A DNA stretch of 64,000 nt from Thermocoleostomius sinensis A174. Its GTDB lineage: Bacteria; Cyanobacteriota; Cyanobacteriia; Elainellales; Elainellaceae. The notes under the pieces were generated by a model. The model saw only the letters and a list, made by a program, of their open reading frames with translations, searched no databases and was not told where the DNA came from. Position numbers and translations under genes: made by a program. The number at the start of each line of letters is the position of its first letter. Within the stretch, counting starts at the first letter, position 1. Location of the stretch: the NCBI RefSeq assembly GCF_026802175.1, contig NZ_CP113797.1, positions 4,131,026 through 4,195,025 of the forward strand, written 5' to 3'. Shown in pieces: positions 1-64,000 of the stretch.

Positions 1-632
1 ATAGTACCAAAGACCGCATGTTGGCGCTGGCGTCGCTGCGCAACGTACCGGCTGAAGCGGCTGTGCCGCTAATTAAAAAAGTTTTAGACGACGAAAGCTT
101 GCAAATTCGATCGATGGCTGTGTTTGCGTTGGGATTAAAACCAACCGAGGAATGTTTTTCAATTCTGGTGAAGTTACTGGAAACCGATCCTGATTATGGC
201 ATTCGGGCCGATGCTGCTGGAGCGTTGGGATATTTGGAAGATCTGCGAGCGTTCGAGCCGTTAGTTCGGGCTTTTTATGAAGATACCGATTGGTTGGTGC
301 GCTTTAGTGCGGCTGTGGCATTGGGTAATCTCAAAGATCCGCGGGCGCGAGATGTGTTGATTCGGGCCCTAGAGAGTGAGGAAGTAGTGCTTCATCAAGC
401 GGCGATCGCGGCCATTGGTGAAATTCGAGATGTGACGGCGGTCGATCAGATTTTGCGGTTTGCCCAATCCGACGATTGGTTAGTGCGGCAACGCCTTGCA
501 GAAGCCCTAGGACAATTGCCTACAGAAAAGAGTGTTTCCGCTCTTAAGTATTTGGAGAAAGACAGCCACGCTCACGTTTCTACTGCGGCGACCCTTTCTT
601 TGAAAAAGTTAGAGGAAAGTGGATGGCGTTAA
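1..632 (+). CDS. HEAT-repeat protein, 5' partial
   Basis: The reading frame is open from the first bases of the window, so the ATG at 18 is probably internal and the true start lies upstream. The visible ~210 residues are a run of about six HEAT/PBS-lyase-type helical repeats of ~31 residues, each with the pattern 'D..P.VR..AA.ALG' (for example around residues 60-72 and 92-105). Such alpha-solenoids are protein-interaction scaffolds. In cyanobacteria they include phycobilin lyase subunits (CpcE/F) and NblB-like proteins, but nothing here separates those from generic HEAT proteins. It is followed by a clear terminator at 704-738. Family call is firm; function is unknown. Confidence 0.8.
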   Translation, partial: STKDRMLALASLRNVPAEAAVPLIKKVLDDESLQIRSMAVFALGLKPTEECFSILVKLLETDPDYGIRADAAGALGYLEDLRAFEPLVRAFYEDTDWLVRFSAAVALGNLKDPRARDVLIRALESEEVVLHQAAIAAIGEIRDVTAVDQILRFAQSDDWLVRQRLAEALGQLPTEKSVSALKYLEKDSHAHVSTAATLSLKKLEESGWR

Positions 633-949
633 AAAGCGATTGAGGAGGCCATTAGCCAACGGCTCACCTGAACTTTGTATCTGTTAATGTCATCTGTTAA
701 TGTCCCTGGTGAACCCCACACATCACCGGGGGCTTTTTGTAATTTCGCCACACCAAGGGAGCATGGACGGCTAAGTCTTGAAAAAGATGAACAAAAGCTT
801 AAATCTTTTGCGATGAAAAAGAAAACACATCCCCCTTGTCCTCAGAATGAAACAATAGCGATTGCAGCTTCACATAGCCACAGAGCAGAGAACTGAATCA
901 ATCCATTACTTTACGGTTCTTTGCAATAAAACAACATTGGGAGATTACG
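633..949. other. Spacer between HEAT gene and nag operon
   Basis: Holds the terminator at 704-738. A 13-bp direct repeat (ATCTGTTAATGTC) lies just before it at about 679-704. The remaining ~200 bp upstream of the first nag gene should hold the operon promoter, but I see no convincing operator palindrome. Short ORFs here overlap the terminator or the nag start and are not credible. Confidence 0.5.
704..738 (+). terminator. Rho-independent terminator after HEAT-repeat gene
   Basis: A 9-bp stem (CCCTGGTGA at 704-712 with TCACCGGGG at 723-731, one G-T pair) closes a 10-nt loop and is followed by TTTTT at 734-738. It separates the HEAT-repeat gene from the nag operon. Confidence 0.75.
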
Positions 950-3514
950 ATGACGTACACAGCTACATCGGTTCAGCCCGGTACAGGTGTGCTTTTAACA
1001 GCCCCACTGTCTGGAAAATTGGTGCCGATCGAACAGGTGCCTGATCCAGTCTTTGCCCAAAAAATGGTCGGAGATGGCATCTCCATTGATCCGGTTAGTC
1101 AAAGTTTGCTTGCTCCATGTGACGGTGAAGTCATTCAGTTGCATCCGTCCCATCATGCCATCACCCTTAAAACAGCGAATGATTTAGAAGTGTTGATGCA
1201 TATTGGCTTGGATACCGTGACGCTACGGGGTGAAGGCTTTACGCCTAAGGTGAAAGTTGGTGATCAAGTGCAGATGGGCGATCGGTTAATTGATTTTGAT
1301 GCCGATTATGTGGCACTAAATGCCAAAAGCTTGTTAACGCAAATTGTCATTACCAACAGCGAGCAAGTCACCACGTTCATACCGCGATCGGGCAATGTTA
1401 CCGCTGGGCGCGATCCGGTGTTGGAGTTAGCCTTTGCGGGTACAGAGGCAACGGCTCCGGCAACCGACAACCATGATGTGGCTACATCCGAAGCGATCGT
1501 TATTCCTAATCCAACGGGACTTCATGCTCGACCAGCCGCAGTCTTAGCCAATTTAGCGAAGAAGTACAAATCTGATATTCGCTTGAAATATGGCGACAAG
1601 AAGACCAATGTGCGCAGCGTTGTTGGAGTGATGGGGTTGTCGATCGACAAGGGTGACACTGTATCCCTAGAAGCAACTGGGCCAGATGCGGCGGCGGCCA
1701 TTGCAGAGTTGACCGAAGCATTGCGATCGGGGTTAGGTGAAGCTGGGGTAACTCCTGTGGCCACAACGACCAGCCAAGCAGCGGCAGATGTGTCTGCTCC
1801 ACCTCCTCGACCGCGATCGGACGATCCCAATTTAGTGTTGGGGGTGGCGGCCTCTCCTGGGGTGGCGGTGGGCTATTTGCATCGGGTACAACAACAGGAC
1901 ATTGCCGTTACCGAACAGTCCGACAATCCTGCTGCTGAACGCCGTCGCCTTGAGCAAGCGATCGCCCAGGCAAAGCTGGAAATTGAAGCGCTACGGGCCA
2001 AGGTGCATGGGCAGGGCAATCCGCAAAAGGCGGCAATTTTCTCGGCCCATCAGGAATTGCTGGAAGACCCTGAACTGGTAGATGCAACCATGCAGGCGAT
2101 TGATCACGGCAAGAGTGCAGCCTATGCTTGGAAGCGAACCTATAGCGAGCAAGCCGATCAACTCGCGAGGTTGACAAACGAACTGCTGGCGCAACGGGCG
2201 AATGACTTACGCGATGTAGGGGGGCGAGTGCTGCGAATTCTCACTGGCGTCAGCACTGAGACGACCCACTATCCGGAAAACACCATTTTGGCCGCCGAAG
2301 ATCTGACGCCCTCGGATATGGCCACGCTCGATCGCTCTAAGGTGGTGGGCTTTTGTACGGTGGCTGGTGGCGCGACCTCCCATGTGGCGATTCTGGCTCG
2401 ATCGATGGACATTCCTGCCATTGCTGGGTCAGAGCCGCGCGTGCTGGAACTATCCAACGGTACACCTGTGATTTTAGATGGCAGCAAGGGCACCCTGCGG
2501 CTGCATCCATCCTCCGACGAAATGGAGCGGGTCAAGCAACGCCTGGTGCGCATCAAAGCTAAGCGCGAGCGGGATTTTGCCAGCAAAGATCAGCCTGCGA
2601 TGACGATTGATGGCCATCGCATGGAAATAGTTGCCAATATTGGCAATGTCGAAGATGCCAAACAAGCCGTAGCATTGGGTGGCGAAGGTGTCGGGCTATT
2701 GCGATCGGAGTTTGTGTTTATGGAGCGATCAGCGGCCCCCACCGAAGAGGAACAGACCGATATTTACTCGGCGGTGGCGCAGATCCTGGGACCGGAACGC
2801 CCGTTGATCATTCGAACTTTAGATGTAGGCGGCGATAAACCCCTGCCCTATTTACCAATGCCCCATGAAGAAAATCCCTTCCTAGGGGAACGCGGGGTGC
2901 GGATTGGCTTCGATCGCCCGGAAATTTTACGCACTCAGCTACGCGCCATTTTGCGATCGTCTGGCTTGGGCAATGTCCGCGTCATGTTCCCGATGATCGC
3001 TCGTTTAGAGGAATTCCGCATGGCCAAAGGCATGTTAGAAGAAGAACGCCAAAAGCTGGGCGTTGCGCCTATTCCCGTCGGCATTATGGTAGAAGTGCCA
3101 TCGGCGGCGGTGATCGCCAATCAATTTGCCAAAGAAGCCGACTTTTTCTCGGTGGGAACCAACGATCTGACCCAATATACCCTGGCTATGGATCGGGGGC
3201 ATCCTAAACTCGCTCCTTACTGCGATGGACTTGATCCAGCCGTGCTCTCGCTAATTGGCATGGCGGCAAAGGCAGCTAATCAACAGGGCAAATGGTGTGG
3301 CATCTGTGGTGGCATTGGTAGTGATCCGCAAGCAGTGCCGCTGTTAATTGGGTTAGGCGTCAAAGAACTCAGTGTCAGTATTCCTACCATTCCCAGCGTC
3401 AAGGCCCAAGTGCGCGATTTGAGTTATGCAGAGTGTCAACGCTTGGCAGCCCAAGCCCTTGCTGCCGACACAGCCGCCGATGTGCGCAATTTGAGTCCAC
3501 TCGCTGAGGAATAA
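950..3514 (+). CDS. nagF: PTS EIIA(Glc/Nag)-HPr-EI fusion protein
   Basis: This 854-residue protein combines the soluble phosphorelay of a sugar PTS. Phosphate would pass from PEP to EI, HPr, EIIA and then the membrane EIIB. Residues ~10-160 are a glucose-type EIIA with His69 and catalytic His84 (LMHIGLDTV). Residues ~182-265 are HPr with His192 (TGLHARPAA) and a serine in the regulatory position ([10 protein letters not shown]). An Ala/Pro-rich linker follows, then EI from ~294, with phospho-histidine His478 (GGATSHVAI), the PEP-site motif [11 protein letters not shown] and the C-terminal Cys motif CGICGG. Domain order and size match the NagF proteins of Pseudomonas-type GlcNAc PTS. Upstream sequence reads gattacgATG without a strong SD. 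It is the first gene of the operon, 22 bp before nagB. CGATCG sites are frequent, so it is not compositionally foreign. The PTS family is certain; GlcNAc specificity is inferred from neighbours. Confidence 0.93.
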
Positions 3515-3536
3515 CCGGGAACTACTGGGAACCACC

Positions 3537-4352
3537 ATGCGGCTAATTGTTTGCGAAAAAGAGATTGCACCCTGGGCAGCGAGGTATATCAAACAGCGGA
3601 TCGAAGACTTTGCTCCCACGAGCGATCGACCCTTTGTATTGGGGTTACCGACGGGCAGCACTCCATTGAAGCTATATCAAAAATTGATTGAGTTTCATCA
3701 GCAGGGCTTGAGTTTTAAGCATGTGGTGACGTTCAATATGGACGAGTATGTGGGGCTACCAGAAGATCATCCGCAAAGCTATCACACCTACATGCATCAA
3801 CATCTGTTTGACCACGTTGATATTCCCCGCGAAAACATTCACATCTTGAACGGCAACGCCCCCGATCTTGAAGCGGAATGTCAGCAGTACGAAGACCAAA
3901 TCAAGGCATTTGGTGGTGTTGAATTATTCGTGGGCGGTGTGGGTGAAGACGGCCACATTGCCTTCAACGAACCAGGTTCTTCGTTGCAATCGCGCACCCG
4001 TGTCAAACCCTTGACTTACAGCACCCGCCTAGCTAACGCTCGCTTTTTTGACAACGATTTAGAAAAAGTACCCAAACTGGCCCTTACCGTTGGCGTTGGC
4101 ACAATCATGGACGCCCGCGAAGTCATGATTCTGGTACAGGGATTTCACAAATCGATCGCCCTTGCCCACGCGATCGAAGCAGGGATTAACCACATGTGGA
4201 CTATTTCAGCCTTGCAACTGCATCCGCACAGCATCGTAGTCTGCGACGAAGACGCCACCATGGAACTCAAAATTAAAACCGTGAAATACTTCAAACAACT
4301 AGAACAAGAAATGCCGACGTTGAGGGAATCGGAAATCGGAAATCGAGAATAA
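3537..4352 (+). CDS. nagB: Glucosamine-6-phosphate deaminase
   Basis: Converts glucosamine-6-phosphate to fructose-6-phosphate and ammonium, the last step of GlcNAc catabolism. At 271 residues it matches the bacterial family (~266). Visible motifs are the phosphate loop [10 protein letters not shown] (38-47), NMDEYVGL with Asp69, and [12 protein letters not shown] with Asp138, His140 and Glu145, the catalytic base/proton relay region. It starts 22 bp after the PTS fusion gene and is clearly cotranscribed. The last eight codons (ESEIGNRE) are written in a GGAATCGGAAATC purine repeat that continues the dispersed repeat family seen elsewhere in the window, so the C-terminus may be a repeat-derived extension. 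Product call is very secure. Confidence 0.95.
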
Positions 4353-4472
4353 CGCCATTGCCCTTTTCTCCGACCCTGTTCCTACCAGTGAGAGCAGAGA
4401 GACAGAAAAGGGGGCAATCTCCTTTCTCAAACCCACTCCCCACTCCTGATTCCCGACACCCCACTTCCTGCC
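4353..4472. repeat. Purine/pyrimidine dispersed repeat, nagB-nagA spacer
   Basis: A short 120-bp spacer inside the operon. Its middle (about 4368-4432, with 'gaccctgttcc' and 'gtgagagcag') resembles the repeat at 19533-19640. The pyrimidine-rich run toward nagA mirrors the purine-rich end of nagB, so the RNA could fold over the nagA start. Confidence 0.5.
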
Positions 4473-5660
4473 ATGTACGCTCTAACTAACTGCACCCTCT
4501 ACACCGGACACCAAATCCTCACCGATCGCGCCCTTCTGATCGAGGGTTCGCGGATTGTTGAGATTGTCCCACAGGCACACCTGCTGCCTGATTGGACAAT
4601 TAATCAGACAATCGATCAAACGATCGATTTGGCAGGAAACTCGGTTGCACCAGGATTCATTGATTTGCAACTAAATGGCTGTGGTGGGGTCATGTTCAAC
4701 GACTGCATTACGGCCGCGACGCTGGAGACAATGCATTACACCAACCTGAAATCAGGAACAACGAGCTTTCTGCCGACGTTGATTACCACATCAGATCACG
4801 AGATGCAGGTCGCGTTGGAATTGGTGCGGCACTATCGTCAACACCATCCCCATCGGGTACTGGGGCTGCACTTGGAGGGACCCTATCTCAATCCCAAACG
4901 CAAGGGTATTCACAACGAGTCCTATATTCGTCCACCCGATCGCACCATGCTCCAGCACATTGCTGAGTATGGACGCGAGACGGTCAAGCTAGTGACGTTG
5001 GCTCCCGAACAAGCACAACCGGATGAAATTCGGCTGCTAACTGAGGCGGGAATTGTGGTATCGGGCGGACATACAGATGCCACCTATGAGCAGGCGATCG
5101 CCGGATTTGAGGCAGGGGTGAGCATGGTGACTCACCTATTCAACGCCATGACGCCGTGGTTGGGGCGCAGTCCGGGCATGGTGGGGGCGGTATTTAGTCG
5201 CGGTGATATTTACGCTGGCATCATTGCCGACGGCTTTCATGTTCATTATGAGTCGATTCGGTTGGCGCACTGCATTCTCCAGGACAGACTGATTCTGGTG
5301 ACGGATGCAACCCCTCCCGTGGGGACGAATATGCCTGCCTTCTGGATTGGCGGACAGGAGGTGTTTTACCAAAACGGTAAGTGTGTGTCAGCCGATGGCA
5401 CATTGGGCGGCTCGGCGCTCACCTTAATCGAAGCGGTTGCAAACTGTGTGCGCTATGTGGGGATTCCGCTACCGGAAGCACTGCGGATGGCGACACTCTA
5501 TCCCGCTAGGGCGATCGGCGTGGATAACATCCTGGGACAGATCGCTCCAGGATATGTGGCTAACTTGGTGATTTTCGATGCCAATTTCCAGATTCAGGGC
5601 CTGGTGCAGGCGGGGCAATATACCGCCGATTGTGCCTCTGTGTTGTCTAACTGTTCCTGA
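4473..5660 (+). CDS. nagA: N-acetylglucosamine-6-phosphate deacetylase
   Basis: Amidohydrolase that removes acetate from GlcNAc-6-phosphate, the product of the PTS permease, to feed NagB. The 395-residue protein has APGFIDLQLNGCGG near residue 60, the metal/substrate motif HLEGPYLNPKRKG (~133-145), GHTDATYEQA (~194), HLFNAM (~216), DGFHVH and the catalytic aspartate in LVTDATPPVG (~273). Length is slightly above the E. coli enzyme (382). No SD is obvious because the upstream 20 bp are pyrimidine-rich repeat sequence. It lies between nagB and the permease and is part of the same operon. Confidence 0.95.
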   Translation: MYALTNCTLYTGHQILTDRALLIEGSRIVEIVPQAHLLPDWTINQTIDQTIDLAGNSVAPGFIDLQLNGCGGVMFNDCITAATLETMHYTNLKSGTTSFLPTLITTSDHEMQVALELVRHYRQHHPHRVLGLHLEGPYLNPKRKGIHNESYIRPPDRTMLQHIAEYGRETVKLVTLAPEQAQPDEIRLLTEAGIVVSGGHTDATYEQAIAGFEAGVSMVTHLFNAMTPWLGRSPGMVGAVFSRGDIYAGIIADGFHVHYESIRLAHCILQDRLILVTDATPPVGTNMPAFWIGGQEVFYQNGKCVSADGTLGGSALTLIEAVANCVRYVGIPLPEALRMATLYPARAIGVDNILGQIAPGYVANLVIFDANFQIQGLVQAGQYTADCASVLSNCS

Positions 5661-5733
5661 CTTCCTTCGTTTATCTGTTCTAAAGGTTGATATTAGCTTG
5701 TGATCTAAATCCATTACTTCACTGTGACTCCTT

Positions 5734-7608
5734 ATGTGGAAAAAAGCATTTGCTATCTTGCAACAGCTTGGAAAAGCGTTAATGCTGCCGGTTTCAGTAC
5801 TGCCCGTAGCGGGGTTGCTGCTGGGACTGGGCAGTGCTCGTCTCATTGAGATTGAAAACCTGCAAAAAGGAATCATTCAAACGGCTAAATTTGGATTTAT
5901 TCCAGACTGGCTGGCCAGCATCATGAAAGCGTCGGGGGATGCCATCTTTGGCAATTTGGCCATCATTTTTGCCATTGCCGTGACGATCGGCTTTACGGGC
6001 AATGATGGGGCCTCGGCGGTGGCGGTAATTGTCGGCTATGTGGTGTTTCTGGCAACAATCGGGGCTGCGTCAACAGGTTTGTTTGGCGTTGATCCAGACA
6101 GCCTCAAATCTGTGATGGGCATCAGCACACTGGATACGGGGGTGTTCGGCGGCTTAATCATGGGTGGTATTGCGGCCTACCTATTCAACCGCTTTTTTCG
6201 GGTCAAACTGCCGCAATATCTGGGCTTCTTTGCAGGTAAGCGATCGGTCCCCATTCTCACGGCGCTAGCCGCCATTGTGGTAGGAACGCTGATGAGTATC
6301 ATCTGGCCGCCAATCGGCAATGGCATTGATGCCTTCGCCAATGCAGCCGCAGCAGGAGACAACACGGCAACAACGGCGGCTATCTACGGTGTCATTGAAC
6401 GCTTGCTGTTACCGTTTGGATTACACCACATTTGGAACGTTCCTTTCTTCTTCCAAATTGGTTCCTTTACCGATCCGATTACGGGCGATGTTGTCCGAGG
6501 GGATATCAACCGCTTCTTTGCGGGCGACACTACAGCCGGAATTTTGGGTGGTGCGTATTGGTTCAAGATGTTTGGCTTGCCAGCAGCGGCGATCGCCATG
6601 TGGCGGGCAGCTTATCCTCAGAATCGAGCCAAAGTTAGCGGGTTACTGCTATCGGCTGCGTTCACTTCATTCTTAACCGGTATCACCGAACCGATCGAAT
6701 TTTCCTTCATGTTTGTCGCCCTCCCGCTTTATTTCATACATGCAGCGATCGCCGGAGTCTGTCAGTGGCTATTCCAAACATTGGGCGGCAAAATGGGCTT
6801 CACCTTTTCTCAAGGTGGCATTGATTTCCTGTTGTTTAGCGGCTTGCCCAATGCTCAACGCACTTGGCTCATTCCCTTGTTGGGGCTGCTGGTGTTTGCG
6901 CCGCTTTACTATGCCATTTTCTACATTGCCATCCGACGATTCGACTTCAAAACCCCAGGACGCGAAGAAGAAACAGGCGATGCGGTAGTCGGCCCTGGCG
7001 GCGACTCAGAACTTTCCCGCGAATTGGTACGAGCGTTTGGTGGACGTGGCAACATCGCCAACCTAGATGCCTGTATTACGCGCCTACGGGTCGGTGTCAA
7101 TGACAAAAGCCGCGTCAGTAAAGAACGCTTGAAACAATTAGGGGCAACGGGTGTTCTGGAAGTGGGCAATAGCGTCCAGGCTATCTTTGGGCCGCGATCG
7201 GAAAACTTGAAAACTGACATGGCCGAATACTTGAAAACCGCCGGAGCCGAAGCCGATGAGGCCTATGCTCCCAGTGCAGTTGAGAGCGTCGCAGCAACCA
7301 ACGGAGCCGCCCGCGATGGAGTTGCAGATGGGGCCGTTGAGATTGCTGATGATCCAGACGCTACTCGGAAAGTGCAAGATATGATTATTGCGCTGGGTGG
7401 TCGCCGCAACATCCGCACTGTAGATATGGCAGCTTTAACTCGCTTGCGGTTACAGGTTGCAGACGATGCCAATGTGAATGAAGAAGCGCTGCGATCGGCG
7501 GGTGTGGATGGCATTATGCACTTGCCCGATCATCGCTATCATCTCATTGTTGGACTTCATGCTGACCAGTATGCCCAAGAGATGAAGAAGCAACTGGCAA
7601 ACGTCTAG
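5734..7608 (+). CDS. nagE: PTS N-acetylglucosamine permease EIIC-EIIB with a degenerate second EIIB
   Basis: This 624-residue membrane permease imports and phosphorylates the amino sugar. Residues 1-~405 are a glucose/GlcNAc-type EIIC with about ten hydrophobic segments, the [18 protein letters not shown] region (226-243) and the signature GITEPIEF (316-323). Residues ~424-502 are EIIB with phospho-acceptor Cys447 (DACITRLRV). After a ~40-residue Ala-rich linker comes a second EIIB-like domain (~543-622). It keeps the fold pattern ([25 protein letters not shown]), but the acceptor position is alanine (Ala567). No EIIA is fused, consistent with EIIA lying in the EI fusion protein. GlcNAc specificity is inferred from nagA/nagB; glucose specificity is the alternative. 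Confidence 0.92.
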
Positions 7609-7623
7609 GTTTGGATCGCTGGT

Positions 7624-7650
7624 AGGGTAGGCACTGCCCACCCTATCTAT
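7624..7650 (+). repeat. Hairpin repeat after nag operon
   Basis: An imperfect hairpin (AGGGTAGGC...GCCCACCCT) follows the permease stop. No T-run follows, so a terminator role is uncertain. The 'GGTAGGGTAGGC' word recurs at about 61965 ('gtagggtaggcaggg'), which suggests a dispersed repeat. Confidence 0.4.
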
Positions 7651-7660
7651 CCAGGCACGG

Positions 7661-7993
7661 TCATCGCATGGGTTTTGGTCGTTTGCCTCCAATTGCTTGT
7701 TCAATAATAGAATAGAGTTTGGTTTGTTGACGATCCTGAACCGCAGGTAGCAACCGCCACTGAGCCACAGGTCGGGGAATGAAGGTAAGTAGCATCCACC
7801 ACTCCTCGTTTGTTTGAGAAACTCCCCAAGCGAACTGATCATCTAACTTTTGAACGGCGTATCCTTGGGCTAACAGCGCTTGAGCGATCGTCTCACCTTG
7901 TTGAGACAAGAGGACATCGTTGATTAAATCACTCGTTTCGTGACCGCTGATTTGGTCACTAGGAAAATATCTAATCAAGGGGCCGCCCTCCAT
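7661..7993 (-). CDS. Hypothetical protein (110 aa)
   Basis: I do not recognise this protein. The minus frame remains open up to 8122, but I prefer the ATG at 7993 (MEGGPLIRYFPSD). The longer version would overlap almost all of the well-supported 64-residue gene upstream, and its extra N-terminus is a basic, low-complexity stretch. The product is soluble, with a Trp-rich patch (NEEWWMLL) and a basic C-terminus. It overlaps the stop of the upstream gene by 23 bp, suggesting translational coupling, although no strong SD is visible. A frameshift joining the two genes into one ~170-residue protein is the main alternative. Confidence 0.5.
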   Translation of the reverse strand: MEGGPLIRYFPSDQISGHETSDLINDVLLSQQGETIAQALLAQGYAVQKLDDQFAWGVSQTNEEWWMLLTFIPRPVAQWRLLPAVQDRQQTKLYSIIEQAIGGKRPKPMR

Positions 7994-8165
7994 CGCCACA
8001 GTGCGCCACGTTTTTCCCTTGATACGTCGCCTTAAATTCAGCTTGCCGATAAATTTTCTGGAGTTGCCGAATAATGCGATCGGCCTCGGTTCTCGTCTTT
8101 GCAAACGCACAAATCTTGCCATTGCGCGTAATCCTCCAGGGGTGCTCTGGGTACTCTAATGCCAT
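7971..8165 (-). CDS. Hypothetical small protein (64 aa)
   Basis: A 64-residue protein of unknown function (starts MALEYPEHPWRITRNGK), with a Trp-containing N-terminus followed by a basic amphipathic helix (EADRIIRQLQKIYRQ). The start is supported by a strong SD, AAGGAG, nine nt before the ATG. Its last codons overlap the next gene on the same strand. Upstream, on the same transcript side, is an 18-bp perfect palindrome (8198-8215). Confidence 0.6.
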   Translation of the reverse strand: MALEYPEHPWRITRNGKICAFAKTRTEADRIIRQLQKIYRQAEFKATYQGKNVAHCGDGGRPLD

Positions 8166-8197
8166 ACAATAAACTCCTTAAGCATATTTGAAGAACG

Positions 8198-8221
8198 GGG
8201 GCGATCGATCGCCCCTTTTTT
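8198..8221 (+). terminator. HIP1-containing palindrome with T-run
   Basis: GGGGCGATCGATCGCCCC at 8198-8215 is a perfect 18-nt palindrome followed by six or more T on the plus strand, so it has the form of an intrinsic terminator. No plus-strand gene ends just upstream. On the minus strand it lies ~30 nt ahead of the 64-residue gene's start, so it may instead act in that leader or stop antisense transcription. Confidence 0.5.
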
Positions 8222-8506
8222 GTTGATTTGAACGCTTCTGTGATCTCAATCAGGGAACCACGGTGATCAAAGTCAGACTACAAGCGGGTTTTCGCCGCTA
8301 GTCACTATCAAGTACAGGCATTTTCTGAACAATCAGGGAAAATTGGCAAAGATTTCCTTAAAAACTTGACAAATTAGCAGATAAATGCGTTACGGCTTTA
8401 CAATCGCCTCGGCTCTGATTTAGCTCATCCTGCAACAGCCTAACGCTATAATTCTTTAACTCAGTGCAGAAGTAGTAACAATAGGATTTCTGAAGGAGCG
8501 TCAACA
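8222..8506. other. Spacer between divergent genes
   Basis: Together with the palindrome just before it, this forms a ~340-bp intergenic region between a minus-strand and a plus-strand gene. It should hold the promoter of the downstream membrane protein. I see no ORF, RNA gene or clear operator. Confidence 0.4.
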
Positions 8507-8965
8507 TTGGTCTCAGAATTCTTCTCTCTTTCATTGCAGACGGTCTTCAGTTTCTTGGCAACCTTGGGATTTGCTGTGCTATACAACGTTCCTTATAATG
8601 CCCTCTGGATTTGTGCGGCGATCGGTGCAGGTGGTTACTTGCTGCGTAGCGTTTTGGTTGATTTTGGTATAGCGATCGATGTCGCTACGTTTTTTGGTGC
8701 CCTGTTTGTAGGGTTGGTGGGCACTATTCCAGCCAGACGATTACGTCTACCAATGGTGCTGTTTGCCATCACTGGAATTATTTGTATGATTCCAGGAATT
8801 TCGGTGTACAAGATTTTAGTGTATTTCAATCAAGGTGACCTTTTAGGCGGGCTAGAGAGTGCGGTGCGAGCAGGATTTGGGGTGGGAGCCATTGCCACAG
8901 GAATTGGGGCCGCTCGCATTTTGACCGATCCAGAATGGGGGTTTGACCGCGATCGACCAACGTAG
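8507..8965 (+). CDS. YjjB/ThrE C-terminal-type membrane protein (DUF3815)
   Basis: A 152-residue integral membrane protein with four or five hydrophobic segments and the motif FLATLGFAVLYNVPYNAL at the N-terminus. This pattern and size fit the YjjB half (ThrE_2/DUF3815) of two-component threonine/serine or succinate exporters, which normally pair with a YjjP-type partner. No partner is adjacent here. The start is TTG at 8507, chosen because GGAG lies about ten nt upstream and the next in-frame alternatives would cut into the first membrane helix. Transport role is inferred from family resemblance only. Confidence 0.7.
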   Translation: MVSEFFSLSLQTVFSFLATLGFAVLYNVPYNALWICAAIGAGGYLLRSVLVDFGIAIDVATFFGALFVGLVGTIPARRLRLPMVLFAITGIICMIPGISVYKILVYFNQGDLLGGLESAVRAGFGVGAIATGIGAARILTDPEWGFDRDRPT

Positions 8966-9056
8966 CCAACTAGAGGACAAAGAGTTGGGCTACAAAAAAA
9001 TAAGAACGTTGCGCACTGCTTAAATGAAACGCACTGGACGCGTCAATACACTACAT

Positions 9057-9353
9057 TTAATAGCGAACCAATTTATAGCCATCTCGGTAGCCGCGCTGAT
9101 ATTCCTCAGCAAATTCGTCCGCTGGCAGAACCAACTGAGAATGGGTGCGTAATGGTTGATCAACCATAGCGTCTGCTCGCCCTTGCCGATAGCCTTCCAC
9201 ATAGTGACGGTGAGCGTCTAGACGACGAGAACTAGACCCAGCCTTGGCCGCAATAGCCACAAAACACAGGACAAACCCGATCGCGAAAACTAATAGATGT
9301 ACCGGAAGATTGGCTGTCCTAATTGCGTTCTTGTTCCAAAACACGCCATGCAC
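9057..9353 (-). CDS. Hypothetical single-pass membrane protein (98 aa)
   Basis: Not recognised. The protein has one membrane segment (about residues 20-38, HLLVFAIGFVLCFVAI) followed by a hydrophilic tail with two related motifs, YVEGYRQGRADA and EYQRGYRDGYKL. These Tyr/Gly/Arg repeats look like a small conserved cyanobacterial domain. The start could also be slightly downstream. It stands alone between the YjjB-like gene and the PAS protein. Confidence 0.5.
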   Translation of the reverse strand: MHGVFWNKNAIRTANLPVHLLVFAIGFVLCFVAIAAKAGSSSRRLDAHRHYVEGYRQGRADAMVDQPLRTHSQLVLPADEFAEEYQRGYRDGYKLVRY

Positions 9354-9630
9354 CTCATAGATTCAGAAAGTCCCGCTCCAACATCACGAATGACCTGGAA
9401 CGGGAAGCGATAACCTGGTATATGACCAGCTTGGGTTTCCTCACCTAAAAGCGTAGAAAACAACCATTGCTTGAACATCCGCCAAGCTAGTGATCCTGCG
9501 TTTTCAACTAATTTTTCGATGAATCCTTGGGATGGCTGTTGACAATTGGTCTGTCACATGGTAAGCAACTAGTGCGTCATTGACTAGTGCTGAACCGTTT
9601 AGCAGCATCGTGGTACAGGCACACCTCGAA

Positions 9631-11193
9631 TTATGAAATCCTCACAATCACGCCGATAAAATAAAGAGGAGCATTTTGGGCATCGCGCACGATCGACCCT
9701 GCTAAATCTACCCAACAGACTTGTCCATCTTTGCGAAGATATCGCTTGCGCATAGAAAAGTTGGACAGGTTGCCCTCCAACATTTGCTGAGCATAGGTCA
9801 AATCAAGGGCTAAATCATCTGGATGTGTAATTTGGCTCACTTTTTGCTGCAACAATTCTGCTTCAGAGTAGCCAACAATTTCGCAGAAGCGTTGATTGGC
9901 TCGCAAAAACCGTCCAGACGGGCTAATGACAGTGATACCGACGGCCGCTTGTTCAAACACCACCCGAAACCGTTCTTCACTTTCTTGGAGTGCAGTTTCT
10001 ATGCGTTTGCGATCGGTAACATCCCGGATAGCCCAGATCACCGAATTCTCATCGATCGGGGAGATGCTAGCATCTGACCAACATTCTTGATCGTTAATCA
10101 TCAGGGGATATTCGGCCCGCACAGGCTGTTGGCTGTCTAGGGCGGCGTGGATATAGCCCAACATTTGATCGGCAATTTCTGGAGCAAACAGTTCGTGTAG
10201 AGTTTTATTCACTTTCTCTTTAACCGGACGCACCAAAATGCGCTCATTTACGGCCAACGTTTTCAGGTGACGTCCCTGCCGATCGTAGATAATAATCAAA
10301 TCGTTCATCGCTGCAAAGAGCGCGTTCATTTCAGCATTAGCGGTTGCTAGCTCTTGGCAAACCTGATTCAATTCAGCCGTTCGAGCTACCACTCGTCGTT
10401 CTAAATCGGCATTCAGTGCTTGAATTTCTGCTTCTTTCTTTTTTCGTTCTGTGATGTCTCGAACAAAGCTTTGAAAGACTAGGCGATTGTTATATTCAAT
10501 GATTTGAGTACTAATTTCAACAGGAATTTCATCTCCATTTTTACGTCGATAGACATGCTCAAACATAAAACTGCCATTGTTCTCTAATTGTTGCAGAATG
10601 GCAGCACGGCGTTTTGCCGACATCGGCATTTCAATATCGCAAATTGATAGTTGCAATAGTTCCGATCGCGTATATCCAAGCTGTCTAGCTGCATTCCAAT
10701 TGGCATCTAAGATTTGATAGGTTACAACGTCAACAATGAAAATAAAATCCGTAGCTGATTCAAACAAATACCGATATTTTTCTTCAGATGCTTTTAACGA
10801 TCGCTCTGCGTGATTCCGAGCACTAGCGTCTCTAGCAATCAGTAGGATTAGATTGACTCCCAAATCGCTTTGGCGAACCAAACTCAATGTATACTCATAT
10901 TCTTTGAATGAATGCGCCGTTGGAATTTTTAGTTCGCCATAACACCCCTGACCAGTTTCAAGCGTCACCTGCGATCGAGCTATTAAGGCCATTTTGTGTT
11001 CCTGCGAGAGATTCAAATCTTCCCACATTTTACCTAACAGATGAAATCGTTCAATATTGAATGCTTCAGCGCTCGCTGCATTCACGTAGGTAAAGCGCCC
11101 AGTTGGATCTTGAATAAATACGAGATCAGGCGAAGCGGCAAATATTTGTTCTAGAATGTCTGCTAATAAACCAGTGGATGACGAGGATGACAT
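9631..11193 (-). CDS. Multi-PAS sensor protein without output domain
   Basis: A 520-residue soluble protein with about four PAS/PAC modules: residues ~10-125, ~135-255 (ending SFVRDITERKKKEAE), ~290-395 (ending WAIRDVTDRKRIE) and ~400-519 (GYSEAELLQQ, THPDDL). A coiled coil (~250-290) joins PAS2 and PAS3. PAS domains sense ligands, redox state or light and normally drive a histidine kinase, GGDEF or similar output. Here the protein stops at GVIVRIS, exactly where 'DITERK' and the output domain would follow, and the sequence beyond the stop shows no continuing frame. It is either a genuine PAS-only adaptor or a truncated kinase. An IS element inserted ~160 bp upstream may affect its promoter. 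Confidence 0.82.
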   Translation of the reverse strand: MSSSSSTGLLADILEQIFAASPDLVFIQDPTGRFTYVNAASAEAFNIERFHLLGKMWEDLNLSQEHKMALIARSQVTLETGQGCYGELKIPTAHSFKEYEYTLSLVRQSDLGVNLILLIARDASARNHAERSLKASEEKYRYLFESATDFIFIVDVVTYQILDANWNAARQLGYTRSELLQLSICDIEMPMSAKRRAAILQQLENNGSFMFEHVYRRKNGDEIPVEISTQIIEYNNRLVFQSFVRDITERKKKEAEIQALNADLERRVVARTAELNQVCQELATANAEMNALFAAMNDLIIIYDRQGRHLKTLAVNERILVRPVKEKVNKTLHELFAPEIADQMLGYIHAALDSQQPVRAEYPLMINDQECWSDASISPIDENSVIWAIRDVTDRKRIETALQESEERFRVVFEQAAVGITVISPSGRFLRANQRFCEIVGYSEAELLQQKVSQITHPDDLALDLTYAQQMLEGNLSNFSMRKRYLRKDGQVCWVDLAGSIVRDAQNAPLYFIGVIVRIS

Positions 11194-11354
11194 AAATTCT
11201 GGGCAAGATTAACTTCGGCTGAAATTAACAATTTACAGCAGATTTCTTTCGAATCAGTGGTTTAAATCATCATTCCCATCGAAGAGTACGGTATCCCTGA
11301 AACTCTTTTTGCTTAGTTATTATTTAATTAAAGATTTTATAAAATTAACGGTAA

Positions 11355-12267
11355 GAGGGTGTTTGAAAAGATTTGAGGTGTCAAATTTATGCCAACCGCC
11401 TCACCATAATCCGAATCATGGCAAGGTAGATCAAGGTTTCTGATGTCTCTGGTAATAATTCATAGTCTCTGACCAACCGTCTGCATCCCATTAGCCAACC
11501 AAAAGTTCGTTCTACCACCCACCTCTTTTTGAGCAAGCTAAAGCCTTTGGTTTGCTCAGGTCGCAGTACAACTTGCACAATCCAACGACAAACATCCATC
11601 ACCCACATCAGAAAAGGGGCGCCATCGAACCCGCCGTCTACCCAAATGGTGATTAAGCGTGAAACCTTTTTCTTCATCCGTTTGACTCGTTTGAGGACAC
11701 GTTTGCCCCCTTCGCGTTCCCCCAGGTTTGCCGCACTCACAAACACCCGCAAAACCAGTCCTAACGTATCCACCGTTAAAAATCGTTTGCGTCCTGTAAT
11801 CAGCTTGCCTCCATCAAAGCCAACTTGTTGATGAACTCCTGCTGCACTCTTGATGCTTTGGCTATCGATGATCGCTTCTGATGGACTAGGATAGCGTTGC
11901 GCATCGATGCGAACCCACTGGTGCAACTGGTCATGAATGGAAATCCAGGTGCCGTCCAATCGCCAGTTGCGGAAGTACGTGTACACCGTCTGCCAGGCTG
12001 GGAAATCACCAGGTAAAGAACGCCAACGACAGCCTTCAACCAGAACATAGAGCATGGCATTGAGCACCTCCCACAGGTCAACGCTGCGAGGACGACCACC
12101 TGGCTTTGCTGCTGGAATTAATTCACTCAAAACCTCATATTGGGCGCGGGTTAGGTTACTGGGATATGCTTTACTCATCTGACTCACTCAGGGCTGTAGA
12201 TATTTGCTATTCGCAGCCTACACTGAGTGAGCTTTTTTACGACCTTCCTGGCTTCTCAAACACCCTC
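11355..12267 (-). mobile_element. IS5-family (IS1031-like) insertion sequence, complete
   Basis: A 913-bp element bounded by near-perfect inverted repeats, GAGGGTGTTTGAAAAG at 11355-11370 and its inverse ending at 12267 (GAGGGTGTTTGAGAAG read from the right end). It is flanked on both sides by TAA (11352-11354 and 12268-12270), a 3-bp TNA target duplication typical of the IS1031 group. One intact transposase gene fills it. Intact ends, target duplication and ORF suggest a fairly recent insertion. Confidence 0.9.
11387..12187 (-). CDS. IS5-family transposase
   Basis: A 266-residue DDE transposase. The N-terminal domain (YEVLSELIPAAKPGGRPR) is the DUF4096-type DNA-binding region, with the WRSLPGDFPAWQTVY motif at ~55-69. 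The catalytic triad appears as Asp108 (AIIDSQSIK), Asp184 (IWVDGGFDG) and Glu226 (VVERTFGWL...RRLVRDYE, the IS5 Y-R-E signature). It is uninterrupted by stops or frameshifts and of normal family length, so probably active. Confidence 0.95.
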   Translation of the reverse strand: MSQMSKAYPSNLTRAQYEVLSELIPAAKPGGRPRSVDLWEVLNAMLYVLVEGCRWRSLPGDFPAWQTVYTYFRNWRLDGTWISIHDQLHQWVRIDAQRYPSPSEAIIDSQSIKSAAGVHQQVGFDGGKLITGRKRFLTVDTLGLVLRVFVSAANLGEREGGKRVLKRVKRMKKKVSRLITIWVDGGFDGAPFLMWVMDVCRWIVQVVLRPEQTKGFSLLKKRWVVERTFGWLMGCRRLVRDYELLPETSETLIYLAMIRIMVRRLA

Positions 12268-12679
12268 TAAGTTTTTGTAATTAGAGAGGCGTCGGCAACC
12301 ATTATAAATGTATTGCAGTGTGCGTATTGCAGCGCAACACAAAAATGTAACCGCTGAGCGTTTCTTCATTCAGTGTGGTAGTTTTTTAAACTTTTGCTAG
12401 CCATCGCACGCAATGGTTTTTCTGAACCAAAACCCTTCCTAACGGTAGACAGCAGATATTTGAAGAGAGCGGGCACGATGGACTCATTCCATCTCGAACA
12501 ATTCTAAACAATTCTACAGATTCACCCATTTTCTCGATCGAGTGCTAGGATGGTATCTGAGAAAAGGTAATCGGTTATAGCGTTTGTTTCAAATATTAAA
12601 GGTTTTATACGTTTGGTATTGGCAGGCTTCTCTCCGAAATCTCACTCTCTACACATTTTTCCGTTTTGGAGATTAGTTC
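12268..12679. other. Spacer / probable 5' UTR of rbp
   Basis: An AT-rich stretch of ~410 bp between the IS end and the RNA-binding protein gene. It should contain the rbp promoter and leader; cold-inducible rbp genes in cyanobacteria often have long AU-rich leaders. I see no small ORF and no clear hairpin. Confidence 0.4.
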
Positions 12680-12979
12680 ATGTCGATTTATATTGGAAAC
12701 CTGTCCTATCAGGTTAGCGAAGCAGATGTAACGGCTGTCTTTGCCGAGTATGGTGCAGTTAGGCGAGTGCAACTGCCAACCGATCGCGAGACCGGGCGAA
12801 TGCGCGGGTTCGGTTTTGTGGAAATGAGCACAGAAGCGGAAGAGCAGTCTGCTATTGATGCGTTAGATGGAGCAGAATGGATGGGGCGCGATCTCAAGGT
12901 CAATAAAGCGAAGCCCCGCGAGAACCGAGGTTCATTAGGCGGTGGCAATCGCAGAGATAGTTTTTCTCGTAGATACTAA
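12680..12979 (+). CDS. RRM-type RNA-binding protein (Rbp)
   Basis: A 99-residue single RRM protein with RNP2 IYIGNL (residues 3-8) and RNP1 RGFGFVEM (42-49), followed by a short Gly/Arg-rich tail (NRGSLGGGNRRDS). This is the architecture of cyanobacterial Rbp proteins, which bind RNA, are often cold-induced and can take part in mRNA localisation. ATG follows an SD-like GGAGA. A terminator lies at 13101-13132. Confidence 0.93.
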   Translation: MSIYIGNLSYQVSEADVTAVFAEYGAVRRVQLPTDRETGRMRGFGFVEMSTEAEEQSAIDALDGAEWMGRDLKVNKAKPRENRGSLGGGNRRDSFSRRY

Positions 12980-13002
12980 TTCTGCTAATCCCCGTTCGTT
13001 AT

Positions 13003-13063
13003 CAGGCTGCATTGCATTCACCTCACCGCTTGCGGCTCCCCTTTATAAAGGGAAAGGGTCGGT
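13003..13063 (+). repeat. Dispersed repeat family A, copy 1 (short)
   Basis: Shares 'GCATTCACC', 'GCGGCTCC' and 'AGGGTCGG' blocks in the same order with copies at 23243-23340 and 51873-51970. It lies between the rbp stop and its terminator. Confidence 0.6.
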
Positions 13064-13100
13064 TTCAGCGTAGTCTCTAAAACCAATCCTGCGGACAGTT

Positions 13101-13132
13101 AAGGTTCATGGAATCACCCGTGAACCTTTTTT
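13101..13132 (+). terminator. Terminator between rbp and mnmE
   Basis: AAGGTTCATGG pairs with CCGTGAACCTT (one T-G pair) around a short loop, followed by TTTTTT. Because the stem is flanked by AA/TT, it may also serve mnmE, which ends convergently at 13199. Confidence 0.75.
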
Positions 13133-13198
13133 GATTGCTATTGCCGATTGAGGCAACCACTCAGCACAAAAATAAACCCATCAATAGAATAGATACGT

Positions 13199-14629
13199 CT
13201 ACTTGCCAATGCAAAATCGGCTAAAGATTTGATCCAATACAGATTCTGTAATCTCGTCTCCAGTGATTTCTCCCAACGTTTGAATCGCACTACGCAAATC
13301 GATTGTCCAAAAGTCAAGGGGCAGTTGATCCGCGATCGTTTGTTGTACTTGCTCCAAGGCAGATTTGGCGGAGATTAGAGCCGCTGCTTGACGTTGATTG
13401 ATGGCGAAATCCAGATTGGCGGCTTGGAAGTTCCCCGCTTGAGCGATCGTCAAAATTGCTTGTTCCAACTCATCAATACCACGATGCTGAGCAGCAGCGG
13501 TGCGCACGATCGGGATTGTGTCGTTGGTAAACGGCAATGCTTCGCTGAGGGTGTGATCACTCGTCACCAGGTCAATTTTGTTCATTACCAAAACGAAAGG
13601 GCGATGACTGATCTGTTCATAAATATCCTGATCAGCCTCTGTCCATCCAGCAGTAGCATCGATCGTTAATAGCACTAGATCAGCCGCTTGAGCCACTTGT
13701 CGTGATCGTTCCACCCCAATTTGCTCAACGCGATCGGCCGCTTCCCGAATTCCAGCCGTATCAAGCACCTGAATCGGAATGCCGCCAACTACCAGTTGCG
13801 ATTCCACCACATCCCGAGTGGTTCCTGGCAAATCCGTGACAATAGCCCGATCGCTGCGGCTCCAAGCATTCAGCAAACTGGACTTACCCACATTAGGACG
13901 ACCGACAATCGCCACTTTCAACCCGGTGCGCAATAGTTCTCCGCGATCGGCCGTCGCTAGAATTTGCTCTACCTCATGTAAAACCTGCATCAACTGTGCC
14001 TTGATTTCGTCCTCATTCAGCGGTGGCAAATCATCTTCAAAATCAATCCGAGCTTCCACCTCCGCCAAAATATCAAGACAGGTTGATCGCAGTTGCCGAA
14101 TTGGATGAGCCAACTTGCCTTGCAGTCCTGCCAGGGCAAACTGAGCCGCCTGTGGTGACTGTGCCCCCACCAAATCAGCAATACTTTCAGCCTGAGTCAA
14201 GTCTAACCGTCCATTTAGAAACGCCCGCAGCGTAAACTCTCCAGGTTGCGCCAATCTTGCCCCCTGTCCCAGACAGACTTGCAACACTTGCTGCACCGCC
14301 ATGATGCCACCATGACAGTGAAATTCCACTACATCTTCGCGGGTATACGATCGCGGCGACGCCATCAGCAACATCAATGCTTCATCAATCACTTGCTGCG
14401 TTTGAGGATGGCGCACATAGCCATACAACACCCGATGACTTTCCCAAACTTGCTGTCCGGGTGCGTGGAATAGCGATCGAGCAATTGCCATTGCCTCTGC
14501 GCCTGACATGCGCACAATGCCCACACTGCCTTGCTGGGGCACAATAGCCGTAGCAATGGCGGCGATTGTTTCTCCTTGAATCACGGGTTTAGGCATGGGG
14601 AAACTGAACGGTTCTTTTGTGGGTAGCAC
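13199..14629 (-). CDS. mnmE: tRNA modification GTPase MnmE
   Basis: With MnmG, installs the carboxymethylaminomethyl (or related) group on U34 of tRNAs. The protein has an N-terminal folate-binding domain ([25 protein letters not shown]), a helical domain, and an inserted G domain with G1 [10 protein letters not shown]2/G3 DLPGTTRDV and DTAGIR, and G4 NKID. It ends in FCIGK, the conserved C-terminal CxGK. The frame gives 476 residues; initiation at the internal ATG just before [11 protein letters not shown] would give ~465. It converges with rbp. Confidence 0.96.
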
Positions 14630-14940
14630 TCATCAAGAGATCTTGTGAGATCTTGTCCAGCACTACTCTGAGTATGCATCTTCCAGAAGTCTAGCGGAGC
14701 CAGGCAAAGTTGGCAGCAACGCCATGGTAAAACACTCACCTCCTCCTTCATCATCACCAAATCCTGACAAAAAATTGCCCGATACGCTTGTGCAGTGCAA
14801 TCGAGTTGGTTTATGCTATGGCGATGCTGGTTCTTTCGGCAGACGAGAGGAACGGCTGAACGGCTCAAGGTACTGGCGCTGATTAGGGAAGTTTGGCCGC
14901 AACCCTAACCAGCTAACCTAACTTCCTGTTGACCGCAGGA
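14630..14940. other. Divergent spacer upstream of mnmE
   Basis: About 310 bp that must carry promoters for mnmE (leftward) and the small gene at 15078 (rightward). No RNA gene or repeat is recognised. Confidence 0.35.
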
Positions 14941-14959
14941 GGCTAGGCTGTGTTGATTG

Positions 14960-15069
14960 TAGACCAGGTGTCTGCGATCGGCACACCTTGCTGATGCATG
15001 GTTGGGTGACCCCCATGCCTTGGGCCATTCTTAACCCAATAGAAAACATCAGCAAGGAAACGAAGAGGA
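14960..15069 (+). promoter_or_regulatory. Structured leader of the 66-aa gene
   Basis: A perfect 11-bp inverted repeat (CCTTGCTGATG 14986-14996, CATCAGCAAGG 15047-15057) encloses a nested 7-bp helix (GTTGGGT 15001-15007 with ACCCAAT 15034-15040). An upstream hairpin AGGTGT 14966-14971 / ACACCT 14983-14988 shares CCT with the first helix, so the two are mutually exclusive. The structure ends ~6 nt before the AGAGGA SD. It has the form of a regulatory leader; I match it to no known riboswitch. Confidence 0.5.
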
Positions 15070-15077
15070 ATACAACC

Positions 15078-15278
15078 ATGACTGGAGAATGGAATAGTGA
15101 ATTGCGCGTTCAGGAGACTGAGCGAGCACAGGTTTGGATTATCGGTAATCGTGAGCAGGTGACACATTTGATGAATGAGTTTTATGTCAAACGGATTGCC
15201 ACTGACCGAGTGCAGTTTACGCCGATCGTTCCGGCTCCGTTTGCCACAGGCAAGTACATGACGGTGTTGGTGCGGTAG
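15078..15278 (+). CDS. Conserved-looking hypothetical small protein (66 aa)
   Basis: A small soluble alpha/beta protein of unknown function (starts MTGEWNSELRVQ, ends GKYMTVLVR). The in-frame ATG at 14988 is rejected because it lies inside the leader hairpin. The ATG at 15078 follows an AGAGGA SD at good spacing and begins the compositionally normal part. Its pattern (AQVWIIGNREQVTHLMNEFYV...FTPIVPAPFATGKY) resembles small uncharacterised cyanobacterial proteins, but I cannot name a family. It is monocistronic, with repeat B downstream. Confidence 0.65.
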   Translation: MTGEWNSELRVQETERAQVWIIGNREQVTHLMNEFYVKRIATDRVQFTPIVPAPFATGKYMTVLVR

Positions 15279-15350
15279 GAAAAATAGGGGCGATCGAGGG
15301 TCGTCCCTAGCACAAAAACTATTAACCCGGCCATATTTGCTCTTGTATTT

Positions 15351-15445
15351 CGCCCCCCCATCCCCCAGTCCCTGCTCCCACAAAAGGGGAAGGAGAGCCG
15401 GATCGAAAGTCGCTCTCCCAAAGGGTGAGAGATTGAGGGTGAGGG
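15351..15445 (+). repeat. Dispersed repeat family B, copy 1
   Basis: Contains 'CCCAGTCCCTGCTCCCA', then 'AAGGGGAAGGAGAGCCGGAT', then 'CTCTCCCAAAGGGTGAGAGAT' and 'GAGGGTGAGG'. The same ordered blocks occur at 31220-31348 and 35340-35431 and, more divergently, at 19533-19640. It can form several GC-rich hairpins. Confidence 0.65.
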
Positions 15446-15578
15446 GAATCGAAGTTTGTCCGTCAATTAGGAGAAATAGTCGATCGAGCACCCGTTACGT
15501 CAGATTTAGGCTAAAATCTTAACTTGAGGTTTGTGTTGAGATTTCCCTACAAGGCACATTCCTTGGCTGAAACACCTT

Positions 15579-15662
15579 GGAGAGGTGGCAGAGTGGTCGA
15601 ATGCGCTCGACTTGAAATCGAGTGTCCGATGAGGACCGTGGGTTCGAATCCCACCCTCTCCG
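15579..15662 (+). tRNA. tRNA-Ser (anticodon TGA)
   Basis: An 84-nt cloverleaf with acceptor stem GGAGAGG/CCTCTCC, discriminator G, anticodon stem CTCGA/TCGAG with loop CTTGAAA (anticodon TGA, reads UCN/UCA), a long class II variable arm and the T-loop GGTTCGAATCC. The 3' CCA is not encoded. Confidence 0.97.
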
Positions 15663-15749
15663 TTTAGTTCTTACCTGCACACAACTTAAAGCAGAGTGCA
15701 GATTAACTCGATCGAACTCGATTGACGAACTAAAAAACTCAGTTCAACC

Positions 15750-16277
15750 TTGAAGGAAGTGGCGTTGGAGTGGCTTGTGTTAGCGATAGACTTTAGTCAT
15801 CTCACGATCGCAGGCGGCAAATTTGTATACCAGTCTTATCACTGGCAGATCGATCGAATAGCTACTTCGAGTGAGGTTTTTTTTGAATACATACTGAAAC
15901 GAGACAGTGAACTCATTGGTGAAGCTAAATGTCAACCCTCTAGCTTAATTCGAGCGAATCTAGCTGGCTCAGACGCAGCCAAGCTCAGCGTTGATCCGAT
16001 CGCAGTGCAGCAGTACCAAGGGCAGTGCCACTGGATTGAAACCCTGCAAATTTTTTCAGCGTTTCGTGGTCGGGGCTACGGGTCATTATGGCTGGAAGCA
16101 CTGTGTGCATTGCTGCATTCAGACGCCAAGCTGCCGATCGTGCTGTATGCTGATGAGTGGTGGGATCAATCGAGTCCACTTAAGGGCAACCAGTTCAACG
16201 CCTGGTATGAACGCCACAGATTTTTTCCCTATCCAGTGAATGGAATGTTAACCTTGCGAGTCCGTGAGTCGGAATAA
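15750..16277 (+). CDS. GNAT-like N-acetyltransferase
   Basis: A 175-residue protein with the acetyl-CoA-binding motif A of GNAT enzymes, IETLQIFSAFRGRGYGSLWLEAL (RGRGYG fits the R/Q-x-x-G-x-G/A loop), and a following beta strand (PIVLYADEWW). Substrate cannot be deduced. The start is uncertain: TTG at 15750 gives the longest form, but an AAGGAA SD at 15753 favours TTG at 15765, five codons later. It ends convergently 2 bp from flv1 and lies 87 bp after tRNA-Ser. Confidence 0.65.
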   Translation: MKEVALEWLVLAIDFSHLTIAGGKFVYQSYHWQIDRIATSSEVFFEYILKRDSELIGEAKCQPSSLIRANLAGSDAAKLSVDPIAVQQYQGQCHWIETLQIFSAFRGRGYGSLWLEALCALLHSDAKLPIVLYADEWWDQSSPLKGNQFNAWYERHRFFPYPVNGMLTLRVRESE

Positions 16278-16279
16278 AA

Positions 16280-18037
16280 TTAATATTGCATCCCTGACTT
16301 GCGATGTTGTACCGCCGTCACGCCGATCGCCTCTAAGACTTTGCCATTATCCACCGTGGCATACAGCAGCCAATGATCACCACACTCCATCCGATCCTGA
16401 ACCGTACATTCTAAATAGGCTAGGGCTTCATCTAAAATCAAGCAACCATTCTGAGCCGGATGCGTCATTAAGTCGCCAAAACGATCGGCGCCAGACGCAG
16501 GTTTGAGAAAATGCCGTCGCAGGTTACGCCCTTCTTTCAAAATATTCAATACAAACGCGGCCCCAGACTGTGGCAGAGATTGACTTTGGTCAGTGGAAAT
16601 GGCGATCGTTAGGCCGGGTGGGTTGAAGGTTGCTTGTGAAACCCAAGAGGTTAAAAATCCTCGATGCTGCTCACCTTCGCGAGTTGTCACCACACACAGC
16701 GACCCAGCAATGCGTCCTACGGCTTGTGCAGTGCGATCGGACTGGGTTTCCACCGCAGGTTGACGAACTGTGCGCACTTTTCGCACTTTCTTCAGCGCCT
16801 GTACAAACTCGGCTCCGGCTGTTTCGCACTCCTGCAAGGTGTCGTCTGTGGGTTTAAATTTGACGCGAATAGGTTCAAAGCCAAATTGATAGCCCGCATC
16901 TTGCAGCTTATTTTGCAACAAATCGATCGCTTCACCGCTCCAGCCATAGGAACCAAACACCCCAGCTAATTTAGTTTTGGCTGCCGTAGATAAGGCAATT
17001 CCTAGCGCCGTTTGAATTTGCGATGGAGCATGGCCGCCCAAGGTGGGAGAACCAATGATAAAGCCATCGCATTGTTCCAAGCTGGCAGTGATTTCTGCCG
17101 GATCGGCAAATTCACAGTTAATGGTTTGCACCGATGCCCCTGACTCGATTAACCCCTTGGCGATCGCCCGGCCCATCGTGGCTGTGTTGCCATAGGCGGA
17201 GGTATACAACAGTGCCACATTGAGTTCCTGCGCCTGCTGATGTTCGCACCAATAGCGATAATCAAACGTTAAGCGGCTAACGCTGTAGCGCACCAGTGGC
17301 CCATGTCCAACCGCATAGAGCTTAGCTTTATCCGAGAAAGGTGCTAGTCGATCGAGCGCTGCTTCTACCTGTTTGGCTTGGCTCGCATGCAAACAGTCAA
17401 AGTAATAGCGCCGATCGTCATCCAGTCTGCGCCAGTTTTCATCCAACACTGCATCATCACAGAGGTGTGCGCCAAACAGCTTATCTGTATAGAGAATGCG
17501 CGTGGCTGGGTCATAGGTGCAAAGTCCATCAGGATGGCGCGGGGTGGGTGTAGGAATGAACTGCAACTGATGCCCCTGTCCCAGATCGATCGTCTCTTCG
17601 CTGTTGGCCAACACAATGCGCAGTGTTTGTTCTGGAAAGGCCGATCGCAAAGCCACCTCTGCGGCTCTGGCACAGACAAAGGTAATTTGAGGAGCCACCT
17701 CAATGCCCAACAGTGCCTTCAATGTAGCAAAGCGATTAGGATTGGCATGACCCAAGATCACATAGTCAATTTTCTGTAAATAGACGTGATGGGCCAGTTC
17801 CTCAATAAATACGTTGGTAAAGGATTCGCCGGGTGGATCAATCAACGCGGTTTTGTCAGCTTGAATTAGGTAGGAATTAGCCGTAGTTCCCTTTTGCCGC
17901 GCATACTCCACTTCAAACTTCAGCCGATCCCACGTGCGCGATCGCAACACCAACGTATTCGCACCAATTTCGGCTGTTTGCACATCGCGAGGTCGAGTTT
18001 CAGCCATTTTTGCTTCGGTCAGTCTCGTTTCAGCCAT
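16280..18037 (-). CDS. flv1: Class C flavodiiron protein Flv1
   Basis: Soluble NAD(P)H:oxygen oxidoreductase that, with Flv3, reduces O2 to water downstream of photosystem I (Mehler-like reaction). The 585 residues contain a metallo-beta-lactamase-like domain (~30-255), a flavodoxin domain (~265-420, ALLYTSAYGNTATMG) and a C-terminal flavin reductase domain (~440-585). Canonical diiron ligands are replaced: HxExDH becomes H97-A-N99-P-N101-R102, and the later aspartate becomes lysine (YTDKLFGAH). This pattern is typical of Flv1 rather than Flv3/Flv4. The N-terminus repeats MAETR twice, so initiation at the second ATG (18007) is possible. A PsiE-like gene ends 45 bp upstream on the same strand, suggesting cotranscription. 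Confidence 0.92.
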   Translation of the reverse strand: MAETRLTEAKMAETRPRDVQTAEIGANTLVLRSRTWDRLKFEVEYARQKGTTANSYLIQADKTALIDPPGESFTNVFIEELAHHVYLQKIDYVILGHANPNRFATLKALLGIEVAPQITFVCARAAEVALRSAFPEQTLRIVLANSEETIDLGQGHQLQFIPTPTPRHPDGLCTYDPATRILYTDKLFGAHLCDDAVLDENWRRLDDDRRYYFDCLHASQAKQVEAALDRLAPFSDKAKLYAVGHGPLVRYSVSRLTFDYRYWCEHQQAQELNVALLYTSAYGNTATMGRAIAKGLIESGASVQTINCEFADPAEITASLEQCDGFIIGSPTLGGHAPSQIQTALGIALSTAAKTKLAGVFGSYGWSGEAIDLLQNKLQDAGYQFGFEPIRVKFKPTDDTLQECETAGAEFVQALKKVRKVRTVRQPAVETQSDRTAQAVGRIAGSLCVVTTREGEQHRGFLTSWVSQATFNPPGLTIAISTDQSQSLPQSGAAFVLNILKEGRNLRRHFLKPASGADRFGDLMTHPAQNGCLILDEALAYLECTVQDRMECGDHWLLYATVDNGKVLEAIGVTAVQHRKSGMQY

Positions 18038-18082
18038 GAATCCTCTACGCTCCCACCTGCATCAAGGTTTGCTTCACATGTT

Positions 18083-18691
18083 CTAACTAGTTTTGCTCTC
18101 ACGAGCGGGTACTGAATGACCTAGAGCATGGTTGTTTAATCCAGTCATATTACTGGCCGAACCGTTTCTTGTGGCTAATTCCGATGCATTCAATTCAGCC
18201 AGCTCTTTCAAACGCTTCATCGATACAATATGTTCTGGATCAATGCCTTCAAAGGTTGGTGGCAACCACACTCGAATCACTAGCAATACTCCCAACACTA
18301 GCAGAAAAGCGCAAGCTGAGAGAATCTGATTCGCGGGTGCTTCCAGCACGCCTCGCACAATGACTTCCCGCAAAATAGAAACGATCGATACCTCAACCGC
18401 TACACCAATGGAAATACGCTGCTCTTGCAAATAAATGATCAGTAGCCGAAACAGTTCCACCAAAATCAGCAGAAACAGAATATCAGCCGTTACCGCCGGA
18501 AAATCTAATGGGGGCAACAGCGAGAGAAACATTTCTCGCATCTGGATCACCATGAAGCTAAACAGCCCAATGCACAGCGAGATGATGATTAAATCTTGAA
18601 CCGTTTCAAGGGCACGAACGATGCGATCGCGTTGAATCCAATCCGATCGCTCTAGGGAAGAGGGCTTCATCAGTTTCTGCATATTCTGCAT
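18083..18691 (-). CDS. PsiE-like membrane protein
   Basis: A 202-residue protein with four hydrophobic segments: DLIIISLCIGLFSFMVIQM, TADILFLLILVELFRLLIIYL, a reentrant IGVAVEVSIVSILREVIV and ILSACAFLLVLGVLLVIRVWL. The charged loop LQEQRIS is also present. These features match the phosphate-starvation-inducible PsiE family of unknown biochemical function. It lies 45 bp upstream of flv1 and is probably cotranscribed with it. Confidence 0.75.
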   Translation of the reverse strand: MQNMQKLMKPSSLERSDWIQRDRIVRALETVQDLIIISLCIGLFSFMVIQMREMFLSLLPPLDFPAVTADILFLLILVELFRLLIIYLQEQRISIGVAVEVSIVSILREVIVRGVLEAPANQILSACAFLLVLGVLLVIRVWLPPTFEGIDPEHIVSMKRLKELAELNASELATRNGSASNMTGLNNHALGHSVPARESKTS

Positions 18692-19032
18692 GGGGCGCTC
18701 CTTGAACTTAACTGCAACAATTCTTAGCTTAATTCAGCAAGGCTTATAAATAGCGCTTCTATTTATCAATAAATCTAATGGAATCAATTGAGCTTCAAGA
18801 GTGTGGCGATAGCTGAACCAGCACAGGAAAGGAGAGGATACGCCACAGTTTCTCCACTCGATCGGGCAGAGTCCGCATCACAAGCCATCCTCATATCATG
18901 TTGTCCGTGTGTTGCTCGTGTGTTGTTCGTCATGCCATAGGATTTAGTACCCAAGTGGGTCATCTCAATTCCAGAGAAACTAGTTAGGGTGGAAGTAGGT
19001 TCGAGCCATCCACCCCCACAGGATTTTTAGGT
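18692..19032. other. Divergent promoter region
   Basis: About 340 bp between the PsiE-like gene and the secreted hypothetical gene. It contains a short direct repeat of 'GTGTGTTG' near 18907-18925. No ORF or RNA gene is visible. Confidence 0.4.
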
Positions 19033-19434
19033 ATGACAAACAACCCGCTACATCCATCACCGTTGATTGATTGCAGGTTAACGCATCTACGATGGTGTAA
19101 TTGTTCAACTCAGCGTCTCTCACAAGGAACCGTTGTAGTCCTTGCATCGATCGCAGCTACCTCTCTATGGGGGTTCAACACCGCAGCACAAGCTCAGGCG
19201 GCCTTTGGTAATTTCGGCATCACCACACCTTCCGAACGCTTTCGCCAAGAAGGACAGCAGCGGATTGAACAAGAGATTGACCGACTCTACGCTCCTCTGA
19301 CAGAGACCCTGCTGACGATCGACGATCGGGTGAATATTCAAGAGGACCTATTGCAACTTGAAGATCTGCGTTGGCATCTGCTAGACATACCACAGCCAGA
19401 TGGGCCAGACGATCGAGATCAAGTTAAAGGGTAA
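19033..19434 (+). CDS. Hypothetical secreted protein (133 aa)
   Basis: Not recognised. The N-terminal half contains a hydrophobic stretch (VVVLASIAATSLWGFNTAAQAQA, residues ~34-55) with an Ala-x-Ala-type end, consistent with a signal peptide preceded by an unusually long N-region; the true start may be further in. The mature part is acidic and helical (ERFRQEGQQRIEQEIDRLY...). It sits between flv1 and flv3 but on the opposite strand, so functional linkage is not implied. Confidence 0.55.
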   Translation: MTNNPLHPSPLIDCRLTHLRWCNCSTQRLSQGTVVVLASIAATSLWGFNTAAQAQAAFGNFGITTPSERFRQEGQQRIEQEIDRLYAPLTETLLTIDDRVNIQEDLLQLEDLRWHLLDIPQPDGPDDRDQVKG

Positions 19435-19532
19435 TGGGCAATAGGTAATCGGGGCTGGGAATTGGTTGGGAATGATTGATTTCCTATTAATGTGGTCTGC
19501 GACTTTATTTAAAGTGCTACGTAGACTCTACA

Positions 19533-19640
19533 TTGCCCTCAGCCCCGACCCTGTTCCCACCCGTGAGAGCAGGAAGCCAGAAAGGGGGCGGACTCTTTGC
19601 CCTTCTGGCTTTGGGAGAGGAAGGCTGGGGAGGTGAGGGC
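19533..19640 (+). repeat. Dispersed repeat family B, divergent copy 2
   Basis: 'CCCCGACCCTGTTCCCACC', 'GTGAGAGCAGG' and 'AGAAAGGGGGCGGACT' followed by '...GGGAGAGGAAGGCTGGGGAGGTGAGGGC'. The first part closely matches the nagB-nagA spacer at 4368-4432. It lies between the secreted hypothetical gene and the flv3 end. Confidence 0.6.
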
Positions 19641-19684
19641 AAAATAGTCACACATGGCGCTATCACCCGTTCCCCCACTTAGCT

Positions 19685-21409
19685 TTAATAGTGATTCCCC
19701 ACTTTGCGATGGTGCACAGCCGTGAGTCCATCCAGTTTCGAGACGCGCCCCAGGTCCACTTGGCTGTAGACAATCCAGTGATCGCTGCATTCCATCCGAC
19801 TGACTACTTCACATTCCAGATACGCCAGAGCATCGCCCAAAATTGGAGACCCGTTGGTGGCAGGATAGGTTTTCACACCAGCGAATCGATCGGCTCCAGG
19901 TGGGAACCGCTTTAGGAAGTGCCGCATTAAGCTTTGATAATTGCCTTCTTCTAGCACGTTCAGCACAAACCGATCGCCCACATGCATTAAGGATTCAATT
20001 GCGCGATCCTTGGCGACGGCGATTGTAATCCCGGGGGGCTTCATGCTTGCTTGGGCAACCCATGAGGCCAACATAGCACTGGATACATCCCCCTTTCTAG
20101 CGGTAATGATGTACAGCCCGCCGCTGAGCCGACCAAGAGCCTTATCCAGGTCGTTATCCATGGCCTTCATTTGTTTCACGGCTCGATCGCGAGTCAGCCA
20201 CTGGCCCATATCAGTTCCGGCTTCTTCGCACAGTTGCAGGGTTGATTCTGTCAAGAGTTCTTTAATCAGAATGGGTGGAAAGGCTTCGCGCACGCCCAAC
20301 TCCTGAAACTGGTTGCGCAACGGATGCACCGACTCATCATCGCCGCCGCCCACTTCAAACAGACCAAAGGTTTGCTTGGGGTTTACGGCTGCCAAGATGG
20401 TGCTTAACGCGGCCCGAGCCGTCGTTGCAAATTCACCCGACTGGGGTGGCATTCCAATCACAATGCCGCTTGCTACACCCACCATGGCCATGATTTCGTA
20501 GGGATCGGCTAGTTTCAGATCCAACAATTCGGTGGCAACGCCTGTTTTGGCAATCCCTTGAGCAATCGCGTGCACTAACTCATTGCTGTGACCATAGTCA
20601 GAAACATAGAACAACACAGCCGTAGTTTCTGCTTTGGCCTGGGCTTGGCTCCAGTTGCGATAGCGCTCGACCAATTCTGGAATGTTGTAACGCAGCAGTG
20701 GCCCGTGTCCGGTGGCGATCGTCTCGATTGGCGGCAAGTCAGCCATGCGCTTGAGGGCTGCTAGCACCGAGCGGGCATTGGGGCCCATAAGACAGTCGTA
20801 ATATAACTTATAGTCAGCGTCGATCAGTTCTAGATCTTCGTCGTAGGGGCGATCGTCACAGTAGTGCATCCCGAACACATCACAGGTAAAGAGAATGCCC
20901 GTTTTGTGATCAAAGGTAAGGATGGTGTCGGGCCAGTGCAAGTTAGGAGCCGAGACAAACTCTAACTCGTGCCCATTGCCTAAGTCCAGCCGATCGCCAC
21001 TCTTCACCAACTGGCGCTGAAATGGCACATGCACAAAGCCTTCCAAAAACTGAATTGCCACCTTAGAGCCAACCACTATCATCTGAGGAGCCAGCATCAA
21101 CATGTCCTGAATCAGACCGCTGTGATCGGGTTCAGTGTGGCTGACAATCAAATAATCAATTTGAGTCGGGTCAATCAGTCCTTGCACGGCATCGAGATAA
21201 AGCTGCCGAAACTTTTCGTGAGAAGTATCCACTAGCGCAATTTTTTCGCCGCGGATGAGGAAAGAATTGTAGGTTGTTCCATTTTGTAACTCAAATTCAA
21301 TGTCAAACCGATCGCGATCCCAATCTAGCGATCGAATCGTGGTAGTATCCTCAGCAATCTCTAACGTCTGTAATGTCAAGCGGCTCTGGGGGCGAACGGC
21401 TGCAACCAT
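19685..21409 (-). CDS. flv3: Class C flavodiiron protein Flv3
   Basis: A 574-residue partner of Flv1 with the same three domains. The diiron site is canonical: H91-x-E93-x-D95-H96 (SHTEPDHSG), the histidine in NLHWPD, the aspartate in FTCDVFGMH and the histidine in TGHGPLLRY. The flavodoxin domain starts at AVLFYVSDYGHSNEL. The C-terminal reductase domain has SGGLYIITARKGD and the terminal HHRKVGNHY. High similarity of the N-terminus (TTIRSLDWDRDRFDIEFELQ) to known Flv3 proteins supports Flv3 over Flv4. It is transcribed alone, 170 bp divergent from the glutathione-dependent reductase gene. Confidence 0.93.
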   Translation of the reverse strand: MVAAVRPQSRLTLQTLEIAEDTTTIRSLDWDRDRFDIEFELQNGTTYNSFLIRGEKIALVDTSHEKFRQLYLDAVQGLIDPTQIDYLIVSHTEPDHSGLIQDMLMLAPQMIVVGSKVAIQFLEGFVHVPFQRQLVKSGDRLDLGNGHELEFVSAPNLHWPDTILTFDHKTGILFTCDVFGMHYCDDRPYDEDLELIDADYKLYYDCLMGPNARSVLAALKRMADLPPIETIATGHGPLLRYNIPELVERYRNWSQAQAKAETTAVLFYVSDYGHSNELVHAIAQGIAKTGVATELLDLKLADPYEIMAMVGVASGIVIGMPPQSGEFATTARAALSTILAAVNPKQTFGLFEVGGGDDESVHPLRNQFQELGVREAFPPILIKELLTESTLQLCEEAGTDMGQWLTRDRAVKQMKAMDNDLDKALGRLSGGLYIITARKGDVSSAMLASWVAQASMKPPGITIAVAKDRAIESLMHVGDRFVLNVLEEGNYQSLMRHFLKRFPPGADRFAGVKTYPATNGSPILGDALAYLECEVVSRMECSDHWIVYSQVDLGRVSKLDGLTAVHHRKVGNHY

Positions 21410-21580
21410 AGCAAACCCTCCTAAAAATGACTTATATCTGCATTTATCCTTACGCTTCTACTATTGTGGCGTAGATGAGGGCATTGTAAAGTTCTAATAA
21501 GAAAAGCTGGCTATTAACCAAACTTATATTAGTAGGATGAATTTGGTCGGCGGCAGCAGCAGGAACGCTACAATAGTGCT

Positions 21581-22621
21581 ATGTCACCTTCTTCTACAAA
21601 AGGACTCAAACCCGGACGGGCCCTTCCTCCTGGCTTGGTTGTTCGCACAGGAAAACTCGTATGGACAACGCTGTGGCATTTGATGATGTCGCGCCTTGCT
21701 CCACGGGATGCGTCTGGAGCGTATGTTCGCCCTGCTAGCCAATTTCGCCACACGGTTAGCTCAGAGCCAGACAATCCCTATCAACCTGCGATCGATCGCT
21801 ATCGGTTAATCATTGGCTACGGTTGCCCCTGGGCCCACCGCACTCTAGTGACCCGGGCTTTGAAAGGTCTAGAAGAGACTATTCCCCTGTGGATTGCTTC
21901 TCCGTCTCCCAATGAAGGGATTTGGGTATTTGATACTAATCAGGATGCCGCAGGGTGTCGCAGCTTGCCAGAGTTGTATCAGCTGGCTCAACCCGGTTAC
22001 AGAGGTCGCTCTACGGTTCCTGTACTTTGGGATACCCAAACCAATACGATCGTCAATAATGAGAGTGCTGAGATTATCGTTATTTTGAACGCTGCGTTTA
22101 ACCGTTTTGCCAATCACCCGGATCGCGATCTATACCCACCTGACTTACAAGCAACGATTGATCAGTGGAATGAGAGGATTTATCACAGCGTGAATAATGG
22201 TGTATATCGCTGTGGCTTTGCTCAAACACAGGCAGCCTACGAACAAGCATGCCAGGAATTGTTCAGCACTCTAGATGATATTGATACAATCTTGGCAACA
22301 CAACGTTACCTTTGTGGCGATCGCATTACACTAGTAGATGTGCGGTTATTTACTACCCTATTTCGATTTGATGTAGTCTACCATGGTCTTTTTAAGTGCA
22401 ACCGTCGGCGCATTCAAGATTACCCAAACTTAGGTCCTTATTTGCGTGATCTCTATCAATTTCCTGGAATTGCTGAAACTGGCAACCTGGAAGCCGTTAA
22501 GCGAGATTACTATGGCAATTTGTTTCCACTGAATCCGGGTGGAGTCATCCCGCTTGGCCCCGATCCGGCGGAACTTTTAAAACCCCACGATCGTCATCAA
22601 CTAAGTACCGCCCTTTCATAG
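21581..22621 (+). CDS. Glutathionyl-hydroquinone reductase (Xi-class GST, Ecm4/YqjG type)
   Basis: A 346-residue GST-fold enzyme that reduces glutathionyl-hydroquinones, implicated in quinone or aromatic detoxification. The N-terminal thioredoxin domain carries the catalytic motif YGCPWAHR (about residues 83-90). The C-terminal helical domain carries the family pattern CGDRITLVDVRLFTTLFRFDVVYHGLFKCN. It ends with HPDRDLYPP/GNLFPLNPGG motifs typical of the family. It is divergent from flv3 with a shared upstream region. Confidence 0.9.
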   Translation: MSPSSTKGLKPGRALPPGLVVRTGKLVWTTLWHLMMSRLAPRDASGAYVRPASQFRHTVSSEPDNPYQPAIDRYRLIIGYGCPWAHRTLVTRALKGLEETIPLWIASPSPNEGIWVFDTNQDAAGCRSLPELYQLAQPGYRGRSTVPVLWDTQTNTIVNNESAEIIVILNAAFNRFANHPDRDLYPPDLQATIDQWNERIYHSVNNGVYRCGFAQTQAAYEQACQELFSTLDDIDTILATQRYLCGDRITLVDVRLFTTLFRFDVVYHGLFKCNRRRIQDYPNLGPYLRDLYQFPGIAETGNLEAVKRDYYGNLFPLNPGGVIPLGPDPAELLKPHDRHQLSTALS

Positions 22622-22900
22622 AATCAGGTTCAAACGCAAGTACGGAATCAGGATCACAGTCGCCTGCTCTACCAATTCGATAGAACAATAGTAGGGTAAG
22701 CAATGATCAGTTTCTATTGGCTGGTTCTATTAGCTAGATTTACCAACAGCATGAACGTGGTCAGACTTGTTAAGAATCTTGTCATGTGTCTGACTTAAAA
22801 ATCAAAAATCTCCTGAAAAGTTCCCTGTCGTGTTGTAGATACTCTAATCTGCAAACTCGCTACGTGTGTAAGACAATCACTTGATTCAGGGAGAGTTCCA

Positions 22901-23182
22901 ATGAATAAATCTGATGTTAATTTGATTCAGAAATTCCGTCGCGATCTGTTCCGTTTCAATGATCCAACTGTGACGTGGGGAGAAGACGAACGCTATCAGC
23001 AGTATCTAGCTTGGGCGCGTGCCACTATTACCTTTGCAGTTCTGCTTGTGCTCGGCGGAATACTAGCTTGGAGCTATGTGCAATTGCGCCAAGATCCATA
23101 CCAACAATTTCTACAACGATGCCACCAGCAGGGTAATGATGACACAACGTGTAGTTCTCACTGGGAGCGCATTCGATCGTAG
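22901..23182 (+). CDS. Hypothetical single-pass membrane protein (93 aa)
   Basis: Not recognised. One membrane helix (about residues 45-65, ARATITFAVLLVLGGILAW) lies between a basic N-terminal half and a short tail with two cysteines (RCHQQGNDDTTCSSHW), which may form a disulfide outside the membrane. The ATG follows a GGGAG SD at good spacing, which supports a real gene. Transcribed alone. Confidence 0.6.
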   Translation: MNKSDVNLIQKFRRDLFRFNDPTVTWGEDERYQQYLAWARATITFAVLLVLGGILAWSYVQLRQDPYQQFLQRCHQQGNDDTTCSSHWERIRS

Positions 23183-24894
<1,712 letters not shown>

Positions 24895-24989
24895 GGGTGA
24901 AAGAATAGGGGATATAAGGATGAAAGCAGACCAAAGAGTGAAATGTACCCCCGTTCCGACTTCCGACTCCCCTTCCTTCTTTCCCAATC
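24895..24989 (+). repeat. Purine-to-pyrimidine tract, eno-truB spacer
   Basis: A purine-rich run ('AAGGGTGAAAGAATAGGGG', 'AAGGATGAAAG') is followed by a pyrimidine-rich run ('GTTCCGACTTCCGACTCCCC', 'TTCCTTCTTTCCC'). Together they can form a long imperfect hairpin. This is the same arrangement as in the nagB-nagA spacer, the mutS insertion and 30560-30690. Confidence 0.5.
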
Positions 24990-25934
24990 ATGCAAGGCTT
25001 CATTAACCTCAACAAACCGTTTGGACTCACATCTCATGATTGCGTGGCTCGGTTGCGCAAACTACTGCGGCTACGCAAAGTTGGACACGGCGGCACATTA
25101 GATCCGTCCGCAACGGGGGTTTTGCCGATCGCAGTAGGTAAGGCAACGCGCTTATTGCAATATTTGCCGACGGACAAGGCCTACAAGGCAACGATCCAGT
25201 TTGGGGTGCAAACGGCAACCGATGATTTGGAAGGAGACGTGTTGGCGACGCATCCCGCCGATAATCTGACACTAGAGCAGGTACAGCCTCATCTGGCTCG
25301 GTTTCAAGGCACGATCGAGCAAATTCCCCCCAGCTATAGCGCCATTCAGGTGGGAGGAAAGCGGCTGTACGATTTGGCACGGGCGGGTGAAGCGGTGGAA
25401 GCCCCCATGCGCACAGTGCAGGTTTACCAGATTGAGATTTTGGATTGGCGATCGGGTCAATTTCCAGAATTGGATGTGTGGATTGCCTGTGGCAGCGGCA
25501 CCTACATTCGATCGATTGCGCGAGACTTGGGGGCAGCGATCGGCACAGGTGGCACGTTGGCAGCGTTACTGCGGACTCAAAGCAGCGGCTTTGAGTTATC
25601 CCAAAGTCTCACACTGGAAGCGTTGACCGAGCAGATTGAGACCAAGACATTTCAACCGATTCCACCCACTATGGCCCTTCAGCATTTACCGTCGATTGTC
25701 CTGTCGGATAGCTTAGCTCAGCGGTGGCGGCAAGGGCAGCGCATTTACTGGCAAGAGGTGACATCATTACAGCTAAAACCAGCTTCCCCTACTACTTGGC
25801 TAAGCCTCGGAGAAACCGATCGACTGTATCGAATCCAAGAGGCAGGCGATCAGTTTTTAGGGATTGCAACCTACGGCATTCGGCACGAGGAAGAGCGGCT
25901 ATTGCCCAAATTAGTTTGGGAAACTGGCACTTAG
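24990..25934 (+). CDS. truB: tRNA pseudouridine(55) synthase
   Basis: Makes pseudouridine 55 in the T-loop of tRNAs. The 314-residue protein has NLNKPFGLTSHDCVARLR, the catalytic aspartate motif GHGGTLDPSATGVLPIAVGKATR, YKATIQFGVQTATDDLEGD, PPSYSAIQVGGKRLYDLAR and CGSGTYIRSIARDLG, then a C-terminal PUA-like extension. It lies 95 bp after eno on the same strand. Confidence 0.96.
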   Translation: MQGFINLNKPFGLTSHDCVARLRKLLRLRKVGHGGTLDPSATGVLPIAVGKATRLLQYLPTDKAYKATIQFGVQTATDDLEGDVLATHPADNLTLEQVQPHLARFQGTIEQIPPSYSAIQVGGKRLYDLARAGEAVEAPMRTVQVYQIEILDWRSGQFPELDVWIACGSGTYIRSIARDLGAAIGTGGTLAALLRTQSSGFELSQSLTLEALTEQIETKTFQPIPPTMALQHLPSIVLSDSLAQRWRQGQRIYWQEVTSLQLKPASPTTWLSLGETDRLYRIQEAGDQFLGIATYGIRHEEERLLPKLVWETGT

Positions 25935-25984
25935 CGGTGACAATCCATAATCATTGGGGACAAAGATGGCATTGTCAAAGTTAA

Positions 25985-26065
25985 GCAGGAGAATAGGGAA
26001 TAGGGGTTGGCGATCGTTCAACCATATCCATTACCCTTTGCCCTCTACCCCTTACCTCTAGTCGA
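25985..26065 (+). repeat. Purine/pyrimidine repeat upstream of mutS
   Basis: 'AGGAGAATAGGGAATAGGGG' followed by 'CATTACCCTTTGCCCTCTACCCCTTACC', another copy of the purine-then-pyrimidine arrangement. Confidence 0.45.
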
Positions 26066-26154
26066 TAACCTCCGCTTTCTTGCCAACCCTTTCATAGTAC
26101 AACCCCTGGTACAAGCGCTAGAATCCAAAGGTCAGGGTTTCTTCACTCATACCA

Positions 26155-29007
26155 ATGACGGATTACACCTCCTCTCCAGATTCTCCATCTAATTTACTAG
26201 GCGATTTGCCGGAACGTCTGGTTAAGCATACGGTGCGCTATGCTGACCATCGATCGGTCGATCGCCATGAGTTAACGCCGATGATGCGGCACTATGTGGA
26301 GATGAAAGATCAATATCCCCATGCGCTGCTGTTGTATCGGGTGGGCGATTTTTTTGAGACGTTCTTTCAAGATGCGATCACCGTAGCGCGAGAGTTGGAG
26401 CTTGTTTTAACTAGCAAAGATGCGGGGCAGAAGATTGGGCGCGTTCCCTTGTCTGGCATTCCCCACCATGCCCTCGATCGCTACTGTGCGCTGCTAGTGG
26501 AAAAGGGCTATGCGGTGGCCGTGTGCGATCAAACGGAAGATGCAGCGGATGTGCAGGGTCGATTGGTGCAGCGGGAAGTGACTCGCGTAATTACGCCCGG
26601 AACGGTGCTGGAAGAAGGTATGTTGAATGCCCGTCGCAATAATTACTTGGCGGCGGTGGTGATTGCGGGAACGCACTGGGGATTGGCGATCGCTGATATC
26701 TCAACGGGGGAATTTCTGACGACGCAATCGAGTGAACTGGAACAATTGTCACAAGAACTGATGCGGCTGCAACCGTCAGAGGTGTTGGTTCCCACAAATG
26801 CACCTGATTTGGGTGGACTGCTGCGACCGGGTGATAAGGAGGCTCGATCACGGGTAGCGGCGGACCTGCCCGACTGTCTGCCAATTCAGTTTTGCTACAC
26901 GATGCGCTCACAAGCGCCATTTGCCCTAGCGGAAGCCAAGCAGCGACTCCTAGAAAAATTTCGGGTGCGATCGTTGGAAGGCATGGGCTGTGAACATTTG
27001 CCGTTGGCCGTGCGGGCAGCAGGCGGGTTGTTGGAATATTTGGAGAATACCTTAAAGAGTGAAAGGCGAAAGACGGAAGGTGAAAAGCAGAATCGAGACA
27101 GCCATTCCTCCCTGCTGTTGCAACCGCTGTGTACCTACACGCTGACCGAATATTTGGTGATTGATCATCAGACACGGCGCAATTTGGAGATTACGCAAAC
27201 CGTCCGGGATGGCACGTTTCACGGATCGCTGCTGTGGGCGCTCGATCGCACCGTAACGGCAATGGGGGGGCGAATGCTGCGGCGTTGGCTGCTGCAACCG
27301 CTACTGGATATTGCGGCGATTCAAGCCAGACAGGACACGATCCAAGAACTGATCGAGAATGGGTCGCTTAGGCAGAATTTTCAGCAGCTATTGAAACGAA
27401 TTTACGATCTGGAACGGCTAACTGGGCGGGCCGGATCTGGGACAGCTAATGCGCGAGATTTAGTAGCATTAGGTGATTCCTTGTGCAAATTGCCAGAGGT
27501 AGCAGCCTTAGCAGCGGCAGGCCGATCGCCCTATCTGCGAGCACTGCAATCCGTTCCGCCCGAACTAGAGCAATTGGGACGACATTTACAAGCACATTTG
27601 GTCGAACAACCGCCGCTGTATTTAACCGAAGGGAACTTGATTCGATCGGGCGTGAATACACAACTGGATGAATTACGGCGGCAAGTGGAAGCCGATCAGC
27701 AGTGGATTGCCCAACTAGAAGCGAGTGAACGTCAGCGCACGGGCATTCCCAATTTGAAAGTCGGCTATAACAAAACCTTTGGATATTACATCAGCATTTC
27801 TCGCGCCAAAGCTAAAGGCGATCAGGTTCCAGAGGGCTATATTCGCAAACAAACATTAACCAACGAAGAACGCTACATTACCACTGAATTGAAAGAAAAA
27901 GAAACCGCTCTGCAACATGCTCAAGATGTATTAAATAAACTAGAGTATGACATTTTTATTGAATTGCGATCCAACGTCGCTGAGTACGCCGAAATAATTC
28001 GTCCGATCGCCCAAGCGGTTGCGTCGATCGATGTGCTTTGTGCCTTATCGGAAGTTGCCGTGTACCAAGGCTATTGTCGTCCTGAAATCGTCCCCACTCG
28101 CGAAATTCACATCACTGATGGCCGCCATCCGGTCGTCGAACAATCGTTGCCTGCCGGATTCTTTGTGCCCAATTCAGCAATGTTGGGGAATCGGGAATCG
28201 GGAATCGGGAATCGGGAATCGGGAAAATGCAAGTCGAACAATAGCACCGAGGATCCTTCCCACTCCCTACTCCCCACTTCCCATTCTCCCGATCTGATCA
28301 TCCTCACCGGCCCCAACGCCAGTGGCAAAAGCTGTTATCTGCGGCAGGTAGGCTTGATTCAACTGATGGCGCAAATGGGCAGCTTTGTTCCAGCCAAATC
28401 AGCAACCTTGGGCGTGTGCGATCGGATTTTTACTCGTGTCGGCGCAGTAGATGATCTGGCCACTGGACAATCCACATTTATGGTGGAGATGAACGAAACG
28501 GCGAATATTCTTAATCATGCTACGCCAAAATCATTGGTACTATTGGACGAAATTGGACGAGGAACGGCTACGTTCGATGGTTTGTCGATCGCGTGGGCGG
28601 TGGCAGAATACTTGGCGATCGAGATTCGGTCCCGCACAATTTTTGCGACGCATTACCATGAACTGAATGAACTCGCGTCTATCTTAGCTAATGTAGCGAA
28701 TTATCAGGTCACGGTAAAAGAACTACCCGATCAAATCATTTTTCTGCACCAGGTGCAACCCGGAGGAGCCGATCGATCCTATGGAATTGAAGCCGGAAGA
28801 CTGGCCGGACTACCTGCTTCGGTGATTCAACGCGCCAAACAAGTAATGACTCAAATCGAGAAGCATTCACATATTGCAGTCGGATTACGACAAGGCAATA
28901 AGAAAAATCATAAAAATTCTCAAGAAAAGAAAGCAAATGAAAAGGGTGAAAACTATCAGATAAACATTGAGTCGGACGATTTAGAACAACTTGATATCTT
29001 CAGCTAG
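26155..29007 (+). CDS. mutS: DNA mismatch repair protein MutS with repeat-derived insertions
   Basis: Recognises mismatches and recruits MutL. Order: N-terminal mismatch-binding domain with the Phe-x-Glu motif (VGDFFETFF, ~residues 64-72), connector, core/lever/clamp domains, then the ATPase with Walker A GPNASGKS (~717-724), [12 protein letters not shown]-like motif ([16 protein letters not shown]), Walker [17 protein letters not shown] and the FATHYHEL histidine. At 950 residues it is longer than usual. Two insertions explain this. One (~residues 301-320) is charged ([15 protein letters not shown]). The other (~678-708) is encoded by five tandem GGGAATC heptamers plus a pyrimidine-rich tail, and lies just before Walker A. 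Both resemble the intergenic repeats of this genome. The frame is intact. Confidence 0.95.
28186..28290 (+). repeat. Heptanucleotide tandem repeat and pyrimidine tail within mutS
   Basis: Five perfect GGGAATC units at 28186-28220 followed by GGGAAAA, a ~35-bp variable segment and a pyrimidine-rich run (CTTCCCACTCCCTACTCCCC). Because 7 is not a multiple of 3, gain or loss of one unit shifts the mutS frame upstream of its ATPase domain. Confidence 0.85.
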
Positions 29008-29535
29008 GTGAATCTGTCTGAGAAGTTGCGTCTGGTTCAACCAAACATCTTCGTACAACAATTCGAGCGAGCAAGAGAACTCAATAGTTTCCAGGGCGAT
29101 CGTTTCTCCAACTATATGTGGAACATATGGAACATAAAGTCATATCTTTCCTTCTCCCCAGCAATAGCATTCCATGCTCATTTGTTTGGAATTGATTAAG
29201 ACATATAAACTGGGAATTTGCAATCATTGCCAGCCTTTCTGAGGTGTTAGCTGTCCGGTTGTGAGAAACTTGACATGTAAAGAGTAATTGAAAATAGGCG
29301 GGCAGTCATAAATAACGGAGCGGAGTGAAGTTTGAGAAGATGTGTCAATCCATTCAAGCGTGTTTCTGTTGATACATCGGTCAAATTTATGATCCTATGA
29401 CCAGTTTTCACGCTGTCGAATTCCTGATGTGGGGAATTGGCAATTGTCGCCTCACCTTGTACCTTTAATCTGACTTAATCTTCTACTCACCGATCAAAAT
29501 CTTGATCTTGATCAAGCTTTGATTGACCTGCCAGC
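29008..29535. other. Spacer between mutS and cbiB
   Basis: About 530 bp with no credible gene. A 63-codon frame opening with GTG directly after the mutS stop has no SD and no recognisable features. I looked for a cobalamin riboswitch ahead of cbiB and found no B12-box-like sequence. Confidence 0.45.
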
Positions 29536-30510
29536 TTGCTATTCTTGGCTCCTGATGATGCAGTTATGGTTCTAGCGATTGCAGCGTTCCTCGATTTTCT
29601 TATTGGCGACCCCTGGAATTGGCCGCACCCGGTTCAAATCATGGGGTGGGGTATCCAGCAGTATACTCAATGGGTTTTGAAACGAATCAACCATCCATTG
29701 GGGCAGCGCATTGCAGGGGTGGTGCTAGCGGTACTGATGGTTGGATTAAGTGCTGGTGTGGGCTGGGGACTGGTCTATGGTGCACGCTTTGTCAATGCAT
29801 GGTTCAGTCTGGCGATCGAAAGCATTCTGTTAGCCAGTTGTTTTGCCGGACGCAGTTTGCGGCGATCAGCCGAAGAGGTGCTGAAACCCCTGCATCAGGG
29901 CGACGTGGCAGCAGCCCGTTCACGACTACAACGCTATGTGGGCCGCGACACCGAGGAGTTGTCTCCCTCAGAAATTTTGCGAGCCGTATTGGAAACTGTC
30001 ACTGAAAACGCAACTGATGGTGTAATGGCTCCGTTATTTTGGGCGATCGTCGGCACCTTTACACCGATCGGTCCAGTTTCCTTTGCGCTGGGCTACAAAG
30101 CTGCCAGTACCCTCGACTCAATGGTAGGCTACCGGGAAGAACCCTATACCTACCTTGGCTGGTTCAGTGCCCGCCTGGAAGATGTGCTAACTTGGCTTCC
30201 TTGTCGCTTTGTAGTATTCAGTCTTTGTGCCCTAGCCAATAATCCAGGATATGTTTGGAGAGTATGCTGTCGCGATGCTCCCAAAGATCCTAGCCCCAAT
30301 GCTGGCTGGAGTGAATGTGTGTATGCAGCGATTCTAGATGTGCAAGTCGGCGGAACTAATCGCTATCGCGGCATCGAAAAACAAAAGCCCCTCCTGGGAA
30401 ATCCCAATCGCTCGATCAATGCGGAAGCCATTCGCCAAGCTTTGAAGTTAACACGCCTCAACTTCTTGATTTGGCTCGCGATCGGGCTGGTGTATAAAAT
30501 TTTTCTCTGA
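29536..30510 (+). CDS. cbiB: Adenosylcobinamide-phosphate synthase CbiB/CobD
   Basis: Membrane enzyme that attaches aminopropanol (phosphate) to adenosylcobyric acid in cobalamin synthesis. Four or five hydrophobic segments and the conserved opening DFLIGDPWNWPHPVQIMG identify it, along with LRAVLETVTENATDGVMAPLFWA, TLDSMVGYR and DAPKDPSPNAGWSECVYA. The longest frame starts with TTG at 29536; ATG at 29566 would begin directly at the first helix (MVLAIAAFLDF) and agrees better with family length. It is followed 185 bp later by a DUF4079 gene. Confidence 0.93.
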   Translation: MLFLAPDDAVMVLAIAAFLDFLIGDPWNWPHPVQIMGWGIQQYTQWVLKRINHPLGQRIAGVVLAVLMVGLSAGVGWGLVYGARFVNAWFSLAIESILLASCFAGRSLRRSAEEVLKPLHQGDVAAARSRLQRYVGRDTEELSPSEILRAVLETVTENATDGVMAPLFWAIVGTFTPIGPVSFALGYKAASTLDSMVGYREEPYTYLGWFSARLEDVLTWLPCRFVVFSLCALANNPGYVWRVCCRDAPKDPSPNAGWSECVYAAILDVQVGGTNRYRGIEKQKPLLGNPNRSINAEAIRQALKLTRLNFLIWLAIGLVYKIFL

Positions 30511-30539
30511 GGCATCACCCTCTAGACAGTAGATGACCA

Positions 30540-30695
30540 TTGATGGTTAGGTGGTAAAAGAATAAATGAAAGATAAAGGAAAAGGGATGAAGGATGAGGG
30601 ATGAAAAGAGTGAATGAACCAACCATCGACACTATGATACTAATCCCCCACCCCCGATTCTCCATTCCTACCCCCTACCCCCACCTCCCCATCCC
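30540..30695 (+). repeat. Purine/pyrimidine tract, cbiB-DUF4079 spacer
   Basis: Repeated GGATGAA-like units ('AAAAGGGATGAAGGATGAGG', 'GATGAAAAG') are followed by a C-rich run ('CCCCCACCCCCGATTCTCC', 'CCCCCTACCCCCACC'). It matches the purine-then-pyrimidine pattern of the other copies. Confidence 0.5.
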
Positions 30696-31133
30696 TTGAA
30701 TCTCCCCTCATTTCTCTGGCTTTGGCGTATTGCTGCTTGGTCAATGGGCTTATCTTTGACCGCCTATGTGCTGCTGACTATCACAGGTTCCTGGATGTTA
30801 GTGGCTCGGCATCACAGCCGACCGCGCCCTAAGTGGCTACGCCCAGTTCACTATGCAATCGGTGGCACAATGGTGGGGTTGGTACTGCTACTACTTGGCA
30901 TTGGCTTAATTGGTACGATCGGCTATTACGGTAACTTGGGTCACTCGGCTCATTTACCTGCTGGTTTGGTGGTAGTAGGCTTAACATTGCTCTCAGCTTG
31001 GAGCGCCACCCAAATTAGCCCCAAACGACCGTGGGCCCGATCGCTGCACATTGGCACAAATGTAGCGTTGTTTTTAGGGTTTGTCCTAGTGTCGTGGACA
31101 GGATGGACGGTGGTTCAGAAGTATTTACCCTAA
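30696..31133 (+). CDS. DUF4079 family membrane protein
   Basis: A 145-residue protein with four membrane helices (about residues 10-35, 48-75, 85-105, 118-140) and conserved His/Arg residues at helix ends (ARHHSRPRPKWLRPVHYAIGG, LGHSAHLPAG, SLHIGTN). These histidines suggest a possible cofactor or cation site. Pattern and topology fit the cyanobacterial/plastid DUF4079 family of unknown function. The TTG start is assumed; upstream sequence is a C-rich repeat without an SD, and an internal ATG at codon 17 is an alternative. Confidence 0.65.
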   Translation: MNLPSFLWLWRIAAWSMGLSLTAYVLLTITGSWMLVARHHSRPRPKWLRPVHYAIGGTMVGLVLLLLGIGLIGTIGYYGNLGHSAHLPAGLVVVGLTLLSAWSATQISPKRPWARSLHIGTNVALFLGFVLVSWTGWTVVQKYLP

Positions 31134-31485
31134 GCAGTTGTTCGAAAAATATCAAGCTGGCTCAAACTGCCCGCGTCCTCACCAGGTGCATCCCACTTTC
31201 GTATTAGTGTGGTTGTAACAGCCCTCATCTGCCTACCCCTCCAAACCTTGGGAGAAGGGGGCAGAGAAAAATGACCTGGCGCAAGCGAAGCCAATTCTTC
31301 CCGCTCAAAGTCCCTCGCCCGACCTTAGAGAGATTTAGCGTGAGGGCTTGCACAACTGGGATGCACCCTCCTCGCAAAATACCCCAATGTCTCCATCGGA
31401 GTATGAATCAGAAAAATCACGAGACTAACTAGCTAGGCGATACCCTTGAGCGCTGGTTCGATCGCGCAAGTAGCCTAAAGCATTT
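31134..31485. other. Convergent spacer with repeat B
   Basis: Lies between the DUF4079 gene and the convergent glycosyltransferase. It contains repeat B at 31220-31348; I see nothing else. Confidence 0.45.
31220..31348 (+). repeat. Dispersed repeat family B, copy 3
   Basis: 'GCCCTCATCTGCCTACCCCT', 'TTGGGAGAAGGGGGCAGAG', an extra ~40-bp segment, then 'AAAGTCCCTCGCCC' and 'TTAGAGAGATTTAGCGTGAGGGC', i.e. the same ends as 35340-35431 with an insertion in the middle. Confidence 0.6.
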
Positions 31486-32646
31486 TTAGACACAAGCAAG
31501 GACTGGTGACTCGCCTAGAATGGTGTTCAAGAACCGCTCTGCTGTTGCTTCAGGAGAATAATGTTGCATCACCCAAGCACGGCCCTGCTTTGCAATGCGA
31601 TCGAGCAGTTCAGGATTGTCGCGAATTCTATCAATAGCTTCGTCAATGTTATCTAAGTCAATTCCGATGTAGTGTTCCCAATTAGTTGGCTGTACTGGAA
31701 GCACAAAACCATACTTCTCAAAATCTACGTGGAAAGTTACACAACCAGCCGCTAGAGACTCCCAAAGACGCCAACTATCCCACTGCGCAATTCGATCTGT
31801 TTTGATGCCAAGGCGATCGACGATTCTCGAAGAATAATAACTGACTCTTGGATTGAAATCAGTGACTTTAGGAGCTAGAAAGAGACCACTAAAGGCAGCA
31901 CAAGCTGTAGCTTCCCGCAGGCTTTTGAAATAGCTCGGATTGTGCCGTCTACCCGTTTGTACCCATCGGAGATAGTGATAGGGATCTTCTGGGGCTACAG
32001 GGGTAGATTTGTGAATAGCATTGCTCTTACCTGATGTGTCAATCGGCAGGACAGATTCAACTTTAGGTACAAAGCTTTTTTCAATGAACTTTCTCAACGA
32101 GTGGGGCTGCTTGTTATGTCTAAAGTTTACTAACAGCTTCTTTTCTCTAAACTCCGAATCATTATGCTCTGCCAACTCTCGAATGATTCTATTGGTTAAA
32201 CCGAATGTCCAAGGGTAAATATTATCAGGATAGTCAACAGATTGAATATGATGCGGTTTAAATATAAAGTCAAACTGTCTAAACTCCGGCAGCCAGGAAG
32301 GTGTTGTGATGCCGTCATCGCTATCTAGGTAAACTGTAATGTACTTGCGCGATGGCTTGAATAAATCTTTTGGTAACGCATGGTTTTCCTCAACATATTG
32401 TCGTTCTAGCACAACAATATCGCAGTCTTCATGCGTAACGGTTGGATCATGCTGAAGCAAGAACTCATTGGTATTAGGCAGCAGTCTCCAGTAATTGTGG
32501 TTGGAATAGTGCTGAATTCCTAATTCATTGAATCCTTCAGCCAGCGTAATTAAAAGCGTCTGGTACCAAGCCCCAGCAGCGCCAGACGCATTGCACTCAG
32601 TAGAGGTGGTGTAAAAAAAGACTTTTGGCTCAGAATGTCTGCGCAT
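31486..32646 (-). CDS. Glycosyltransferase-like protein (Glyco_trans_1_2 type C-terminus)
   Basis: A 386-residue protein with the two-lobed look of a GT-B glycosyltransferase. The C-terminal ~100 residues have DSWRLWESLAAGCVTFHVDFEKYGF, then a 'D.....I..N.ELLDRIAKQGRAWVMQHYSPEATAERFL' tail, which is the spore-cell-wall/CgeB-like terminal motif of Glyco_trans_1_2 proteins. The N-terminal half (VFFYTTSTECNASGAAGAWYQTLLITLAEGF) suggests sugar-nucleotide binding. Acceptor and sugar are unknown; a role in surface polysaccharide is inferred. It stands alone ahead of a 1.2 kb empty region. Confidence 0.65.
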   Translation of the reverse strand: MRRHSEPKVFFYTTSTECNASGAAGAWYQTLLITLAEGFNELGIQHYSNHNYWRLLPNTNEFLLQHDPTVTHEDCDIVVLERQYVEENHALPKDLFKPSRKYITVYLDSDDGITTPSWLPEFRQFDFIFKPHHIQSVDYPDNIYPWTFGLTNRIIRELAEHNDSEFREKKLLVNFRHNKQPHSLRKFIEKSFVPKVESVLPIDTSGKSNAIHKSTPVAPEDPYHYLRWVQTGRRHNPSYFKSLREATACAAFSGLFLAPKVTDFNPRVSYYSSRIVDRLGIKTDRIAQWDSWRLWESLAAGCVTFHVDFEKYGFVLPVQPTNWEHYIGIDLDNIDEAIDRIRDNPELLDRIAKQGRAWVMQHYSPEATAERFLNTILGESPVLACV

Positions 32647-33201
32647 ATCTCAGGGAACCTTTGTTGTCTTAATTGATTTGAATGAATGAGACAGCTCCAG
32701 CAGGAGTTGGTGTCAAATTGAAACAAACTTCGTTGTCAGATCACTGCAATGAAAAACACCCTAGCCTACAGTGAGTTCATGACAACCGCGATCCATAGAG
32801 GCGATCGATACTATCAACCAACGGTTGCAATCAATCGGTAGATGCAATCGATAGTGGTATTGGATTAACAGTCTGAAATGGATGTGACTTAGAAGACTTT
32901 GTTCTAATTCTTCATTCGCACTGCTGCCTATCCATCAGACTAGTCTTGCTACGGTTGACTTAAAGTTGACATTTGCTAGTGCAATTGTGAAGCCTGAGTA
33001 TAGAACCGAACACTTAGCAAAACTTGGTAATGTCCCTGAGTATTAGCCCACTTCAGGTAGATGTTTGAAGATACATCAGTTCAAAACCAAATCTGAATGA
33101 GGTCACACAAGCAGTTGCGATCGCTAGAGTGCCTTCTTCCGATAGGTGAACTTACCTGATTCTATAAGTACTAATCTACAAGAGATTAAGGAGTTGCTCT
33201 G
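32647..33201. other. AT-rich spacer upstream of glycosyltransferase
   Basis: First half of an unusually long gap (32647-33830). I see no ORF over 35 codons, no RNA gene and none of the repeat families. It should contain the divergent promoter of the glycosyltransferase gene. Confidence 0.4.
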
Positions 33202-33321
33202 ATGGGAACTGCGTTTAAGAATACTGATTCACCCTATAGAGGTAGCCCTGACGAAAATTTTATCCGTCTTGAGCTAGTAAAGCACCTTGTTTCAAACTCA
33301 CTGCTTTCAGCTAGCCCTTAA
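33202..33321 (+). CDS. Putative small protein (39 aa)
   Basis: A 39-codon ORF (starts MGTAFKNTDSPYRG, ends SNSLLSASP) with a strong, well-spaced AAGGAG SD ten nt before its ATG. The stop is immediately followed by a 9-bp hairpin (33322-33350). The peptide is soluble with a helical C-terminal half (FIRLELVKHLV). No family is recognised. The good initiation site in an otherwise empty region is the only reason to call it. Confidence 0.4.
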   Translation: MGTAFKNTDSPYRGSPDENFIRLELVKHLVSNSLLSASP

Positions 33322-33430
33322 AACTAGCTACAAACTATATATAGCTGGTTATCTGTAAAGGCCGGGTAAAGCCGTTTCACAGGTTCCGTAAAGTTACAGG
33401 TGAAATGGCGTAACGCTGCTCCAAATAACC
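33322..33430 (+). promoter_or_regulatory. Nested stem-loops between small ORF and gnd
   Basis: A hairpin AACTAGCTA/TAGCTGGTT (33322-33350) is followed by a closing helix GGTTAT 33347-33352 with ATAACC 33425-33430. Inside that is CCGTTTCAC 33372-33380 with GTGAAATGG 33400-33408, which itself encloses a CCGTAA/TTACaGG stem. The arrangement could be a structured RNA or a pair of terminators for the 39-codon ORF. No known riboswitch class is recognised. Confidence 0.4.
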
Positions 33431-33830
33431 AAAATTGCAACTGTGCCGGCAGATCGTTTGCTGACGTAAGCTCAAATTCCACCTTGGCATAGCCAAATTT
33501 TATCCCTTTTGATTGTGGACGGAACTAAAAAAACCGATTTTCTAGTATTGAGAACTACAAAAACCCAAACTGGGCAAATGTTGTTGCTCAACCAAATAAA
33601 GAAAATCTTTCAGAGAACCTGTTTTCCTTGAACCGTTGTTTACTCTGGTATGTGCAAGCCTGAATATAAATCGATTTTACGAGTCAACCGTCAACCTGTA
33701 CGGCTGCAATTCTAAAGAATCGTAACGATTCCAGAGCGTTGTTCAGGAAACAGGGTTTTCGGATAGAGCGAAATGCGCCCAAAAGCCAACGTTTCCATTG
33801 TCCAGAGTAAGCGGAGAATAGCAGAGTCCT
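33431..33830. other. Upstream region of gnd
   Basis: AT-rich, with no ORF and no repeat. It presumably contains the gnd promoter; the sequence before the gnd ATG has AAGCGGAG as a plausible, slightly distant SD. Confidence 0.4.
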
Positions 33831-35246
<1,416 letters not shown>

Positions 35247-35339
35247 CACTCGATAGAGCCGAACCAGAAGGTAGGCGTGTCATCACGCTAACTTCTCTTG
35301 GGTAAGGGACAGGGGAGTATGTCACGTTTGCAAGCCTAG

Positions 35340-35431
35340 CCCTTATCCCCTAACCCCTTCTCCCAAGCGCGGAGAAGGGGAGCCGGATTCAAGTTCCTCG
35401 CCCTAGAGGAGAGGGATTTAGAGTGAGGGCA
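35340..35431 (+). repeat. Dispersed repeat family B, copy 4
   Basis: 'GCCCTTATCCCCTAACCCC', 'TTCTCCCAAGCGCGGAGAAG', 'GGGAGCCGGATTCAAGTTCC' and 'GAGGAGAGGGATTTAGAGTG'. The two halves can pair. It lies between gnd and tRNA-Glu, in an otherwise empty 300-bp spacer. Confidence 0.65.
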
Positions 35432-35545
35432 ACAAATATGACATGCTCCCAGGGACAATATTCTTTGAATGAGAATGGCGATCGATTGTCATTGAGAGTT
35501 GACAACACTCATTACGTTCGCTATATTAGTTAAAGTGAAAAACGC

Positions 35546-35618
35546 GCCCCCATCGTCTAGAGGCCTAGGACACCTCCCTTTCACGGAGGCGACGGGGATT
35601 CGAATTCCCCTGGGGGTA
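35546..35618 (+). tRNA. tRNA-Glu (anticodon TTC)
   Basis: A 73-nt cloverleaf with acceptor GCCCCCA/TGGGGGT, discriminator A, anticodon stem CCTCC/GGAGG with loop CTTTCAC (anticodon TTC) and T-loop GATTCGAATTC. CCA is not encoded. In cyanobacteria this tRNA also supplies glutamate for tetrapyrrole synthesis. Confidence 0.97.
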
Positions 35619-35733
35619 TTGAATTTAATAGTAAGTGCGCTGTGAGGACTTTAATACTTGCAGCGCATCTGTTTTTTACCTGTTCTAATTTTTACCTGTT
35701 CCAAGCTGCTGGTTTTGGGATGATACAGCCAGC

Positions 35734-38700
35734 CTATGGCACCATGTACCCAGATTGGCTTCGATCATAGATGCCAAATTTGGAGCCATCGGCACCATAA
35801 AGTTCGATCGGCGTTTGAGTAGATTCACTGATATTGACTAACGATTGCAAAAACTGGCTAGTTTGGCTGCCATCATTCCAACGCGTTGCATTACTGCTTA
35901 ATTGAGCAGTTCGTACAGCTTGTGCCACTGTACGATCATAGGGAGCATTCAGATGCACTCGAATGGCTTCTGTCGTCAGCGTATAGGTGCACAATGCTAA
36001 CCTGGGTAAACACAGGTTTTCTAGTTGAGGCTGTGCGGTTTGCAGCAACGTCGATTGCTTGGCGCTTGCTTCCGCTTGGTTCAATGAGGTGGTGTACGGA
36101 GTCATCAGTGCTTGGGACTGGCTATAGTGGGTTGTTCCCTCAGGTACTTGTTTGATGGCTGCAATGGCATCACGCCAAGCGATCGAGGCTTGTGTCCACT
36201 GTTGTTGTTGTTCCAAGCGGCGAGCTTGATCGGCCAATTCTAGGGCGCGATTATAAGCATTAACCGATCGCTCCTCTTGAGCACGACGGTTTTCAGCGGC
36301 TTCTAAACGAAGTTGATAGAGTTTGGCCAAGCGTTGAGCCTCGGTGAACGCCATGGTTCCTTGAGGAATTTGCTGCAACTGAGCTAAAATCGCTTGCCAC
36401 GACTCGGTGGTTTGTTGCCAACTTTCGATCGAACTAATAATTTGCGATCGGGCTTCAGTGACTTCGGCGGCTTTTTTAAGCATCTCAATCCGATCTTGTG
36501 CTGCCTGTTCTGCCATCACGCGATTGTTGATGCTGTCTAAATTAGACTCATATTCCGAGCGTTTAGTTTGCGCTAGAGAATATACCAAGCTTTCCGTGGG
36601 AACTTGCTCCAATAAGGCGATCGCTTCTCGCCACATCCATTGCACTTCTCGCCATACTGGGACAGGATGTGGTGGATTCAGGCTTTTCTTGGCCGCATTG
36701 TTCGCCTGATTCAGTGCTTTAACGACCAAGCCCAATTCTTCAATCTTATTGGCATATTCTGCTATTAGTTCTTGAGCCGTAGAATAAGAGCGCGACCAAA
36801 CTGGAATAGTTTCAAGCAGTTGATTGGCTTCAGACAGTTGATCATAAGCATCGACTACTTCCAAAGCAGACGGATTGGTTTGGATTGTGGCTAGCGCAAT
36901 TCGAGTGAGTTGCTGCGATCGTTGCAAGGGTTGACACTGGTTGCCTAGCACGCAGGGTCGTGACAAAATATAAAATCCGCTAATGACAACAAAGGAACTC
37001 ATAGCTCCCACTAGTAAAACATTGGACAGCGTGACCATCGATTGAAACGATCGCCGTTTGTGATCGCGGATATCTAACGGCAGACGATCGAACCCTAAAT
37101 CATCTGCTGCTTGAGTCGTTATCATCTGGATGTTTGTCGTTTCGGTATTCGTGGTCTCAGGATCGGCAGTTTGAGTATCAGTGCTCTGAATATTAGCCGT
37201 CTGAATAGTGATAGTCTCAGTGTTAGGATCTGTTAATGATGACGCTGCATTTGATGGATATTGATCTGGATATTGATCTAAATCGGTGACAAATTCAAGC
37301 TCTCGATTAGGTGACGATTGTTCTGTTTCCAGATCACGCAAACCCTCATGTTCACGGAAATATTCGGTACGTTGTTCAACCTTGACAAGTTTGGAGCTAA
37401 AATCATCAGCCTCGCGTTTTGATACTTGCTTTGATGACTCTTGTTCTAAGTTCAATCCTGATGTGAAGGAAGAGGGTTTGCAAGATGATTCAACTTCCTG
37501 AGTGGGGACGGGTTCTGTAGGCGTCGGCTCAAAAACTACCCGCTCAGAGCTAACTGGCTCAACCTGAGCGGAGCTTGCCGAAACTGGATCAGACTCACGG
37601 GGGATTGTTGTCGGTTTAGAGACTGCATCAGGCACGATCGCTCTTTCTTCAGCTAGGAAGTTCTCGACAGGTTGAACATCTGAAGAAACGAGTGGCTCTA
37701 ATGTTGCTTCTTCTGAATTTAGTTCTAAAACAGATGAATCTTGTGAATCTTGAGATAAATCTTTAACGTAACTGTACTCTGTTTGATTGTCGTTATTTTC
37801 AGATGATGATTCAGATGCTATTACCGGGTTAATGAATAAATCGCTCTTTGTTGTATTAGGTGAAATAGTTAGATTCTTTGTATTGAAATCAACAGTTGAA
37901 TCAGGGAGGTGATCTCGTTCTTCAACCACCCTTTGATTTTCTATTTCTAGATTCAGCAAATTCCCATGTTCTATTAATTTTTCGTCTGATATTTTGTTAG
38001 GTGTAATTAATTTATCTATCTGCAAATTTTTCGAGATTAGCTGAGGCTTAGATTCATCTAAGATTTTGAAAGAATCTACGCTAATTTCAGCATGAGTTCC
38101 AGTAAGCGAGGTTTCGATCGTTTCAGTTTCAATCGATTGAAATTCAGTAACTCTATCGCTTGTATATCTTTCAACAACCTCTTGTCTTCGTTCTTTATCT
38201 AATCGCTGGGACAGCCGCTCTGGATTCTCAGATATCTCTTCTGATGCCACTAAAGTTATCTGTTGCTCATTGCAAGCAGACACCTGGCTATTACTCTGTT
38301 GCTCCACATCTGGTGCAGGATCGTCTGGTTTGGAATCATCTGTCTCAATGATGGGTGTTTCCCCTGGTTCGATACTGGAAGGGGTGACAGGTAGCGTTTC
38401 GGCAAGGGAATAGTTCGGCTCTATTGACTCGCTCGCAGGAGCAGTAGGAGTCTCTTGTAGAATCGTAGCTGGACTGCTATTGGTAGGGAGTTCATCCAAC
38501 AGCGTTGTTTCAGCGGATTGGGCTGAGGTATGAAGGGGAGACAGCGTGAACGCGAACGTGTCGTAGGGCTGCTGATATCCAGCCACTCTTAGATAAAGCC
38601 GAACTGGCAGCGGGTAAGCCTTGACAATTGGCTCACAGTCTGGATTAGACTCGATGAGTTTAGGCACATTCGATCGTACCGTTTGCTCGACGGCTTGGAA

Positions 38701-38940
38701 AATCTGCGGTGGCTCTGGCTCAATGTGCAACAGGTGCTCAATTAAAACCAACAGCACTCCCTCTCGAATGGCGCAACGAATTTGAAGGCGATTTGGCTGA
38801 GCTATCTGTTGTTGAAGGATTGTTTGAATCAGTGGAATGAGCCAGCCAATCTCACTAGCAGAGATCGAGCTAGTAGGAGCGGTGGGCTGGGGTTGCGGTT
38901 CAAGGGAACGGTTGCGCTTGAAAAGAAAATTCCTGACCAT
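35734..38940 (-). CDS. Large membrane-anchored protein with helical repeats (1068 aa)
   Basis: Not a recognised named family. Residues ~25-150 form a globular N-terminal domain. Residues ~155-620 are a long Ser/Thr/Glu/Pro-rich, probably disordered region, with threonine-rich repeats near 590-610 (TANIQSTDTQTADPETTN). One membrane helix follows (~630-655, LSNVLLVGAMSSFVVISGFYIL) with a CVLGNQC motif just after it. Residues ~700-960 hold four helical repeats of the form 'W..AI..L.QVP.GT..Y..AQ.L...Y...L..AE', at ~703-737, 768-803, 845-880 and 918-955. The C-terminal ~110 residues are a separate small domain ending in GSKFGIYDRSQSGYMVP. The gene is monocistronic between tRNA-Glu and hpt. Confidence 0.7.
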   Translation of the reverse strand: MVRNFLFKRNRSLEPQPQPTAPTSSISASEIGWLIPLIQTILQQQIAQPNRLQIRCAIREGVLLVLIEHLLHIEPEPPQIFQAVEQTVRSNVPKLIESNPDCEPIVKAYPLPVRLYLRVAGYQQPYDTFAFTLSPLHTSAQSAETTLLDELPTNSSPATILQETPTAPASESIEPNYSLAETLPVTPSSIEPGETPIIETDDSKPDDPAPDVEQQSNSQVSACNEQQITLVASEEISENPERLSQRLDKERRQEVVERYTSDRVTEFQSIETETIETSLTGTHAEISVDSFKILDESKPQLISKNLQIDKLITPNKISDEKLIEHGNLLNLEIENQRVVEERDHLPDSTVDFNTKNLTISPNTTKSDLFINPVIASESSSENNDNQTEYSYVKDLSQDSQDSSVLELNSEEATLEPLVSSDVQPVENFLAEERAIVPDAVSKPTTIPRESDPVSASSAQVEPVSSERVVFEPTPTEPVPTQEVESSCKPSSFTSGLNLEQESSKQVSKREADDFSSKLVKVEQRTEYFREHEGLRDLETEQSSPNRELEFVTDLDQYPDQYPSNAASSLTDPNTETITIQTANIQSTDTQTADPETTNTETTNIQMITTQAADDLGFDRLPLDIRDHKRRSFQSMVTLSNVLLVGAMSSFVVISGFYILSRPCVLGNQCQPLQRSQQLTRIALATIQTNPSALEVVDAYDQLSEANQLLETIPVWSRSYSTAQELIAEYANKIEELGLVVKALNQANNAAKKSLNPPHPVPVWREVQWMWREAIALLEQVPTESLVYSLAQTKRSEYESNLDSINNRVMAEQAAQDRIEMLKKAAEVTEARSQIISSIESWQQTTESWQAILAQLQQIPQGTMAFTEAQRLAKLYQLRLEAAENRRAQEERSVNAYNRALELADQARRLEQQQQWTQASIAWRDAIAAIKQVPEGTTHYSQSQALMTPYTTSLNQAEASAKQSTLLQTAQPQLENLCLPRLALCTYTLTTEAIRVHLNAPYDRTVAQAVRTAQLSSNATRWNDGSQTSQFLQSLVNISESTQTPIELYGADGSKFGIYDRSQSGYMVP

Positions 38941-39091
38941 GCTGTAGTAAGGGAAATTAAGCGACTAGAGCCATTAACACAAGCCGTACAGGGACACAGA
39001 TTATCTTCAATAGATCACGCCAAGCGGAGGCGTTTCAGGATGGCACGACGACATCGATTCGATTCAGTTCCATTGGCTACATCCTCCTAGT

Positions 39092-39634
39092 TTATTCGGT
39101 CAACCCATAAATGGCTGGTAGCTGCCGGTATTGTTGGTTAAAATCGATACCATATCCTACAATAAATCGATCGGGAATCGTGAAGCCTAAATAATCGATT
39201 TGCACAGATCGCTGTCTTCGTTCAGGCTTATTCAGCAAGGCACAGAGCTTTAAGGAGGCAGGCTGGTATTGCTGCAAAAGTTCTAGAGCCGTGTGGGTAG
39301 TGATTCCGGTATCAATAATATCTTCTACAACAATGACATCCTGGTTGACGATCGTCTCGGCAGCAATTCCCATCAACATTTGTGCCTGTCCAGAACTGGT
39401 TGTAGAAGAGCCATAACTAGAAAACCGCATAAACTCCACGTCTCGAATGGGAATCTGCATCGCTCGTACTAGATCCGCGAGAAAGATAAACGACCCTTTA
39501 AGAATTCCAATCATTAAGGGAGAACGATCCACATAATCGCGATCGATTTCTTGGGCGAGGCGTTGTACAGTATTGGCGATTGCCGTCTGGGCAATGAGTA
39601 GTTCTAGGGGTTTCTCCATTGGGGTCATCCTCAC
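39092..39634 (-). CDS. hpt: Hypoxanthine phosphoribosyltransferase
   Basis: Salvages hypoxanthine/guanine to IMP/GMP using PRPP. The 180-residue protein has the PRTase PRPP-binding loop VIVVEDIIDTGITTHTALELL, the flexible loop region FMRFSSYGSST, PLMIGILKGSFIFLADLVRA and the C-terminal DFNQQYRQLPAIYGL typical of bacterial HPRT. An upstream in-frame Met gives the listed start; MEKPLELL, four codons in, is an alternative. Confidence 0.94.
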   Translation of the reverse strand: MRMTPMEKPLELLIAQTAIANTVQRLAQEIDRDYVDRSPLMIGILKGSFIFLADLVRAMQIPIRDVEFMRFSSYGSSTTSSGQAQMLMGIAAETIVNQDVIVVEDIIDTGITTHTALELLQQYQPASLKLCALLNKPERRQRSVQIDYLGFTIPDRFIVGYGIDFNQQYRQLPAIYGLTE

Positions 39635-39785
39635 AGATCTTACCCACTATATCGATCCAAATTAAAAGTGAAGCATTTTGAGCATGACTGAATTGAAGCT
39701 AGGCTGCCAATAAACCCTTTGATCTTTCGCCTGACTTTGGCTGTGCTTGGGCCTTGCTCCTTCTATGCTCTGCTATAGTTTCTCT

Positions 39786-40481
39786 ATGCCTCCACTTACC
39801 CTCAAGCAACGGCTAGCAAAAACGCTGGAAGATGCAGTGCTCTCTAACGACGAGAAGCGGGCGCTGGAGTTTGTTTTTGCAAACTTGGAACTGACAGATG
39901 CTCAACGATTGCACATTCGACAACTGGCGTTCGATTTGGCATCAGAAGCGCTGACTAAAGCCCGGCCCCAAGCCGTATTGCAATGGTTCAATGCGGTAAC
40001 GCTCCTGCTGACCCCTTCTGTCTCATCCTCCTTAATAGCTGAGGCATGGTTTAGCCCCCATAACAACTGTGCAGAACGTATTGTGCGACTGCTGGATGCG
40101 GCGCAACGGGAGGTAGATATTTGTATATTCACAGTTACAGATAATCGGTTGTCTGAAGCAATTCTGGAAACTCATCAACGCGGAGTCTCTATTCGGATCA
40201 TTTCTGATAACGACAAAGCGTTCGATCGAGGATCGGATATTATGTTTCTTCATACGAACGGTATTTCTGTACGAGTTGATCGCTCTGAGTTTCACATGCA
40301 CCATAAATTTGCAGTATTCGATCGACAAATTCTGTTAACAGGTAGTTACAACTGGACAGTGGGGGCAGCGCGTGATAACCAAGAGAATTTTTTGATTACG
40401 TCCGATCCTCGTCTGGTACAGGCGTATCAAGGAGAATTTGAGCGGTTGTGGCAAAAATTGGCAAATACTAGCGCTTTGTAG
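39786..40481 (+). CDS. Phospholipase D-like (single HKD) protein
   Basis: A 231-residue protein with one HKD motif, HHKFAVFDRQILLTGSYNWT, preceded by the typical EVDICIFTVTDNRLSEAIL strand and RIISDNDKA. Single-HKD enzymes dimerise and act as nucleases (Nuc type) or phospholipid hydrolases. The first ~90 residues are a helical N-terminal extension without known motif. I start at ATG 39786 (MPPLTLKQRL) rather than the upstream in-frame codon at 39747 because the extra residues lack protein-like composition. It ends 15 bp from the convergent glycosyltransferase. Confidence 0.75.
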   Translation: MPPLTLKQRLAKTLEDAVLSNDEKRALEFVFANLELTDAQRLHIRQLAFDLASEALTKARPQAVLQWFNAVTLLLTPSVSSSLIAEAWFSPHNNCAERIVRLLDAAQREVDICIFTVTDNRLSEAILETHQRGVSIRIISDNDKAFDRGSDIMFLHTNGISVRVDRSEFHMHHKFAVFDRQILLTGSYNWTVGAARDNQENFLITSDPRLVQAYQGEFERLWQKLANTSAL

Positions 40482-40496
40482 AGCAGGCTGATGGCG

Positions 40497-41756
40497 TTAG
40501 TGGGACAAGTCGCTGTGCGCGCGTTCAATCTGCTGATTCCACACATGCAGCAGGCGATCGACTGCCCGATTCCAAGTGAATTGAGCAATATGATGCCGAG
40601 CATTTTGCCCCAACGTTTGGCGCATCTGTGGATGATTGATCAGTTGTACTAATTTCTCTAGAAAATCTTGTTGATTGCCCGGCGCATACAAGCAACCCGT
40701 ATAACCATCCTCAATACTGTCAATAATACCTCCTGCACGCGGAGCTAAAACGGGCAACCCGGCAGCAAACGCTTCCAAAACCGTTAAGCCTTTAGTTTCT
40801 TTCTCTGAGGCTGTAACGTGAATATCGCTGTTAATCAACAGAGCCGGAACTTCAGATGGTGGGATTCGCCCCAGCCAACCTACCGAGAATCCGAACGATG
40901 ATAATTGGTCAGTGATTCGATCGCGCATGGGGCCATCTCCAGCGATCACTAGGGCAATATCGGTGGAGGATAAGGTTTCCTGCACCAGAAATTCCGCAAG
41001 GTTGCCAAGAGCATCAAGTGCAAAATTCCAGCCTTTGTCAGGTGTTAGCCGTCCTAGAAAAACGAGCTTAATTTTTTTATCTATCTCTTCTATTCCATAG
41101 GTGTGATGAAAAAAGTCAGGGCGTCGTAAATTTGGATGAAAGCGATCGAAATCAATGCCTAGAAACTCGTCGGTTACAACATTCTTAATTCCCATTTGTC
41201 TCAACTTATGTGCTGTTTCGGCACTAGCAGTTAGCGTTGCATTGTAGGAATTATAATTACGAGCAATCAAGCATTGAGACAGCTGTTGAAATCCACGCAG
41301 TACGAAGTTTGGCAAGGCAAAATAATCTTCAATATACTCAATGAAATTAGTATGAAAGAAGGCAACGCAAGGAATATTCGCCTGACGAGCATAAGCAACA
41401 CCAGGATACTTAAACAAACTAAGAAATAGGCGATCGGGTTCATCAACATGAATTAAATCAGGCTGAAATTTTTTTAACTCATGGATCAATAATGGATAGG
41501 CTTGGCGACTGATATTGCGTTCAAACGTTATATCTATAAACGGCACGCTTGGTAAATTAATTACGTTAATACCTGGTAGAATTTCGCCTGTAAATGCTTG
41601 CCAATTTGGATAAATTTGTTCTAACGTCTGGTAGTCTGGGCAAAACACGATCGCTTCATACTGGCGTTGGCTTAGCTGCTGTAATCGATGCCACAAGGTG
41701 ATAGTCACTCCATCAATCACAGGAAGAAATCCAGAAGAAATGATGGCAACTTTCAT
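40497..41756 (-). CDS. GT4-family glycosyltransferase
   Basis: A 419-residue GT-B enzyme. The N-terminal lobe begins MKVAIISSGFLPVIDGVTITLWHRL (glycine-rich acceptor loop) and has HVDEPDRLF and FFHTNFIEYI. The C-terminal lobe has LVFLGRLTPDKGWNFALDAL, IAGDGPM, and the nucleotide-sugar site SEKETKGLTVLEAFAAGLPVLAPRAGG (E-x7-E motif). It resembles the group including SqdX and PimB-like lipid glycosyltransferases, but the precise acceptor is not readable. It lies 18 bp downstream of the hydroxylase-like gene, so the two are probably an operon acting on the same product. Confidence 0.85.
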   Translation of the reverse strand: MKVAIISSGFLPVIDGVTITLWHRLQQLSQRQYEAIVFCPDYQTLEQIYPNWQAFTGEILPGINVINLPSVPFIDITFERNISRQAYPLLIHELKKFQPDLIHVDEPDRLFLSLFKYPGVAYARQANIPCVAFFHTNFIEYIEDYFALPNFVLRGFQQLSQCLIARNYNSYNATLTASAETAHKLRQMGIKNVVTDEFLGIDFDRFHPNLRRPDFFHHTYGIEEIDKKIKLVFLGRLTPDKGWNFALDALGNLAEFLVQETLSSTDIALVIAGDGPMRDRITDQLSSFGFSVGWLGRIPPSEVPALLINSDIHVTASEKETKGLTVLEAFAAGLPVLAPRAGGIIDSIEDGYTGCLYAPGNQQDFLEKLVQLINHPQMRQTLGQNARHHIAQFTWNRAVDRLLHVWNQQIERAHSDLSH

Positions 41757-41774
41757 GGGTGTAAATTCATTGAG

Positions 41775-42527
41775 TTATTTTGGTTCTAAACGACGTTCCC
41801 ATGCTAGAAAATTTGCCTTGCCGCTTTGCACATACGGCGACCAAGCAATCAATTGAATCATACCGCGATTGAGCAGTGAAAAGGGAAACTGCATTGGCCG
41901 CACGAAATCCAGGAACAAGATTACGCGCAGATCATTAGTATTGTTCCAAGCTTTGTGAGGAAATGTGTCATCAAAAATTAAGCTTTTACCTTCTTGCCAA
42001 TAACGAGTTTCTTGACCCACTTGGATGCCACAACCCCGATCGACAGGTGGTACTTTAAGCGCCAAATGATAGCGTAGTAGGCCTTTGTAGGGGCCTCGAT
42101 GCTCTGGTATTTGTTTATGAGGTAACAAAATAGAAAAAAAGGCAGTTTTCATGCCTGGTATTTGTTCAATCAGACGTGTTGTGTTGGGACATCGATTGCA
42201 GTTTTTTTCAGCTTTGTAACCGTAGGCATATAAAAAATAAGTTTTCCAACGATCGTCCTGTGTAATGCTAGTTTGATCTGTCGAAATCTCCTGAAAATTA
42301 GGCAAGCGATCGATTTGTTGCAGCACAACATCTAGTTCCTGTCGAATAGTCAGCCAATTTGCCTCTAGCAATTGTACCCAAGCAAATTGATCTGTATCCA
42401 AAAACGGTCTATTTGGCACTAGTGATTTTCTAGCAATCTGATCTTCTAACTGTCGCACAAGGACTTCGCCATAGGTCAATACCAATTGTTTGTGCTTTGC
42501 TTGCAGTTGAGAATAAAACGACGACAT
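41775..42527 (-). CDS. Aspartyl/asparaginyl beta-hydroxylase-like 2OG-Fe(II) oxygenase
   Basis: A 250-residue protein with the Asp/Asn beta-hydroxylase fold. It has ILLPHKQIPEHRGPYKGLLRYHLAL (first iron histidine and 2-oxoglutarate-binding region), YWQEGKSLIFDDTFPHKAWNNT (second histidine) and RVILFLDFVRP. The family includes lipid A hydroxylase LpxO and peptide/amino-acid hydroxylases. An N-terminal ~90-residue helical segment precedes it. Its neighbour 18 bp downstream is a GT4 glycosyltransferase, which favours modification of a lipid or envelope molecule. Substrate is inference. Confidence 0.82.
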   Translation of the reverse strand: MSSFYSQLQAKHKQLVLTYGEVLVRQLEDQIARKSLVPNRPFLDTDQFAWVQLLEANWLTIRQELDVVLQQIDRLPNFQEISTDQTSITQDDRWKTYFLYAYGYKAEKNCNRCPNTTRLIEQIPGMKTAFFSILLPHKQIPEHRGPYKGLLRYHLALKVPPVDRGCGIQVGQETRYWQEGKSLIFDDTFPHKAWNNTNDLRVILFLDFVRPMQFPFSLLNRGMIQLIAWSPYVQSGKANFLAWERRLEPK

Positions 42528-42981
42528 AAATGAAGAATCTATGATTTTGTCGATGGTTTCTTTTTAATCAGACTTTAATTAGGAATGATAGCAATTTTAA
42601 CTGAGTGAGCAACGCCGCCATCCCTGACGGCAGATACATACAACTACTTGCACTGGTGCATTGCTCAAAAAACGTCGCCACCGCCGCTCCACACTTTGTG
42701 CTTGGGTTGCCCAACTCGGCACATTGGTTCCCATGCACGGAGACTCAAAGTACTGTTTGCGATCAAGGTGCTGTTCATCTAAGCTAGGTCCTTGATACGC
42801 CTCAGATCCTCGGCGTGACTGTATTGACGCAAGAAGTCGAATATTTGACTATACAAATGGGTAGAGTTTGCCGTGGGCTTCGGGCTATTTGTGTCGTAAC
42901 TTTAGCCTCTCATGCTTCTCTATCTTTTCCTTCAACTCTCTTTGTTCTAGCTTTCACCTACTTCTGCTAGGCAGCGAGGTG
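42528..42981. other. Spacer containing transposase debris
   Basis: The region between the oxygenase gene and the next hypothetical gene. Most of it is the transposase remnant at 42575-42865; the remaining ~160 bp shows nothing I can name. Confidence 0.4.
42575..42865 (-). pseudogene. Decayed transposase N-terminus (IS4/IS701-like)
   Basis: Reading the minus strand in three frames recovers consecutive transposase-like blocks: FDFLRQYSHAEDLRRIKDLA up to a stop near 42780, then in another frame WATQAQSVERRWRRFLSN, then MYLPSGMAALLTQLKL in a third. This is the usual N-terminal order of IS4/IS701-type transposases ('LDFLRQY', 'QS.ERRW.RF..N', 'YLPL..AAL'). At least two frameshifts and the absence of the catalytic domain show an old remnant. 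No terminal repeats were identified. Confidence 0.55.
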
Positions 42982-43629
42982 CTACTGACAATTACCATCA
43001 CATGAACCTTGAGTGCGACTAATAACTGAACCAATATATGTATTGATGACTTCATTAAAACATTGTCCATCAGGATATTGAACTTGCCGCAGTAACTTTC
43101 CTCCCCCTAAATCTTTCGTACAAAGTACAATTGGAGCCTGCGATATCTGGTTCTCTTCCTGATTGTCATTTACAGACGCAGCAATCGCTACAGGAGAAAA
43201 AAGATCAATAAATGCGCTTTCTTGAAAAATATCATTTTCGACCCATCTAGATATCGGTTCTAGAGAATCTGGTGTCTCAACAATTTTCGAAGTCGGTACA
43301 GAAGTTCGGATAAATTTAGTTATTAGTACATCTCCAGAAGATGAGCAAACTAGAGCAGTTACCCTAATACTCCTGTCCGTTGGAACTTCAATAGGTTCAA
43401 CAGAAACTAGACAGTCTTGATTTGCCAGCCATAGCCTTCGCTGCCTTGCTGCCTCAGAAGCTCGACCTGGAGGAACGCCCGTTCTAATTGCTATGTAAAG
43501 TTCTATCAATGTTGGAATGCAGCCAAGAATAGCAACAAGGAGACCTGGGTATTTTAGCCACTGTAACCCTTGTAACAAAAGTCGATTCCTTGGAACTTGC
43601 AAATTCGTTGTTAGATTCTCCTGTACCAT
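42982..43629 (-). CDS. Hypothetical membrane-anchored protein (215 aa)
   Basis: Not recognised. It has one N-terminal membrane helix (~residues 25-48, YPGLLVAILGCIPTLIELYIAI), a ~160-residue soluble domain with scattered cysteines (DCLVSV, LVCSSSG, VLCTKDLGG) and a Cys-rich end (SCDGNCQ). Four or more extracytoplasmic cysteines suggest disulfides in the periplasm. Codon use looks normal; transcribed alone. Confidence 0.55.
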   Translation of the reverse strand: MVQENLTTNLQVPRNRLLLQGLQWLKYPGLLVAILGCIPTLIELYIAIRTGVPPGRASEAARQRRLWLANQDCLVSVEPIEVPTDRSIRVTALVCSSSGDVLITKFIRTSVPTSKIVETPDSLEPISRWVENDIFQESAFIDLFSPVAIAASVNDNQEENQISQAPIVLCTKDLGGGKLLRQVQYPDGQCFNEVINTYIGSVISRTQGSCDGNCQ

Positions 43630-44158
43630 AGCTCAACTCACTGAAAATGTAGAGTATTCAAACCGAACCGATTCTAAGCATCGATCTAGTCACACAGGGA
43701 AACGTTGCGTTGATGACACCCTAAACGAACCTTAATCGACTTGCCGACAGTTCACTGCAATAGTGAAAAAAGTATTAAATTGTTTGTTCAGATACTGTTT
43801 ACTCGAACGTATCTAGTCCTGAGGATCTAACTAGGCTTAATTGATTATTTCACCCAATTTACGGCAGTTACGGACAGGTTTTCTTAAAAAAAGTCAGGTC
43901 AGGTCAGAAAAAATCAGGAAAAGGTCAGGTTTTGCGACTTCAAATGTGCTGATGGCAAGAGTTTTAGAAAAAGTTGGCAGTTGTACGATCGTCAACGAAT
44001 ATTAGGCAGGATTTATTAAAAAGCTGTAATACGCGGAGAATTACTTTGGTTTTCTGACGTTTTTGTCATCAATTTGTCTAAGCATTTTGTCCAGTCAGGG
44101 GAAGGCAGGCTTACTAAGGGCTGAATAGGATGGGAATGTAGAGTTCCATATCAGGGTT
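43630..44158. other. AT-rich divergent spacer with GTCAGG repeats
   Basis: About 530 bp with no gene visible. At 43891-43932 there is a cluster of GTCAGG words ('AAGTCAGGTCAGGTCAG', then 'AATCAGGAAAAGGTCAGG'), a possible protein-binding cluster or local slippage product. It should carry promoters for genes on both sides. Confidence 0.4.
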
Positions 44159-44473
44159 ATGAAACACTCCTACGAAATTCCGATCGCCATCATCAAAACG
44201 GTGTGGGGCAGTGCCGTTGGGATGGTGGTAGTTGCAGGCATTTTTACAGGGGGTGAATCCACTGGAAAATACATTGCCATGTCTGTTCCACCCATTGCAG
44301 CAACCGTAACCACAGCGGTCGTGCTAAATCACGCTAAGAAGACTGACCAGCCACAAGCAACGATCGAAATGCAACAGATAGAATCGCGACTCGCGACCCT
44401 GGAAACGATCGTCACCGCCGAACAGCCTGACCTACTAAAACATCCATCCCATCGCCCATCAACACATTCCTAA
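44159..44473 (+). CDS. Hypothetical small membrane protein (104 aa)
   Basis: Not recognised. Two hydrophobic segments (~residues 15-28 [15 protein letters not shown] and ~38-57 [19 protein letters not shown]) are followed by a charged, probably coiled-coil segment ([17 protein letters not shown]). It looks like a small membrane protein with a cytoplasmic helix. SD is weak. The next gene is 175 bp downstream. Confidence 0.5.
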
Positions 44474-44648
44474 CTGGTATAGGCAGAACCGTAGAGTGGG
44501 CGGTTCTGTCACTTTCCAATCACATTTAAGTTGGACACTAAACCTAAGTAGGCAGCACAAGGATTGCTGCAATGGATCAAAGATTGCACAGCTTTCCAAC
44601 TCCTGCCTCAGTAAAGCTTTTCAACCATTGACACCACTCGCAAGACCT

Positions 44649-47354
44649 ATGACAACCGCAGAAGAACGTAGACTCACCGAAGATCGTAACCGCACCGCAT
44701 ACTGGCGCAGATGGGGCCCCTACTTGAGCGAACGCCAATGGGGAACGGTGCGCGAAGATTATAGCCCTGATGGCAGCGCCTGGGATTACTTTCCCCACGA
44801 TCATGCTCGATCGCGGGCTTATCGCTGGGGCGAAGACGGTATTGGTGGCATTTCTGATAATCATCAGCGGTTATGTTTTGCGATTGCGTTGTGGAACGGT
44901 GAAGATCCAATTTTGAAAGAACGGCTATTTGGGTTAACTGGACCGCAAGGAAATCATGGTGAAGATGTTAAGGAATACTATTTTTACCTTGACAATACTC
45001 CCAGTCATGCCTACATGAAATACCTTTATAAATATCCTCAACAAGAATTTCCCTATGAGCAGTTGATTCAAGCCAATCAACAGCGGGGATACTTTGATCC
45101 AGAGTTTGAATTAATTGATACAGGGATTTTCAATAATAGTCGCTACTTCGATGTTTTCGTTGAATATGCAAAAAATACAGACGAAGACATCTTGATTCAA
45201 ATCTCTGTCGCTAACCGATCGGCAGAAACTAAAACACTGCATTTGCTACCAACTCTGTGGTTTCGCAATACCTGGTCTTGGGATGAGTCAAGTGAAAAAC
45301 CAAACCTGCGACAAGTAGAATTACAAGGCACTACTCATGTAATCCAAGCATCGCATCCTACCTTGGGCGATCGATGGCTCTATTGTCAATCTCCTAAAGC
45401 CTTGTTGTTCACTGAGAATGAAACTAATCTAGAACGCCTGTTCGGAACATCAAATTCTTCGGCATATGTCAAAGATGGCATCAACAATTACATCATTCAC
45501 GGGCAAACAAATGCCGTAAATCCAGATCAAACTGGAACCAAAGTATCCGCCTACTATCAACTAACACTGGAACCTGAAGAAACTCAAATTGTTTGGCTGC
45601 GGCTGGCTGATACTGCCAAGCTTTCAAACCCCTTCCAGACGGAATTTGAAACCGTGTTTAACCAGCGCAAACAAGAAGCTGACGAATTCTATCAGCGCTT
45701 CACTCCGGATCAGAGTTCTGTAGATGCCTGCAATATTCAGCGACAGGCCTTTGCCGGTTTGCTATGGACAAAACAGTTCTATCATTACGTGATTGAAGAC
45801 TGGCTGAAAGGTGATCCTACTCAACCCCTGCCCAACCGCTCCTATGCCCGCAATGCTGAATGGATTCATTTATTTAACGATGATATTTTATCGATGCCGG
45901 ATAAGTGGGAGTTTCCGTGGTTTGCGGCTTGGGATCTGGCATTTCATATGATCCCGTTTGCAGCGATCGATCCTGACTTTGCCAAGCGACAACTCGATCG
46001 ATTAACGCGGGAATGGTACATGCATCCCAACGGGCAGATTCCAGCTTACGAATGGCACTTCAGTGATGTCAATCCTCCGGTTCATGCTTGGGCTGTTTGG
46101 CGGGTTTACCAAATTGAGCAAGAGATGTATGGACGGGCCGACACAGAGTTTTTAGAGCGCGTCTTTCAGAAATTACTACTCAACTTTACCTGGTGGGTGA
46201 ATCGCAAAGACAACAACGGCAATAATGTTTTCCAAGGCGGATTCCTAGGATTGGATAATATTGGTATTTTTGATCGCAGTGCCGAATTGCCAACAGGTGG
46301 ATATTTAGAGCAAGCAGATGCCACTAGTTGGATGGGAATGTATTGCTTAAATTTATTGGCGATTGCGCTGGAATTGGCCAAAACTAACCCCGTCTACGAA
46401 GACATTGCTAGCAAGTTCTTTGAGCATTTCCTCTATATTGCCGATGCTATTAACCACATGGGTGACACAAATATTCCTTTGTGGGATGATGTCGATCAAT
46501 TTTTCTATGATGTATTGCATTCACCTCAGGATGAATACCACTATCTGAGAGTGCGATCGATGGTAGGATTAGTGCCTCTGTTTGCCGTTACCGTTTTAGA
46601 GCCACAAGTGTTAGACCAATTTCCCGATTTCAAACGCCGCTTTGAATGGTTTATTCACAATCGCCCTCAACTACAGCGCCACATTGCCTCAATGGAGCAA
46701 CCAGGCAAAGACTCGCGGCGATTGTTAGCAATCGTCAATCCGGAACGGCTGAAACTGATTTTGCAGCGATTGTTAGATGAAGAAGAGTTTTTGAGTCCGT
46801 ATGGAATTCGATCATTATCTAAAGCTCATGCGGATGCTCCCTACACCTTCAATGTAGACGGACAAACGCATCAAGTGGCCTATGAACCTGCGGAATCCAC
46901 CAGTGGTATGTTTGGCGGTAATTCCAACTGGCGTGGACCAATTTGGTTTCCAGTGAACTACTTGCTGATTGAATCTCTGCAACACTTCCATAGCTATTTA
47001 GGCGACCACTTCAAAGTGGAATGTCCTACCGGATCGGGACAGTGGATGAATTTATCTGAAGTGGCGATCGAGCTTTCTCAACGCCTGATTCGCATTTTTC
47101 GGTGTAACCAGGAACACAATCAGCCAGGTAATCGCCCTGTTCATGGAGGTCAAGCACTGTTTCAATCTGATCCTCATTGGCGATCGTTAATTCTCTTCTA
47201 CGAATACTTTCATGGCGATAATGGTTCAGGGCTGGGAGCTAATCACCAAACGGGTTGGACAGGGCTAGTGGCGAGCTTAATTCAACAGTGCGGCACAGAT
47301 AATCAACTAGCACAAGCGAACCGTTCTAAATCGCTACTCAAAACTGCCTTCTGA
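44649..47354 (+). CDS. GH63-family glycoside hydrolase (glucosidase / mannosylglycerate-hydrolase-like)
   Basis: A 901-residue protein with the (alpha/alpha)6 barrel of GH63. Motifs include [29 protein letters not shown] at the N-terminus, [24 protein letters not shown], a beta-domain, then [47 protein letters not shown] and [19 protein letters not shown] near the C-terminus, where acidic catalytic residues are expected. Substrate may be glucosylglycerate, mannosylglycerate or another alpha-glucoside, possibly a compatible solute. I start at ATG 44649 (MTTAEERRL) because the preceding 51 in-frame codons lack protein-like composition. Confidence 0.88.
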
Positions 47355-47455
47355 ATACAGATGCGATTGTTACGCATTCATGACTAGGGTTATGGAATGA
47401 CCAATCTGTGATACAAACAACTTACTATTCACATCACGAATCAGGGAGGAAATCT

Positions 47456-48427
47456 ATGTTTAGCGTTTCGCGCTGGTCGTTTGCAGGGGTAACGTTGCTC
47501 ACTGCGGGGCTGGCTGCTGGGGCGATCGCCCCCTTTGTCACCATCCACTCTTCTACAGTGCTGGCTCAAACAAATGGTGATCCCTTTCCCGACATTCAGG
47601 GGCATTGGGCCCGCCCGTTTATTCGTGTCCTTGCGAACGAAGGCATTGTCCGAGGATATTTAGATGGAACCTATCGACCAGAGCAAGCAGTCAGTCGAGA
47701 CGAGTTTGCTGCATTGGTCAATCAAGCCTTCGACCAGGAACCCGTTCGCCAAATTGAAGGGGGAAGTGTCTACCAAGATGTTCCTGAGGGCTATTGGGCA
47801 GATGAGGCGATCGAAGCGGCCTACCAGCAAGGCTTTATGACAGGCTATCCTGGTGGTTTCTTTCAACCCAATCAACCGATTGCCAAAGTGGACGCCTTAA
47901 TGTCCTTATCTCGCAATCTCAACTTACCAGGAGCGGCTGGAAGCACGGAGCAAGCCACGTCCGAACCCACAGCCACTGCCTCAGAAACGGCTCGGCCAGC
48001 TACCCGTCGCCAGGCAACAGCCCGCCCTTTGATGTTTCCACTGGCAATGACAGCCCTTATGCAACCAGTGTTGTCAATTCCCCAAGAGCAATCCCCCACC
48101 TCTACGGCTGCACAACCGGACACTGTAGCAGCTACCCAGACTGAGCAACCCCAGGAGGCAGAGTCCATTGCAACTCCTGCTTCACGTTTAGTGGCTGATT
48201 ACTATGTAGATGCGGATCAAATTCCCCAACATGCAGTCGGTGACGTTGCTGCTGCCACTGAAGCAGGGCTAGTTGTCAATCATCCAGAGCCAAACGTGTT
48301 AGAACCTAATCAACCAGTGTCGCGTGGAGAGATGGCAGCTATTCTTCATCAGGCGTTGGTCTATCAGAATCGGTTAGAGCCATTACCCGCAGAAGAACCC
48401 GCTGCCAATTACATCGTTGGTCGTTAA
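47456..48427 (+). CDS. S-layer homology (SLH) domain protein
   Basis: A 323-residue exported protein. A signal peptide (WSFAGVTLLTAGLAAGAIAPFV..., cleavage after VLAQ) is followed by SLH repeats at DPFPDIQGHWARPFIRVLANEGIVRGY and YQDVPEGYWADEAIEAAYQQGFMTGYP. An Ala/Thr/Pro-rich linker comes next, then a more divergent third SLH-like segment (QIPQHAVGDVAAATEAGLVV...PNQPVSRGEMAAIL). SLH domains anchor proteins to cell-wall polymers. The start at ATG 47456 is chosen for its GGGAGGA SD; a GTG at 47408 is in frame but poorer. It follows the GH63 gene by 101 bp. Confidence 0.88.
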   Translation: MFSVSRWSFAGVTLLTAGLAAGAIAPFVTIHSSTVLAQTNGDPFPDIQGHWARPFIRVLANEGIVRGYLDGTYRPEQAVSRDEFAALVNQAFDQEPVRQIEGGSVYQDVPEGYWADEAIEAAYQQGFMTGYPGGFFQPNQPIAKVDALMSLSRNLNLPGAAGSTEQATSEPTATASETARPATRRQATARPLMFPLAMTALMQPVLSIPQEQSPTSTAAQPDTVAATQTEQPQEAESIATPASRLVADYYVDADQIPQHAVGDVAAATEAGLVVNHPEPNVLEPNQPVSRGEMAAILHQALVYQNRLEPLPAEEPAANYIVGR

Positions 48428-48495
48428 TCTGTTGTTGGTGATCGGATGTATGGTAGCTCATCAGGGTGTTTCACAAAACGCCCTGTTCTGCCCTT

Positions 48496-49122
48496 TTAAG
48501 GCTTGAAATTAGAGAGTTGTTTGACAACCGTTGAAACTAACTGGGTTGTCCGAAAATTTGCCCATAAGACAAAGCCGCGCACACGACAGTCCAAAGCTTG
48601 TAACCACTCCACTAATTCATGGTTACTATTGTGAAGTAAAGTGTAGTCTTGCTCATCGCGAACAAGAGTAAGCCCTGTATCGGGGTTTTCAGTATAGGTG
48701 CTAAGTTGTCGATCGAACCGCTGGTTTAATTCTTGCCGTAATTGCTCTACTTTTGCGCTCGCGACAGCGACACTGAGAATGGTGGCTTGTTCCTGCTGAG
48801 ATGTTTGTTGAAACTCAGTTAGGCTTGTAAATATGCGCCGTCCCAATGCGCCTTGCGTAGGAATTAAAACGGCTGCGATTGTATTTTCCCAATCTTGTTG
48901 ACCCAGTGCATAATACTTCCAATCTCCATAGGCATACTGAATCAATTCTCCTTGATTCATCGGTAGTACTAGCCTAGAATGCAATCCATGCTCAGTGATA
49001 TGGACTAAAACAGGATAATTAGGTTGAACCGGTGGAAGAATTAAAGCAGGAGAAAACATCCAAGCAGTTATGATTATGATAATACTAGTGAATGCTAGAG
49101 CGAGGAAATAACGCAACTGCAT
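48496..49122 (-). CDS. DUF2459-like membrane-anchored protein
   Basis: A 208-residue protein with an N-terminal membrane anchor (ALAFTSIIIIITAWMFSPALIL) followed by a periplasmic domain. The pattern 'VLVHITEHGLHSRLVLPM...YAYGDWKYYALGQQDW' resembles the DUF2459/TIGR02117 proteins ('H.g.vlP', 'GWGD..FY'), which have no known function. The later 'HNSNHELVEWLQALDCRVRG' contains residues often conserved in that family. Convergent with the SLH gene. Confidence 0.65.
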   Translation of the reverse strand: MQLRYFLALAFTSIIIIITAWMFSPALILPPVQPNYPVLVHITEHGLHSRLVLPMNQGELIQYAYGDWKYYALGQQDWENTIAAVLIPTQGALGRRIFTSLTEFQQTSQQEQATILSVAVASAKVEQLRQELNQRFDRQLSTYTENPDTGLTLVRDEQDYTLLHNSNHELVEWLQALDCRVRGFVLWANFRTTQLVSTVVKQLSNFKP

Positions 49123-49222
49123 AACGGCATCCGTATTTACTAATCATTTTTTGATTGTTTGAATTGAGAGTGAGATCAAGAATAGCTTATTTAAGATGAA
49201 ACCTAAAAATTATAGTAACCGT

Positions 49223-49390
49223 TCACGGGGAGGTGCTGCTATCCGGTAGCAGTGATGGAGCAGGTCGCCCTTGGCGAGCAGCCCGATACGCCTCGACGAA
49301 ATAATCCAACACTGGACGATTTTGAGCACGCAATGTTGGCAAGCGTTCAGGCGTATCTTCAGCGCAGGTAGTATTGGCTGCTTACTACAG
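49223..49390 (-). pseudogene. Transposase C-terminal remnant (family uncertain)
   Basis: A short minus-strand frame ends at 49223 and reads AEDTPERLPTLRAQNRPV followed by LDYFVEAYRAARQGRPAP and SLLP. It is bounded upstream by a stop. The 'LPTLRAQNRPVLDYFVEA...PSLLP' ending resembles C-termini of cyanobacterial transposases. No matching N-terminal part is present. Confidence 0.4.
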
Positions 49391-49424
49391 CCCCCCAAAC
49401 CCTACCAGACAACTCGACTTCCTT

Positions 49425-49551
49425 TGTCATGGCTGTGCGCCTACAGTCAAGTTGATGGAAATTAGCAACCAGTATGGGTTTAGAACCTGGATTGAGTATG
49501 GTCTCAAGCAAGCGAAAGATACACTCGGATGGGCAGACGGTAGTGGTGAAT
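49425..49551 (+). pseudogene. IS701/IS4-like transposase remnant
   Basis: The plus-strand frame reads LMEISNQYGFRTWIEYGL then KQAKDTLGWAD before a stop at 49551. 'YG.R.WIEYG.KQAKD.LGWAD' is a characteristic C-terminal DDE-region block of IS701/IS4-type transposases, here cut off directly after GWAD. The remainder of the element is missing. Confidence 0.6.
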
Positions 49552-49559
49552 AGTAATGG

Positions 49560-49757
49560 TCAAGAGCGCAGGGAGGCATTGTCATGATGCACAAAGTACC
49601 AAATTGCGCCAACATGGCCAATATGATTGCTCATTTTTTTCGAGAACGACAAGGTTTTACGAACCAAACGTTCGGCCCGCTGGCGCAAGGTGTTGTTGAA
49701 CCGTTCAATATAGCTAGTTTGACCCGTTTCTTTGCCCACCGCTCGATGTTGCTTGCT
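49560..49757 (-). pseudogene. IS1-family transposase C-terminal remnant
   Basis: A minus-strand frame of 65 codons plus stop encodes HRAVGKETGQTSYIERFN, NTLRQRAERLVRKTLSFS and GAIWYFVHHDNASL, ending at 49560. This is the C-terminal signature of IS1 (InsB) transposases, including the ERFNNTLRQR and RLVRKTLSFSK blocks. An extra His-Val-Gly (short duplication) precedes GAIWYF. The N-terminal half and both terminal repeats are missing. Confidence 0.75.
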
Positions 49758-49839
49758 CTATATTGAACAGGTTGCAACTTATCCTTCCTCCCTCCTTCTT
49801 AGGTCCTCCCTCTTTGTTCCGCTTTCCTCCTTTCCCCCA

Positions 49840-50565
49840 TCACTCGCAACCAACCCAATCTCGATCGACATCAAAATTGTAAGGGTCTTTGCCTACAACG
49901 CGAAAGCCGCGCCGACCAAGCGTCCGACAATCCAAATTTTCTAGATTTGGAGGAATACAAAAATCTGGATAAGACGGTTCACACGCCGGCTCGGCTGCTT
50001 CTGCCTCTGTACTCGGTTCAGATGTGACCACTGTCTCGGTTTTTGCTCTCGAATCAGCCGCATCTACCGTAGTCACCGCTGATTCACTGTTCTCTGTGCT
50101 ACCTTTTTTCGGCTGCATATCCTGGTAGATATACACAACTGTTTCAACAATGGCGGCGGCTGGATGCTTGGCAACATAGCTGGCCACCTCAACTTGTTCC
50201 TTGTGCCATTGACACTGGCTTTTGGCTGCCCAGTCATATTCCGGCAGCATTCCTGAATTAATCACAAATTTCGCTACACTTTTGCCGTCTCTAGCAATCG
50301 CATCCAACTGATCGCAAAAGGATAGGGCTTCAAATGGAACGGGTTTTGCCGTTTCAATGATTTGCGGCTGCTCGATCGTTTGAGTGGGTGATTCGACAAT
50401 GACTGGAATCGGGATATCTGGTATGGTTTCAGACCGTTGAGATTGAGACGTACCAGCCCCAGAATCGGGTTCAAGGCGAATAAAAGGCTGAAGTTCAAAA
50501 ATTTCACCTGTTCCCACAGACGAGGTCAAAACACTGAATCCAACTCCTGCAATTAAGCTTTTCAT
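49840..50565 (-). CDS. Secreted Excalibur-like protein
   Basis: The protein starts at ATG 50565 (MKSLIAGVGFSVLTSS, a short signal-like sequence); an in-frame ATG 22 codons upstream (50631) is less likely. A Pro/Thr-rich linker is followed by a ~90-residue helical domain (FCDQLDAIARDGKSVAKFVI...) and a second acidic linker. It ends with CEPSYPDFCIPPNLENLDCRTLGRRGFRVVGKDPYNFDVDRDWVGCE. This C-terminal Cys- and Asp-rich module resembles the Excalibur calcium-binding domain (DxDxDGxGCE), here with Asp-Val-Asp-Arg-Asp-Trp. Extracellular location is inferred. Confidence 0.65.
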   Translation of the reverse strand: MKSLIAGVGFSVLTSSVGTGEIFELQPFIRLEPDSGAGTSQSQRSETIPDIPIPVIVESPTQTIEQPQIIETAKPVPFEALSFCDQLDAIARDGKSVAKFVINSGMLPEYDWAAKSQCQWHKEQVEVASYVAKHPAAAIVETVVYIYQDMQPKKGSTENSESAVTTVDAADSRAKTETVVTSEPSTEAEAAEPACEPSYPDFCIPPNLENLDCRTLGRRGFRVVGKDPYNFDVDRDWVGCE

Positions 50566-50661
50566 AGATCGTTCTATTAGTCTCCCTAGTAAGAGAACAA
50601 CAATCTCCGCCTGAAACCGGACAATGTACAAAAAGCTACATGAAAAATTTATCGCGATCGA

Positions 50662-51087
50662 TTAAAAGGTACTGCTGTGTCCTCGTAGTTTGCCCTGCTT
50701 TTTGGCTCCTCGTGTGTACTGCAACAAATTCTCGATTTTTGAGTGCAACTCTTCAAAATCGATCGGTTTACGCACAAAGTCGTTGGCCCCAGCTGCTAAT
50801 CCTTTAATTCGGCAGGCATCAATATAAGCTGTAACTAGAATGACGCGGACAGTACGCAGCTTTTCATCTCGTCGAATTGCTCGTGTTAACTCATATCCAT
50901 TCATTTTGGGCATCATCACATCAAGCAGGGCAACATCAAAGGAAGAAGCCGCTAGTTTTTCTAGAGCTAAATCGGCGCTGTCTGCTATATCAACCGTATG
51001 TCCTTCAGATTCTAGAAATGCCTGAAGTAGGAGTGCATTATCAACCACATCGTCTACGATCAAGATTCGGTAGCTTTTGGAAGACAT
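50662..51087 (-). CDS. Single-domain response regulator (CheY-like)
   Basis: A 141-residue REC-only protein. It has the acidic pair in ILIVDDVVDN (Asp12, Asp13), the phospho-acceptor aspartate in VALLDVMMPKMNGYEL (~residue 56), Thr in VILVTAYID (~84) and Lys in FVRKPIDFEELHSKI (~106). A basic C-terminal tail (RGAKKQGKLRGH) replaces any output domain. It acts in a phosphorelay with a kinase encoded elsewhere. Confidence 0.93.
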   Translation of the reverse strand: MSSKSYRILIVDDVVDNALLLQAFLESEGHTVDIADSADLALEKLAASSFDVALLDVMMPKMNGYELTRAIRRDEKLRTVRVILVTAYIDACRIKGLAAGANDFVRKPIDFEELHSKIENLLQYTRGAKKQGKLRGHSSTF

Positions 51088-51351
51088 AAGAACTAACCCT
51101 CAAATGGTAGTTTTCAATCCAGTGTTTTGCGTTCACGCTGTCAGAGCGATTGCAAAAGACTATTTCTTAAATTTAAGAAAGCTAAACAAAAGTAAATCTC
51201 TGTTGTCAATCTTGTCTACCCTATCTAAGGCCAGGCTGATGCAGGCAATGGTGCTTTAAAGAAAAAGCAGCTTACAATGAAGCTGCCGTCATCAGTTCGA
51301 TTAGCTGGTTGGATGCACAGGATGGAGAATTGATTTTGCTGGAATGCAAGA

Positions 51352-51732
51352 CTAGATAATACCAGTTCCCTTGCCTCGCTTATCCTCTTCCATCGTTAGC
51401 TCCCCTTGCTTATCTGTATCACGAACTTCTTCAATCTCTTCAGCCCGCTCTGCTTCTAGAGCTTCCTCTTTTGCTCTCAAATCACCTGGCTCTTCATAAT
51501 ACATTTCAGGTTCAATCGCATAGTTATTCACTAACCCTTCATTGTCCACAGTGTAGCCACTGGTAGTATCAACATGTTCACTTCCAGCTTCATCGTGGAC
51601 TGTTTTCTTATATAGATCTCCTTCACGCTCTTTGCGGGCCGCCGTTTCAGCCGGAACAATACCCCGATCGTAGGTATCTCTAGAAACGTCTTGTTGTTTA
51701 TCAGGATGCTTATCAGTGTTTGGATCTGCCAT
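51352..51732 (-). CDS. Hydrophilic, probably disordered protein (126 aa)
   Basis: Not recognised by name. It is highly charged and lacks hydrophobic core residues. It starts MADPNTDKHPDKQQDVSRDTY, with a run of acidic helix in the second half (RAKEEALEAERAEEIEEV) and a Lys/Gly end. Such proteins are often stress-related in cyanobacteria. Start ATG 51732 follows AGGAATTGTT; SD GAGGAA is plausible. Monocistronic. Confidence 0.55.
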   Translation of the reverse strand: MADPNTDKHPDKQQDVSRDTYDRGIVPAETAARKEREGDLYKKTVHDEAGSEHVDTTSGYTVDNEGLVNNYAIEPEMYYEEPGDLRAKEEALEAERAEEIEEVRDTDKQGELTMEEDKRGKGTGII

Positions 51733-52357
51733 AACAATTCCTCTTACGCATTCATATTGTGATGAATTGCTAACAAGTATCAGTCGAAACCTAAAATTAA
51801 ACCTCTATCTCAAGGGGTTATGTTTTTTAAGGGTGATTTCTACCTATAGGCATAGGTAAGGACCATGCTTTATCATACGGCATCGCATTCACCCTACCGC
51901 TGGCGGCTCTTCGCCTCGCCAACGGGAAGTTGAGGGCGGCATATTATGCAACCTCATAGAGAATTGGTATAAGTAGGATTTTTTATAAATTGCCAGGCTC
52001 TCTCATATTCGGTGTATTTGCTCCAGCCTTACAGATTTCTGCCACTCTGGTTGCTGATACTTCCAGAGAAGTTGACACAAATCAGGAAAGAGACCGTAAA
52101 GCTCTTAGTGATATCTTATTGGTGTTCATCATTGGGTGCGTTTATCGAAGACATGTTGGGGAATGAGGGTGGTTTGGCACAAAAATGTCCGGACTATTGA
52201 TTTAACTACCCCATCGGTTGCACTGGCCCATTAATCGACCGTACTATCAGCCGTAAAGGTTGAGTGTGAATTTGTAGTAAATAACACAACCGGAACCAAT
52301 CAGCTTTCTGGTGTGCCTAATCGGATTGTCTTAAACAACCAATATCTACTTATATCT
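51733..52357. other. Spacer with repeat A upstream of subtilase
   Basis: Contains repeat A at 51873-51970. The rest is AT-rich; a frame at 52012-52200 gives no recognisable protein. I see no RNA gene. Confidence 0.4.
51873..51970 (+). repeat. Dispersed repeat family A, copy 3
   Basis: Reads 'ATACGGCATCGCATTCACC', 'CTGGCGGCTCTTCGCCTCGCC', 'AACGGGAAGTTGAGGGCGGC', 'ATATTATGCAACCTCATAG', 'AGAATTGGTATAAG'. It aligns over its length with 23243-23340. Confidence 0.7.
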
Positions 52358-54358
52358 ATGCTTTCTTCAACATCACCAGAAACGATTGCTTTGTTGGATA
52401 GCTCGTTAGGTAAGATTCATGGATTTGGCGATAGTCATGATCAGTATGGACTAAATTCTACTTCTAGCGATCGAAATCAATTATCAACCTCTCTTTATCG
52501 CGATCAAACATTAAATTTAGATTTAAATCAATACTCACAGCGATCATCCACTGATGATTCAATGCTTACAGTCTCTAATTCCAGTACAAGTTCGCTGTCG
52601 GATACAACTGAAACTACTTCATCGCTATCAACAAATAACAAAAATTCAAACGAAACTGATACGCTTACTGGAATCGCTGCTACTGATGCTCTTGTGAATC
52701 GATCGGATTCTGCTCCTGGTACTAATAATACAGTCTACGGTACTCTGTCTGGAACCGATGCTCTGAACCCGACTCGTCCCGGTGCATACAAAGATGACTA
52801 TGTTTATCGAAGTCGAACGACGCAGACGGTTCAAGTCAGCATGAGTTCATCCCAGTTTGATACGTACCTACAAATTGTTAATGCTAGCACTGGGCAAGTC
52901 ATTGCCTATGACGACGATAGTGGCCCTGGACTTAACTCGCAACTTGTCTTTACGGCGACAGCTGGCACCACCTATTTCATCCGCGCTACGAGCTATGCTG
53001 CTAGAGCGACAGGAGCCTACGCCTTAACAACCCGTGCCAGTACCACACCGCCCCAATCTGGACAATTTAATTCAACAACTGGTTATGGTTTAGTCAATGC
53101 AGCCGTGGCAGTTGCCCGATCGATCAATACGTCTACCTTTGGCGATGTTAGGGATTTAGGTGGCAATAACTGGGGTACGGATATGGTTCGAGCACCAGAA
53201 GTTTGGGCCCGAGGCTACACCGGGCAGGGTATCACGGTGGCAGTGATTGATTCAGGAGTAGATATTAATCATTCCGATTTACGCAATAATATCTGGGTCA
53301 ATCAGCGCGAAATACCCAATGATGGCATTGACAACGATGGCAACGGGTATGTAGATGATGTCTATGGCTGGAACTTTGGTGCCGGACAAAATAATAACAA
53401 TGTCACACCAGGAACCAGTAACTCTGCACAAAGTCACGGTACGCACGTAGCGGGTACGATCGCGGCGATGAATAATGGTGTGGGACTGACAGGAGTAGCC
53501 CCCAATGCCAGAATTATGTCGCTGCGGATGGGTGATGTCGATAGTTTTGGACGCTTCGTTAATCCGGGCAGTTTAGCTCAGGCGATTCGCTATGCGGTAG
53601 ATAACGGAGCTAGGGTGATTAACATAAGCTTGAGTTGGACAGATTCTCCTGAACTGCGATCGGCGCTTGCTTATGCCGCGTCTAGAAATGTAATTACTGT
53701 GAGTGCAGCGGGCAACAACGGGAATTTTTCACCCGGTTCCCCTGCCTACTATGCTACGCAGTATGGGCTATCAGTCGGTGCGGTCGATCGCTATGGGTCG
53801 GTGGCCTATTTCTCAAATCGTGCTGGTTCTAATAGCCAAATGCGGCATGTTGTAGCTCCAGGAGTAGATGTGTACTCCACGCTGCCAGGCAATCGCTATG
53901 GGTTGCTCAGTGGCACCTCAATGGCATCCCCCCATGTGGCTGGAGTGGTTGCCTTAATGCTCAGCGCTAATCCCAATCTAACCCATGCGCAGGTGCGGCA
54001 ATATCTGACCGGAGCCACGACGACCACGACGGCATCAACTTTATCCACCCAAGGCACAACGCTGACTCAAACACAAGCTGACCCTGAATTGGCTACGCTG
54101 CAATCAGGGTCGATCGACCTAAATCGGACAACCGATCGTAGTGCTACCTATGGCATCAGCAGTGCCGCAACTCGCGATGCGATTGACGCAGCCGTGTATT
54201 CTACAGTTGATGCCACGGACGCGGACGCTGATAGCCTCACTGGTTGGGTGGCAAGCCAAGGCCGAGGAAATCGGCAGCTAGATCGCAATGGCAGTGATGA
54301 GGTCGATGAGCTATTCGCTGTTGGCAATCGCAGGATCGCTCGTCGGTATAGTGTTTGA
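52358..54358 (+). CDS. Subtilisin-like serine protease (S8) with PPC domain
   Basis: A ~666-residue protease counted from ATG 52358; a GTG at 52313 is in frame. The Ser/Thr-rich N-terminus is followed by a pre-peptidase C-terminal (PPC)-like beta domain (~105-235, TTQTVQVSMSSSQFDTYLQIVN, YDDDSGPG). Next is the S8 catalytic domain with Asp298 (VAVIDSGVDINH), His360 (SHGTHVAGTIAA) and Ser521 (SGTSMASPHVAG). The last ~110 residues are Thr/Ala-rich with Asp-rich segments. Unusually, the PPC domain precedes the catalytic domain and no classical signal peptide is visible, so export route and calcium dependence are unclear. It is convergent with gltS. Confidence 0.92.
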   Translation: MLSSTSPETIALLDSSLGKIHGFGDSHDQYGLNSTSSDRNQLSTSLYRDQTLNLDLNQYSQRSSTDDSMLTVSNSSTSSLSDTTETTSSLSTNNKNSNETDTLTGIAATDALVNRSDSAPGTNNTVYGTLSGTDALNPTRPGAYKDDYVYRSRTTQTVQVSMSSSQFDTYLQIVNASTGQVIAYDDDSGPGLNSQLVFTATAGTTYFIRATSYAARATGAYALTTRASTTPPQSGQFNSTTGYGLVNAAVAVARSINTSTFGDVRDLGGNNWGTDMVRAPEVWARGYTGQGITVAVIDSGVDINHSDLRNNIWVNQREIPNDGIDNDGNGYVDDVYGWNFGAGQNNNNVTPGTSNSAQSHGTHVAGTIAAMNNGVGLTGVAPNARIMSLRMGDVDSFGRFVNPGSLAQAIRYAVDNGARVINISLSWTDSPELRSALAYAASRNVITVSAAGNNGNFSPGSPAYYATQYGLSVGAVDRYGSVAYFSNRAGSNSQMRHVVAPGVDVYSTLPGNRYGLLSGTSMASPHVAGVVALMLSANPNLTHAQVRQYLTGATTTTTASTLSTQGTTLTQTQADPELATLQSGSIDLNRTTDRSATYGISSAATRDAIDAAVYSTVDATDADADSLTGWVASQGRGNRQLDRNGSDEVDELFAVGNRRIARRYSV

Positions 54359-54378
54359 TTTGACTGTATTGCTGATAA

Positions 54379-54409
54379 TAAAAAAACTCCTGGGTGAATC
54401 ACCCAGGAG
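54379..54409 (-). terminator. Terminator of gltS
   Basis: CTCCTGGGT pairs with ACCCAGGAG around GAATC, and the minus strand continues into a run of seven T (AAAAAAA on the plus strand at 54380-54386). It lies 47 bp beyond the gltS stop and may also stop the converging subtilase transcript. Confidence 0.85.
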
Positions 54410-54455
54410 CACTTGAAGGAGATCAGAAATTTATAGAACGGGAAGTCGATCGCGC

Positions 54456-57400
54456 CTACTGCACCGGAGTCAGCACCTTTTCCGCAACTGCTGCATTGGG
54501 ATTGGCTTCAGGGCTATCGGCTTCCGATGGTGGTACCACTTGCCAGAACTTCGGCAGGGCTTCGCTCCAGTTGTCGAGAATGAACCGGGCTTTGCGGCTA
54601 CCTGTGCGATCGACGTGGGCTTGAATCAAAGCTTTTAGCTGTTGCTCACCAGTTGGTGTGACAACCCGCTGTACTTTGACAATTTCCGGGTTGACTTTGG
54701 TGGGGAAGCTACCGTCTTCGTCAAAGAAGTAAGCTAAGCCGCCCGTCATACCAGCGCCCACGTTACGCCCGGATTTACCCAGTACAACAACAACGCCACC
54801 CGTCATATATTCGCAGCAGTGATCGCCTGTGCCTTCAATTACCGCCTGAGCATTAGAGTTACGAACTGCAAAGCGTTCACCTGCCTGGCCCACGGCAAAC
54901 AATGCACCGCCCGTTGCGCCATATAAACAGGTATTGCCAATAATCACGTTTTCAGACGGGGTATAAGTGGCTTCAGCAGGAGGGTGGATGATGATTTCGC
55001 CACCGTGCATCCCTTTCCCCACATAATCATTGGCTTCGCCTGACAACCGCACAATCATGCCAGGGAGGATAAAGGCTCCAAAGCTTTGCCCCACCGATCC
55101 CTCAAAGTTAAGCGCAATTTGTCCTGTGAAGCCTGTGTCGCCGTGCTGTTTGGCGATCGCTCCCGATACTCGTGCCGCCACCGATCGATCGGTGTTGACA
55201 ATCTTGTAGGTTTTGCTGACCGTACCGTGATGGGCAATTGCATTCTGAATATCGGCATCTGCTAGGATTTCATCGTCCAGGACATAGCCGTTCCCGTGTA
55301 CATCCTCATGCTGCAACCAACTACGATCGGTGCGCGTGTCGGGGAGATTGGTTAGGCAGTTCAGATTCAGGGCTTGGGTTTTGGTCAACGACACGCCATC
55401 CCGCATCTTCAGCAAATCCGATCGTCCCATGATGTCGGTCAACGAACGATAGCCCAACCGTGCCAACAGCGATCGAACTTCCTCGGCTACAAAGTAGAAG
55501 AAATTCACGACATGTTCAGGCGTGCCGGTAAAGCGCTGCCGCAGTTTCTCTTGTTGTGTGGCCACGCCCACTGGACAGTTGTTGGTGTGACAAATGCGGG
55601 CCATGATGCAGCCTTCCGCAATCATCGACACAGACCCGAAGCCGTATTCCTCGGCTCCCATCAGCGCCGCCATCACTACATCCCATCCGGTTTTCATGCC
55701 GCCATCTGCTCGCAGCAATACTCGATCGCGCAGACGATTTTCCATCAGTACCCGATGCACTTCAGTCAGTCCCAATTCCCAGGGAACACCGGCATGTTTG
55801 ATAGAACTGAGCGGCGATGCGCCTGTCCCACCATCATGACCAGAGATTTGAATAATATCGGCGTTGGCTTTGGCCACTCCAGCAGCGATCGTCCCAATCC
55901 CCACTTCTGCCACTAGCTTCACCGAGACTTTGGCTTGTGGATTGATTTGGTGCAGATCAAAGATCAGTTGTGACAGGTCTTCGATCGAGTAAATATCATG
56001 GTGCGGTGGCGGCGAGATTAGGGTCACACCAGGTTTCGATCGACGCAGCATAGCAATGTAGGGGCTGACTTTCTTACCGGGTAGCTGGCCACCTTCACCG
56101 GGTTTTGCCCCCTGTGCAATTTTGATTTCTAGCTGCCGACCGCTCATCAAATATTCTGGAGTGACGCCGAATCGTCCTGATGCGACTTGTTTGATGGCCG
56201 AACTGGCCGTGTCGCCATGGCGTAATCCCTTCAGATGAGGAAATTGCTGAGAGCGCCCTGTTTCATCGACATCGCCAATCGTCTGGTAACGCATCGGATC
56301 TTCGCCGCCCTCACCAGAATTAGATTTGCCGCCCAATCGGTTCATGGCAATGGCTAGGGTTTCGTGGGCTTCACGGGACAGCGATCCCAGCGACATTGCC
56401 CCTGTGCAGAAGCGCTTAACGATCTCCTCCACGGGTTCAACGTCTTCAATTGGAATAGAGGGGCGATCGCTTTGGAAATCTAACAAATCCCGCAGGGCTG
56501 TGATTGGTCGCCCTTCCATGTACTTTTGGTACAGAGCGTAGTGGTCAATGCTCTTGTCGGCTACCGCTTTGTGCAAGTACTTAGCCATCTCCGGGCTATT
56601 CATGTGGTACTCGCCACCGGGTTTGTAATTAAAGAAGCCAAAGTTCTCCAGCTTTTTGGTGGTCAACGCTGGGAAGGCGCGACTGTGGAATGTGATGATC
56701 TCCTGTGCTAGATCGGCCACACTCAAACCACCCAGTCGCGAAGCCGTGCCCTGAAAGCCCAACGCTAGCAGATCAGGACCAATACCAATTGCTTCAAAAA
56801 TTTGCGCCGCTTGATAGCTAGACAACAGCGAAATGCCCATCTTTGAGAGAATTTTCAGCAACCCTGCCTCGACGGCTTTACGATAGTTATGCTGCGCCCC
56901 AGCCAAGCTAATTTTGGCAATTTTGCCGGTTTCCATCAGCTTTTGAGTTTTACCATCTGCCCACCAGTGTCGCACAGTTTCCCAGGCTAAATACGGACAA
57001 ACGGCGCTAGCTCCGTAACCAACTAAACAAGCAAAGTGGTGAGTGCTCCAGCATTGCGCTGTATCAACTACGATCGAGGCTTTCATGCGTAGGCCTTGCC
57101 GAATCAGGTGATGGTGCACCGCGCCCACAGCCAGCATCGGCGGAATGTAGCTGAACGCTTCGCTGAGAGTCGTTGGGTCTCCAGCCGCATTGACGCGATC
57201 GCTGAGAATCAGAATTTTCTTGCCGTCGTGCACCGCAGCCGTTGCTTGTTGGCACAGATTTTTGACAGCATGTTGTAGTCCATCTGGTCCATCGGCAATC
57301 CGAAATAGGGTTGAGAGGGTGGCCGTGTCAAAGCCCGACTGACGGATTTGCTCGAGTTCTGGATCATTTAGCACTGGAGAATTCAGCTTCAGCAGATGGG

Positions 57401-59090
57401 CGTATTCCGGCTTTGCGTCGAGCAAATTGCCTCGTTCACCTAGTTGAATCGACAGCGACATCACCAAACTTTCCCGCAGGGGATCGATCGGCGGGTTCGT
57501 CACTTGCGCAAAGCGCTGCTTGAAATAGTCGTACAACAACCGGGGCTTGCTTGATAGCACTGCCAGTGGAATATCATCCCCCATGCAAAAAGTGGGTTCC
57601 TTGCCCTGGGCCGCCATTTCTTGAATAATCATCTCCACATCTTCGGTGGTGTACCCAAAGGCAGTTTGGTGCTGAAGCAGATTTTCAGCTACCATGAAGG
57701 GTTCATCCAAGAAAGGTTGGGGTGACAGGTCTTGCCGATGTGCTTGGAGCCACTGCCCATAGGGACGGGCCCGGGCTACGCGCTGCTTAATATCCCAGTT
57801 TTTCAGCACTTCCTGGGTTTGCAAATCTACGGCGATCGCCTGTCCTGGTCCCAAGCGCCCCTTTTCCACAATCTCGGCTTCGGGAATGTCTACCACACCA
57901 GCTTCCGATGCCACCACAATCAAGCCATCGCGGGTGATACAGTAACGGGCTGGTCGCAAGCCGTTGCGATCAAGTGTTGCACCGACTAGTTTTCCGTCAC
58001 TAAAGGCCAACAAGGCAGGGCCATCCCAGGGTTCTTGTAGCCCACTGTAGTACTCGTAAAAATCAACGATCTCTGGATACTGATCAAGGTCGGGTTGGTT
58101 TTGGTAGGCCTCCGGCACTAGCATCATCACCGTTTCCAGCGGCGGACGCCCCGACTGTACCAATAGTTCGGTGACACTGTCGAGGTTAGCCGAGTCACTT
58201 TGCTCAGCATTCACAATCGGCTTGAGGTCTGCCAACCGATCGCCCCAGTGCGGATCAGCCAATCCAGCCTCCCGTGCCATCATCCAGTTGATATTGCCCA
58301 GCAGCGTATTGATCTCGCCGTTATGCCCCAAAAACCGCATCGGTTGTGCCAGCGGCCATTTGGGCATGGTATTGGTGCTGAAGCGACGATGGTAGATGGC
58401 AAAGGCGCTCTCGTACAGGGGATTTGCCAGGTCTTCGTAGAATAATCCCAACACTTCCGATCGCACCATGCCTTTATAGACAATCGTGCGGCTCGAAAAT
58501 GAGCAAATGTAAAAGTCTTGTAGCCCTGGCGTTTGTTGAGCCTGTTGACTCATGGCTTTCTCGATGCGCTTACGGGCCCAATACAATAGTCGCTCTAGCT
58601 CGTCGCCCGTTTGAGTAGACTGCACCAAAAGCTGCTCAATCTGCGGTTGGTTTTCCTTTGCCTGCTGACCAAGGACTTCTGGTTTAACCGGCACAATCCG
58701 CCAGCCTAGAGGGATAAGGTTCACCTCAGAGAGCGCTTTCTCAACGATGTCACGCGCGATCGCCGCATCTGCGGCAATGGCCGGCAGAAACATCATCCCT
58801 ACGCCAAGCTGATCGATCGCAGGAACCGCGATTGCTTGACAAGAGAGCCAATCAGTGAACAAGTTCCAGGGGATTGCCGTCATCAACCCTGCCCCATCGC
58901 CCGAGTCTTGGTCGGCACTGCATCCACCTCGGTGTTCCATGCAAGTAGCCGCTATCAACGCCTTGGAGACTAACGAATGACTAGCACGCCCATGTTGATC
59001 GGCAATAAAACCGACCCCACAGGCATCGCGTTCTTCGACAAGCCAACGTTGACCGACATATCCAACTTCTGATTCCTGATGATGCAGCAT
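54456..59090 (-). CDS. gltS: Ferredoxin-dependent glutamate synthase (large subunit)
   Basis: Makes two glutamates from glutamine and 2-oxoglutarate, using ferredoxin electrons; central to ammonium assimilation. About 1,544 residues from ATG 59090; a further in-frame ATG at 59129 adds 13. The N-terminal amidotransferase begins near the catalytic cysteine [11 protein letters not shown]. Then come the central domain, the FMN-binding synthase domain ([32 protein letters not shown]), the 3Fe-4S motif [17 protein letters not shown] and the C-terminal GXGXG beta-helix ([20 protein letters not shown]). No small NADPH subunit gene (gltD) is nearby, and the size fits the cyanobacterial/plastid Fd form. 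It ends at a strong terminator. Confidence 0.95.
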
Positions 59091-59129
59091 AGGTTGATTC
59101 ACGCTTCTCCTACTCCCGATGAAATACAC

Positions 59130-59839
59130 GAACTGCGCTCTGCAACGAGTAAACCTTAAAAATTGACCACAAACCTTGACAACCTCAGGGTCATCTTTCT
59201 GGCATCTTGTTCTTCATGCACGTTACCAACTTTCAATACTGTCGATCGTTCCCTTAGGGCATTTCTTAATTGAAGCCTGCAAAGTCTCCTCACTCGTCTT
59301 TAACAGGGCGAGGGGTAGGTCTAGCAGTCAAGTAAACCCAAATGTCATCCTTGACGCTACACACAATCTTAAATAGAACAGATTAAGCATCTTAATAGAG
59401 TTTAACTATGCTTTGCAATCCTTGACGCGGTTGCCATTCGCAGCACTTTGGCCTCACTAATCTCCAAACTCTGTACCTGACCCCTATTTCAGCCTGCAAC
59501 CGATTTTGAAGCCTCCCTGATTGGGTGAGGGATCGCCTCTATTGTCCGGAATAGTACCCATCTATTATGAGGCTAATCTTTACCTGCATAAGGTGATGAG
59601 AGTGACCGTTTGCTCAGGCTTTGTGAGGCTCATGCGAGGCAGGGATGCAGCCCAGCACCAAACGGGGTCTGACTATCTGTTTGACTGTCTATTTTTAAAA
59701 TCAACACAGAACTGACACAGTTTGATTACGTAATCGACAGAATAGCAACAATTTGTGAATAAATAGCGGCAATTTAAACAAGGGTGAGGAATGCTGTAGA
59801 AACGTGTTTTTAGGAATGTTTGGATAAGCTCTGAGAATC
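59130..59839. other. Divergent spacer upstream of gltS
   Basis: About 710 bp carrying the gltS promoter (leftward) and that of the next gene (rightward). I searched for an NtcA site of the form GTA-N8-TAC and saw none, although a TTACGTAA palindrome occurs near 59727. Frames at 59176 and 59521 do not look like proteins. Confidence 0.4.
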
Positions 59840-61777
59840 GTGGCCAGAACTAGAACTCGTCGTCGTCGGGATCGGCGTGATCGATCGCGCTATCCTCGCC
59901 CTGTCAGTGTCTCCCTATCTAGGAGTCCAGCCAATCACTCCCCAGACACCCTTGTCTTTGTGCCCCTGTTGGTGATGGTGGTGTGTCTGCTATTGATCCG
60001 GCAGCCTAGCATTGCGCAGGTGCTTCAGCTTCCCTCGCCAGTTGTCACCGATTGGAAAACCGGGCTGCTGTCGTCGATGGGACGGGCCTTTCAATTTGCG
60101 CAGGTGTTTGAGCCGGCTGTCATCACCCAACAAGGCAATCAGGTCATTCTCAATGGGCGTGCCTATCCCGTTGCCTGGAGCCAACGCCAAAACCGCATTG
60201 GTGTTTCGGATACATCCTTGCTGCAACTCATTGGGGTTGATTTACTGAGTACCGCCGACGTGTCTAAGCAGCCAATCGAATGGTTTTCCGATCAGCGAGT
60301 CAACCCGATCGTCTTACCTACGTGGCGCAGTGGCCCGATTCGATATTTGGACATTACAGATTTACCGCAGCATTTTAGCTGGCAGCTTGAAACCAATGGT
60401 GGAACACTACAGATTACGACACCTACCGCTAGGGTGACAGGGGTGCGGCAAGGCCGCCAAAGTTGGGGCGATCGAATTGTGATAGATCTAGATCGATCGA
60501 CGCCGTGGCAGGTTGATGAACAACCAGGTGCTGTGATCGTCACCCTGGACGCCCAGGTTTCCCCTGCCATCCTCCGTGCCTTTAAACCAACGGCAGGCAA
60601 CCGCATCACCTCGACCAAAGTGGAAACTAGCCACAACCGTACGGTAATTCGAGTAGGAATGGCGGCGGGCATTCGTCCTCGCGTTTGGGCAATTCCAGAC
60701 CCTAATCGGTTGTTAATTGATGTTCGTCCCGATTCGCTCGTAGAACGCGATATCCTTTGGGCCCCCGGCATCCGCTGGAAGCAGCAGTTTGTGAAGCTGG
60801 GCAACAGTAGTTTTCCCGTGGTAACGCTAAATATTAACCCTCGGCAACCAGGCATTACGCTCAAGCCGATCGTCAGCCATGCTTCCACGGTCGTTGGTAC
60901 GGCTCCTCTATTGTCTACCGCGCAGTCGATTCAGGCCGCCGCCGCCATCAATGGTGGGTTTTTTAACCGCAACAATCAACTTCCCTTGGGCGCTATTCGT
61001 CGTGATTTTCGCTGGATTTCAGGGCCGATCTTAAACCGAGGGGCGATCGCCTGGTCAGATACGGGCGATATCACTGTGGGACGATTACACCTGCAAGAGA
61101 CGTTGAAGACCTCCACAGGACAACAATTGCCCGTGGTCTATCTCAATAGCGGCTATGTGGGGCTTGGTGTTTATCGACATACCCAAGAGTGGGGAACAAC
61201 TTACACCCCAATTTTGGACAATGAACGCATTGTCACAGTTCGTAACGATCGAGTCACCCAACAACAGCAGTCCGGAGCCGCTGGTAAAAACCCAATCCCC
61301 ATTCCCAGCGATGGGTACTTATTGGTAATTCGTGGAAACGATGCCGCCTTTAACGCTTTGTCTGTGGGGACGGGCATTGAAATCGAAGCCGCTACCCAAC
61401 CAGCTGAGTTCGATCGTTATCCCAATGTGGTCGGGGCAGGTCCACTACTGGTACAAAATCGTCAAATTGTTCTCAACGCTCAAGGCGAACAGTTTTCGAC
61501 CGCTTTTCAACAACAAGGAGCCGTTCGTAGCGTCATTGCCACCACGGCTGAGGGCAACCTACTGTTGGCAGCCATTCATAATCGCATCGGTGGGTCTGGG
61601 CCAACGCTGGCAGAAACCGCTCAACTCATGCAGCAGATGGGAGCCGTAAACGCACTGAATTTAGATGGAGGTAGCTCAACAGCACTGTATCTAGGTGGAC
61701 GACTACTCGATCGAATTCCAGCCACAGCCGCCCAAGTTCATAATGGCATCGGCGTCTTTGTCCAACCTGATTCTTAG
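59840..61777 (+). CDS. Phosphodiester glycosidase-like (NAGPA domain) exported protein
   Basis: A 645-residue protein starting at GTG 59840. The N-terminus is very basic (ARTRTRRRRDRRDRSR), followed by a membrane/signal segment (LVFVPLLVMVVCLLLI). A middle region has beta-rich AMIN-like repeats (~100-270). The C-terminal ~290 residues carry the phosphodiester glycosidase pattern: AAAINGGFFNRNNQLPLGAI, VVGAGPLLVQNRQIV, VRSVIATTAEGNLLLAAI and ALNLDGGSSTALYLGG. The family hydrolyses GlcNAc-phosphodiesters in animals; the bacterial role is in exopolysaccharide or cell-wall metabolism and unproven. Confidence 0.85.
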   Translation: MARTRTRRRRDRRDRSRYPRPVSVSLSRSPANHSPDTLVFVPLLVMVVCLLLIRQPSIAQVLQLPSPVVTDWKTGLLSSMGRAFQFAQVFEPAVITQQGNQVILNGRAYPVAWSQRQNRIGVSDTSLLQLIGVDLLSTADVSKQPIEWFSDQRVNPIVLPTWRSGPIRYLDITDLPQHFSWQLETNGGTLQITTPTARVTGVRQGRQSWGDRIVIDLDRSTPWQVDEQPGAVIVTLDAQVSPAILRAFKPTAGNRITSTKVETSHNRTVIRVGMAAGIRPRVWAIPDPNRLLIDVRPDSLVERDILWAPGIRWKQQFVKLGNSSFPVVTLNINPRQPGITLKPIVSHASTVVGTAPLLSTAQSIQAAAAINGGFFNRNNQLPLGAIRRDFRWISGPILNRGAIAWSDTGDITVGRLHLQETLKTSTGQQLPVVYLNSGYVGLGVYRHTQEWGTTYTPILDNERIVTVRNDRVTQQQQSGAAGKNPIPIPSDGYLLVIRGNDAAFNALSVGTGIEIEAATQPAEFDRYPNVVGAGPLLVQNRQIVLNAQGEQFSTAFQQQGAVRSVIATTAEGNLLLAAIHNRIGGSGPTLAETAQLMQQMGAVNALNLDGGSSTALYLGGRLLDRIPATAAQVHNGIGVFVQPDS

Positions 61778-62190
61778 CCTATATCAGCAAAATTACCTAG
61801 TGAAAAAACTTAACTTTAAATGGGCTTGAACAGGCCGTCCTGCGTGTGAAGAGTACATGTAGAAAGCGTCGTTTCAGTAATCCAAGGCTACCGAGAACCA
61901 AAAGAATTTTGTTATCTTTACTTGCGGTCTATTGAACCCCCGAACGCTAAATCCCTGCTTCTAGTAGGGTAGGCAGGGATGACTCTGACCTTTGTATGGG
62001 TGTTGGGCTTGTTCGTGTTCCCATTGGAACTTTGCGTGGGGTTCCTGATTCAATTCTTGACTAGGCATGTCTAAACTTTCACCAAAGCGCTATGGAGTGC
62101 TTGGAGATAGCAGAGACCTGTTTGTTAGAAGAGTCATCTGAAAAAGTTCATCAGAACTTCCGTTTTGCAATAGTCTCAAGGAGAAAAATT
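61778..62190. other. Spacer with hairpin upstream of cupin gene
   Basis: About 410 bp. ATCCCTGC and GCAGGGAT (about 61949-61979) form an 8-bp hairpin that includes the 'GTAGGGTAGGC' word seen after nagE. The rest holds the probable promoter region. Confidence 0.4.
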
Positions 62191-62610
62191 GTGGCTCAAC
62201 CGAAAGAAGTGACGCAACCAACAGCGCTATCTGTCCCAAACCCAGCTGTTGCCAAGGGCGTGGCAGCGACTGAACTACGCCCCTGGGGGTCTTTCACCGT
62301 TCTAGAGGAAGGCAACGGTTACAAGATTAAGCGCATTGAAGTCAAGCCAGGACATCGCCTCAGCTTACAGATGCATCACCACCGCAGCGAGCATTGGATT
62401 GTGGTATCAGGTACGGCTCGTGTATTCTGCGGTTCGGAAGAAAAGCTGCTATTTTGTAACCAATCGACCTATGTTCCGGCGTGCACGAAGCATCGGTTGG
62501 AAAACCCCGGGGTGATCCCGCTGGTGTTAATCGAAGTGCAGAATGGCGAATATCTCGGAGAGGATGATATTATTCGATTCCAAGACGATTATTCTCGCGC
62601 AGATAAGTAA
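62191..62610 (+). CDS. Mannose-6-phosphate isomerase-type cupin protein
   Basis: A 139-residue single-domain cupin equivalent to the C-terminal domain of type II phosphomannose isomerase/GMP (ManC). It has RPWGSFTVLEEGNGYKIKRIEVKPGHRLSLQMHHHRSEHWIVVSGTA, with metal ligands in the HHHRSEHW motif, and later CTKHRLENPG and LIEVQNGEYLGEDDIIRFQDDY. GTG at 62191 is preferred for its AAGGAG SD; the upstream in-frame ATG at 62092 has none. Followed by tandem terminators. It probably isomerises mannose-6-phosphate for GDP-mannose synthesis. Confidence 0.88.
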   Translation: MAQPKEVTQPTALSVPNPAVAKGVAATELRPWGSFTVLEEGNGYKIKRIEVKPGHRLSLQMHHHRSEHWIVVSGTARVFCGSEEKLLFCNQSTYVPACTKHRLENPGVIPLVLIEVQNGEYLGEDDIIRFQDDYSRADK

Positions 62611-62630
62611 CTGTCAATCTGGTTTTTCGT

Positions 62631-62694
62631 GCTCATAAATGAGCTTTTAAAGATTGCAATCTTGTAACATTGAGGCCTGCACCAGCAGGCTTTT
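62631..62694 (+). terminator. Tandem terminators after cupin gene
   Basis: Two short hairpins with T-runs lie in series: GCTCA-TAAA-TGAGC-TTTT at 62631-62648 and GCCTGC-ACCA-GCAGGC-TTTT at 62675-62694. Confidence 0.75.
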
Positions 62695-63107
62695 CGCGTT
62701 GGAATTATATTAATTGTATTAGTATCAAGCGATCGAAAACAAAACAATCAAGGCAGTGTCAGGCTTCTTAAATCGCCGATCCAAGATAGGCTCGAGGTTG
62801 GTTGCAGCGTCCAGTTGACCAGAGCGCCGTCGCATCTAACATCAAGGCTATATCAGGGCTATCTTAAAAGGATTTGACCGAACCAAAATTGACAAGATCA
62901 ACTAGCAGATGGGTTTGAATCAGAGCCAGCGCCTTGCTGTCCTTAGGAAGATCAATTTCAAAGTATTCTAGAGAGTTGGACATTGTGCTAAGCGTGAGGG
63001 CTTGGAAGGCTTTGATCTCTCGCTGAAATATGTTTTAACTTATCGACGGACTCCCTTTTGGGCTTTTATTGCTTCAAATTTACCTTTTGAACATCTGTTT
63101 GGTTTAT
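62695..63107. other. Spacer upstream of pcyA
   Basis: About 410 bp. A 39-codon minus-strand frame (62864-62983, begins MSNSLEYFEIDLPK) lacks an SD but has protein-like composition; I do not call it as a gene. The pcyA promoter should lie near the right end. Confidence 0.4.
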
Positions 63108-63854
63108 ATGTCTTCTTCAACTACTCGATCGATCCGCGAACAACAGCATCCTCTGATTCATCAGCTTGCCGATGTCATTGAGTCGGTTTGGCAGCGCTAT
63201 CTCGATCTATCTCCCTATCAGCTTCCTGAAGACTTGGGCTATGTGGAGGGACGGCTAGAGGGCGAAAAGCTGATTATTGAAAATCAGTGTTATCAAACTC
63301 CGCAATTTCGTAAGCTGCATCTGGAACTCGCTAAAGTTGGTAATTCGTTGGATATTTTGCACTGTGTAATGTTTCCGCGTCCGGAGTATGCCCTACCAAT
63401 GTTTGGTGCTGATTTAGTCGGTGGGCGCGGACAAGTGAGCATGGCTATTGCCGATTTGTCCCCAGTCAGCCGCGATCGCCGCTTACCGGATGTCTATCGA
63501 TCGGCTCTGCATGCTTTGCCAATCCCAGAATTTTCGCAAGCGCGCACCGTGCCAGCCTGGGGTGATATTTTTTCCGAGTTTTGCGTATTGATTCGTCCGG
63601 GTAGTGCAGAGGAAGAAGCTCAGTTTCTATCGCGGGTGGAAGCCTTCCTTCAGATTCATTGTCAGCAGGCAACAGCCATGCCTCCAACCCCCGAAACCCA
63701 ATCGGAGATTTTAGCTGGACAGCAATACTACTGTACGCAACAGCAGCAGAATGATAAAACTCGCCGCGTTTTAGAAAAAGCCTTCGGTACTGAGTGGGCC
63801 GATCGCTATATGACTACCGTACTGTTTGATGTACCCGAGCCGGAAGCGCGATGA
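63108..63854 (+). CDS. pcyA: Phycocyanobilin:ferredoxin oxidoreductase
   Basis: Ferredoxin-dependent bilin reductase that makes phycocyanobilin, the chromophore of phycobilisomes and phytochromes, from biliverdin IXalpha. The 248-residue protein starts at ATG 63108 ([10 protein letters not shown]), as an in-frame ATG 13 codons upstream adds only hydrophobic residues. Highly diagnostic motifs are [73 protein letters not shown] and the C-terminal [13 protein letters not shown]. Catalytic Glu73, His85 and Asp102 correspond to Glu76/His88/Asp105 of the Synechocystis enzyme. Its stop overlaps the next ATG (ATGA). Confidence 0.97.
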
Positions 63855-64000
63855 CCCCAATCCATGTGGTTGGCATTGGTCTAGACGGTGTAGATGGGTT
63901 GTCTGCACCAGTTAAGCACCTGCTGCAACAAGCTACATTCCTAATCGGAAGCGATCGCCATCTCAGTTATCTTTCCGATTATGCAGGTGAGCGGTGGGTG
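63851..64000 (+). CDS. cobL: Precorrin-6Y C5,15-methyltransferase (CbiE/CobL), 3' partial
   Basis: The first 50 codons are visible before the window ends. The start [18 protein letters not shown], then [18 protein letters not shown], is the typical opening of CbiE/CobL-type SAM-dependent corrin methyltransferases (VxGIGxDG and IxGxxRHL motifs). The ATG overlaps the pcyA stop by 4 bp, so the two are cotranscribed. Whether the C-terminal decarboxylating half (CbiT) is fused cannot be seen. Confidence 0.85.

Follow-up and report, generated by a model that had tools for sequence, protein, structure and literature searches.

A cysteine-less second EIIB domain in a glucose-type PTS permease of Thermocoleostomius sinensis and its association with fused IIA(Glc)-HPr-Enzyme I donors

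A PTS donor that is fused to HPr and Enzyme I has to reach EIIB in this tethered state, and how such a donor is directed to its permease is, to our knowledge, not settled. Among the closest described systems is Escherichia coli FruA, whose duplicated IIB' domain, according to the excerpted text of PMC6872149, serves protein-protein interaction and not phosphoryl transfer. The excerpts of PMC2405797 add that full activity of FruA needs both IIB domains, and that IIA-Glu fusions branch inside the FruB group; in the same excerpts it was stated, in 2008, that cyanobacteria lack PTS. For Ralstonia eutropha H16, the part of PMC3222305 concerned describes an EIIBC-Nag permease, NagE, together with a fused EI-HPr-EIIA protein, NagF. 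We found no description of a glucose-class, phosphate-dead second EIIB in the open-licence PMC literature.

The locus reported here lies in a window of 64,000 nt (the whole stretch of DNA that was analysed) from the genome of Thermocoleostomius sinensis A174 (5.81 Mb, one contig). An operon-like run of genes, all on the + strand, covers 950-7608. It starts with a fused phosphoryl donor, IIA(Glc)-HPr-Enzyme I (950..3514, 854 aa; Pfam PF00358 at residues 16-139, PF00381 at 181-259, and PF05524/PF00391/PF02896 at 298-824), followed by a nagB-like gene for a glucosamine-6-phosphate deaminase-like protein (3537..4352, PF01182) and a nagA-like gene for an N-acetylglucosamine-6-phosphate deacetylase-like protein (4473..5660, PF01979 and PF22643 NagA_N). 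The last gene (5734..7608) was assigned from its open reading frame, Pfam and NCBIfam as a PTS permease of 624 aa with the domain order EIIC-EIIB1-EIIB2. Its EIIC transport domain comprises residues 13-341 (5770..6756; PF02378, 250 bits) and the phosphorylatable EIIB1 residues 426-504 (7009..7245; PF00367, and 132 bits with our EIIB1 HMM), with the codon of Cys447 at 7072-7074. A flexible linker (7246..7359) leads to the cysteine-less EIIB2 (7360..7605, residues ~543-624; Ala567 codon at 7432-7434). As in the R. eutropha system, insofar as PMC3222305 describes it, the permease would be served by a protein in which IIA, HPr and EI are fused, and which is here the proposed partner of EIIB2. The excerpt differs in describing R. 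eutropha NagE as EIIBC only and in leaving a second EIIB unmentioned, the comparison being one by description.

The permease had been called NagE in an earlier note on this DNA. We consider this name doubtful, since the permease passes the glucose IIBC model TIGR02002 (654.4 bits, cut-off 591.8) and fails the NagE model TIGR01998 (481.1 bits, cut-off 553.2); the name draws on the operon context only. The nagA and nagB neighbours point to amino sugars, and the family models say that the permease is of the glucose type. EIIC (PF02378), PF00367 with Cys447, and TIGR02002 place it in the glucose class of PTS EIICB permeases, and its EIIC and EIIB1 are homologous to those of E. coli PtsG (EIICB-Glc) by TIGR02002 and by Foldseek matches to 8qsr and 3bp3. 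The PtsG-like systems compared differ in that no IIA-HPr-EI fusion is found at their 55 single-EIIB loci (within L024-L081, nearly all enterobacterial by title).

The same note had claimed that the permease ends in a second EIIB-like domain with alanine in place of the phosphocysteine, and both parts of this claim hold. In a whole-genome search PF00367 matches the permease twice, with 50 and 34.7 bits; both matches exceed the cut-off, and the match of EIIB2 is therefore above chance. EIIB2 alone (7336-7605) passes PF00367 with 33.6 bits (cut-off 27), and falls below the cut-off of the longer NCBIfam domain model TIGR00826 (30.4 bits against 45.75). Our EIIB2 HMM, to which this sequence itself contributed, gives it 116 bits. 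An AlphaFold2 model of the domain alone, from an input alignment of 44 rows that included EIIB1 domains, has an EIIB fold (pLDDT 89.6, pTM 0.80). Foldseek matches this model to 3bp3 (E. coli EIIB), 1o2f (IIA-Glc/IIB-Glc) and 3bp8 (EIIB with Mlc) at rmsd 1.1-1.2, the predicted fold being closest to that of E. coli EIIB-Glc. The fold is thus predicted with confidence to be kept. The only cysteines of the permease are residues 343 and 447, and EIIB2 has none. Its motif D-M-A-A-L-T-R-L-R starts at residue 564, and Ala567 aligns with Cys447 of EIIB1 through a one-residue insertion. The same alignment is found in the full-length AlphaFold2 model, which was made with tandem permeases only in the alignment: the strand of EIIB1 at 441-447 ends at Cys447, and that of EIIB2 at 560-567, one residue longer, ends at Ala567. 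Because it has no cysteine, EIIB2 should be unable to carry a phosphoryl group in the usual way.

The homolog comparison that had been proposed shows that the cysteine-less tandem EIIB is conserved. We compared 65 second domains (52 fused, 4 free and 9 from later loci, L190 being excluded), with the active-site position counted back from the TR motif and L014 and L018 read by eye. The place two before this motif is Ala in 57 of the 65 and Cys in none, and the EIIB1 cysteine is kept in 126/126 permeases compared. A sequencing error is very unlikely given that Ala is conserved there in relatives, and we rejected both error and chance. It could be argued that EIIB2 handles phosphate through another residue, or through a displaced cysteine in relatives: 10 of the 65 second domains have Cys one residue earlier than the usual place, and across an alignment of 44 EIIB1 and EIIB2 rows the Arg that follows Thr does not vary. 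However, EIIB2 of the T. sinensis permease contains no cysteine at all and most relatives have Ala in the aligned place, so that we regard this reading as very improbable. A different case was seen in Sansalvadorimonas verongulae (G388, L190), in which a NagE-like permease adjoins the fusion donor and its second EIIB has a normal Cys. As the domains closest to this second EIIB are EIIB1 domains, it is a separate duplication.

Among the best 80 of 575 relatives in named genomes, 23 permeases have a tandem EIIB and 55 a single EIIB; the loci L013 and L051 run off the ends of their contigs. All cyanobacteria in this sample are tandem except the cut L013. In a draw of 386 cyanobacterial genomes, 6 have a match to the permease, T. 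sinensis included and one of them (G255) with fragments only. Thus, PTS of the IIA-HPr-EI/tandem-EIIB kind is shown in a few cyanobacteria. The G255 copy (L185, ~7351-7783) is decayed, with EIIC and EIIB2 fragments in different frames, and no full IIA-HPr-EI fusion of this type was found among that genome's matches. In Pseudomonadota, 56/398 genomes match the permease at E 1e-60, 22 of them tandem and 34 single, based on the best 3 candidates per genome and on assignment by HMM where loci were taken and by span elsewhere. A further draw mostly repeated the Pseudomonadota genomes, only G389 being new. EIIB2 is present in several phyla; its occurrence in the best 80 of 575 relatives, in cyanobacteria, in Pseudomonadota and in the groups of G391 and G392 led us to reject an oddity of the strain. 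One metagenome-assembled genome (L014) is labelled Phycisphaerales; this name is probably wrong, since the listed genomes of its 'phylum' draw coincide with the Pseudomonadota draw.

In a tree of EIIB domains, the 52 fused EIIB2 domains form one side of a branch (SH-aLRT 99), apart from 76 EIIB1 domains, on a short alignment and by a quick method that left several long branches. The EIIB1 domains of those tandem permeases are spread over glucose-like and NagE-like parts of the tree. We therefore rejected a fresh duplication in each lineage, as all 52 fused EIIB2 fall on the same side. As for selection, dN/dS of EIIB2 is defined for 12 pairs and lies at 0.06-0.25 in all but two of them, L181/L182 (0.56) and L157/L158 (0.94). 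Values for EIIB1 are mostly 0.006-0.08, with exceptions in L014/L016 (0.10), L157/L158 (0.39) and the two permeases of L002 (0.41). For the T. sinensis sequence and its nearest relatives, synonymous sites are at or near saturation. From these values EIIB2 is looser than EIIB1, yet mostly under purifying selection. The domain might be a decaying relic of a domain duplication that was retained by chance, and its lower constraint than EIIB1 in most close pairs, the two high values, and the strong erosion of EIIB2 to near loss in L161, L171 and L254 are what such a relic would leave. The low dN/dS of the remaining pairs argues against it, as do the occurrence of EIIB2 in several phyla and its retention as a separate gene in four genomes, and we judge a relic to be quite improbable.

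We then consider how EIIB2 is distributed relative to the fused donor. In the locus table, 50 tandem permeases adjoin the fusion, whereas of the single permeases 21 are without it and 1 has it. For the table and the tree, 50 of the 58 loci L024-L081 were dropped as near-copies; among these 58, only L032 and L059 are tandem and only L032, L051 and L059 have the fusion. L007, L013, L023 and L051 were excluded from the counts, and the presence of the fusion was set by hand for L001 (the T. sinensis locus) and for L002, whose fusion is cut at the contig start with residues 464-853 seen. Of 7 mismatches in the locus comparison, 6 are due to contig or locus ends and one is real (L142, p14897). An independent-pairs test gave 3 well-supported pairs, 2 concordant and 1 neutral, which are too few changes for significance. 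A second EIIB, weak in one case, is also present in five named loci on plasmids that have the fusion; the six plasmid loci considered were hand-picked from the 30 listed of 86 records matched by EIIB2 and hence are no independent test.

Since the locus table came from permease searches, we also ran a search with the donor as query. Over three genome draws, a second EIIB adjoins 38/38 IIA(Glc)-HPr-EI fusions, two of the second EIIBs being degenerate (L161 with 12.9 bits and L171 with 9.7 bits). In Pseudomonadota there are 27 fusions in 22/398 genomes, of which 23 adjoin a tandem permease and 4 occur with a free EIIB2 gene; scoring covered the best 6 candidates in each genome, fusions were full length with EI, and the draw was the one already searched with the permease. 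The group of G391 has 2 fusions in 178 genomes and that of G392 has 9 in 173, all with a second EIIB, as counted at E up to 1e-120 only. For 3 of the 38 fusions (G387, G391, G392) the genomes had first been found through the permease. A single-EIIB, NagE-like permease that adjoins an N-acetylmuramic acid 6-phosphate etherase gene was observed in Azospirillum B510 and A. lipoferum (L142:14897-16459 and L256:12502-13971), and the fusion donor near it already has a tandem permease in both loci. Because a single-EIIB permease is near the fusion in these two loci, the fusion may serve a permease without an EIIB2 of its own.

The four loci with a free gene (all Pseudomonadota) have a cysteine-less EIIB2 gene of 92-97 aa directly behind the fusion gene: L186:8530-8805 (G633), L187 (G526), L188 (G706) and L189 (G682). 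Its start lies 2 bases past the fusion stop in three of them (L186, L188, L189); for L187 the choice of start codon puts it at 2 or 14 bases. The adjoining permease has the usual single EIIB, at its N-terminus, and in all four loci scores above the cut-off of the trehalose model (591.95 bits), with 708.8, 706.4, 711.3 and 713.3 bits. The free EIIB2 of L186 is below the Pfam and NCBIfam domain cut-offs (20.3 against 27 and 24.2 against 45.75 bits, respectively), and this copy thus illustrates how a small free protein in trehalose operons falls under the cut-offs of both databases. The N-terminal stretch of the free EIIB2 looks amphipathic by eye.

Second, we compared distances among domains. 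With 59 permeases, the partial distance correlation of EIIB2 with the donor given EIIC is 0.60 (0/999 permutations as high), and that of EIIB2 with EIIC given the donor is 0.06; for EIIB1 the corresponding values are 0.40 with the donor and 0.74 with EIIC. Such correlations overstate significance on related sequences, with shared ancestry not fully removed. The four free EIIB2 correlate weakly with donor distance (0.21-0.36). When donor domains were taken separately (57 permeases), the values were 0.175 for IIA and 0.138 for the N-terminal part of EI, neither being singled out. These results suggest that the divergence of EIIB2 tracks the fusion donor and not EIIC. They bear on an architectural role, in which EIIB2 would pack on EIIB1 or EIIC, or aid dimer assembly, with the donor uninvolved. 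Such a role would account for EIIB2 keeping its EIIB fold in the model and being usually fused behind EIIB1 (52 of the 56 first compared). The near-zero correlation with EIIC given the donor, however, speaks against it, and so do the linker, disordered at residues 514-536 of the full-length model (pLDDT <50), and the fact that EIIB2 is a protein by itself beside the trehalose EIIBC permeases, whose EIIB is N-terminal. We therefore hold an architectural role to be unlikely.

A related observation was made in the cyanobacterium CCP2 (L002:3380-7314), where a NagE-like and a glucose-like tandem-EIIB permease lie side by side behind nagB-like and nagA-like genes. The two permeases are 38% identical in EIIB1, 49% in EIIC and 55% in EIIB2; by local alignment the values are 43% for EIIB1 and 59% for EIIB2, an EIIB2 excess of 16 points. 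In a control of 304 pairs of NagE-like and cyanobacterial permeases, the EIIB2 excess is never above ~13 points, EIIB2 exceeds EIIB1 in 132/304, and the mean identities are about equal (39% for EIIB2, 41% for EIIB1). Set against 16 cyanobacterial permeases, the NagE-like permease of L002 is closer in EIIB2 than in EIIB1 in 16/16. Compared to 19 Pseudomonadota NagE-like permeases (the eroded L160, L161 and L171 excluded), EIIB1 is the closer domain in 15 and EIIB2 in 3, with 1 tie.

We propose that EIIB2 is probably a permanently unphosphorylated docking domain for the fused IIA(Glc)-HPr-EI donor, with binding inferred. In this mechanism EIIB2 would bind the donor from its own operon; the contact would most likely be made by IIA, the natural partner of which is an EIIB surface. 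With the donor held near the membrane, Cys447 of EIIB1 would meet IIA~P at a higher local concentration and could then phosphorylate the incoming sugar. The earlier note had suggested a regulatory or docking module that senses EIIA~P or EIIB~P. The docking half gains indirect support from the second EIIB next to all 38 fusions, the divergence that follows the fusion and the free gene behind the fusion gene; for the sensing half we obtained no support.

Sensing belongs to a broader alternative, in which EIIB2 would be a regulatory sensor that either binds and sequesters a transcriptional regulator, as EIIB-Glc does with Mlc, or responds to phosphorylated EIIA or EIIB. In its favour, the structures that the EIIB2 model resembles include 3bp8, in which EIIB is bound to Mlc, and in one relative, Azospirillum ramasamyi, a ROK-family gene adjoins the fusion. 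Mlc-type repressors are ~400 aa long. The T. sinensis genome has two matches in the ROK family, the only regulator family surveyed, and both are far from the operon, in frames of 331 and 337 aa, which are shorter than this. No fitting ROK repressor being near the operon, Mlc-type sequestration was rejected. Moreover, EIIB2 would not itself be switchable by phosphorylation, nor could it report sugar flux, since it is without the phosphocysteine, and the four free genes stand directly behind the donor gene. A sensor thus seems to us improbable.

Returning to docking, EIIB2 would be the donor's own portable adaptor, in most cases as a permease tail and sometimes as a separate gene behind the donor gene; the gene order is observed and the function inferred. 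FruA offers a parallel. As far as the excerpts of PMC6872149 and PMC2405797 go, IIB' is likewise a duplicated, non-transferring IIB that works with a multidomain IIA donor, FruB (IIA-FPr). By its sequence EIIB2 is also a second IIB beside a catalytic one, its presumed lack of transfer following from the missing Cys, and in view of co-occurrence and co-divergence it may bind its multidomain IIA donor as IIB' does. The two differ in family, IIB' being of the fructose type (PF02302) and EIIB2 of the glucose type (PF00367), with the EIIB-Glc fold in its AlphaFold2 model and Foldseek matches. A Pfam search of the permease at E up to 1 gives PTS_EIIC and PTS_EIIB only, and places no part of it in the fructose-type IIB family. 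Unlike IIB', EIIB2 is C-terminal to EIIB1 and can be encoded alone. We hold it to be an even question whether fused IIA(Glc)-HPr-EI donors have in a phosphate-dead EIIB-Glc a portable adaptor dedicated to them, which is either the tail of permeases of various groups or a free protein (~92-97 aa) whose gene immediately follows that of the donor, and which arose in parallel to the fructose-type IIB'. If true, the fusion of the donor chain into a single protein would have a general solution in IIB domains that dock but carry no phosphate. Donor targeting would then have a direct and testable answer in a phosphate-dead EIIB that accompanies the donor, which would also be a second case beside FruA IIB'.

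T. sinensis has a fructose PTS as well (L193:3210-8929, ~383209-388928), with a IIA-HPr-EI fusion (IIA PF00359), a PfkB-family kinase and a permease. This permease matches PF02302 twice, both IIB domains having Cys. Although its second IIB is not cysteine-less, the fructose operon fits the general link between a fused donor and a doubled IIB.
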